From: an uncultured Methylococcaceae bacterium
GTDB taxonomy: Bacteria > Pseudomonadota > Gammaproteobacteria > Methylococcales > Methylomonadaceae
Length of the DNA stretch: 33,361 nucleotides
Direction: 5' to 3'
NCBI GenBank assembly: GCA_903866825.1
Contig: CAIPPE010000273.1
Coordinates: 1-33,361 of the forward strand
Part shown: positions 1-33,361 of the stretch, one piece after another
Numbering within the stretch: position 1 is the stretch's first letter
How the letters are laid out: every line of letters begins with the position of its first letter
The notes under the pieces: model-generated
Told to the model about the DNA's origin: nothing
Database searches by the model: none
The model's input: the letters and a program-made list of their open reading frames with translations, nothing else
Translations under genes and position numbers: made by a program

Positions 1-75
1 GAGGTGATTGAGCGTTGGTTTGATCTGGCTATTGATGCTCAACAATTATCTGATATATTCAAAGACGATTTATGA
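1..75 (+). CDS. C-terminal end of an Rpn/DUF4351-type protein (cut by window edge)
   Basis: The first 24 codons before the TGA at 73-75 read as the tail of a protein ending in DAQQLSDIFKDDL. This is nearly the same as the tail of the truncated gene ending at 1357 (DAQQLSDIFKEDL), so the two are paralogues. Proteins with this tail belong to the Rpn/PD-(D/E)XK putative transposase group with a DUF4351 C-terminus, which is often multicopy. The N-terminal nuclease domain, if present, lies outside the window. Nothing can be said about whether this copy is intact. Confidence 0.6.
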   Translation, partial: EVIERWFDLAIDAQQLSDIFKDDL

Positions 76-172
76 GTCGGTGAGGGGTAAGCTGGTTCTC
101 TGCATTCTTACACCTATCGATTTTAAGTTTACACTGACTCTAGTTATTCTACTATTTCATAGAGCCATTGAT

Positions 173-544
173 TCAGTGTAAGGTTTCAGAATAAGCTACG
201 CTTAATTCATTTGCTACTACAATAAGGCGTTTATCTCGCGTCCAAAGTCGCGCACCGGCTAACTGAGTAGACGCAAGCAAATGTATATCAACATAACCAA
301 TGCCTTTGCCCATCAAGTTATTTTGTTCTATAAAAAATAATACTTCATTTTCAAGTGCAACCGGAGAAGCTGGCAAAGACTGTAGTAATTCCAATACATG
401 CCCTCGATCTTTAAGTGTTCCACAAGCCAATTCTCCAATTACCCACGGATGGATTAAAACATATCCTGCCAAAAGGGCTGATACTAAATGATCATCTTTT
501 CGTCGTAAGTGATCGATCCAAACCGAGGTATCTACCAATATCAT
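173..544 (-). CDS. vapC: VapC-type PIN-domain toxin
   Basis: A 123-residue PIN-domain protein, the usual VapC length. It starts MILVDTSVWIDHL, and the four acidic metal ligands expected for a PIN RNase can be placed at D5, E38, D86 and D104 (GYVDIHLLAS and LWTRDKRL). VapC toxins cleave RNA, often initiator tRNA or the 23S sarcin-ricin loop; the target here cannot be inferred. Its ATG overlaps the stop of the upstream antitoxin gene by four bases (ATGA), the normal arrangement for translational coupling. The intact acidic set suggests an active toxin. Confidence 0.92.
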   Translation of the reverse strand: MILVDTSVWIDHLRRKDDHLVSALLAGYVLIHPWVIGELACGTLKDRGHVLELLQSLPASPVALENEVLFFIEQNNLMGKGIGYVDIHLLASTQLAGARLWTRDKRLIVVANELSVAYSETLH

Positions 545-738
545 TTTGCGGTGTCCTGACGTCTGGGTGTAGATTGCAAATCTAATTGGGTGCCGCCTAA
601 TTGTGCTAATCGTTTTGCACTTTCGCGCTGTACCAATGCTAATAAAGCTTCTCGTATTAACTGGGTTCGCTCAGATACACCACTCAATCGTTGTGCATGC
701 GCTAGTAATTCTTCATCTAAATTAATTGTTGTACGCAT
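541..738 (-). CDS. vapB: VapB-type ribbon-helix-helix antitoxin
   Basis: A 65-residue protein starting MRTTINLDEELLAHAQ, typical of short VapB antitoxins with an N-terminal ribbon-helix-helix DNA-binding segment (about residues 1-40) and a polar C-terminal tail that would wrap around the toxin. It is first in the pair and overlaps vapC by four bases. Its promoter region holds a long inverted repeat at 754-779, which fits autorepression by the VapBC complex. The role follows from family knowledge and gene order; the binding is inferred. Confidence 0.9.
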   Translation of the reverse strand: MRTTINLDEELLAHAQRLSGVSERTQLIREALLALVQRESAKRLAQLGGTQLDLQSTPRRQDTAK

Positions 739-753
739 AACCCCTCCACAAAA

Positions 754-779
754 ACATCAAATACAGCATCATTTGATGT
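754..779. promoter_or_regulatory. Inverted-repeat operator upstream of vapBC
   Basis: Perfect 9-base inverted repeat ACATCAAAT / ATTTGATGT with an 8-base spacer, 16 bases upstream of the vapB ATG. VapB antitoxins usually bind such repeats to repress their own operon. The repeat is seen directly; its use as an operator is inferred. Confidence 0.65.
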
Positions 780-901
780 ATATTCTGCGCCATATATCGA
801 ACAACATCAATAAGTGCATATTCTGGCTCAACCTAAACAGTTGAAGCATCCAATATCATTAGCTAGTTGCATTTTAGTATCTCCAAAAACTGAAGTGTCA
901 T

Positions 902-1357
902 AATAACCTGGTAGCCGCCGTCTTTAGATTCGAGCAAGCTGATAACTTAGCAACCATTGAAGGCTTAATAAGCTTGTTAATCGATTGGTTAGACGATAGA
1001 CCTGATCTACGGCGCATGTTTTCTTTATGGATACGCGCCACATTGATGAGAAAGCAAAACTACGGTATCTTATTACCCCAAGTGGATGATTTACAGGAGA
1101 TAAAAGTGATGTTGGCAGATAGACTGGAACAATGGGCCTTGGCCTATATCGCAGAAGGTGAGTTAAAAGGAGAACAAGAAGGCAGGCAAGAAGGTGAAAT
1201 GCTGGCTTTACAAAGATTATTGTCTAAGCGCTTTGGCACTCTACCTGCCGACATCACCTATCTAATTTCCAATGCCTCGGTGGAGAGCATTGAGCGTTGG
1301 CTTGATCGTATTATTGATGCCCAACAATTATCAGATATATTCAAAGAGGATCTATGA
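902..1357 (+). pseudogene. 5'-truncated Rpn/DUF4351-family protein
   Basis: Codons reading NLVAAVFRFEQADNLATIEG begin at 902, inside an open frame that runs back only to 878 after a TAG. This matches an internal point of Rpn-family proteins (putative transposase/recombination-promoting nucleases). The PD-(D/E)XK catalytic half that should precede it is absent. The remaining part carries the helical segment, the Glu/Gly-rich linker (GELKGEQEGRQEGE) and the DUF4351 tail ending at 1357. A shorter 127-residue frame from TTG at 974 could still be translated, but the lost N-terminal domain makes this a remnant. The vapBC pair sits between this remnant and the paralogous tail at 1-75. Confidence 0.65.
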
Positions 1358-1387
1358 ATCGATGGGGCCAGTTTCGATCAGAAAAAC

Positions 1388-2047
1388 ATGTGTGGACGTT
1401 ATAATCTGGTAACCAGTTCGGATGCGCTTGTTGAGCATTTTAAATTGCTGCAACCGGTGCGTTTTCAGCCCAGTTACAACATTACTCCAGCACAGAAAAT
1501 ATTAACCATCGTCGAGCTTGACGATCAATCAAAAAAATCCGTTAATTTGTTTTGGGGATTGGTTCCTTCCTGGGCTAAAGACAGCAAAAATAGTTCACAT
1601 CTGATTAATGCCCGCAGTGAAACACTTCGTGAGAAACCTTCGTTTCGGTCTGCCTTTAACCATCGTCGCTGCTTGATACCGGCGACAGGGTTTTACGAGT
1701 GGTCAAAAATAGGGGACAGTAAACAGGCTTTTCATATTCATCGTACTGACCAGAAACTGTTTGCTTTTGCCGGACTTTGGGAGCAATGGCAACATGAAAC
1801 TAAAACCCTTTATTCCTGCACCATTATTACGACAGCAGCCACAGAGTTAATGAAGCCGATACATGATAGAATGCCGGTTATTATTCCTGTTGATCAATAT
1901 CACCATTGGCTGGATAAAACCTGTGATGCAGATCAGGCTTTTACTCTACTTAACAATCAAGCCTATGCAGAGATGACCGCAACACCGGTCAGTGATTGGG
2001 TCAACAATCCACGGCATGATGATAATCGCTGTATTCACCCAGGTTAA
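1388..2047 (+). CDS. yedK: SRAP-domain protein, YedK/HMCES family
   Basis: A 219-residue SOS-response-associated peptidase (SRAP) protein, close to the usual family length. After removal of Met1 the catalytic Cys2 (MCGRYNLV) becomes N-terminal, as required. Further family blocks are visible: the LINARSET motif, GFYEW with the active-site Glu, and PIHDRMPVII with the conserved His. In known members Cys2 forms a thiazolidine link to abasic sites in single-stranded DNA and shields them. It is followed on the same strand by an exonuclease/GIY-YIG gene after about 50 bases, a plausible repair pairing. No clear SOS box was found upstream. Confidence 0.93.
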   Translation: MCGRYNLVTSSDALVEHFKLLQPVRFQPSYNITPAQKILTIVELDDQSKKSVNLFWGLVPSWAKDSKNSSHLINARSETLREKPSFRSAFNHRRCLIPATGFYEWSKIGDSKQAFHIHRTDQKLFAFAGLWEQWQHETKTLYSCTIITTAATELMKPIHDRMPVIIPVDQYHHWLDKTCDADQAFTLLNNQAYAEMTATPVSDWVNNPRHDDNRCIHPG

Positions 2048-2100
2048 GTGTCAGTAACAAAACACTCAACACCGCATTTTAGTTTATTGGAGTCGATATT

Positions 2101-3477
2101 TTGACTTTGCTCTCAAGGCTTGCTTTTGTTGATTTGGAAACCACGGGGAGCAACGCTACGGTAGATCGTATCACCGAGATTGGGGTGGTGTTGGTGGATG
2201 AAAACGGCATTAGGGAATGGAGTCAACTGCTCCAGCCACAAACCCGTATTCCGGTATTTATCGAACAATTAACGGGTATTACTAATGCCATGGTTGTTGA
2301 TGCGCCGCCTTTTAAAACCGTTGCAGAAGAACTTGCCACCCTACTGGAAGGCTATCTGTTTATTGCACACAATGCCCGTTTTGATTACGGTTTTTTAAAG
2401 AACGAGTTTAAACGGGTTGGCGTTACCTTTAGACCGACGGTGTTGTGTACAGTCAAACTCTCCAGAGCATTGTTTCCTGACTTTAAACACCATAATCTGG
2501 ATAGTTTAATTCAACGTCATGCGTTGACTGTCAGCGCAAGGCATAGAGCCTTGGGTGATGCCCAATTAATTTATCAGTTCTGGCAACAGCTTCTTATTAC
2601 CCAGGAGACTCAACTTATTGCTGATACCGTGCAAAAATTAGTCGGACGTTCCAGCATACCCTCTCACATTGATCGAAGCCTGGTTGATGAGTTACCCGAT
2701 TCACCGGGTGTTTATCTATTCTATGGTGAGAATGACTTACCCTTATATATTGGTAAAAGTACCAATATTAAACAGCGGGTGTTATCGCATTTTTCAGCTG
2801 ATCACAGTCATGGCAAGGAAATGAGCTTGTCGCAACAGCTACGCCGTATCGACTGGATTGAAACCGGTGGTGAGCTAGGTGCGTTATTGATGGAAGCCAA
2901 TTTAATCAAAACGCTACAGCCAATCCATAATCAGCGTTTGCGCCGCAAGAATGAATTGTGCGCTTGGCAATTGCAACAACAAGCCGAGCAGCTGAAACCA
3001 GTATTAATTTGGGCTAGCGATCTTGATTTTGGTGTACAGGATAATCTTTATGGTCTTTATCATACTCAACGGGATGCTCAAAAAGCACTGCGAAATCTTG
3101 CTGACCTAAATCAGTTATGCTTAAGTGAACTTGGTATCGAAAAGACTTCAAAAGGACGCCCGTGTTTTGCCTATCAGCTTAAGAAATGTAAAGGGACCTG
3201 TATCGGTCTGGAAACGCCGATTGCTCATGCGGCTCGCTTGCTTCAGGCCCTGCATAAACTAAAGCTGGTTACCTGGCCTTATACTGGACCCATCGGTATA
3301 AAGGAAGGTAACGAAGTGCATCTGATTGATCATTGGTGTTATTTCGGCACTGCAAAAAATGAAGCGGAAGTGCAGGATTTATTAGGCTCAAGTCGACCCG
3401 CATTTGATAGGGATACCTATACTATTATTAATAAAGCTTTGAAAAAAGCAAAACACTTGATTTATTTTAAGCCATGA
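2101..3477 (+). CDS. DnaQ-like 3'-5' exonuclease fused to GIY-YIG (UvrC/Cho-like) nuclease
   Basis: A 458-residue two-domain protein. Residues about 5-175 form a DEDDh exonuclease related to the DNA polymerase III epsilon subunit: Exo I FVDLETTG with D11 and E13, Exo II AHNARFDYGFL, Exo III RHRALGDAQLIY. Residues about 195-290 form a GIY-YIG nuclease (SPGVYLFY, LYIGKSTNIKQRV, and MEANLIKTLQPIHN with the metal-binding Glu), as in UvrC and Cho. The remaining 170 residues contain a Cys-containing stretch (GRPCFAYQLKKCKGTC) like that after the UvrC nuclease domain. The start is TTG at 2101, with a GGAG about 8 bases upstream. Such fusions are known; the role is probably in excision repair. Confidence 0.9.
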   Translation: MTLLSRLAFVDLETTGSNATVDRITEIGVVLVDENGIREWSQLLQPQTRIPVFIEQLTGITNAMVVDAPPFKTVAEELATLLEGYLFIAHNARFDYGFLKNEFKRVGVTFRPTVLCTVKLSRALFPDFKHHNLDSLIQRHALTVSARHRALGDAQLIYQFWQQLLITQETQLIADTVQKLVGRSSIPSHIDRSLVDELPDSPGVYLFYGENDLPLYIGKSTNIKQRVLSHFSADHSHGKEMSLSQQLRRIDWIETGGELGALLMEANLIKTLQPIHNQRLRRKNELCAWQLQQQAEQLKPVLIWASDLDFGVQDNLYGLYHTQRDAQKALRNLADLNQLCLSELGIEKTSKGRPCFAYQLKKCKGTCIGLETPIAHAARLLQALHKLKLVTWPYTGPIGIKEGNEVHLIDHWCYFGTAKNEAEVQDLLGSSRPAFDRDTYTIINKALKKAKHLIYFKP

Positions 3478-3516
3478 TGTTAAAGCATTGCCTGATCTGA
3501 ATCCAGGTTAAGAGGG

Positions 3517-4377
3517 TTATTGTTGATGGTCTTCTTCCATCCAACGTCGGATTTCAGGGTGATAATAGGCGATGCCTTCTAAAATCCCGGCACTGTAATT
3601 GCCATTCATACCCAGAAAGCCGCCTTGTGCAAGATACAATGCGGCTATTGTTCCCTGTTCTAAAGCTTGGGTTTGGGCTTGTTCGATAACGTCACTATCG
3701 GCATTACCGACTAATATGGATGGAATCGCGCTGGCGAGAACCAGCAAATCGTTACCGCTGTCGCCAGCAAAAACGGTATTGGTATAATCGAACTCTTGAA
3801 GCCTCATTAAAAACTCCACGGCATGAAGTTTGGTGGCACGCGCGGGTAATACATCCAGGAGTCCTGTCGAAGACGCTTCATCGACGCTGTAGATTAAACT
3901 GGATGCTACCTTATGAGCGTTAAGGCGCAGCAACATTTCACGTTGTAGTCCATCGGTATCCGTTGGTAATGTTAAATAGTAGCTAAGTTTGTATTGGTTT
4001 TGTTTGCTTTCTTCCTGTAAACGTAAAGCCGTCATATCTGAAAATAAAGGCCGCAAATCGTTCGCCGTCAATCCGCGCCAATCGGTTGAGATGGCCTGTT
4101 CCCACTCAGGCCAATGTTGCCATTTCTCAGCTTGAACTCGGTAAAGCGTAGTGCCGACATCGCCGATGACCCAATCAGGTAAAGGCAGTTCGTATTCTTG
4201 TATTGCGTCTTCTACCAATTCGCGGTTCCGGCCGCTGACATAAACCAAAGTCACCTCAGGACGCGAAGCAAGTCGGGTGAAAGATTCCCTCGCCCTGGGT
4301 GATTCGGGTCCTCTACCGTTTGGTAATAGAGTACGATCGAGATCGGTGCAAATCAGGATTTGCTTCATCTTCCGCAT
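3517..4377 (-). CDS. HAD-IIB hydrolase, sucrose-phosphate phosphatase-like
   Basis: About 286 residues. HAD motif I is ILICTDLDRTLLPNG (nucleophile and acid/base Asp), motif II is in VYVSGRNRELV, and the late motif is VFAGDSGNDLLVL, with a C2-type cap between. This is the pattern of sucrose-6-phosphate phosphatase and mannosyl-3-phosphoglycerate phosphatase. Methanotrophs often make sucrose as an osmolyte, but no sucrose-phosphate synthase lies nearby, so the substrate is uncertain. The start may be ATG 4377, ATG 4368 (MKQILIC, usual for the family) or TTG 4380. It converges with the exonuclease gene. Confidence 0.82.
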   Translation of the reverse strand: MRKMKQILICTDLDRTLLPNGRGPESPRARESFTRLASRPEVTLVYVSGRNRELVEDAIQEYELPLPDWVIGDVGTTLYRVQAEKWQHWPEWEQAISTDWRGLTANDLRPLFSDMTALRLQEESKQNQYKLSYYLTLPTDTDGLQREMLLRLNAHKVASSLIYSVDEASSTGLLDVLPARATKLHAVEFLMRLQEFDYTNTVFAGDSGNDLLVLASAIPSILVGNADSDVIEQAQTQALEQGTIAALYLAQGGFLGMNGNYSAGILEGIAYYHPEIRRWMEEDHQQ

Positions 4378-4418
4378 CAAGCCCGGTTAGGTCAATGATA
4401 GTTAATTCAGAACGTTAA

Positions 4419-4544
4419 TTATCTTTGCCAAATCAGTCCAATCGAAATTACGACACCTTCATAAATTGCAAAAGCAACAGCAATCGATAAGCAGCAAGGG
4501 GTAAGTAACAAAAAAGCGGGTCTTGCGGTTTTAAACAATGTCAT
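4419..4544 (-). pseudogene. Relic: N-terminus of a UbiA-like prenyltransferase
   Basis: An ATG at 4544, preceded by AAGGA, opens a 41-codon frame reading MTLFKTARPAFLLLTPCC and then a hydrophobic helix before a TAA at 4419. The ARPAFLLLTP pattern is typical of the start of UbiA/MenA-type membrane prenyltransferases, which are normally about 300 residues with many membrane segments. Nothing further of the family is visible before the HAD gene, so this is probably the surviving start of a deleted gene. It could also be translated as a one-helix membrane peptide. Confidence 0.5.
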
Positions 4545-4649
4545 GATCCTTGTTTGATTAAGCGGATAATTATTTCCATCTATAATTCAAGCATTACAAG
4601 TATAAGAAATGCGAAAATCTTATAGACCCTATAAAAATGTGTCAAGCAT

Positions 4650-5537
4650 TTACCCTAGTTTTACAGACGCCCTAATAATCTCTGCCAGACGCCTTACGCC
4701 GGGACCTGCGAAGTCTGGATTGTCTAGAATCAGGTAAAGAGACACCTCTCGCGTTCCGCCTTCCCGCAAAGGTAGTGGTCGAAGTATTCCTGTTCGCAAC
4801 TCCTCTCGGATGTGCTCTTCGGGCAGCCAGGCAAATCCATAGCCCATACAGACGGCTTGAATTGATGTTGCAACCTGACTCACGGTCCAGCGCTGATCTA
4901 CCTCAACAGTCGCAGTGCGCCTATCACGTTTTGCGCCTGAATCTCGTACTACCACATGACGATGGGCGCGTAGATCCCGATAACTTAATTCTCGGCCATA
5001 ATGATGTAAAGGATGATCTGCATGAGCCACTGCACGCAAACTGATACGCATCAAGGGGTCACCTAGAAACCCGGCGGGTAATTGCGGTGAAATCACCAAG
5101 TCTGCTTCGCCTTTTAGCAACGCATCCGAAGTTCCACCCAGTACCGATTCAATCAACTCAAGCCGCGTCCCCGGGCTTTCCTGACTAAAACGTTCCAGGC
5201 AGGTTAATAACAGACGGGAAGGAAAAAGAATTTCAGCCGCAATATGTATTTCTGCCTCCCAGCCAGCCGACAGAGCATGAGCCGCTTGCTCCAGATCATT
5301 GGCTTCGCTGACTAACGCCAAGGCACGTCGGTAGAGCATCTGCCCGGTTGGCGTGAGAATCGCCTTACGTCCCTGAATCTCGAACACTTTGACGCCGAGC
5401 AAGGACTCAATTTTTTGTACGGCATACGTGACGGCAGATTGGCTCTTGTGCAGAGATTCAGCCGCCTGGGCGTAACCGCCTGCATCGACAACGGCAAGCA
5501 AGCTGCGCCATTGCTCAAGGGTAATTTGAAATGCCAT
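4650..5537 (-). CDS. LysR-type transcriptional regulator
   Basis: A 295-residue LysR family protein of standard length. Residues about 5-65 form the winged helix-turn-helix (GGYAQAAESLHKSQSAVTYA); residues about 90-290 form the periplasmic-binding-protein-like effector domain. It is divergent from the YceI gene with about 145 bases between the starts, the usual layout for a LysR regulator and its target. In E. coli the LysR protein YhaJ controls a pirin gene, and a pirin gene lies just downstream of yceI here, so a role in quinone or aromatic stress is a reasonable inference. By eye it is richer in GC than its neighbours. Confidence 0.93.
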   Translation of the reverse strand: MAFQITLEQWRSLLAVVDAGGYAQAAESLHKSQSAVTYAVQKIESLLGVKVFEIQGRKAILTPTGQMLYRRALALVSEANDLEQAAHALSAGWEAEIHIAAEILFPSRLLLTCLERFSQESPGTRLELIESVLGGTSDALLKGEADLVISPQLPAGFLGDPLMRISLRAVAHADHPLHHYGRELSYRDLRAHRHVVVRDSGAKRDRRTATVEVDQRWTVSQVATSIQAVCMGYGFAWLPEEHIREELRTGILRPLPLREGGTREVSLYLILDNPDFAGPGVRRLAEIIRASVKLG

Positions 5538-5559
5538 CTAAACCTATCTAATTTTTAGA
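5537..5559. promoter_or_regulatory. Possible LysR binding site
   Basis: A short inverted repeat TCTAAA ... TTTAGA with an 11-base spacer lies directly at the start codon of the LysR gene, in the intergenic space shared with yceI. LysR proteins bind T-N11-A-type repeats at such positions. The match is short and could be chance. Confidence 0.3.
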
Positions 5560-5681
5560 CCATTAATAACGGATTATTATACTTTTTTATCACCTCAATA
5601 AGAAGTTTAATAGCCCCACTTTCAATGCTACAGAGAACTACCATGAAATACGAATCACAACTTAACTCAAGGAACCTTACC

Positions 5682-6248
5682 ATGAAACGCATTACCTTTT
5701 TGATCCTGGCAGCCGCTATTTCAACCCCAGTATTTGCAGCGCCAGAAACTTATGTCATCGACAATACGCATACTTATCCACGGTTTTCCTATAGCCACTT
5801 TGGTTTCTCGACGCAGTTAAGCCGCTTCGACAAAACTTCTGGTAATATCGTCATTGATCGCGAAGCGAAAATAGGTTCTGTTAGCGTCATTATTGACACT
5901 ACTTCGGTTGATACCGGTTATCCTTTGTTCAACGAGCATATACAGGATGCTGATTTTCTGAATACGGCTAAATACCCCACCGCTAACTTCACCTCCAGTA
6001 AAGTCAATTTCGAGGGTGATAAGGTTTCCTCAGTCGAAGGAACCCTTACTCTAAAAGGCATAAGCAAGCCAGTAACACTGACGCTGACCTCTTTTCAGTG
6101 TATGCCGCATCCGATGCTTAAAAAGGATGCCTGTGGAGCCAATGCAACAGCCGTTGTTAAGCGCACGGATTTCAATATGGGCAAATATGCACCCAACGTG
6201 GGTGACGAAGTGACGTTGACTATTTCGGTTGAAGCGGTTAAAAAATAA
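5682..6248 (+). CDS. yceI: YceI-family periplasmic protein
   Basis: 188 residues from the ATG at 5682, chosen over upstream in-frame starts (5625, 5643) because AAGGA lies at the right spacing and the protein then begins with a clean signal peptide (MKRITFLILAAAISTPVFA, cut before APETYVID). The mature part has the YceI lipocalin-like pattern: YVIDNTHTYPRFSYSHFG, the DADFLNTAKYPTANFTS block and TLTLKGISKPVTLTLT. YceI proteins bind isoprenoids such as polyprenyl or quinone-type lipids in the periplasm; the physiological role is often unclear. It is divergent from the LysR regulator and probably under its control. Confidence 0.93.
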   Translation: MKRITFLILAAAISTPVFAAPETYVIDNTHTYPRFSYSHFGFSTQLSRFDKTSGNIVIDREAKIGSVSVIIDTTSVDTGYPLFNEHIQDADFLNTAKYPTANFTSSKVNFEGDKVSSVEGTLTLKGISKPVTLTLTSFQCMPHPMLKKDACGANATAVVKRTDFNMGKYAPNVGDEVTLTISVEAVKK

Positions 6249-6256
6249 TCTTCGTG

Positions 6257-6370
6257 ATGCAAACCCCATCTGATGCTAGCCCAGATGAAGTCAATGGAGG
6301 CGATTTGGAGACAGCTAGGTTGTATGGTGAGCGTGTTGCAGAAGTTGCAAGTAAGTTTAAAGGTAACTGA
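6257..6370 (+). pseudogene. Possible relic: C-terminus of a flavodoxin/FMN-reductase-like protein
   Basis: A 37-codon frame between yceI and the pirin gene reads MQTPSDASPDEVNGG then DLETARLYGERVAEVASKF. The last part resembles the final helix of flavodoxin-like NAD(P)H:quinone or FMN reductases, which often end in a similar TAR..G.RVAE pattern. A stop at 6239-6241 precedes it in frame, so no flavin-binding part remains. The call rests on a short motif and is tentative. Confidence 0.35.
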
Positions 6371-6383
6371 TTAGAGAAGCACT

Positions 6384-7085
6384 ATGTTGAAACTAAGAAA
6401 ATCTGCAGATCGTGGTTATGCCGATCATGGCTGGCTGAAAAGCTACCACTCGTTTTCATTTGCCGATTACTATGATCCAAATTTTATGGGCTGGGGTAAT
6501 TTGCGGGTGATTAATGAAGACCGTATTGAGCCAGGTACTGGCTTTGGTAAGCATAGCCATCGCAATATGGAAATTATTAGCTACATTCTTTCGGGTGAAC
6601 TTGCCCATCAGGATAGCATAGGCAATATTAAGGCGATTCCACAGGGCGATGTGCAGCGTATGAGTGCCGGTAGGGGTGTGACGCACAGTGAGTTTAATCA
6701 TGCTGAAGGCCACACAACTCATTTTTTGCAGATTTGGATCGAACCCAATGCGCAGGACATCCAACCGGGTTATGAACAAAAAACGATTCCAGTAAAAGAG
6801 AAACTGGGGATTTTACGGTTAGTTGCATCACCCACAGGAGAACAAGGCTCTGTAGTGATTCATGCCGATGCTAAACTCTATGCGGGATTATTTAATGGTG
6901 ATCAAACAGCCGACCTGATATTGAATCCATACCGAAAGGCTTATGTTCACTTGATTCATGGAGAACTTAAGGTGAATGGTCAAAAAATCAGTTCCGGCGA
7001 TGCCCTATTGCTGGAGCAAGAAAGCCAGATCCAGATAACGGATGCCAAGAAGGCCGAAGTATTGGTATTTGATTTGGCACCTTAA
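6384..7085 (+). CDS. Pirin family protein (YhhW/YhaK-like)
   Basis: A 233-residue bicupin of the bacterial pirin family. The N-terminal cupin has the expected metal ligands H57, H59, H101 and E103 (FGKHSHRNMEIISY and GRGVTHSEFNH), and the start MLKLRKSADRGYADHGWLKS is typical. Some members show quercetin 2,3-dioxygenase activity; the natural substrate is generally unknown. It is followed 28 bases later by a DODA-type dioxygenase on the same strand, likely the same transcript. Association of pirin with extradiol dioxygenases and LysR/MarR regulators suggests handling of quinones or catechols. Confidence 0.94.
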   Translation: MLKLRKSADRGYADHGWLKSYHSFSFADYYDPNFMGWGNLRVINEDRIEPGTGFGKHSHRNMEIISYILSGELAHQDSIGNIKAIPQGDVQRMSAGRGVTHSEFNHAEGHTTHFLQIWIEPNAQDIQPGYEQKTIPVKEKLGILRLVASPTGEQGSVVIHADAKLYAGLFNGDQTADLILNPYRKAYVHLIHGELKVNGQKISSGDALLLEQESQIQITDAKKAEVLVFDLAP

Positions 7086-7112
7086 TCACAGTTTATAGGT
7101 ATTAAGTTAAAC

Positions 7113-7925
7113 ATGAGCAACGAAGCAAATAATCGACAAGGTTCTGTTTTATATCTTTCTCATGGAGGAGGCCCGCTGCCCCTGCTGGGCGATAAAAGCC
7201 ATCAAGCTATGATAGATTTTCTTAAAGCGGTTACGCCAACGCTGATAAAGCCGTCTGCCATTTTAGTCATTAGCGCACATTGGGAAGAAAATAAGCCGAC
7301 GATTACCAGTGGGGCGTTTCCTTCGCTGATCTATGATTATTACGGCTTTCCTAAAGAAGCCTATGAAATAAAGTATCCTGCCTCGGGTACGCCTAAGCTG
7401 GCGAACAAAATTTTTAATCTATTAGGCAGTGCGGGCATTGACGCCCGGCTTGATGATAAGCGAGGATTTGACCATGGTTTATTTGTGCCGTTAACGCTGA
7501 TGTATCCAGAGGCAAACATTCCTTGTGTTGAATTGTCTCTGGTCAATAACTTACAACCCGAACTGCATATTCGAATGGGTAAGGCCCTGGCTGATTTAAG
7601 AAAGGATAACGTACTTGTGATTGGGTCCGGTTTTTCATTTCATAATCTTAAGGCGTTTTTTTCACCACCGACACAACAATCCCAGGCCATGAATCAGGCC
7701 TTTGAGCATTGGTTGCATGACACCTGTTCTAATAGACAGATGACTGAAGATGAACGTGAGCATCGGTTGATTAACTGGGAGAGCGCCCGAGGCGCAAGAT
7801 ACTGTCATCCCAGAGAAGAACACTTATTGCCGCTGCATGTTTGTTATGGCGTAGCCAGTTCAGCGGCAGAAAGAGTATACGAATTTGAAATCATGGGAAA
7901 AGTGGTAAGTGCTTATAGTTGGTAA
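7113..7925 (+). CDS. DODA-type extradiol ring-opening dioxygenase (YgiD-like)
   Basis: 270 residues, the usual length for the class III extradiol dioxygenase family that includes 4,5-DOPA dioxygenase and E. coli YgiD. Family blocks are visible: LYLSHGGGPLPLLGD (H17), VISAHWEE (H56), GFDHGLFVPL (H121) and, near the end, HPREEHLLPLHV (H237). These provide the His ligands for the active-site metal and the acid/base His. It should open a catechol ring, but the substrate cannot be told. It sits behind the pirin gene with 27 bases between and ahead of a convergent MarR regulator. Confidence 0.92.
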   Translation: MSNEANNRQGSVLYLSHGGGPLPLLGDKSHQAMIDFLKAVTPTLIKPSAILVISAHWEENKPTITSGAFPSLIYDYYGFPKEAYEIKYPASGTPKLANKIFNLLGSAGIDARLDDKRGFDHGLFVPLTLMYPEANIPCVELSLVNNLQPELHIRMGKALADLRKDNVLVIGSGFSFHNLKAFFSPPTQQSQAMNQAFEHWLHDTCSNRQMTEDEREHRLINWESARGARYCHPREEHLLPLHVCYGVASSAAERVYEFEIMGKVVSAYSW

Positions 7926-7993
7926 AACGATTTTATTCAAAACTAACTATAAAAAAACATTTTTGAGATGATGCTATTAAGCAAAGGTTTCAG

Positions 7994-8059
7994 ATGAGCC
8001 AAATCGCTTTCCCACAAAAAGACAGTATAGCCTTGGTCCTTCTTGCGTTACGTAAATAG
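7994..8059 (+). pseudogene. Possible relic: N-terminus of a DoxX-like membrane protein
   Basis: A 21-codon frame with AAAGG upstream reads MSQIAFPQKDSIALVLLALR and then a lysine and TAG. DoxX-family proteins commonly begin with a short polar stretch followed by DS-ALLLLR-LAL, and doxX genes often sit beside pirin and DODA-type genes. Here nothing further of the family can be read before the MarR gene. The match is short, so the call is tentative. Confidence 0.3.
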
Positions 8060-8066
8060 AGTGATG

Positions 8067-8531
8067 TTAAATAACGTCATCCGAACCATCTTGATTACGC
8101 GCTGTAATAACAGCGTTGCGCAATCGCAGCAAAGCGGCTTCAAGAATCGCAATATCTTCCTGAGAATAATCATTAAATATCCGATAAATGAAGGCCAGAT
8201 GTTCAGGAAAAGTACGCTCGTATAAGGACTCTCCCTCCGCAGTCAGCCGGACAATCTGACTGCGCCCGTCCGTTTCAGAGGCAACCCTTTGAACTAGCGC
8301 CTTTTCCTCTAGGCGACTGATTACACCGGTTAAGGTCCCTTTAGTAATCAAGGTTTCCTCGCCTAATTTCTTGAAGGTCATGCCAGCGGTATTGCCTAAA
8401 GTAATGATAATATCGAATTGTGGTAGCGTGAGATCGAGCGTGTGGACATGAGTAGCCGCATAAGATAAAAAAGTTTGATGTGTCCTTAATAGCTCACGTA
8501 GCACCGTTGGAAATGTTGAAGAGGGATTCAT
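8067..8531 (-). CDS. MarR-family transcriptional repressor
   Basis: A 154-residue MarR protein. The winged helix-turn-helix covers about residues 45-105 (FKKLGEETLITKGTLTGVISRLEEKALVQR, then the wing SETDGRSQIVRLT), flanked by dimerisation helices. It has no cysteine, so it is unlikely to be a thiol-oxidation sensor like OhrR and is more likely released by a small ligand. A perfect 28-base palindrome lies 12 bases upstream of its start, and variants occur in front of the 8870 and 13941 genes, so it probably represses itself, those genes and the ytcA-mdtNO-like operon. Confidence 0.94.
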   Translation of the reverse strand: MNPSSTFPTVLRELLRTHQTFLSYAATHVHTLDLTLPQFDIIITLGNTAGMTFKKLGEETLITKGTLTGVISRLEEKALVQRVASETDGRSQIVRLTAEGESLYERTFPEHLAFIYRIFNDYSQEDIAILEAALLRLRNAVITARNQDGSDDVI

Positions 8532-8542
8532 AGCACTTAAAT

Positions 8543-8570
8543 CTATTTGGTTCTAATTAGAACCAAATAG
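8543..8570. promoter_or_regulatory. Perfect palindromic MarR operator
   Basis: A 28-base perfect palindrome with core GTTCTAATTAGAAC lies 12 bases upstream of the marR start. On the minus strand a TACTAT that could serve as -10 overlaps its far edge. The symmetry and position are seen directly; binding by the adjacent MarR protein is inferred. Confidence 0.8.
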
Positions 8571-8718
8571 TAACCCTAATCAAGAGTAGTCTCAAGTTTT
8601 TAATATAATTTGTGTGTAATTGGACTAAAAGACAGTTCAATCTAACCGAGCCAGCAGTCAATCAAGTTTACGAACAGGATGAGCTGTAAGCCATATTACA
8701 TATCGATGAGTAAAAAAT

Positions 8719-8765
8719 AGTTCGCATTAGAACAATAAATAGTTCTAATGCGAACTAAATATGAT
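8719..8765 (+). promoter_or_regulatory. Double MarR-type operator and promoter of the 8870 gene
   Basis: Two sites related to the marR palindrome face each other: AGTTCGCATTAGAAC (8719-8733) and AGTTCTAATGCGAACT (8741-8756), each near-palindromic and together forming a larger inverted repeat. TATGAT at 8760-8765 is a likely -10, four bases past the second site. The same spacing to TATGCT is found at 13869-13893, so a repressor here would cover the -35 region. Confidence 0.7.
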
Positions 8766-8869
8766 AAAATTTCACCATACTTAACAAATGATTTGAATTT
8801 TTCTTACCCAACGGGTCATTTTAATTGTTACGTATCAATATCCTGTTTATTAACTTTGAGGTTTATCCT

Positions 8870-9247
8870 ATGAACACATTTAAAAAAATCCTGGCTTCTT
8901 TCGTTATCGCCGCAATGTCATCAACCTCTTTTGCCGTAGCGAACCCCTCGTATGAAGAAGTTAAAGCGGCTATCGATAATACCCTTGCTAAAGTAGAAGA
9001 AACTAAAGTCGCTCTGGACAATGGAACTGACAATGAAAAGCTTATAGATTTGGTCACTGATGCCCGCCAATTACAAAAAGATATTGCCAACAATGTGCTT
9101 GATGTAAAGCGTAATCAAGCCAGCAATGTGTTAAAACAAGTGCGCGCTGCTCTCCAGAAAAATGAGTTGCAAACGGCTAAAGAGTCTTTAACAGATGCTT
9201 TAAATCGGTATAAAGAAATTAAACAGCTCTACGCATCCAATCACTAA
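8870..9247 (+). CDS. Small periplasmic helical protein of unknown function
   Basis: 125 residues from the ATG at 8870, preferred over an upstream in-frame start at 8825 because GAGG lies about 7 bases before it and the protein then starts with a signal peptide (MNTFKKILASFVIAAMSS, with a likely cut at SFA). The mature part is almost wholly predicted helix, rich in Lys, Glu, Asp, Asn and Ala, with no cysteine or heme motif; it may form a small helical bundle. It is first in a two-gene unit with the AhpD-like gene (19 bases apart) and lies behind two MarR-type operators. I do not recognise the family. Confidence 0.8.
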   Translation: MNTFKKILASFVIAAMSSTSFAVANPSYEEVKAAIDNTLAKVEETKVALDNGTDNEKLIDLVTDARQLQKDIANNVLDVKRNQASNVLKQVRAALQKNELQTAKESLTDALNRYKEIKQLYASNH

Positions 9248-9266
9248 GCCAAAACAGGAGAAAAAC

Positions 9267-9776
9267 ATGTCTTATCTTTCCTCAAGTCCTAATTTGAACT
9301 CCTTAGTAAGCATATTAACGAAATATCCTCGCCGGGGCGTTTTACTATTTAAATTGTTGGAAGATATTGGCAGAAGTTTTTCTCCCTTCAATAAGGGTGA
9401 CAGTGAATTGATCATAACTTATGTCTCAACGTTAATTCACTGTAATTTTTATTACAACGACCATCAAGCGAAATCTGCAGTGTTAGGCATTAATGATATG
9501 ATTATCGAACAGTTGCAAACCGATATTGATAGCGCCGATGTTGATGAAAAGTTAAAGCCTGTTCTGCGTTTTGTAAAAAAATTAACCCTTACGCCCGGGG
9601 AAATTACAGCTGAAGATGCTCAATACATATTCGATTCTGGTTGGGACGAACAAGCTTTTCTTGAATCTGTTTATTTATGCGCTATCGGCAACTGTATGAA
9701 CCGTTTTATTATGGGTATAGGTGTTGATGTGGTTGGTACAGGTAATTTTTTACTTGCTAAAACCGAGATTGCATAA
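9267..9776 (+). CDS. AhpD/carboxymuconolactone-decarboxylase-like protein lacking one motif cysteine
   Basis: A 169-residue all-helical protein with an AAAACAGGAG ribosome-binding site. The segment STLIHCNFYYNDHQAK lines up with the AhpD motif CxxCxxxH: C59 and H66 are kept, but the second cysteine is replaced by Y62. The order of helices and the late GWDEQAFLESVYLCAIGN stretch also fit the AhpD/CMD fold. Without the second cysteine a disulfide-based peroxidase cycle as in AhpD is not possible, so it may do a different reaction. It forms a unit with the periplasmic helical protein and is probably under MarR control. Confidence 0.6.
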   Translation: MSYLSSSPNLNSLVSILTKYPRRGVLLFKLLEDIGRSFSPFNKGDSELIITYVSTLIHCNFYYNDHQAKSAVLGINDMIIEQLQTDIDSADVDEKLKPVLRFVKKLTLTPGEITAEDAQYIFDSGWDEQAFLESVYLCAIGNCMNRFIMGIGVDVVGTGNFLLAKTEIA

Positions 9777-9973
9777 TTTGTAGGGTAGATCCTCCTACCA
9801 ATCGTATCAGTGTGCTGGACGTATCTGGCGTGTGCTCATGAAACGGAAAAATCGCAGGCTTATTGAGCAAATCAAGGCTTTAATGTTGTCAGGGTTAAGG
9901 TAATCGTTAACGTAATTCATGTTCTTGTCGCGCTTGTATTGACCTGTCTTTTGTAATCACCTGAGATGTTTTA

Positions 9974-12259
9974 CTAATCTATAGCTGAATCGGCTTTCAA
10001 CCGATATGCCAAATAATCTAAAGCTCCTTTTTGGATTAGCTCTATCAGTTCTATGATTTGCTGATCCAGCCTGAAGCGCAGTTCCCATTCCATTGCCAAA
10101 TCAATCGGCAAATTATCGATGCGATGGTGTTCCGTGTAACGTTTTTTCAGCATCGCGTGGATGTCAGCAACTTCAGTCGAAATTACCCGTTGCTCGTCTT
10201 GCAGCGCAATCGCCGCATTCTCCAGGGCATTTGTCAGCACCCTATCAAAAGCACTACTATGCTGTAGCAGTTCATCTGGAAAACTGCTGAACTGTGGGCC
10301 GCTGAGCAAGCGATAGCGCCGTCGGATTTGCAGTAAACCGGACAAGTTGCTGGCGTTTTGAATAACCGCAGTCAAGGCTTGTCTTTCTTTGACTTTGTTG
10401 GTTAGCCTAGCATCTGGTTCCAATATAGCGTGAGCCACCAAACTTTGGGCGGCAGCAAGGTCTTTTTCTGCGGACAAGCGTAAATGCAAATGGGATTTAA
10501 GCATCGTGCCTGTATCCGGCAACCAGCTTGTGAATTTGGCGAGGGTGTGCAAGGCCGCTGTGCAATGATGTCGAGCAAGTACAATCGAACGCCGAGGCCA
10601 TAGCGCGTAGTCAATTATGCCCATGACGATGATGCCCAGAAAAATCCCGATGACGCGGTCACGCGGCACAGCGAGATCGGTAACCTGACCGAAATCGTGA
10701 AATACGAAGGTTGCGAATGAAAATCCGAGCTGCCTGCCTAGATAAGCGATACGTTCACTGCCGGCGGAGATCCATGCGGCAATGGCCCAAAACGGGGCTG
10801 TTGCCAGTGCAAAACCCGCGATGGTATCGAGTTGGGACTGAAATACCCACACATATAGATAAGCGCATAGCCCACCAACGACTGCGCCCGACAAACGTAA
10901 CAGCGACAATCGGTAGTCGGCCCCAAGACTGGTTTGCGCAGCAACCAGACAGGTGGGGATGGCGGTATTGATACCCGGCCAGCCTAGACTTTCCACGAAC
11001 AATGCACAGAGTACCGCCCCCAGAGAAAATTTAATACCAAATTGTACGCTGTCGGCATGTGTAGCCCAGAAATCATAGCTAAACCAGTCGGGAAGCCAGT
11101 GAGCGGCATCCTTGCCTTCGGTTTCTGGTTCCAGGGTTTTAATATTAGGCAATGCGGCTGGATGGTGTAGGTGATTTATTAAGCCTGCGATACGTTGTAT
11201 CCCAATCCACATCGCAGTTAAAATCGAAGGGTTGGTTTGCAGCGAAGCAGAAGATTTTAAGGTATAACTGTGCAGCACGTCATCAGGCAGTAATGTTCTT
11301 ATTTGCGAGGAAACATCGTGAGAATCTTCAATGCCTTTCCGTAGCGTTACACAGGCACTTTGTAACGCCAGATAGACATTAAGTTTTTCCTGAGTCATTG
11401 GCTGAGCGCGGTACTCTGCGGTCAATACCTGATCAAGCCAAAGGGCAAATTCACGTAAACCGTCAATTTCCAGCAGGAGCGCCAGATAAGTTTCATACTG
11501 TTGTCGCAGGGACGGATGTATGAGTTTTGTATTTTCTAGCAAACTCAGTGTGCTGCCTAAACTGCTCGCGTTCGAAAGATTTGAGGCTACTTGCTTATGG
11601 AGATTCACGCCGCTGTCGGCCAGACGCGCAGTGAAGATGGTCTCAACTGCCGACAGTTGCGTCGTGATACTCGCCTTTAGCAGCTTGTGCGGGTCTTGTG
11701 GTTTGATTGCCCAGTGCACGACAGTCCATGAGCCAATAGCTAGCACGCCGATGATTGGGATATTCCACAAGGCATTATAGATGTTTGTATCGGGCGTGCT
11801 TGGGCTGTACAACACGGCCACTGAATACCAAAGCGCAATGCCGGTAGGCCAAGCGATCAGACGGGCATGAAACAAGGCGAGCGCAATAATGATAAGCGAC
11901 ACGGGTAAGAGGAGCCAAGGCTCATTGCCCGCAAACATCAGGGCAAACACGGATACCAGCGTGGTGATGATGATATATCCGAATTGACGTAGACCGAACG
12001 CCAGTGCTTGGCCCGAATTGGCATACGCATCGTAACTCAAACAGATCAGCAGGGCAATCGCCCCCAAAGGAGGAACATGCAGTGTTTCGTTGACGATAGC
12101 AATAATCATCGTAACAATAAAAAGACGTAATGCTGCGACGCGCCGCTCTGGAAAGTCCTGAAGTTCTGTTTTCAGGAATTGTGTCAGGCTGGTTCCGAAC
12201 CAGAGGCGACTTTGCTTTTTGTGCAGGACCCAAGGGTGTTGCGTATCGCTCTTATTCAT
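9974..12259 (-). CDS. mdtO: FUSC-family inner-membrane efflux protein, MdtO-like
   Basis: A 761-residue protein of the fusaric acid resistance/aromatic acid exporter group. It has two sets of membrane helices (about residues 40-185 and 400-540), each followed by a soluble helical domain, the standard FUSC layout. Its start overlaps the stop of the HlyD-type gene by four bases. Together with the ytcA-like gene and the divergent outer-membrane factor it matches the E. coli ytcA-mdtNOP set, a tripartite pump linked to resistance to several drugs and dyes. The substrate here is not known; the neighbourhood suggests aromatic compounds. Confidence 0.9.
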   Translation of the reverse strand: MNKSDTQHPWVLHKKQSRLWFGTSLTQFLKTELQDFPERRVAALRLFIVTMIIAIVNETLHVPPLGAIALLICLSYDAYANSGQALAFGLRQFGYIIITTLVSVFALMFAGNEPWLLLPVSLIIIALALFHARLIAWPTGIALWYSVAVLYSPSTPDTNIYNALWNIPIIGVLAIGSWTVVHWAIKPQDPHKLLKASITTQLSAVETIFTARLADSGVNLHKQVASNLSNASSLGSTLSLLENTKLIHPSLRQQYETYLALLLEIDGLREFALWLDQVLTAEYRAQPMTQEKLNVYLALQSACVTLRKGIEDSHDVSSQIRTLLPDDVLHSYTLKSSASLQTNPSILTAMWIGIQRIAGLINHLHHPAALPNIKTLEPETEGKDAAHWLPDWFSYDFWATHADSVQFGIKFSLGAVLCALFVESLGWPGINTAIPTCLVAAQTSLGADYRLSLLRLSGAVVGGLCAYLYVWVFQSQLDTIAGFALATAPFWAIAAWISAGSERIAYLGRQLGFSFATFVFHDFGQVTDLAVPRDRVIGIFLGIIVMGIIDYALWPRRSIVLARHHCTAALHTLAKFTSWLPDTGTMLKSHLHLRLSAEKDLAAAQSLVAHAILEPDARLTNKVKERQALTAVIQNASNLSGLLQIRRRYRLLSGPQFSSFPDELLQHSSAFDRVLTNALENAAIALQDEQRVISTEVADIHAMLKKRYTEHHRIDNLPIDLAMEWELRFRLDQQIIELIELIQKGALDYLAYRLKADSAID

Positions 12260-13443
12260 CGCAAAATGTTAGCGTTGCTGGCTTCTTTCTCACTAGTAGT
12301 CGAAAGCGCCTGAGTTTCGGCAGGTCGATCCAGAACAGTGACAAAGGCGGTCATGCCCATGCGTAAGGGATGCTCGGGGTCGCGTTCGGGTATTTCGATT
12401 CGAACCTGGAAGCGGGATGCCAGAATAACCCAGTTCAGGGTGCGTTGAACCTCTGGCAATACGCCTTGTTGCTTGGCATTGTCGGGGTAATTGGCCCAGC
12501 CGATACCGGTCACTATGCCACGGTAGCGTTTTCCTGGATAACCAACTAGAAACACTTCGGCTTCCTGTCCTGGATGGATGGACTGTAGGTAAGTTTCTTT
12601 GAAATTGGCGATAGCATACCAGTGGCGATCATCGACTAAGGCGAAGCTTTGTATTCCAGCTCTAGCGTATTCCCCTTCGCGGGTGTTCAGATTGGTAACG
12701 TAAGCATCGAAAGGAGCACGCACCGAACAGTATTTCACGTTGAGTTCAGCGGCTGCAACTACCGCTCTGGCCGCTTCGATGCGGGCATTGACATGACCGA
12801 CCTGAGCGATCAATGATACGGCGCGTCGACTTTCGCTTTTGGCTTCGGCTATCGCGCTCTGAGCCGAAAGCACTTTGGCCCGGGCATCTGCCAACTCGGC
12901 GCGTGATGCAGCGTACTTTGATTTAGCTTGGTTGAGTTGGTCAGTTGTGACGTATTGTTTGTCTACCAATGGCTCAAGGCGATCCAGATAGTTATGCAGA
13001 TACTCGTCCTCAGCCTCTACCCGCTTAACTTCTGCTTCGGCGGCAGTGCGCAGGTGTTCCAGTCGTTCAATAGTGCTTTCGGCGGAACCGCTAGAGGCAC
13101 GCTTTGACTCTACCTCTTTTTCGGCCAGCATTAATTCCGCCTTGGCCTGAGCCAGTTTGGCCTCGTAGGGGCGTGGATCTATCAAATACAGCAAGTCACC
13201 TTGTTTGACGTACTGATTATCTTCAACATGTAACTCCACGATACGCCCACTTACTTCGGGTGCAATGCCGACAATATTGGCACGCACCATTGCATCGTTG
13301 GTGCGGGGATGCTGATAGTTGATGCGCCAAACTATTATTCCAGATACCAGAGCACTCAGCACAATTAACGTTCCGATTAAACGCCCCAATAGCATACGAC
13401 GTTTAGGATTTATAACATGATGACTCGTTTGATTATTTTGCAT
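12256..13443 (-). CDS. mdtN: HlyD-family periplasmic adaptor, MdtN-like
   Basis: A 395-residue membrane-fusion protein. One N-terminal membrane helix (about residues 18-40) is followed by a biotinyl-lipoyl-like half (IVGIAPEVSGRIVELHVEDN), a long coiled-coil hairpin (about 90-210), the second lipoyl half (VKYCSVRAPFDAYVTNLNTR) and a beta-barrel region (GQEAEVFLVGYPGKRYRG). It would bridge the FUSC inner-membrane protein and the outer-membrane factor across the periplasm. It lies between the YtcA-like gene (18-base gap) and mdtO (4-base overlap). Confidence 0.93.
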   Translation of the reverse strand: MQNNQTSHHVINPKRRMLLGRLIGTLIVLSALVSGIIVWRINYQHPRTNDAMVRANIVGIAPEVSGRIVELHVEDNQYVKQGDLLYLIDPRPYEAKLAQAKAELMLAEKEVESKRASSGSAESTIERLEHLRTAAEAEVKRVEAEDEYLHNYLDRLEPLVDKQYVTTDQLNQAKSKYAASRAELADARAKVLSAQSAIAEAKSESRRAVSLIAQVGHVNARIEAARAVVAAAELNVKYCSVRAPFDAYVTNLNTREGEYARAGIQSFALVDDRHWYAIANFKETYLQSIHPGQEAEVFLVGYPGKRYRGIVTGIGWANYPDNAKQQGVLPEVQRTLNWVILASRFQVRIEIPERDPEHPLRMGMTAFVTVLDRPAETQALSTTSEKEASNANILR

Positions 13444-13461
13444 AAGGGGCAGTCTACCTGG

Positions 13462-13779
13462 CTACGTCGAGTAAAATAACAACCAAATAACAAAAGTGCA
13501 TAACGCCCACAGACTAGGCACAATTAGCAGTGGCGGACCGAGATACTGGGCGAGTTGGTGTCGCACCAATTGCCACATCAGCACTATGCCTGCCGCCAAG
13601 CCAGCAAGAATACAGATAATCCAGGCAGGCCAGAACGATCCTTCAATGCTGATCATCGGGTCGCAAGCCGTCAAAAGAACCGAAAAAACCACTGTAATAC
13701 CTATTTTCCGCAAGTCCAGCAGCGCTATCATCATCTTTGACGGAACTTGGATACGTACTTGAAGAATCTTCTTAAACAT
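13462..13779 (-). CDS. ytcA: YtcA-like small lipoprotein
   Basis: 105 residues with a lipobox near residue 39 (VLLTAC followed by DPMISIEG) and two hydrophobic helices after it. The C-[P/S]-x-I-x-x-x-G-x-x-x-P-x-W arrangement matches YtcA, a small lipoprotein encoded directly upstream of mdtNOP in E. coli. The first Met at 13779 has no clear ribosome-binding site; an internal start near 13734 (MMIALLDLRKIG) would give a more normal lipoprotein signal peptide. Its function in the pump is not established. It shares its promoter region and MarR-type operator with the divergent outer-membrane factor. Confidence 0.75.
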   Translation of the reverse strand: MFKKILQVRIQVPSKMMIALLDLRKIGITVVFSVLLTACDPMISIEGSFWPAWIICILAGLAAGIVLMWQLVRHQLAQYLGPPLLIVPSLWALCTFVIWLLFYST

Positions 13780-13868
13780 ATTTTATTTATTTTAAGCCGT
13801 GGTGTGGATATTGATCAGGTAATTAAAAAACTATTCTCTTATTACACCATAGTATTTGTTCAGATAAT

Positions 13869-13893
13869 AGTTTTAATTAGAACTAAATATGCT
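13869..13893. promoter_or_regulatory. MarR-type operator between the divergent efflux units
   Basis: AGTTTTAATTAGAACT (13869-13884) differs from a perfect palindrome at one pair and matches the marR operator core. TATGCT at 13888-13893 is a likely -10 for the outer-membrane factor gene, at the same distance from the operator as at 8760. Being between the ytcA-mdtNO-like operon and the plus-strand gene, it could regulate both. Confidence 0.7.
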
Positions 13894-13940
13894 AAACTTT
13901 ACTCTATGCCATCTGTGAACTTGAATAGGGTATTTTAAAT

Positions 13941-15500
13941 TTGCGAGAGTTGCGGCGCTGCAAGTGCGATAACTTGCTATCATTACTGTCATGTCTGCCG
14001 AGAGGTGCTAGCTGTATAGCTGTTTCAATCGCTCTGACATTAACAGCGTGCATGTCACCGAGCGCTGTTCTGCTTGATCAACCCTATACAGCGGCTCCAG
14101 TAGCCCCTACCGTTTATTGGCAGAGTAACCAGGCCACAACCCGTACCCAGCAAACGCCCATATTAAATCATTCATCTGAAGAAAGCCTGATCGATACAAA
14201 ATTAACCTACGATCTACCCGCGTTAGTTGATCTTGCCTTGCATTCTAACCCGGAAACCAGGGTTAGTTGGGAGGAGGCTAAAGCTGCCGCCGCCCGGCTC
14301 GAAAGGAATCGCAGCGCCTGGTATCCTACTCTGACCGCTATGGCGTTCGGGCAATATTTTAAAACGAGCTTTCCCATCCCGGGAGGCGCGTTAGTAAGCA
14401 ATGGTTACGCCTCCTTTGGTAGTTTGGATTTAGCATGGACACTTTTCGATTTCGGGCGAAGGGAGGCCTTGGTCGACGCAGGTGCACAGCGTTTGAGTGC
14501 CGCTAATTTTGCTTTCAACCGTAAACATCAAGAAATTGCCTATCGTGTTGCAACCAGTTTTTTTGCTTATCAGGCTGCTCTTGCCAAGATAATGGCGGCG
14601 CAGCAAACATTTGAGGCCGCAAGAGCCGGCTCTGCTTCGGTTCAGGCGAAACTAGGCAAAGGTTTGGCGACACGCCCCGATTTGTTATTGGCGATTCAGG
14701 AGCAGGCGAAAGCCAGTTATGACCTTCAGGACGCACACAGTTCGGAGATTCAGGCGCATGCTGACCTGACTGCGAACTTGGGTATATCCCCATCTTATTC
14801 GTTGCAATTAATAAACTTAAATCAGTTGCCATTACCGGAAGGGCTAATACAGTCAGTTGAGAAAATTGTCGATCAAGCATTGGAGCAACGTCCCGATCTG
14901 ATGGCACGTCTTGCGGAATTGCGTGCAAGAGAAGCGGAAGTAAAGAAGGCTAGAGCCGAATTTTGGCCTAAATTTTCCTTGGGTGGCAAGGTGGGTAATC
15001 AGTACTGGGGAAATGTGCATACCAATCCACCCGGTAATGAAACTTATTCGGCAAGCAATATGGTTGGCTCAGCTATGCTGACTATGGAATGGACTTTGTT
15101 CGATGGTTTTGAACGCAGTAATGCCGTGCATGAAGCAGAGGCCAAGAAAAATGCTTCCAATGCACAGCTTGATGTCTTGCGTCTAGAAATTACGCGAGAT
15201 ATCTGGAAAGCTTATGCCGATACCAAAACCACGTTGGAAAAACGCGAGTATGCATTGGCTCTATTGAAAGCGGCCGAAGAATCTTATGCTGCCACACAAG
15301 AATCGTATACCCAAGGCTTTTCCACTGTGATAGAGCTGCTTTCCGCACAAAAGGATTTAGCACGCGCCCGTTATACCGAAATCGACAGTCGCGCCAGCTT
15401 ACTACGATCAGCAGCAACCTTGGTTTATGCCGCAGGCGAGCAGAGCCGGGAAGATTTTAATATAGAAAGCAAATTATTTGGCAAGGGCCTTTCAGAGTGA
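13941..15500 (+). CDS. mdtP: TolC-type outer-membrane factor lipoprotein, MdtP-like
   Basis: A 519-residue outer-membrane efflux protein. The signal peptide ends in a lipobox (LTLTAC, Cys near residue 37), giving a lipid-anchored protein as in the OprM/MdtP group. The rest shows the two OEP repeats with long helices (LALHSNPETRVSWEEAKAAA; ALEQRPDLMARLAELRAREA) and strand segments ending LDLAWTLFDFGR and LTMEWTLFDGF. It begins with TTG at 13941; a second TTG four codons on is possible. It is divergent from the ytcA-mdtNO-like operon, unlike the E. coli order, and shares its operator. Confidence 0.92.
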   Translation: MRELRRCKCDNLLSLLSCLPRGASCIAVSIALTLTACMSPSAVLLDQPYTAAPVAPTVYWQSNQATTRTQQTPILNHSSEESLIDTKLTYDLPALVDLALHSNPETRVSWEEAKAAAARLERNRSAWYPTLTAMAFGQYFKTSFPIPGGALVSNGYASFGSLDLAWTLFDFGRREALVDAGAQRLSAANFAFNRKHQEIAYRVATSFFAYQAALAKIMAAQQTFEAARAGSASVQAKLGKGLATRPDLLLAIQEQAKASYDLQDAHSSEIQAHADLTANLGISPSYSLQLINLNQLPLPEGLIQSVEKIVDQALEQRPDLMARLAELRAREAEVKKARAEFWPKFSLGGKVGNQYWGNVHTNPPGNETYSASNMVGSAMLTMEWTLFDGFERSNAVHEAEAKKNASNAQLDVLRLEITRDIWKAYADTKTTLEKREYALALLKAAEESYAATQESYTQGFSTVIELLSAQKDLARARYTEIDSRASLLRSAATLVYAAGEQSREDFNIESKLFGKGLSE

Positions 15501-15553
15501 ACAAGAGATGTCGAAAGGTCAATGTTAGTCATAGGGACATCCTGCAAACCAGT

Positions 15554-16219
15554 TCACTTGTGTGTAAACCAGCCCGTTAGGCTATAGCGATCTGGTTGAG
15601 TTGCCTTAACTTCATGAGGAAAGTCAGCGCTAAAGAAAATGACCGTCACACCATAATACGGTTTTATTTCAATAAGTAAGCGTCCGTCATCAGGGCTGTA
15701 AAGTACTAACTCTCCACCATCGCCTTCATGCCAGTCTTCATTAAAATAAGTGATTACACTAAACACCCTGTTATTTTTATTGCGGGCATTATCCATATGT
15801 TTTTTGTAAAAAGTGCCTGCTGGATAGTGGCTGTAATGCCCTTCAAAATTATTCAAAAGAATTGGAAAGTAACTTTCAAAGGTGTTTTTTAAAGAGAGCA
15901 TTTCGTGCGAAATACTTTGCTGTGTCGGGTTTGTCTCTGAATTAGGCTCAGATAGCCAATAAGTGCGATCACCGCGTATCGTCGTGTCGATCAATTTAGA
16001 ATGCGAAGCTCCGATTGCAGCTTTACTAAACTGTTGAGTTGCAGATAACTTTCTAGCATCTGTGTTCAATTGCCTGAGTAAATGGGTTGGAAGGAGATTT
16101 CCCATCCACCAGCTTTTGTTACGCAAACCTTCGCCAATCGATATATTAATGTTATGCAGTTTCAACGTGTTGCCACATAAAAACTTGAAAAGTTTGTTTG
16201 TGGGGCGTACTTCATACAA
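15554..16219 (-). CDS. 2-oxoglutarate/Fe(II) oxygenase, PHD2-like prolyl hydroxylase
   Basis: 221 residues with the double-stranded beta-helix core of prolyl 4-hydroxylases. Fe(II) ligands are H141 and D143 (FYKKHMDNAR) and H202 (ADFPHEVKAT); R211 (RYSLTGWF) would bind 2-oxoglutarate. The blocks IRGDRTYWL, VITYFNEDWHEGDGGEL and the final RYSLTGWF resemble human PHD2/EGLN and the Pseudomonas prolyl hydroxylase that acts on EF-Tu, more than collagen-type enzymes. The start is a TTG at 16219 without a clear ribosome-binding site; M39 is an alternative. The target protein cannot be told. It converges on the outer-membrane factor gene. Confidence 0.88.
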   Translation of the reverse strand: MYEVRPTNKLFKFLCGNTLKLHNINISIGEGLRNKSWWMGNLLPTHLLRQLNTDARKLSATQQFSKAAIGASHSKLIDTTIRGDRTYWLSEPNSETNPTQQSISHEMLSLKNTFESYFPILLNNFEGHYSHYPAGTFYKKHMDNARNKNNRVFSVITYFNEDWHEGDGGELVLYSPDDGRLLIEIKPYYGVTVIFFSADFPHEVKATQPDRYSLTGWFTHK

Positions 16220-16309
16220 TGGAGGTCTTTAATAGTGGATAGGTTGATAGTTGTGTTCCCTGTGATTTAAGCCAAAGGTGATTGCAGTCTTGTATTGTAA
16301 CTTGAAATG

Positions 16310-17179
16310 TTATGTGCCGTTATTTTTGTCGAGCACATAGGCGGGTAATTGAAAAAAGCATTCGGTTAATATTTCATCAAATTCTAGATAATGCTTACAT
16401 ATTTCGACTACAAAATCAAAGACGGCATCACGTAATTTAGGGCTGTTCAACACTAAAAAAAGCCCGGAACTAGAGCCTGCTTTAGCTCGTTTTAAAATCA
16501 GTTTGATGACTTTCCTGATAGTTTCTTTGGTGGTGTATTGGGCGAGTATTTTTAAGAACACTTTTGCGTGTTTAGTATTGGGAAAATATAACTGCATGCA
16601 AATGACTTTAAAAAAAACATCGGGCGATGAGTATAAGATAGCAGTCATCATTAGGGGTTCTGTCAGTGTCAATCTGTGATAGTAAAATCGCCCCATTAAA
16701 AACCATTGTTTCTGAGTGAGCATACTATTGGGATTGAACTTATTGACTGCCTGCTCAATAATACTGGCCAAGTCTAAATCGCCTTTGGCTTTATTAGCTT
16801 TTACCGACACAATCTCAATATTATCAAGATGATAGCCACGGGTATTATCCACTCTATCAACTGACCAATCTGTCATCTCTTGATGTGCAAATGTAAAAGG
16901 CTGCTCTGTTATCGGACAAACACCTTTCGTCAGTTCTAATTTTTTTATTAAATCAGCTGAGGTAATGGTTACCTCAAGACCTGTTCTTAAGCACCGGTCT
17001 CTGATACTGAGTATTTTTTTCTCAAATTTATTAGAGTGCTGTTTAGAGACATTTTGAATCTTTCCCGCCTCAAAACCATACTGAACTTGTAGCAGGTGTT
17101 CATCCTCAAAACGACTTAAGTTTAAAGGTAGATCAAAACGATAATGATCAAAGCCGATCTCAAATGCTAAATTATTCAT
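16310..17179 (-). CDS. Uncharacterised protein with an HNH-like motif
   Basis: 289 residues. Residues 88-135 look like an HNH-type finger: a Cys-Pro start (GVCPITEQPF), then DWSVDRVDNTRGYHLDNIEI and VSVKANKAKGDL, the order seen in phage and mobile-element HNH nucleases (x-DR-hD-N-x-x-GY-x-x-x-N, then N-x-A-K). The second CxxC zinc pair is not present, and His positions differ, so activity is uncertain. Residues 150-289 are helical and match nothing I know. It is a single minus-strand gene with about 90 bases to the oxygenase gene. No mobile-element ends are visible around it. Confidence 0.6.
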   Translation of the reverse strand: MNNLAFEIGFDHYRFDLPLNLSRFEDEHLLQVQYGFEAGKIQNVSKQHSNKFEKKILSIRDRCLRTGLEVTITSADLIKKLELTKGVCPITEQPFTFAHQEMTDWSVDRVDNTRGYHLDNIEIVSVKANKAKGDLDLASIIEQAVNKFNPNSMLTQKQWFLMGRFYYHRLTLTEPLMMTAILYSSPDVFFKVICMQLYFPNTKHAKVFLKILAQYTTKETIRKVIKLILKRAKAGSSSGLFLVLNSPKLRDAVFDFVVEICKHYLEFDEILTECFFQLPAYVLDKNNGT

Positions 17180-17380
17180 AACAACCTCAACGTGGTAAGT
17201 GACCCTTAAACGCTAAAGGCGGCTCAGTTTTTAGTATCTTAACATGGCCTTCAATTTGGGTTCTGTTGTTTAGCCGACAATCCCGTAGACGTCAGGAATC
17301 CGTCTCTTTCGTCTTTAAAATCGAGTTGCAAAGATGCAATATCCTTTGGTGTTAACACCTCAAGACCCTTCCTGAAATGA

Positions 17381-18142
17381 CTATGGGTAATCCTGACGTG
17401 TTGGACGGATCATGATTTCACTGATATGAACATGCGGTGGTTGGCTGACCATAAAATGAATTGTGTTAGCGACGTCTTCGCCAATTAACAATGGCCCCCA
17501 TTTCTCATTAAACGCGGAGACTGTCGCATCGCTATAACCAGCAACTTCCTGAAAGCCGCTTATTAATATTCCGGGCTCAATTAATGATACTCGAATACCC
17601 TTGGGTCCAACTTCACGGCGTAATCCTTCGGCTAAAGCATGGACAGCAAACTTTGTGGCCCCATATACAGCGCTAAAAGGGGATATGTTCCGACCGACTA
17701 CCGAACCAATGATAATGATGTCGGCTGCTTTGTCAGGAAAAAGGTCGGGTTGAAACCCAATCATTAACCGGGCAGATTTTTGTAGTAATGCCAACGTGCT
17801 TGTAACATTAATCTGTAGTACTTTTTGGAACTCCGCAATATCGCTGTCGACAACAGAACCTCCTAAACCACGCCCCGCATTAGCCACAACAATATCAGGT
17901 TGTTTGCCAAAACGGTCTTGAGCGGCATCAAACAGAGATTCTATGACGCTCTCATGGGCAATGTCACCTGCAACGCCGTAAAAATCATTACCTAGCTCAG
18001 ATTCTAAAAGACCTAATTTTTCAGCATTGCGACCATTGCCAATGACGCGAATACCTTCAGCAACCAACTTTCTTGCTGTTGCTTCACCGATTCCTGAAGT
18101 AGCGCCTGTTACGATGGCAATACGTTTATTTTGTTCTGACAT
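17381..18142 (-). CDS. Short-chain dehydrogenase/reductase
   Basis: A 253-residue classical SDR. The Rossmann dinucleotide motif is VTGATSGIG (residues 11-19), the NAG motif is VVANAGRGLGG, and the active site shows IIIGSVVG (Ser) and VYGATKFAV (Tyr-x-x-x-Lys), followed by EPG after a beta strand. The segment after the first strand reads VIGNGRNAEKL, with a basic residue that favours NADP(H). It resembles YdfG-type 3-hydroxy acid or serine dehydrogenases; the exact substrate is unknown. It is a single gene. Confidence 0.9.
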   Translation of the reverse strand: MSEQNKRIAIVTGATSGIGEATARKLVAEGIRVIGNGRNAEKLGLLESELGNDFYGVAGDIAHESVIESLFDAAQDRFGKQPDIVVANAGRGLGGSVVDSDIAEFQKVLQINVTSTLALLQKSARLMIGFQPDLFPDKAADIIIIGSVVGRNISPFSAVYGATKFAVHALAEGLRREVGPKGIRVSLIEPGILISGFQEVAGYSDATVSAFNEKWGPLLIGEDVANTIHFMVSQPPHVHISEIMIRPTRQDYP

Positions 18143-18290
18143 GGATTTTCCTTAGATAAATGCTGGGCAGATCACGTTATAACAATACAAAGAAAGATGT
18201 CAATCAGCATCTATTATTTATTATGATCCGCGTCTTTTTTTGCTAAAACCGGTTTTAATTTAGTAGTAGTCTGTCAATCTTCTATCGTAG

Positions 18291-19466
18291 CTAGGCCCCC
18301 AGAAGAATATCAACCAGTTTAGTCCAATAAGCAGCACCGATGGGTAATATCTCATCATTAAAATCATAATGGGGATTATGCAACAGGCAACTGTTCTCAG
18401 AAGAACCGTTACCAATCCAGCTATAACAACCGGGTTTTTCTTGCAGCATAAAAGCAAAGTCTTCAGAACCCATACTAGGTATCGGTTGTTGAATAACGCC
18501 ATCGACTCCAGCAATGGCCAAGGCAGCTTTTAGAGCAATAGCGGTTTCGGCTTCGGTATTAAATGTTACGGGATAGCCTACGTTTTCGGGGTTAAATACA
18601 ATCGTTGCATTAACCTCAAAGCTCGCGCAAATGCCATTGACTAACTGGGATAGTTTATGGGTTATCAAGGCTTTTACAGATTCACTAAAGCAGCGAAAGG
18701 TGCCTCTTATAACAACAGACTCAGGAATCGAATTCCAGGTATTACCCGCATGAATTTGAGTAATGCTGACGACTGCTGAATCGGCCGGATTAACATTTCT
18801 ACTAACGATAGATTGTAAGGCTGTCATGAGTTGAGCGCTAACAACAATCGCATCATTCCCTAAATGCGGCATGGCGGCATGGGTTGCTTGTCCTACAATA
18901 GTGATTTCAAAACAATCAAAAGAAGCCATCATAGGCCCAGACTTGACAGCAAAGTGACCGACAGGGATATCTGGAAAGTTATGTAATCCAAACACACAAT
19001 CGGCCGGGAATTGTTCAAACAAACCATCAATGATCATTTGTTTGGCTCCGGCACGTCCTTCTTCTGCCGGTTGAAAGATAAAGTACACTGTACCGTTAAA
19101 GTTTTTATGCTTGGATAGATACTTGGCCGCACCTAAAAGCATAGCCGAGTGACCATCATGTCCACAGGCGTGCATTTTTCCTTCATGGCAGGACTTATGT
19201 GCAAAAGAATTCTGTTCCTGTATGAATAATGCATCGATGTCTGCGCGAAGCGCTATTTTTTTATGGCTGTCACCGACTGAGAGCTTAGCAATAACACCGG
19301 TTACACCAAGGCCTTGATGCACTTCAAGGCCAAAGCTTTTAAGTTTGTTGGCGATAAACTCAGCAGTCTGGTTTTCCTCAAAAGCTGTTTCAGGAAATTG
19401 ATGTAAATGGCGTCGCCATTGACGCATTTCTTCATGAAGTTGCTGAAGAGCGGTAGGGATAGTCAT
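18291..19466 (-). CDS. M20D-family amidohydrolase (hippurate/N-acyl amino acid hydrolase-like)
   Basis: A 391-residue metallo-aminoacylase of standard length. Metal-binding blocks are MHACGHDGH (C101, H103), FQPAEEGRAGA, VFGLHNFPD and, near the end, LHNPHYDFNDE. The dimerisation domain (about 185-295) carries GQATHAAMPHLGNDA and HAGNTWNSIPE, and SMGSEDFAFM follows. Members cleave N-acylated amino acids such as hippurate or acetyl-amino acids; the actual substrate cannot be told. It lies upstream of the SDR gene with about 150 bases between, so probably a separate unit. Its start faces the divergent porin-cytochrome operon. Confidence 0.93.
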   Translation of the reverse strand: MTIPTALQQLHEEMRQWRRHLHQFPETAFEENQTAEFIANKLKSFGLEVHQGLGVTGVIAKLSVGDSHKKIALRADIDALFIQEQNSFAHKSCHEGKMHACGHDGHSAMLLGAAKYLSKHKNFNGTVYFIFQPAEEGRAGAKQMIIDGLFEQFPADCVFGLHNFPDIPVGHFAVKSGPMMASFDCFEITIVGQATHAAMPHLGNDAIVVSAQLMTALQSIVSRNVNPADSAVVSITQIHAGNTWNSIPESVVIRGTFRCFSESVKALITHKLSQLVNGICASFEVNATIVFNPENVGYPVTFNTEAETAIALKAALAIAGVDGVIQQPIPSMGSEDFAFMLQEKPGCYSWIGNGSSENSCLLHNPHYDFNDEILPIGAAYWTKLVDILLGA

Positions 19467-19562
19467 GCGCTGAGTTGGGGTAAGTCAATGAAGCGCTTAT
19501 GCTAAACCGCTTTGATAAACATGACAAGACACAATAATTGTATGACATTAGATGAGTGGGTA

Positions 19563-19641
19563 ATTTATTAAACTGTGTTATATGACACATTATATTTATT
19601 AAACTGTGTTATATGACACAGTTTAATAAATATAATGCGAT
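19563..19641. promoter_or_regulatory. Tandem and inverted repeats with paired TGTG-N8-CACA operators
   Basis: An identical 27-base unit occurs twice, 31 bases apart (19563-19589 and 19594-19620), each holding the near-palindrome TGTGTTATATGACACA. The second copy is extended by an inverted arm, so that 21-base arms (about 19589-19609 and 19618-19638) flank an 8-base centre. The half-site spacing equals that of CRP/FNR-family sites, although the half-sites are TGTGT rather than TGTGA. The same core occurs at 31605-31628 between two TonB receptor genes. Confidence 0.7.
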
Positions 19642-19750
19642 TATTGGGATGCTGTTATCAATGATTTCAATGGGATAGTTATTTGGCGTGATATGTGCTT
19701 TATTGTATGGCTGGTACGACATTCTTTTAACAGGCTAAGCTGAATATTCA

Positions 19751-21217
19751 ATGCTAAATTTTACTTTTTTTAATGAGCAAAAACAGTGGTTTTGTAGTCT
19801 CGTTATTCTTGCTGTTGTCTTATCAATAGCACCTTTTCAAAATGCTCAGGCCACCACCTCGTTTGCAAGGCAGACAGGTGAACCCTGTACTGCTTGTCAC
19901 ATGCAGGCTTATGGCCCCTGGTTAACTCAATACGGCCAGAAGTTTAAGCTGGATGGTTATGTTGCTGGACATGCCAATAAATTGCCAGATGTGATTAATC
20001 CCTTAGCGGTTGAGGTCATAGGATCTTTGACCAATACTCAACAGGATGTACCAGAAGGAACGTATTTTGATAATACAACCGGTCATTCAAAGGCGAATAA
20101 TGGGGTGCTCACTGATTGGGCTGCAGTGTATTACACCGGTCGAATTACTGACAAGATTGGAAGTTACTTGCAGTTGAACATCAATCCACAAATTGGCCGA
20201 TCAGTCAGTTTGGCCATGGCTGATATTCGAGTGGCAGATCACGCGACTATCAAAGGCAATGCGTTGACCTATGGCCTTACTTTTAATAATGCGCCTACCA
20301 TGTCTGATTTTTGGATGACAACTCCGGCATGGATGTACCCTTATACACAATCTTCAGTGACCGTAAAGCCAGCCGCTCAGCCTTGGTTGCAAGCGCTGAT
20401 GGCGGGTGCAAATACGGCGGGTGCAACGGCTTATGTGATGATTAATAATCATCTATATCTTGAAGCTGGTGGTTACACCTCACAATCTCAAAATATGGCT
20501 CAAGGTTTAGGTGTCTGGAATGCCGGATCTCAAAGTTCAGGGGCTCAAGGCGGTTTGATAGACGGTGGGGCTCCTTATTGGCGGATGTTTTTGCAACATA
20601 GTATAGGGCCGCATACCATGATGATAGGAACTTACGGCCTGGCAGCCAAGGTTATCCCTTACTATACTAATGGAGTGGGCACTAATTCCTTTGTCGAATA
20701 TAACGCTGATGCGAATTACTCGTACATGATGAACGACAATAATATGCTGATGGCCATGGTTAAATATACCCATGACAGCATGAAGTTGGGCACCTCACAG
20801 AGTCAGGGCTGGGCAAGTAACGCCAGTAATAATCTAGATAGCGTCATGATGATGGGTATGTGGACCTATAAACAAACCTACAATTTATCGGTGGGCTGGA
20901 ATTATATGAAGGGCAGCTCGGATATGACGCTTTACAACGGAGCAGGCGCTTATGATGTGACCAGTGGTAACAATGGTGTCAATCCTATCACTGGCAGTGC
21001 CAATGGCTCTCCAAACACCAATTCATTTTTATTCCAGGCCGACTATGTGCCCTTTGGTAAAGGCACTTTTGCTGCTGATCCTTATTTAAACCTGCGTTTT
21101 TCAGTGCAATATTGGGCTTATACGCAATTTAATGGCGCCTCAACAAACTATGATGGCGCGGGACGTAATGCAGCGGGCAATAATACGCTGTATTTCGTTG
21201 GCAATATGATGTTTTAA
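19751..21217 (+). CDS. Outer-membrane porin-cytochrome fusion, Cyc2-like
   Basis: 488 residues. A signal peptide (hydrophobic about 14-29, cut near A34) is followed at once by a single c-type heme motif, CTACH at 46-50, in the context SFARQTGEPCTACHMQAYGP. The rest is rich in Tyr, Asn, Gly and alternating strands and ends in VGNMMF with a terminal Phe, as expected of an outer-membrane barrel. This layout, length and the FARQTG-x-x-C-x-x-CH pattern match Cyc2, the monoheme porin-cytochrome of Fe(II) oxidisers, and its relatives. It would pass electrons across the outer membrane. Two c-type cytochrome genes follow. Related uncharacterised cytochrome-barrel families are the alternative. Confidence 0.72.
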   Translation: MLNFTFFNEQKQWFCSLVILAVVLSIAPFQNAQATTSFARQTGEPCTACHMQAYGPWLTQYGQKFKLDGYVAGHANKLPDVINPLAVEVIGSLTNTQQDVPEGTYFDNTTGHSKANNGVLTDWAAVYYTGRITDKIGSYLQLNINPQIGRSVSLAMADIRVADHATIKGNALTYGLTFNNAPTMSDFWMTTPAWMYPYTQSSVTVKPAAQPWLQALMAGANTAGATAYVMINNHLYLEAGGYTSQSQNMAQGLGVWNAGSQSSGAQGGLIDGGAPYWRMFLQHSIGPHTMMIGTYGLAAKVIPYYTNGVGTNSFVEYNADANYSYMMNDNNMLMAMVKYTHDSMKLGTSQSQGWASNASNNLDSVMMMGMWTYKQTYNLSVGWNYMKGSSDMTLYNGAGAYDVTSGNNGVNPITGSANGSPNTNSFLFQADYVPFGKGTFAADPYLNLRFSVQYWAYTQFNGASTNYDGAGRNAAGNNTLYFVGNMMF

Positions 21218-21231
21218 TCCGGTGACTGGCT

Positions 21232-21690
21232 ATGAAATATAATTTTAAAATGACAGCTATTTTTAAGGTAACACTGCTCGCCAGCTTGTTGGGCGTTGCC
21301 AGTTTATCAAATGCAGCAGAAGATACATCGCATATTGATCATCATCAGCACATGGGGGGACATATGCATATGTCGCATGGTGATGACGCAGGCATAGATA
21401 TCCACAGTGAATATTTTGCTGCCATTAAAAAGCTTGCTGATAAGGCGTGTGCGGATTGTCATGGTAAAGCGGGTATCAGTAAAACGGATGATAACCCGAA
21501 TCTGGCGGGTCAGGATGCGATCTATTTCTGTAAAACCATGTATGACTATCGGAGTCGGGCACGCAACTTACCGCCCATCAAAAATACGGATGGACTGTAT
21601 GTGCCGAACATGAACGAAGTGACAGATAAATTGACTGATCAGGAGATCGTCGAATTAGCTGAATATTATGCGCATTTGCGCGCTCAATAA
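21232..21690 (+). CDS. Periplasmic c-type cytochrome with a His/Met-rich N-terminus
   Basis: 152 residues with a signal peptide (cut near A28) and one class I heme motif, CADCHGKAG, at 73-77; a Met in VPNMNEVTDKLTDQEI is a likely sixth ligand, and the fold ends in the usual helix ELAEYYAHLRAQ. Between the signal and the heme domain, residues 34-49 hold many His and Met (HHQHMGGHMHMSH), a pattern found in copper- or other metal-binding segments. It begins 14 bases after the porin-cytochrome gene and would be a natural periplasmic electron partner for it. Confidence 0.88.
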   Translation: MKYNFKMTAIFKVTLLASLLGVASLSNAAEDTSHIDHHQHMGGHMHMSHGDDAGIDIHSEYFAAIKKLADKACADCHGKAGISKTDDNPNLAGQDAIYFCKTMYDYRSRARNLPPIKNTDGLYVPNMNEVTDKLTDQEIVELAEYYAHLRAQ

Positions 21691-21704
21691 AAGTGTAGCA
21701 TCAA

Positions 21705-22049
21705 ATGATAGAACGTACTTTATCTCGTATTGTAGTTATTTATTCACTGAGTTTTGTGATGTTTGGGTTGTCTGGCTGTTCGGTGCTCAGTAAAAAAACA
21801 GAGGCAGAAACCGCAGCAAACACGGCTTATTATGTCTGTTCTGGCTGTCATGGCCCAGATAATGTTAGGGTCAATTTTATGACACCCACGATTATTGGTC
21901 AAAAGAAAGGCTATTTAGCGGCAACATTACGTGATTATCGCGACAAGAAACGCATTGAGCCATTAATGAATGGAGTGGTTGCAAGCTTAAGTGATCATGA
22001 GATTGAAAGCCTGGCTGCTTATTATGCTAATGGGAAAAGGGGGAATTAA
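21705..22049 (+). CDS. Lipid-anchored small c-type cytochrome
   Basis: 114 residues with a lipoprotein signal (FGLSGC, Cys25) and one heme motif, CSGCH at 45-49 (VCSGCHGPDN). A Met in EPLMNGVVASLSDHEIESLA is the likely sixth ligand, and the last helix LAAYYANGK is typical of cytochrome c4/c553-type domains. It follows the preceding cytochrome gene after 14 bases, so the three genes from 19751 are most likely one transcript. Membrane anchoring suggests it shuttles electrons between the periplasmic cytochrome and a membrane partner. The exact partner is not visible. Confidence 0.88.
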   Translation: MIERTLSRIVVIYSLSFVMFGLSGCSVLSKKTEAETAANTAYYVCSGCHGPDNVRVNFMTPTIIGQKKGYLAATLRDYRDKKRIEPLMNGVVASLSDHEIESLAAYYANGKRGN

Positions 22050-22174
22050 GACGGTTTGGGTAAGTTCCATCATGAGTATTAGTTCGATTCGAAAATTAAA
22101 CTTGAGTGCCTGTAAATCTCCTTGAAATTATAAGAGTGTATTTGCAGGTGCTATCTGCTTGAATAATAAAGAAT

Positions 22175-22202
22175 TTGATTTTTTTAATATACTTGTTATA
22201 AT
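22175..22202 (+). promoter_or_regulatory. Sigma-70-type promoter for the PEP-CTERM/exosortase unit
   Basis: TTGATT (22175-22180), a 16-base spacer and a consensus TATAAT (22197-22202) lie about 95 bases upstream of the 22296 start, within the 246-base gap after the cytochrome genes. A small hairpin, AGGCA/TGCCT at 22237-22254, lies in the predicted leader. No sigma-54 (-24/-12) motif, often found for PEP-CTERM genes, was seen. Confidence 0.6.
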
Positions 22203-22295
22203 CATCATTCCTTAAATTTCTGGAAAGGAATTCGACAGGCAGTTGTAAATGCCTACCATGAGCTATTCTTAAACCATTCCTTTAGGCTCGATGTT

Positions 22296-22889
22296 ATGAA
22301 AAAATTTAGTTTACTAGTGCTATTAACTCTGGTGCTAGTAATCCCAATTGCTGCAAATTCTGCGGTGATAAGTTCAACCACGGTTTATGCTGACGCAACT
22401 GCTGCAGGATTACTTGTTGCGGGTTCCGGTACAACTACAAATACTGAATCAACTGCATTTTTATTGGCCGACCAGGGCGGGTTTAATTCAACCTTTAGGG
22501 GCTTAACGGGGGCCGGAACCACCAATAGCTTTTTCTCTGTTGTGGCAAACACACCTCTATTTTCCGCTACAATGAATTCGAATGTTTTTTCGACTGGAAT
22601 GACACCTACGCTTATTGATCTAACTACGGGGCAAACTATTCCTCTTACTATTGATCCGACAACCGGTATGTATACATTTGGATCATTAGTATCTGGTCAA
22701 GTGTATGACATTCAAATTGCTTACTCAATCGCTGCAGCGACTACGGCTGCGGTTTATACTACTATCACGGTAGCAGCTATCCCTGAGCCTGAGCAATGGG
22801 CTATGATGATAGTTGGTTTGTTTTTAGTCGCAGCGAAAGTCAGTAAAACTAAAAAATCAGCACCCCCCCTAATTCCTTTATCGGCCTAA
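22296..22889 (+). CDS. PEP-CTERM sorting-domain protein
   Basis: 197 residues. A signal peptide (MKKFSLLVLLTLVLVIPI, cut near A23) leads into a Thr/Ser/Ala-rich, low-charge, beta-type region without cysteine. The C-terminus has the exosortase sorting signal: PEP at 163-165 (IPEPEQWAMMIVGLFLV), a membrane helix, then a basic cluster (KVSKTKK). A further 10-residue Pro-containing tail after the basic cluster is unusual. Such proteins are cut by exosortase and released to the surface or biofilm matrix, often glycosylated. An exosortase gene follows directly, making this its likely dedicated substrate. Confidence 0.85.
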   Translation: MKKFSLLVLLTLVLVIPIAANSAVISSTTVYADATAAGLLVAGSGTTTNTESTAFLLADQGGFNSTFRGLTGAGTTNSFFSVVANTPLFSATMNSNVFSTGMTPTLIDLTTGQTIPLTIDPTTGMYTFGSLVSGQVYDIQIAYSIAAATTAAVYTTITVAAIPEPEQWAMMIVGLFLVAAKVSKTKKSAPPLIPLSA

Positions 22890-22913
22890 TAATAATTAAA
22901 TCTGATTGATTGA

Positions 22914-22929
22914 CTGTTGCCTCCAACAG
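22914..22929 (+). terminator. Hairpin between PEP-CTERM and exosortase genes
   Basis: CTGTTG-CCTC-CAACAG forms a perfect 6-base-pair stem with a 4-base loop 25 bases after the PEP-CTERM stop, followed by an A/T-rich stretch with a short T run. It may act as a weak terminator that lowers exosortase expression relative to its substrate. The U tract is poor, so this is uncertain. Confidence 0.4.
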
Positions 22930-23021
22930 AAATTTGAATTTTTGGTGATGGTATAAGTAAGCATTGATAACTCAATGCCTACATTCTATTAAGTGTCTGG
23001 CTGAAATTATGGGTTGGCTTT

Positions 23022-23912
23022 ATGACGATGAGTAGAATCCTAAGTGCAGGGTTACCCAAGCCGAGTTATAACATAGCTTGGATATTGGTGTTTGCAGGGT
23101 TAGCTGGGCTTTATGTGCCAACCTATTGGGATTTGATTCATGGAATATGGAGGTTAGAAGAAACTGCGCATGGGTCTATCATCTTTTTGGTCTTTACTTA
23201 TCTGCTGATTAAGCAGGGCAAGGGCTTGTTTGAATTGGCCTATGCGCCATCAAATGGTATTGGCATCAGTCTGCTTTTTATAGGTCTATTGTTGTATGTA
23301 TTAGGCCGATCCCAAGATATTATTATTTTCGAAGTGGGTTCACAAATTCCCGTCTTTGCCGGTACTTTATTGTTAATGCAAGGTACTGCTAGTCTTCGCA
23401 GCGTTTGGTTTCCTTTGCTGTATCTGGTTTTCATGGTACCTCTCCCGAGTTTTGTGGTCGACAGTCTCACGGGGTTGCTTAAGCCATGGGTTTCATCTAT
23501 TGCAGTAGAAATTCTTTATGATGCGGGTTACCCCATTGCCCGTAATGGGGTTATTATCATGATAGCTCAATATCAGCTTTTAGTTGCGGATGTCTGTTCT
23601 GGACTAAACTCCATGTTTTCATTGTCCGCGATTGGACTCTTGTATATGTATCTGGCTGGGCGATCAGGCTGGGTATATAACGGAGTTATGCTGGCTAGTA
23701 TTCTCCCCGTTGCATTTGTCGCCAATATAGTGCGGATTATAACTTTAATTTTAATTACTTATAATTTTGGAGATGAGGCCGGACAAGGTTTTATGCATGG
23801 TTTTGCCGGGATAGTATTGTTAATTGTGGCAGTTATGTTGCTGTTTATATTGGATAGCTTGCTCGTGCGTTGGATACCCGTTGCGCGACCAATCTCAATA
23901 ACTAAGGTTTAA
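23022..23912 (+). CDS. xrtB: Exosortase (XrtB-like)
   Basis: A 296-residue protein with about eight membrane helices. The exosortase catalytic triad is present: C192 (VADVCSGLNSM), R238 (VANIVRIITL) and H259 (GFMHGFAGI). The N-terminal LYVPTYWDLIHGIWR and HGSIIFLV, with a separate EpsI gene rather than a fused EpsI domain, and the EpsD-type gene nearby, resemble exosortase B systems. It would process the PEP-CTERM protein encoded just upstream. The sub-type B is inferred from layout. The following epsI gene starts 10 bases after its stop. Confidence 0.9.
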   Translation: MTMSRILSAGLPKPSYNIAWILVFAGLAGLYVPTYWDLIHGIWRLEETAHGSIIFLVFTYLLIKQGKGLFELAYAPSNGIGISLLFIGLLLYVLGRSQDIIIFEVGSQIPVFAGTLLLMQGTASLRSVWFPLLYLVFMVPLPSFVVDSLTGLLKPWVSSIAVEILYDAGYPIARNGVIIMIAQYQLLVADVCSGLNSMFSLSAIGLLYMYLAGRSGWVYNGVMLASILPVAFVANIVRIITLILITYNFGDEAGQGFMHGFAGIVLLIVAVMLLFILDSLLVRWIPVARPISITKV

Positions 23913-23922
23913 TCAACTGGGT

Positions 23923-24645
23923 ATGAATATTACGCGTTTACCGATGGCGGCAACTAACAAACCTCAACCATCAATCCTAAAAGCGTTTTTTGTTTTATTG
24001 GTTATGCTAATGGCAGTGAGTTCTGCAATTTTCTTAAAGCCGACTAAAAAGATAGCTGATCAGTCTGAACAATTTAGTATGGAGTCCCTGGTGCCTAAGC
24101 AGTTTGGGCAGTGGCGGGAAGATAATAGCTTTGCTTTGCTGCAGGTTAGTCATGATAAACAAGCGTTACTCAATGAAATTTATAGCCAGAATCTGGCGCG
24201 TACTTATTTTGACGATAAAGGTAATCGAATTATGCTCTCCATTGCTTATGGTGGCGATCAAGGCGATGCTATGCGAGTTCATAATCCTGAAGTCTGTTAT
24301 TTTGATCAAGGTTATCAAGTTCAGAACATAACGACTAACAACCTGGATACTGGTTACGGACAACTATCAACCAAGCGCCTAACGGCCACGAAAGGGTCGA
24401 GGGTAGAGTCAGTGACTTACTGGATTAAAGTGGGTGATACAGTAACTGTTCAGGGTCTTAAATGGAAGTTGGTTCAGATGAAATATGGACTGAGTGGACA
24501 AATACCTGATGGCTTGGTATTTCGAGTGTCAAGCATTGGTGATGAGTTAGGTGGTTATAAGCTACAGGAACAATTTGTTAGAGATTTATTAGCGGTGCTC
24601 TCTCCAGAAAATAGAGTTCACCTGATCGGGAAAACCTCATTATAA
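23923..24645 (+). CDS. epsI: EpsI-family exosortase partner protein
   Basis: 240 residues with one N-terminal membrane helix (about 20-42, FFVLLVMLMAVSSAIFLKP) and a periplasmic EpsI domain: FGQWRE, then the signature HNPEVCYFDQGYQV with its conserved Cys, and VTYWIKVGD. EpsI domains accompany exosortases, either as separate proteins or fused to the C-terminus of exosortase A. The function is unproven but is thought to support sorting or polysaccharide export. It is 10 bases behind the exosortase gene and 21 bases ahead of epsD, a clear operon. Confidence 0.9.
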   Translation: MNITRLPMAATNKPQPSILKAFFVLLVMLMAVSSAIFLKPTKKIADQSEQFSMESLVPKQFGQWREDNSFALLQVSHDKQALLNEIYSQNLARTYFDDKGNRIMLSIAYGGDQGDAMRVHNPEVCYFDQGYQVQNITTNNLDTGYGQLSTKRLTATKGSRVESVTYWIKVGDTVTVQGLKWKLVQMKYGLSGQIPDGLVFRVSSIGDELGGYKLQEQFVRDLLAVLSPENRVHLIGKTSL

Positions 24646-24666
24646 ACTTTAAATATTAATCTTATT

Positions 24667-25557
24667 ATGCAAAAACGGTTGGGATTGATTCTTAGGGTAA
24701 CTATTCTCTCGCTACTAGTAGCCTGTGCTGATGACAACAAAGCCAAAGCGCCGGGCCAAGTTGCCGCGATTGTCAATGATGAGGAAATAACAATCTATCA
24801 ATTAGAGGATGCTTTGCATCAAGCTGGTTTAGTACGTGATAAGCAAGGTAAACAGGCCATGCCCCAATTATTAGGGCATTTGATTGATCAGTCTCTTATT
24901 TTGCAACAGGCCAAAGCAGATAAATTGGAGCGTGATGCGGGTGTCATGATGGCACTGGAAGCTGCTAAACGCAAAATATTAACCGAAGAGTGGCTACAAC
25001 GGAAAATGAACAGTGTAAAAAAAGCCAACTCCCAAGAGATTGAGGCGTTTTATAATGCCCATCCTGAGCTGTTTGAGAAGCGTAAAATCTTTCAGTTGAA
25101 AGAACTGTTTATTGATAGTAAGTCAGGAAGTCAATCAAAGATAGATAAAATTATTGACTCCACTGATGATGTGAATACATTAGAGCATCATTTGGAAGCA
25201 CAAAATGTCCCTTTTAATGTTAATCAGTCAACTCTGACCGCTGAACAGTTGCCTATGGATCGCTTGCTTCTGCTTTCTGCATTACCTCACGGTCATTTTA
25301 TCAAGGTAATCAGTGAAAATGGAGTGCTCATTGAGGGAATATTATCAACAAAAGAAAGCCCGACAGATAAAACAAAAGCTGCTTCATTAATAGAAGCTTT
25401 CTTGAATAATCAAGAGCGCAAGAAAGAATCTGAAGCACTCATTAAGTACTTGCATGAGACTGCAAAAATAGAATACCTGGGTGAGTTTGCAAAGTTAAAT
25501 CAGACAGATAAACAGGTGAATCAGGAAAATGAATCGGTGCCGTCAAAGCAACCCTAA
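24667..25557 (+). CDS. epsD: EpsD-family SurA-like peptidyl-prolyl isomerase lipoprotein
   Basis: 296 residues with a lipobox near residue 20 (LSLLVAC, then ADDNK). The N-terminal half has the SurA-type chaperone pattern: VAAIVNDEEITIYQLEDAL, QLLGHLIDQSLILQQAK, and EEIEAFYNAHPELF-like helix, followed by a degenerate parvulin-like region (KRKIFQLKELFID). The EpsD family is known from exopolysaccharide clusters that carry an exosortase. It is last in the xrtB-epsI-epsD operon. The usual glycosyltransferase and polymer-export genes are not in this window. Confidence 0.82.
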   Translation: MQKRLGLILRVTILSLLVACADDNKAKAPGQVAAIVNDEEITIYQLEDALHQAGLVRDKQGKQAMPQLLGHLIDQSLILQQAKADKLERDAGVMMALEAAKRKILTEEWLQRKMNSVKKANSQEIEAFYNAHPELFEKRKIFQLKELFIDSKSGSQSKIDKIIDSTDDVNTLEHHLEAQNVPFNVNQSTLTAEQLPMDRLLLLSALPHGHFIKVISENGVLIEGILSTKESPTDKTKAASLIEAFLNNQERKKESEALIKYLHETAKIEYLGEFAKLNQTDKQVNQENESVPSKQP

Positions 25558-25658
25558 ATTAACTTTAACTATTGATCCTACTAACAAATAGGGGGTTTTA
25601 GCAGGTATAATATGTACTACAAACTTCATTAATCACTTTTGTCATTTGGACGCTTGCC

Positions 25659-26321
25659 ATGAAAGTAATTCAACAGATGGTTTGGGATTGGCCGTTACGC
25701 TTATTCCATTGGTTATTGGTTCTGTCAGTGGTTGGTGCTTATATCACGGGTGAACTTGGCGGCTCATTAACAGAATTGCATAGTCTGTTGGGTGCCCTCA
25801 TCCTGGGTTTGTTGATTTTTCGAGTGCTATGGGGGTTTTTAGGTACTCACTATGTTAGGTTTGTTAATTTCTTTCCTACACCTGAACGGCTAACAGCCTA
25901 TTTTAGAGGAGATTGGCATGGTGTCGGTCATAATCCTCTCGGAGCTTTATCAATTTTTGCGCTGCTATTGGTATTGATAGCTCTAGTCGTGACAGGTTTA
26001 TTTGCAAATGATGACATTGCATTTAATGGCCCGCTATTTCATCTTGTTGATAAAAGCTCAAGTGACAGTTTAAGTGGTTGGCATGGATGGCTGGTTACTA
26101 TTTTATTGGTGCTGGTTGGTTTACATGTCGGCGCGATATTTTATTATCTCCTGATCAAGAAAAATAATTTAATACTGCCTATGGTTACAGGTAACAAATT
26201 ATTGAGATCTGATCAGATTGTGGGTTCAGTGGGTTCCTGCAGTATTCGGCACTTAATAATAGCTATATATATTGCCTTGACAATTGTCTGGGTAATTTGG
26301 AGTGGATTAATAACCGATTAA
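25659..26321 (+). CDS. Cytochrome b561-type membrane protein
   Basis: 220 residues with four or five membrane helices, matching the bacterial cytochrome b561/Ni-Fe hydrogenase b-type subunit group. Likely heme ligands are H17 (PLRLFHWLLV), H41 (TELHSLLGALI) and two late His in SGWHGWLVTILLVLVGLHVG. It would exchange electrons between quinone and periplasmic carriers. The adjacent cytochrome c' gene and a TATAAT at 25606 upstream suggest a separate two-gene unit. This pairing of b561 and cytochrome c' is common. Confidence 0.88.
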   Translation: MKVIQQMVWDWPLRLFHWLLVLSVVGAYITGELGGSLTELHSLLGALILGLLIFRVLWGFLGTHYVRFVNFFPTPERLTAYFRGDWHGVGHNPLGALSIFALLLVLIALVVTGLFANDDIAFNGPLFHLVDKSSSDSLSGWHGWLVTILLVLVGLHVGAIFYYLLIKKNNLILPMVTGNKLLRSDQIVGSVGSCSIRHLIIAIYIALTIVWVIWSGLITD

Positions 26322-26368
26322 TTTACATTACAATCCTTATAAATCTCAACGAGGCTAAAATAAATACT

Positions 26369-26836
26369 ATGATGAAATTAAGATACGTGTGGAGTTTAAG
26401 TTGTGTGCTGGTATCTTCAGTTGTTCTCGCAAATCCAATAGAAGATCAAATCAGGATTCGTCAATCCACCTATGCCGTCATGGGCTGGAATACAGGTAAA
26501 ATCAAAAATCAAATTGTAGATCACCCAGAAACATACAATAAAGATCAAATTATTGCGGCCGCCAATACCCTGTCAGCACTCGCCCATTCAAATTTACTGG
26601 AAGAGCTTTATGGCGTAGGTACTGATAAAGGAACCGGTTGGAAACCGACCCGCTTGAAAGCGGATTATTTTCAGAAGCAGGATGAAGTTAAAGAAATTAA
26701 TGCCCGTTTAATTAAAGAAACGGATGAGCTTAAAGTGGTTGCTGAAACAGGTGATGTGGCTGCTATTAAAAGTCAGTTCGGTAAGCTGGGAGCCACCTGT
26801 AAAAGTTGTCACGACCTGATTCGGGTTCGTGAGTAA
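26369..26836 (+). CDS. Cytochrome c' (class II c-type cytochrome)
   Basis: 155 residues from ATG 26369 (26372 is equally possible). These starts give a signal peptide (MKLRYVWSLSCVLVSSVVLA, cut before NPIEDQ), unlike the upstream in-frame ATG at 26297 inside the b561 gene. The mature protein is a four-helix bundle with the heme motif CKSCH close to the C-terminus, the class II mark; RQSTYAVMGWNTGKIK is the typical first helix. Cytochromes c' bind NO and CO and may protect against nitrosative stress. It directly follows the b561-type cytochrome gene. Confidence 0.93.
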   Translation: MMKLRYVWSLSCVLVSSVVLANPIEDQIRIRQSTYAVMGWNTGKIKNQIVDHPETYNKDQIIAAANTLSALAHSNLLEELYGVGTDKGTGWKPTRLKADYFQKQDEVKEINARLIKETDELKVVAETGDVAAIKSQFGKLGATCKSCHDLIRVRE

Positions 26837-26883
26837 GGATAAGTTTTGTTAGTTCAAACACATTAAGTATAACCATTCAGTTC

Positions 26884-26921
26884 CCCCTCTTTGGCAAAGA
26901 GGGGTTAGGGGAGATTTTATT
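26884..26921. repeat. Intergenic hairpin, REP-like
   Basis: CCCCTCTTTG-G-CAAAGAGGGG forms a near-perfect hairpin, followed by TTAGGGGAGATTTTA. It lies in the gap between the convergent cytochrome c' and exbD genes and could act as a bidirectional terminator, though no strong T run follows. Elements of this form are often repeated across bacterial genomes; copy number cannot be judged from this window. Confidence 0.45.
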
Positions 26922-26955
26922 ACTGTGAAATTGCTGCTGTCGTTTGACAGTCCAT

Positions 26956-27366
26956 TTAATTCTCCAGAGTCACAAACGCCAGCTTGGTTATGCCCGCATG
27001 TTGGACGGTGGCCATGACCTCGGCCAGTTTCTCATAAACAACTGTTTTATCAGCATATAAATGCACGCCGATTTCAGGGTTCTTTTCAATTTCAGACTTT
27101 AACGCTGATTCAAGTGCTGGCAGATCCGCCATCGGGATTTTGTTAATGGTGATGACACCTTGGGCATCAACCCCGAGTTGTAAAGGTTGCTCTTTTACAT
27201 CAGCGGTAGTTTGAGTTGTTTTGGGTAGGGAAACATGTACCGATTGCGTTAACAATGGCGCGGTTACCAATAAAATGATAACCAGCACCAGCATTACGTC
27301 CACTAAAGGCGTGACGTTAATGTCGCTTAGAGCGCTTTCTTCTTCTGATTGGGGTTTAAAAGCCAT
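26956..27366 (-). CDS. exbD: ExbD-type proton-channel subunit
   Basis: 136 residues with one N-terminal membrane helix (about 20-42). The proton-path Asp is D23 in NVTPLVDVMLVLVIILLV, followed by the periplasmic domain (VDAQGVITINKIPM, IGVHLYADKTVVYEKLAEVM). ExbB-ExbD uses the proton gradient to drive TonB. It is last in the tonB-exbB-exbD unit, three bases behind exbB. TolR is a relative, but the neighbouring tonB and receptor genes favour ExbD. Confidence 0.93.
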   Translation of the reverse strand: MAFKPQSEEESALSDINVTPLVDVMLVLVIILLVTAPLLTQSVHVSLPKTTQTTADVKEQPLQLGVDAQGVITINKIPMADLPALESALKSEIEKNPEIGVHLYADKTVVYEKLAEVMATVQHAGITKLAFVTLEN

Positions 27367-27369
27367 GAT

Positions 27370-28032
27370 TTAAGCCTGCTCGTTTTTAGTGTTTAAAGCA
27401 ACGGATAAGAAGCTGGCGACAAAGTTATCCAAATAAGAACGCTGGATTTTAACGCGGCGCAAAGCAAAGTTGTAGGCCAATACTGCAGGTACAGCTACGG
27501 CAATACCAATCGCTGTGGCTACAAGCGCATCACCAATCGGCCCTGCCACAACATCTAAACTGGTTGAGCCACTCGCAGTAATTTCATGCATCGCATGCAT
27601 AATACCCAGCACAGTACCAAATAAGCCGACAAAAGGTGCAGTACTACCGATACTGGCCAGTATGGTTAAGCCACCTTCCATACGATGCTGTTCTTGCTGT
27701 AACTGTACACGCATGGCCTGTTCAAGCAATTCTGCCGAGTCGCCATTGTGTTTAAGTAGATTTCCCTTTGCGCTTTGATGCTCTTCAATCCAGGTTGTGC
27801 CGACATAAGCCAGTCGGGCTTCCGATCCTTTGGCTAGATTGGGTGACAGGTTCTTAAGCTGCTTTAAACTGGATAAGCTCCAGAAGGCGTCTTCAAACCG
27901 TTTATTGCAACGGCTGTTATTAGCAAACTGCCAGATTTTAAAGAAAATGAGCGTCCAGGTTAACACTGAAAAAACCAGTAAGGTAAATTCTGTGGCATCA
28001 ATAATAAGCTGGGGGGAAATATGTTCAGGCAT
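27370..28032 (-). CDS. exbB: ExbB-type proton-channel subunit
   Basis: 220 residues with three membrane helices: about 15-35 (FTLLVFSVLTWTLIFFKIW), and a pair near 120-150 and 165-190 around the conserved blocks ILASIGSTAPFVGLFGTVLG and PIGDALVATAIGIAVAVPAV. These are the standard MotA/TolQ/ExbB features, with the two Thr of the channel path. It lies 35 bases after tonB and 3 bases before exbD. It belongs to the energising complex for the two TonB-dependent receptors downstream and divergent. Confidence 0.93.
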   Translation of the reverse strand: MPEHISPQLIIDATEFTLLVFSVLTWTLIFFKIWQFANNSRCNKRFEDAFWSLSSLKQLKNLSPNLAKGSEARLAYVGTTWIEEHQSAKGNLLKHNGDSAELLEQAMRVQLQQEQHRMEGGLTILASIGSTAPFVGLFGTVLGIMHAMHEITASGSTSLDVVAGPIGDALVATAIGIAVAVPAVLAYNFALRRVKIQRSYLDNFVASFLSVALNTKNEQA

Positions 28033-28067
28033 TCGGTAAATATCCTAGTTAATAAATAGTTATAAAA

Positions 28068-28832
28068 TTAGTGTTCTAGTTTAAATTGCAGTTTTTGTAC
28101 GGCTCGTTGAGTTACAGCCACGCCATTGACTATTTTTTCTTTAAACCGCCACTTGCTGATAGCGGTGAGTGCAGCCTCATCAAAAATCTCTTCGGGTTCT
28201 GCGCTAATCACCACCGCATTATCCACTGAGCCATCTGTTTGCACGGTAAATTCGACTTTCACCCAGCCTTCAATATGGCGATTAGCTGCTCGCGTAGGAT
28301 ATTCAGGTGGGACCCGAAATAATGCCACAACGCCAGAACTCACTGTGGGTGCGTCATTGCTAGGTCCAATGGTCTTAGGAGCATTAGACGCGCTGGTTGC
28401 CGTCGAGGTTACCGCAGGGGCTGGGGCAGGTGGCGCCGGAGGAGCGGGCGAAAAGCTGGGCATAGACGCCATTTCTTTTATTACCGGCTCAGGCTTTTTA
28501 ACAACAACCGGTTTCACTATTGGCTTAGGCTTGATCACCGGCTTAGGCTTTTCAGGTTCCTTTTTGACCATAGGCTTGGGTGGTTCAAGGGCGGGTACAG
28601 GCGCTGCAGGTTTGATTACCGGAGCAGATTTTTGCATCACTACTTCCATAATCACAGTATCCGGTTTGGGTGTTTCGATCGGTGCGTTTAAGAGATACCA
28701 CGCTAAACCAAGATGAAGACAAACCACACCGATCAACAGCCCGGTAGCGACAAAAGATGATTTTTTCTGGTTTGCCAGCGGGTTGAACATGACTCTATTA
28801 AAATCGGAGTAAATAGGATGAGTTGTTGACAT
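28068..28832 (-). CDS. tonB: TonB energy transducer
   Basis: 254 residues. A cytoplasmic N-terminus and one membrane helix (about 28-48, FVATGLLIGVVCLHLGLAW) lead into a Pro/Lys/Glu-rich rod (about 55-115, with KPKPVIKPKPIVKP), then a Pro/Ala/Ser linker and the C-terminal TonB domain (about 165-254: FRVPPEYPTRAANRHIEGWV, with SVDNAVVI and ISKWRFKEK). TonB transmits energy from ExbBD to outer-membrane receptors. It heads the tonB-exbB-exbD unit and is followed upstream by a TonB-dependent receptor gene on the same strand. Confidence 0.94.
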   Translation of the reverse strand: MSTTHPIYSDFNRVMFNPLANQKKSSFVATGLLIGVVCLHLGLAWYLLNAPIETPKPDTVIMEVVMQKSAPVIKPAAPVPALEPPKPMVKKEPEKPKPVIKPKPIVKPVVVKKPEPVIKEMASMPSFSPAPPAPPAPAPAVTSTATSASNAPKTIGPSNDAPTVSSGVVALFRVPPEYPTRAANRHIEGWVKVEFTVQTDGSVDNAVVISAEPEEIFDEAALTAISKWRFKEKIVNGVAVTQRAVQKLQFKLEH

Positions 28833-28959
28833 GTAAATTAGTAAATAAAGGTCTGAGCTGTCAATAAATAAAGCGATTTTTACTTGGCCTATAAGAAGAG
28901 CTGAGTTAATAGTGTTTTAATGACTCGTTATTATAAGCTTATTAATCGACATCCCAAGG

Positions 28960-28999
28960 GTTGAAAAAGAAAAAGCTGGATTACGTTGCATAACCCAGC
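28960..28999 (-). terminator. Rho-independent terminator of the TonB receptor gene
   Basis: On the minus strand, GCTGG...CCAGC with an inner TTA/TAA pairing forms a stem 24 bases after the receptor stop, followed by TTTTTCTTTTT. It ends the receptor transcript before tonB, so the two are separate units. Confidence 0.75.
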
Positions 29000-29022
29000 C
29001 GGCTGAAGTTGCCTTTGCAAGA

Positions 29023-31449
29023 TTAGAAGCTGAGCTTAAAGCCTCCCAGATAGGTACGTGGCATACCCAAAACCGATGCGCCTGAGCTGGTCGTACTCAC
29101 TTGGGAGTTGTAGTAGGCGTCTGCGATATTTTGTACGTTCATATAGAGTTCAAGCATTTTGAGAGGTCGGTAACTCAGGTGCAAGTCTGCAGTCGTTGCT
29201 GCACCGTTATTTTTGCCATTGCCATTAACGGTGGCAACATTCAAGGTACTGGCAGGGTAGGTCGGCCAGGTTTTTATCGCCCAGCCGAAGGTTAAGTCGG
29301 GTCTGATGTTCCAGCTACCGCCTTGGGTAAACATCATGATGGGAATGTTGGGTAACTGCCTTCCTGTATACAGTAAAGGCTGATTTCCGGCTGTTTTTAA
29401 TATCGCGGTATTCATTGCCGCTGTGGTACTGTTAAAGTTATCCAAAACAGCATGAGTATAAATGGCACTGGCATTGACCTGTAAGGTGTCTAAGGCATTC
29501 CATTGTCCAAAAAGCTCAGCGCCTTCGGTGGTTACTGAACCAATGTTAAGGTTTTTGGTGACACCTGTATAAGGTGTATTCGCAAGCCCCATGCTGCTTA
29601 GAACGCCTGCATTACAGGTTTGAGCTCCTCCGGAAGCGGCACAAATAGAGGTTGCGTTAATGTAGTTGTCAATCTGTGAGTGGTAAGCTGTGAAGGTGGT
29701 TTTTACATTTTTACCTTTAAAGTCAATGCCCACTTCTTGTCCAAAAGAGGTTTCTGGGACCAGACTCGCATTGCCCAGCGCCGCACTGGAAGCACTCGCA
29801 TAAGTCCGATAGAGCTGGTTCATACCGGGCGCGGCAAAGTTTCTATAGACCGCACTGCGTAGGTCGATGCCCGAATCGAAGCTGTATTTTAATCCAAAGC
29901 GAGGATCAATTTGATTAAAAGTCTGATTGCCAGGCGATTGGTAAGCGTTTGAGGCGGGAGACAGGGCCGCAATCGCAGGGTTTGTTAAATAGATTTCAGA
30001 TTGCTTGGCGGCAATGGCTTGCCATAAATCTTCTCTTAAACCTAAAGTGGCTTCCAGTGGAATGCCTTTAGGTTTATAAGTACCTTGAGCAAAGACGCCT
30101 TCAAATAACGTTTGGCCTTGCATATTATAGGTAGCAAATTGTGAAGCAGAATTTAAAAGTGCAGTGTCGGTACTAAATTTTCCGGAACTGCTGGCTTTTG
30201 TGCCATTTTGCGCATACAGGTTATTGGCATCCAAAGTTGTTACACCCCGCACATCAAGACCCAGCTTGATGTCATCGATGGAACCCCAGTTGTTTAAAGA
30301 CAAGCGGTCTTCAATATAACCACTGGCACCATAAGAACTATAATTCATGGATTCAATTTGTCCTGAAATAACCCCCGAAGTAGCAACATTTGCCCCGGTG
30401 AGCAGGTTAATTGCCCCACCCGTTTGCGTGGTGAAGGATGGACCTTTACCTGGGGTGATATTGATTAAAGCCCCGTTCGCTTTATTCATTTGTGAATAAT
30501 CATAAAAGCCGGTGAAATTAAAGCTGCCTGTTTTAGAATAATCGGTTTTACCGCCACTCCGTACATCCAGCTTATACCACTGGTTATTCGCTGAAGAATA
30601 AGTGATTTGATCCTGTAGTAATTCGCTGCCTGCGAGTTTAAAGAAATATTTGGAATGTTCATTAGGCGTAAAATAAGTTGACCATAAGCCATTATGGGTA
30701 CGCGTGGCCGAACTCACCAGATTGGGCGTCACCTGATCAAACTTTGGTGAAGTATTGTAACCATCACTTTCGATGACGTTAAAATTAAAGCCGGATTGTA
30801 TCTTGTCATTACTAAAGACGGTCATTGCTGCATCACCTACTTTGGTGTTGAGATTGCCGTAGGCAAAACCGACCCGTTTTTCGCCTGCCACAGGCGCTTT
30901 AGTAATAATGTTAATCACCCCCCCCATCGCTAAGTTACCCCACAATGCAGCACCGCCACCACCGCGAATAATTTCGACTTTATCAATGGTGTCCTTGGGT
31001 ATTTGACTCCAGTCAATGGTTCTAAAATAGCCGTCATTCATAGGAACCCCATCAACCATTACCAATACTTTTTCACCACCGGCACTACCACGCATAGAGA
31101 CGGTTGCACCGGTAGGATCGTTCTGGTTTTGAGGGACATTGGGAATAATGACGCCCATTTGCTGGCTGAGTATGGCGTCCAGGGTTAACTCAGGGCTATG
31201 CTGAATCTGTTCTCTGGATAACACGGTAGTGCTGACGTCCATATTTTCAACTTTACTGCCGCGACCGACACTGGCAGAGGTGACTTCCATCGGTTCTAGG
31301 GTAATCGGTTCTTCATCCTGGCTGGCCACTTTTTTTGATGCCGTATTTACGTTTTGAGGGGCTGCCAGAGTTGTTGTCGAGGCTACCAGAAGTAAGCAAA
31401 TTAATGCGTGTCGTGAGTTAAGTGGAAATGGAGGAGTTGTCTCGGTCAT
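29023..31449 (-). CDS. TonB-dependent outer-membrane receptor
   Basis: 808 residues. A signal peptide (hydrophobic about 13-28, cut near A29) is followed by a possible TonB box (LEPMEVTSASVG), the plug domain (about 60-185: TLDAILSQQMGVIIPN, VSMRGSAGGEKVLVMVDGVP, VEIIRGGGGAALWGNLAMGG) and a 22-strand-type barrel ending YLGGFKLSF with a final aromatic. No substrate can be told from the sequence. It is divergent from a second receptor at 31839, and the two share an unusual leader (PPFPLNSR). Its promoter region contains TGTG-N8-CACA sites. Confidence 0.93.
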   Translation of the reverse strand: MTETTPPFPLNSRHALICLLLVASTTTLAAPQNVNTASKKVASQDEEPITLEPMEVTSASVGRGSKVENMDVSTTVLSREQIQHSPELTLDAILSQQMGVIIPNVPQNQNDPTGATVSMRGSAGGEKVLVMVDGVPMNDGYFRTIDWSQIPKDTIDKVEIIRGGGGAALWGNLAMGGVINIITKAPVAGEKRVGFAYGNLNTKVGDAAMTVFSNDKIQSGFNFNVIESDGYNTSPKFDQVTPNLVSSATRTHNGLWSTYFTPNEHSKYFFKLAGSELLQDQITYSSANNQWYKLDVRSGGKTDYSKTGSFNFTGFYDYSQMNKANGALINITPGKGPSFTTQTGGAINLLTGANVATSGVISGQIESMNYSSYGASGYIEDRLSLNNWGSIDDIKLGLDVRGVTTLDANNLYAQNGTKASSSGKFSTDTALLNSASQFATYNMQGQTLFEGVFAQGTYKPKGIPLEATLGLREDLWQAIAAKQSEIYLTNPAIAALSPASNAYQSPGNQTFNQIDPRFGLKYSFDSGIDLRSAVYRNFAAPGMNQLYRTYASASSAALGNASLVPETSFGQEVGIDFKGKNVKTTFTAYHSQIDNYINATSICAASGGAQTCNAGVLSSMGLANTPYTGVTKNLNIGSVTTEGAELFGQWNALDTLQVNASAIYTHAVLDNFNSTTAAMNTAILKTAGNQPLLYTGRQLPNIPIMMFTQGGSWNIRPDLTFGWAIKTWPTYPASTLNVATVNGNGKNNGAATTADLHLSYRPLKMLELYMNVQNIADAYYNSQVSTTSSGASVLGMPRTYLGGFKLSF

Positions 31450-31604
31450 GGTCTCGTTTTCTATTCAGCTATTAAAAGTAAGTTACTCTTTTTTATGTTT
31501 AGTTGAGTAACGTGTTTCGTGAATAATGCAACTTTGATACCAATTCGATATGTGGCTTGATAGACGGGGGTTTAGGGTAAGTTTGATAGATATTCATATA
31601 TCTG

Positions 31605-31654
31605 AAAGTGTGGCATATGACACACTTTTAAGAAAAAATAAGGCATATAACATA
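31605..31654. promoter_or_regulatory. Palindromic operator between two TonB receptor genes
   Basis: The 24-base near-palindrome at 31605-31628 has core TGTGGCATATGACACA, differing from perfect symmetry at one pair. A weaker copy, GGCATATAACATAG, lies 30 bases on (about 31641-31654). The core and paired spacing match the sites at 19563-19620. The rest of the 389-base gap (31450-31838) is A/T-rich and shows no further gene. Confidence 0.7.
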
Positions 31655-31838
31655 GTTTTATTTGATGTCGGGTAAAGTGACATTGAGGATCTTTAAATTA
31701 AGTGTCAGTAATCTATAGGGTAAATGACTTGTTTTTTTATGTTGGCGTATTCTTTGCTTTTAGCTCGTTCATGCCGGTTGCTCAAACAGGAGTAAATGAA
31801 GAGCAGCTTCTTTTAACATAAAAACAACACATTAAATT

Positions 31839-33361
31839 ATGAGATACAAAACGCCACCTTTCCCACTCAATTCAAGGGTTGCTTTAATTGGTTTGCTGAT
31901 AGTCGCTACGCCAATGGCTTATGCAGCCACAGATAAAAAACCAGTCGTTGATTCAAAGAATTTTCCTGGCAAGAAAATACCAACTAAAACAAAGTCAACC
32001 GAGTCTAAAACAACCCTGGAGGATATGGTGGTAACGGGTACTGATAAAGGGGACAGTCCTCTTCCGACACCTTCAAAAACGAATATTTCTGCACCCAGTA
32101 CCAAGGTAAGAAAAGCCGATATTGACAAAACCAATGCAGTGACCACGGCTGACTCAGTTAAATATGAGTCCGGTATTTTTGCTCGTCAGCGTTACATTGG
32201 CGATCCCAATGCCCCTGTTGGTATGCGGGGTTCAAGTGCTTATCAAGGCGGGCGAGTGATGGTGTTTATGGATGGGATGCCTATCTGGAACCCTTTGCAA
32301 TCCAGTTATAACGGCGCTCCTCGTTGGGGTTTGATCGGGCCGGGTGAAATTAAATCGGTAGAAGTAATCGGTGGGCCCTTTTCCGCAGAATACAGTGGTA
32401 ATGCAATGGGCGGTGTTATTAATTTTAATACTGTAATGCCACAAAAGCGCGAAGTGTATACCGAAGCAACCTATATGTTGCAGCCTTATAATTCCATGGG
32501 AACCAATGTTAATTTGCAAGGCTTTAAGACCTTTGGTTCTTATGGTGATAAGTTTGGCGATTTTAGTACCTTTTTTTCATATAACCATTTAGAAAATGAA
32601 GGGCAACCAATGACGCCAACGGTAGTCACAGGGTTAACGCCAGCCACCGGAGCGGTTGCTAAAAATCCAACCTTTGGGGCATTAGCAGAAATAAATCCTA
32701 AAGGTAATGGTACGGGTGGGCCTGCGGGTACACCGATGCTACAAATTGGTAGTGATGGCGTTTATCATTCAATTGATAATCTTTATAAATGGAAAGGAGG
32801 TTATGACATTAATCCAGAGCTTAAAACCTCAATCACGGCAGCCTTTGAAGATTTGGATGTAACGCATATCGGCCAATCATTCTTAACCAATTCAGCAGGT
32901 CAGACAGTTTGGGGTTCGCAGTTGACTGGCTATAGTGCGGCTGGGGATAAGTTAACCAGTAATACCTCTTGGGGTGCTAGCCAACAAAATCGCCAGACGG
33001 TCACTTTGGGCTGGGGTTTGAATGGTCGTGTTTTTGGCAACTGGTATAACAATACGAATGTCAGTTATTTTGACATTCTTAATGATACAACGCTTTCCTC
33101 AAATTATAACCCTGCTGATCCCAAATATAATCAGGCAGGTGGCCAGGCAGGCTTAAGAACGCACTGGACAGGGTCTGGCTGGGTTGGGTTAAAGTCTCAA
33201 TTTAACAATGAGGAGTTTTTTGGTAACAAGAATCTGTCATTTTCATCAGGCTTTGAATATCAACGTGCGCACATGATGCAAACGGTTAATAATCTAAGCA
33301 GTTATTCGGGTAATGTGATTAATACTGCCTCACCGCTTAACACCCAAAGCGGTGGAACCAC
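31839..33361 (+). CDS. TonB-dependent receptor, N-terminal part (cut by window edge)
   Basis: An open frame of 507 codons from the ATG at 31839 to the window end. The leader MRYKTPPFPLNSR and the following hydrophobic stretch (cut near A30) are followed by a Lys/Thr/Ser-rich linker, a likely TonB box (TLEDMVVTGTD), the plug (about 95-190: VGMRGSSAYQGGRVMVFMDG, VEVIGGPFSAEYSGNAMGG) and then barrel strands. The substrate is unknown. The plug begins about as in vitamin B12- or metal-complex-type receptors, but this is not specific. It is divergent from another receptor gene, and shares the leader and probably the operators with it. Confidence 0.92.
   Translation, partial: MRYKTPPFPLNSRVALIGLLIVATPMAYAATDKKPVVDSKNFPGKKIPTKTKSTESKTTLEDMVVTGTDKGDSPLPTPSKTNISAPSTKVRKADIDKTNAVTTADSVKYESGIFARQRYIGDPNAPVGMRGSSAYQGGRVMVFMDGMPIWNPLQSSYNGAPRWGLIGPGEIKSVEVIGGPFSAEYSGNAMGGVINFNTVMPQKREVYTEATYMLQPYNSMGTNVNLQGFKTFGSYGDKFGDFSTFFSYNHLENEGQPMTPTVVTGLTPATGAVAKNPTFGALAEINPKGNGTGGPAGTPMLQIGSDGVYHSIDNLYKWKGGYDINPELKTSITAAFEDLDVTHIGQSFLTNSAGQTVWGSQLTGYSAAGDKLTSNTSWGASQQNRQTVTLGWGLNGRVFGNWYNNTNVSYFDILNDTTLSSNYNPADPKYNQAGGQAGLRTHWTGSGWVGLKSQFNNEEFFGNKNLSFSSGFEYQRAHMMQTVNNLSSYSGNVINTASPLNTQSGGT

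What the first reader, a model, noticed from the sequence alone, without database searches (positions are those of the whole stretch)
19751..22049. Cyc2-like porin-cytochrome fusion with two c-type cytochromes in an apparent operon
A single heme motif placed right after the signal peptide and followed by a predicted outer-membrane barrel ending in Phe is the layout of Cyc2, so far mostly tied to Fe(II) oxidation. Here it is followed within 14-base gaps by a periplasmic and a lipid-anchored c-type cytochrome, which could form a complete route for electrons across the envelope. In a methanotroph-like genome this would suggest extracellular electron exchange, with iron or minerals as donor or acceptor.
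Basis: partly seen in the sequence, partly recalled or inferred. Interest (0 to 1): 0.72.

Follow-up and report, generated by a model that had tools for sequence, protein, structure and literature searches.

The report
Methanotroph Cyc2-type electron port operon
A bacterium related to methane-eating Methylobacter carries three adjacent genes, for a predicted outer-membrane pore fused to a heme-binding motif (a relative of the iron oxidase Cyc2) and for two small proteins with heme motifs; together they likely pass electrons between the cell and iron or humic matter outside, and they share predicted DNA switch sites with genes that likely import iron-siderophores.

Summary
In detail: 19751-22049 encodes a 488-aa protein with one N-terminal CXXCH, a His/Met-rich c-type cytochrome and a lipoprotein c-type cytochrome, with 14-base gaps. 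AlphaFold2 predicts a 16-strand barrel. The protein is homologous over its full length (30% identity, E 6e-55) to a Cyc2 that heads a rusticyanin operon in another genome. Not found in print in the searches named: (1) A-B-C is kept in 12 of 12 fetched loci, in 10 of them with a cytochrome b561 nearby that would link to the quinone pool; (2) a sigma-54-type promoter lies 80-83 bp below a palindrome in most relatives, and such palindromes recur in 9 retained clusters of the genome, 6 of them before TonB/FecIR/PepSY genes, with no Fur-like box better than chance. Likely mechanism: a Cyc2-type port exchanging electrons with extracellular iron or humics, made together with iron uptake. Direction, substrate and regulator are untested. 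I rate it a new variant of a known kind.

The parts
19572..19591 (.). distal palindromic operator (ACTGTGTTATATGACACATT)
   Evidence: Pattern with 3 mismatches or fewer: 14 sites in the own genome, 0 with the reversed control; kept in most related loci
19603..19622 (.). proximal palindromic operator (ACTGTGTTATATGACACAGT), 31 bp from the distal one
19684..19699 (+). sigma-54-type -24/-12 element TGGCGTG-ATAT-GTGCT, 81 bp from the proximal operator
   Evidence: GG-N10-GC in 12 of 13 loci (L012 has GG-N10-GT); 80-83 bp from the proximal palindrome in 12 of the 12 loci that have one; 102 bp and a weaker element in G199. The consensus is recalled. A scan of the window alone shows no excess of such matches.
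19751..21217 (+). gene A: Cyc2-like porin-cytochrome (488 aa), one CXXCH, predicted 16-strand barrel
21232..21690 (+). [quoted passage not shown]
   Evidence: PF00034 3.1e-10; matches the first half of the diheme PdsA profile, far below its cut-off; alignment
21705..22049 (+). [quoted passage not shown]
   Evidence: PF00034 6.4e-4, just over the gathering score; matches the second half of PdsA; L22, G24, C25 of the lipobox invariant in 11 of 11 aligned
25659..26321 (+). cytochrome b561-type membrane protein (PF01292), likely inner-membrane partner
   Evidence: about 30 bases behind C in L008 and L013; in the window a PEP-CTERM-like gene, XrtB, EpsI and a 296-aa gene lie between
26369..26836 (+). 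cytochrome c' (PF01322), part of the neighbourhood in the window's clade
31607..31656 (.). two copies of the same palindrome upstream of the TonB-dependent receptor gene (31607-31626, 3 mismatches; 31637-31656, 5 mismatches)
31527..31542 (-). sigma-54-type element TGGTATC-AAAG-TTGCA of the receptor gene
29023..31449 (-). TonB-dependent receptor (808 aa), likely co-regulated with A-B-C
   Evidence: PF00593 and PF07715; nearest solved chain a heme receptor, E 4.6e-9, best over residues 19-186
26956..28832 (-). ExbD-like (26956-27366), ExbB (27370-28032) and TonB (28068-28832) genes behind the receptor
   Evidence: ExbB and TonB; the 136-aa gene was named ExbD by its look and place and was not scanned

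Best explanation
Genes A-B-C likely form a Cyc2-type electron port: A, homologous to the Cyc2 of a rusticyanin operon, is predicted to sit in the outer membrane as a 16-strand barrel with one heme and would likely exchange electrons with iron or iron-humic complexes outside the cell, handing them to the two small c-type cytochromes B and C. C is a predicted lipoprotein and likely docks at the membrane; B likely carries electrons through the periplasm to or from a cytochrome b561 in the inner membrane, whose gene belongs to the conserved neighbourhood. The operon is predicted to be read from a sigma-54 promoter activated by a still unidentified enhancer-binding protein that binds a pair of palindromes; similar palindromes stand before siderophore-receptor (FecI-FecR-TonB receptor) and PepSY genes, so the port is likely made together with iron-uptake systems. 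Shown by calls: the genes, homology, synteny, the DNA elements and their recurrence. Predicted: barrel, lipoprotein, promoter. Inferred: heme loading, location, partners, regulation. For direction I commit to inward flow (oxidation of Fe(II) or of reduced Fe-humic complexes) at about 0.55, against about 0.35 for outward flow.
Against: The published motif AXPXFAR[QK][TY] is met except for one residue (Thr for Pro). No heme placement could be read from the model. I met no biochemical test of this clade in what I read. If the shared operator signals iron scarcity, lithotrophic Fe(II) oxidation would be an odd partner. The activator was not found: neither of two candidates fits the distribution of the sites. 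KS41 (L009/G136) and G126 keep the operon and a sigma-54-type element but show no palindrome; G199 has a palindrome but a weaker element at 102 bp. In relatives, of 19 fetched regions with palindromes only 10 show the element at 3 mismatches within 60-200 bp, and 5 have none of my labelled genes nearby. Distant relatives such as L210 were not scanned for the operator.
Confidence: 0.68

Rival explanations
1. Outward port for iron nutrition: quinol-driven electrons run b561, B, C, A and reduce extracellular Fe(III), Fe-humics or Cu(II), to mobilise metal for uptake rather than to gain energy.
For: Operator shared with siderophore-receptor, FecIR and PepSY_TM genes; b561 as likely quinol partner; His/Met-rich, metal-binding-like segment in B of the window's clade (6 of the 11 aligned); dissolved organic matter, which can chelate metals (recalled), raised cyc2 expression (PMC12211021).
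Against: Characterised Cyc2 proteins oxidise Fe(II) (PMC8406198, passages). No Fur-like box better than shuffles (best of 14 regions 6 mismatches, reached by about 1 in 5 shuffles). The signal of the regulon is unknown; 4 of 8 FecR systems lack the operator. The organic matter in that study added iron rather than removing it from the medium as dosed.
Confidence: 0.3
2. Outward respiratory port: electrons from methane oxidation go to iron minerals or humics when oxygen is scarce.
For: [quoted passage not shown] the genome also holds a DmsE/MtrA-type decaheme and an MtrB/PioB a few genes from a paralog of A.
Against: MtrAB is the better fit for that task; the window operon has no multiheme cytochrome.
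Confidence: 0.15
3. Not an electron port: an ordinary porin whose heme segment is a structural plug, with B and C serving another pathway such as a terminal oxidase.
For: The barrel alone resembles general porins; no Pfam or NCBIfam model covers A.
Against: CXXCH and the surrounding residues are strongly conserved: C46, C49, H50, P56, L58, G62, F65, K66 invariant in the 84-row alignment; B and C follow A in every A-type locus examined; homology to rus-operon Cyc2.
Confidence: 0.07

Closest known systems
Cyc2 of Acidithiobacillus-type rus operons
   Same: N-terminal export signal, one CXXCH, PXL, porin barrel; full-length homology 30%, E 6e-55 to a rus-operon Cyc2; first gene of an electron-transfer operon.
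   Different: Thr for Pro in the motif, two more residues between CXXCH and PXL than in L210; partners are two single-heme cytochromes and a b561, no rusticyanin or cox genes adjoin; the A. ferrooxidans rus promoters are sigma-70 (PMC5506826, passages), here sigma-54-type.
cyc2 genes of Methylobacter sp. S3L5C
   Different: There the paralog and the A-type gene start 4.3 kb apart and B is of the second version (about 30% to the window's); in the window genome the two paralogs are on other contigs. The paper passages I read do not mention B, C, the b561 or the promoter.
PdsA, periplasmic diheme shuttle of Mtr systems
   Same: B matches its first half (39.8 bits), C its second half (34.2 bits), as if a diheme shuttle were split in two. 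PdsA's context: PMC8805035 (passages).
   Different: Both far below the cut-off of 330 bits; C is a predicted lipoprotein; no mtrCAB adjoins.
MtrAB / MtoAB porin-cytochrome conduits
   Same: Same task in outline: electrons through an outer-membrane barrel.
   Different: Separate decaheme and porin there; one heme motif fused to the barrel here. The genome has an MtrAB-type pair elsewhere.

Membership tests
Cyc2 | N-terminal export signal followed by one CXXCH | tested here: met
   signal judged by eye
Cyc2 | AXPXFAR[QK][TY] upstream of CXXCH (PMC8406198, passages) | tested here: inconclusive
   Window ATTSFARQT: Thr for Pro. Strict PXFAR[QK][TY] in 25 of 121 sequences. The rus-operon Cyc2 of L210 also departs (AVPAFARQL).
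Cyc2 | PXL shortly after CXXCH | tested here: met
   PWL after 5 residues; same spacing in 112 of 121; the paper gives 4
Cyc2 | C-terminal porin barrel of about 16 strands | tested here: met
   16 strands in the AlphaFold2 model; predicted, not measured
Cyc2 | homology to a Cyc2 in a diagnostic context | tested here: met
   30%, E 6e-55 to L210 Cyc2; operon checked, rusticyanin 136.4 bits against a cut-off of 146.7, the 195-aa Cup-position protein matched no family
Cyc2 | score against the FeGenie Cyc2 profiles | not testable with these tools
   Profiles not held; PMC12810054 reports cluster 2 for Methylobacter Cyc2 (passages), gene not identified there
Cyc2 | Fe(II) oxidation by the protein | not testable with these tools
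   needs expression
rus operon | cyc2-cyc1-cup-cox-rus gene order | tested here: not met
   A is followed by B, C, then a PEP-CTERM-like gene, XrtB, EpsI
PdsA | NCBIfam NF049874 over the cut-off | tested here: not met
   39.8 and 34.2 bits against 330
MtrCAB | multiheme cytochrome with a separate porin | tested here: not met
   one CXXCH in each of A, B, C
sigma-54 / enhancer-binding-protein regulon | GG-N10-GC promoter element | tested here: met
   by consensus only
sigma-54 / enhancer-binding-protein regulon | upstream activator sites | tested here: met
   palindromes 81-191 bp upstream at 9 of 9 retained clusters, one with a 4-mismatch element
sigma-54 / enhancer-binding-protein regulon | identified activator | tested here: inconclusive
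   two candidates tested by distribution; neither fits
sigma-54 / enhancer-binding-protein regulon | loss of transcription without rpoN | not testable with these tools
   needs a mutant

The most novel reading that the evidence does not exclude
A Cyc2-type iron oxidase has been recruited into an iron-acquisition regulon: methanotrophs build a surface electron port of single-heme proteins, under sigma-54 control and together with siderophore receptors, to change the redox state of iron or iron-humic complexes before uptake. The reported induction of cyc2 by dissolved organic matter would then be a metal response, not a sign of feeding on its electrons.
Probability: 0.3. Interest if true: 0.75.

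Novelty: new variant of a known kind. Interest (0 to 1): 0.52.

Why it matters
Cyc2 is used as a marker gene of microbial iron oxidation, and its expression in a lake methanotroph has been read as a sign of electron transfer from organic matter. If the operon instead belongs to a metal-uptake regulon, that reading and the use of the marker change. The clade departs from the published Cyc2 motif by one residue or more and may be missed by motif screens.

Tried and rejected
Fur control: no Fur-like box better than shuffles in 14 upstream regions. Identifying the activator: an EBP beside a PepSY_TM gene (L092) has close orthologs (81% or more) in 6 of 10 genomes, own included, but not in G172, which has sites, while G126, which has it, has few (3 against 1 in the control); a 320-aa EBP (L091) has matches at E<=1e-80 in 8 of 10, including G136, which shows no site at its A operon, and not in G184, which has sites; both left open. 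Only these two of the roughly ten EBPs were tested this way. Solved-structure search by sequence with A: nothing; with the PepSY protein: nothing. PHROGs and PADLOC were not searched. One palindrome hit (C323:33851, 3 mismatches) lies inside a coding frame and was dropped before the count of 9 clusters. A second AlphaFold job was available and not used. My label of 16 A-type rows in the tree is one side of a branch only against the other labelled groups; unlabelled rows (P0052-P0063) fall among them, so I claim only the 23-row clade (100/100). I considered PrsR of PEP-CTERM systems as activator because XrtB adjoins (recalled); the window scan found no such palindrome near the PEP-CTERM-like gene at 22296, so I did not pursue it. 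Searches of print: (cyc2, porin fusion, PdsA, methanotroph, Methylobacter, S3L5C, sigma-54, RpoN, operon in various sets); in the listings and the passages read I saw no report of this operon or of sigma-54 control of cyc2, but most listed papers were not opened and supplements were not read.
Full report
OBSERVATION. A (488 aa) has a hydrophobic start, CTACH at residues 46-50 and a final Phe. B (152 aa) is a PF00034 cytochrome with a segment rich in His and Met between signal peptide and heme motif. C (114 aa) has a lipobox and CSGCH; its PF00034 score is barely over the gathering score. A has no Pfam match above 0.05, no NCBIfam match at E<=1 and no solved-structure match at E<=5 by sequence.

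FAMILY. 640 proteins match A at E<=1e-5; the best 120 are listed. Most have no name; the named ones belong to Methylococcales, apart from one called Gammaproteobacteria bacterium. 84 sequences (the window protein and 83 of those 120) were aligned; C46, C49, H50, P56, L58, G62, F65 and K66 are among the invariant positions. Of the 121 examined (120 and the window), 113 have one CXXCH, 8 none; 112 have PXL five residues after it; 103 end in Phe and 13 in Trp; 25 meet the strict published motif PXFAR[QK][TY]. The window protein reads ATTSFARQT, one residue off.

HOMOLOGY TO CYC2. A profile of the family (A2) hits 55 of 369 genomes of the class, own genome included, at E<=1e-8; in many of them only the N-terminal part matches. 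Of the other 54 genomes, 17 have some match to the rusticyanin model and none reaches its cut-off; the best by far is in G462 (137.2 bits, cut-off 146.7), 7 kb from its family hit, which covers profile positions 5-458 of 459 (E 3e-89). The stretch reads, on one strand, Cyc2, a 195-aa protein in the place of Cup (no family match), CoxB, CoxA, CtaA, CtaB, rusticyanin, close to the rus order given in PMC10654088 but without cyc1, coxC or coxD. A aligns with this Cyc2 at 30% identity, E 6e-55; the own-genome paralog at 29%, E 1e-49. In a maximum-likelihood tree of 67 rows (64 different) the A-type proteins and seven metagenome rows form a 23-row clade (100/100) on a long branch, apart from the paralogs and from the rus-operon Cyc2. 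On plasmids, tblastn with the own paralog found 9 records, among them Acidithiobacillus ferrooxidans, Methylocystis sp. MJC1 and Caballeronia; the three that I opened all have c-type cytochrome genes behind the match. Among the 27 class loci L168-L194, which mostly hold 1.5 kb downstream, 9 have a CXXCH frame within 700 bases, one of them only 67 aa long; in L172 and L185, and in the plasmid stretches L208 and L209, these resemble B or C; in L173, L174, L176, L178-L181 and L207 they do not.

NEIGHBOURHOOD. All 12 loci hold A, B and C in order (in L014 A lacks about 46 residues). So do the 9 other A-type genomes. The two sets overlap: L004 and G184, L006 and G142, L012 and G172, L009 and G136, L011 and G200, L015 and G148 agree in upstream sequence or contig length, so the independent additions are G154, G126 and G199. 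Ten of the 12 loci hold a b561 gene: with cytochrome c' in the window's clade (L004, L007, L008; L013's contig ends in the b561), with a DUF1924 (PF09086) cytochrome in the other (L009, L010, L011, L012, L014, L015; in L014 the b561 is 1.4 kb off); L005 ends too soon and L006 shows none. In L008 and L013 the b561 follows C after about 30 bases; in the window a PEP-CTERM-like gene, exosortase XrtB, EpsI and one more gene lie between. B of the second clade is only about 30% identical to the window's and has His where the window's clade has Met at the likely distal ligand position (my reading of the alignment).

OWN GENOME. Two paralogs at 39-40% lie on other contigs. One lies three genes from a decaheme DmsE/MtrA-type cytochrome (TIGR03508, 292.6 bits against 192.2) and MtrB/PioB porin (TIGR03509, 450.6 against 240) pair; the genes between encode proteins with one CXXCH and hydrophobic stretches, of which one was scanned without a match. 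So the genome has both kinds of envelope conduit. In the family sample 61 of 201 genomes have a relative of A; 10, own included, have the A-type (68% or more), the next full-length matches being 43% or less.

PROMOTER. Two palindromes 31 bp apart lie 130-180 bases before A, and a GG-N10-GC element 81 bp behind the start of the proximal one. In 13 loci (own and 12 relatives) the element is present in 12 (L012 has GT for GC); palindromes, by a loose criterion (up to 7 mismatches), in 12 (L009 none); in these 12 the distance from proximal palindrome to element (L012's variant included) is 80-83 bp; the pair spacing is 31 in nine, 32 in L012, 21 in L014, with one site only in L007. For L009, L011 and L015 the start was moved 81 bases upstream to match the window's. 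Of the three added genomes, G154 fits (81 bp), G126 has the element but no palindrome, and G199 has a palindrome with a 4-mismatch element at 102 bp. In the own genome the 20-base pattern with up to 3 mismatches has 14 places, the reversed control 0. They form 10 clusters; one, inside a coding frame, was dropped. All 9 others have a sigma-54-type element 81-191 bp downstream (8 at 3 mismatches or fewer, one at 4). Background windows with such an element at 3 mismatches: 163 of 6864; Markov-resampled cluster windows: 82 of 4500; binomial tail 9e-13. The distance range of that test was set, and background windows overlap and include coding DNA, so the figure is a guide. A scan for the element alone in the whole window shows no excess (49 found, 52 expected): it is its place that is unusual.

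REGULON. The 9 clusters precede: A-B-C; the window's TonB-dependent receptor (with TonB and ExbB behind it); three ECF sigma-FecR-TonB receptor sets (C44 twice, C127) and an ECF-FecR pair on C295, whose receptor gene lies further along the same strand with other genes between; a PepSY_TM gene (C238); a 315-aa protein with an export signal by eye and no Pfam match (C296); a small hydrophobic protein (C117) (the ECF genes of the second C44 set and of C127 were named by eye). Of the 8 FecR genes of the genome 4 have such a site and 4 do not; of 22 receptor plugs most have none; the C91 receptor has a weaker pair (4 and 6 mismatches). The receptor of the first C44 set is a siderophore receptor (TIGR01783, 310 bits against 223.5) nearest to ferripyoverdine receptors. 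Seven related genomes have 1 to 16 sites against 0 to 4 in the control (G142 has 8 against 4). I fetched 20 regions from five of them and G136's A operon, not all their sites: 19 have sites, 14 of these hold genes that match those of the own regulon (A operons, receptors, ECF-FecR, PepSY, or the C117 and C296 proteins), 5 (L105, L107, L113, L114, L117) do not; 10 of 19 show the sigma-54-type element at 3 mismatches within 60-200 bp. No Fur box better than chance was found. In A. ferrooxidans the rus promoters are sigma-70 (PMC5506826, passages). That PepSY_TM proteins can reduce siderophores is recalled.

LITERATURE. Cyc2 homologs in Methylobacter from a humic bog: PMC6344600 (passages). Two cyc2 genes in Methylobacter sp. 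S3L5C, with cyc2 upregulated when organic matter was added; the additive raised the iron of the medium by about a third: PMC12211021 (abstract, passages and section 3 part 1 of 2). FeGenie cluster 2 Cyc2 in Methylobacter genomes: PMC12810054 (passages). G154 has one contig of 4,815,745 bp, the size given for S3L5C (PMC9723741, passage), so I take it to be that strain: its two genes are a paralog and the A-type ortholog (84%), starting 4.3 kb apart, with B, C, DUF1924 cytochrome and b561. Which of the two responded to organic matter alone is not stated in what I read beyond that they differed between methane levels.

MECHANISM. Shown: genes, homology, synteny, recurring DNA elements. Predicted: barrel, lipoprotein, promoter. 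Inferred: A takes or gives electrons at the surface, C and B relay, b561 links to quinone, an enhancer-binding protein switches the operon on with iron uptake. Direction is open; I lean to oxidation because characterised Cyc2 proteins oxidise Fe(II) (PMC8406198, passages), but the regulon makes reduction for metal uptake a serious rival.

Noticed in passing
window 22296-24645: A PEP-CTERM-like gene (below the family cut-offs) followed by exosortase XrtB (TIGR03113, over the cut-off) and EpsI type B stand between C and the b561 gene; L004 and L006 have the same genes behind C, L008 and L013 do not show them.
   Followed up: partly
L166 6427-9741 and L154 5611-6984 (G000 C255): A DmsE/MtrA-type decaheme and MtrB/PioB pair lies a few genes from a Cyc2-like paralog; between them are three hydrophobic proteins with one CXXCH each, of which one was scanned and matched no Pfam or NCBIfam model.
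   Followed up: partly
L106 5080-7252 (G154, likely S3L5C): The membrane-cytochrome gene behind the Cyc2 paralog looks split in two, with a 379-aa reading frame on the other strand between the pieces.
   Followed up: no
L070 2826-3773 (G000 C296): A 315-aa protein of no known Pfam family has the same operator and sigma-54-type element; L119 has a partly similar protein near such a site.
   Followed up: no
L066 2697-2942 (G000 C117) and L103, L110, L120: An 81-aa hydrophobic protein recurs next to the palindrome in several genomes; function unknown.
   Followed up: no
window 21232-21690 and L106 9395-9802: B of the two operon versions differs at the likely distal heme ligand (Met or His), and the second version has extra cysteines.
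   Followed up: no
L091 and L093 (G000 C132, C192): Two similar (89%) enhancer-binding-protein genes lie beside a membrane protein with an MHCIGMCG motif (TauE-like by eye); possibly a duplication or a mixed assembly.
   Followed up: no
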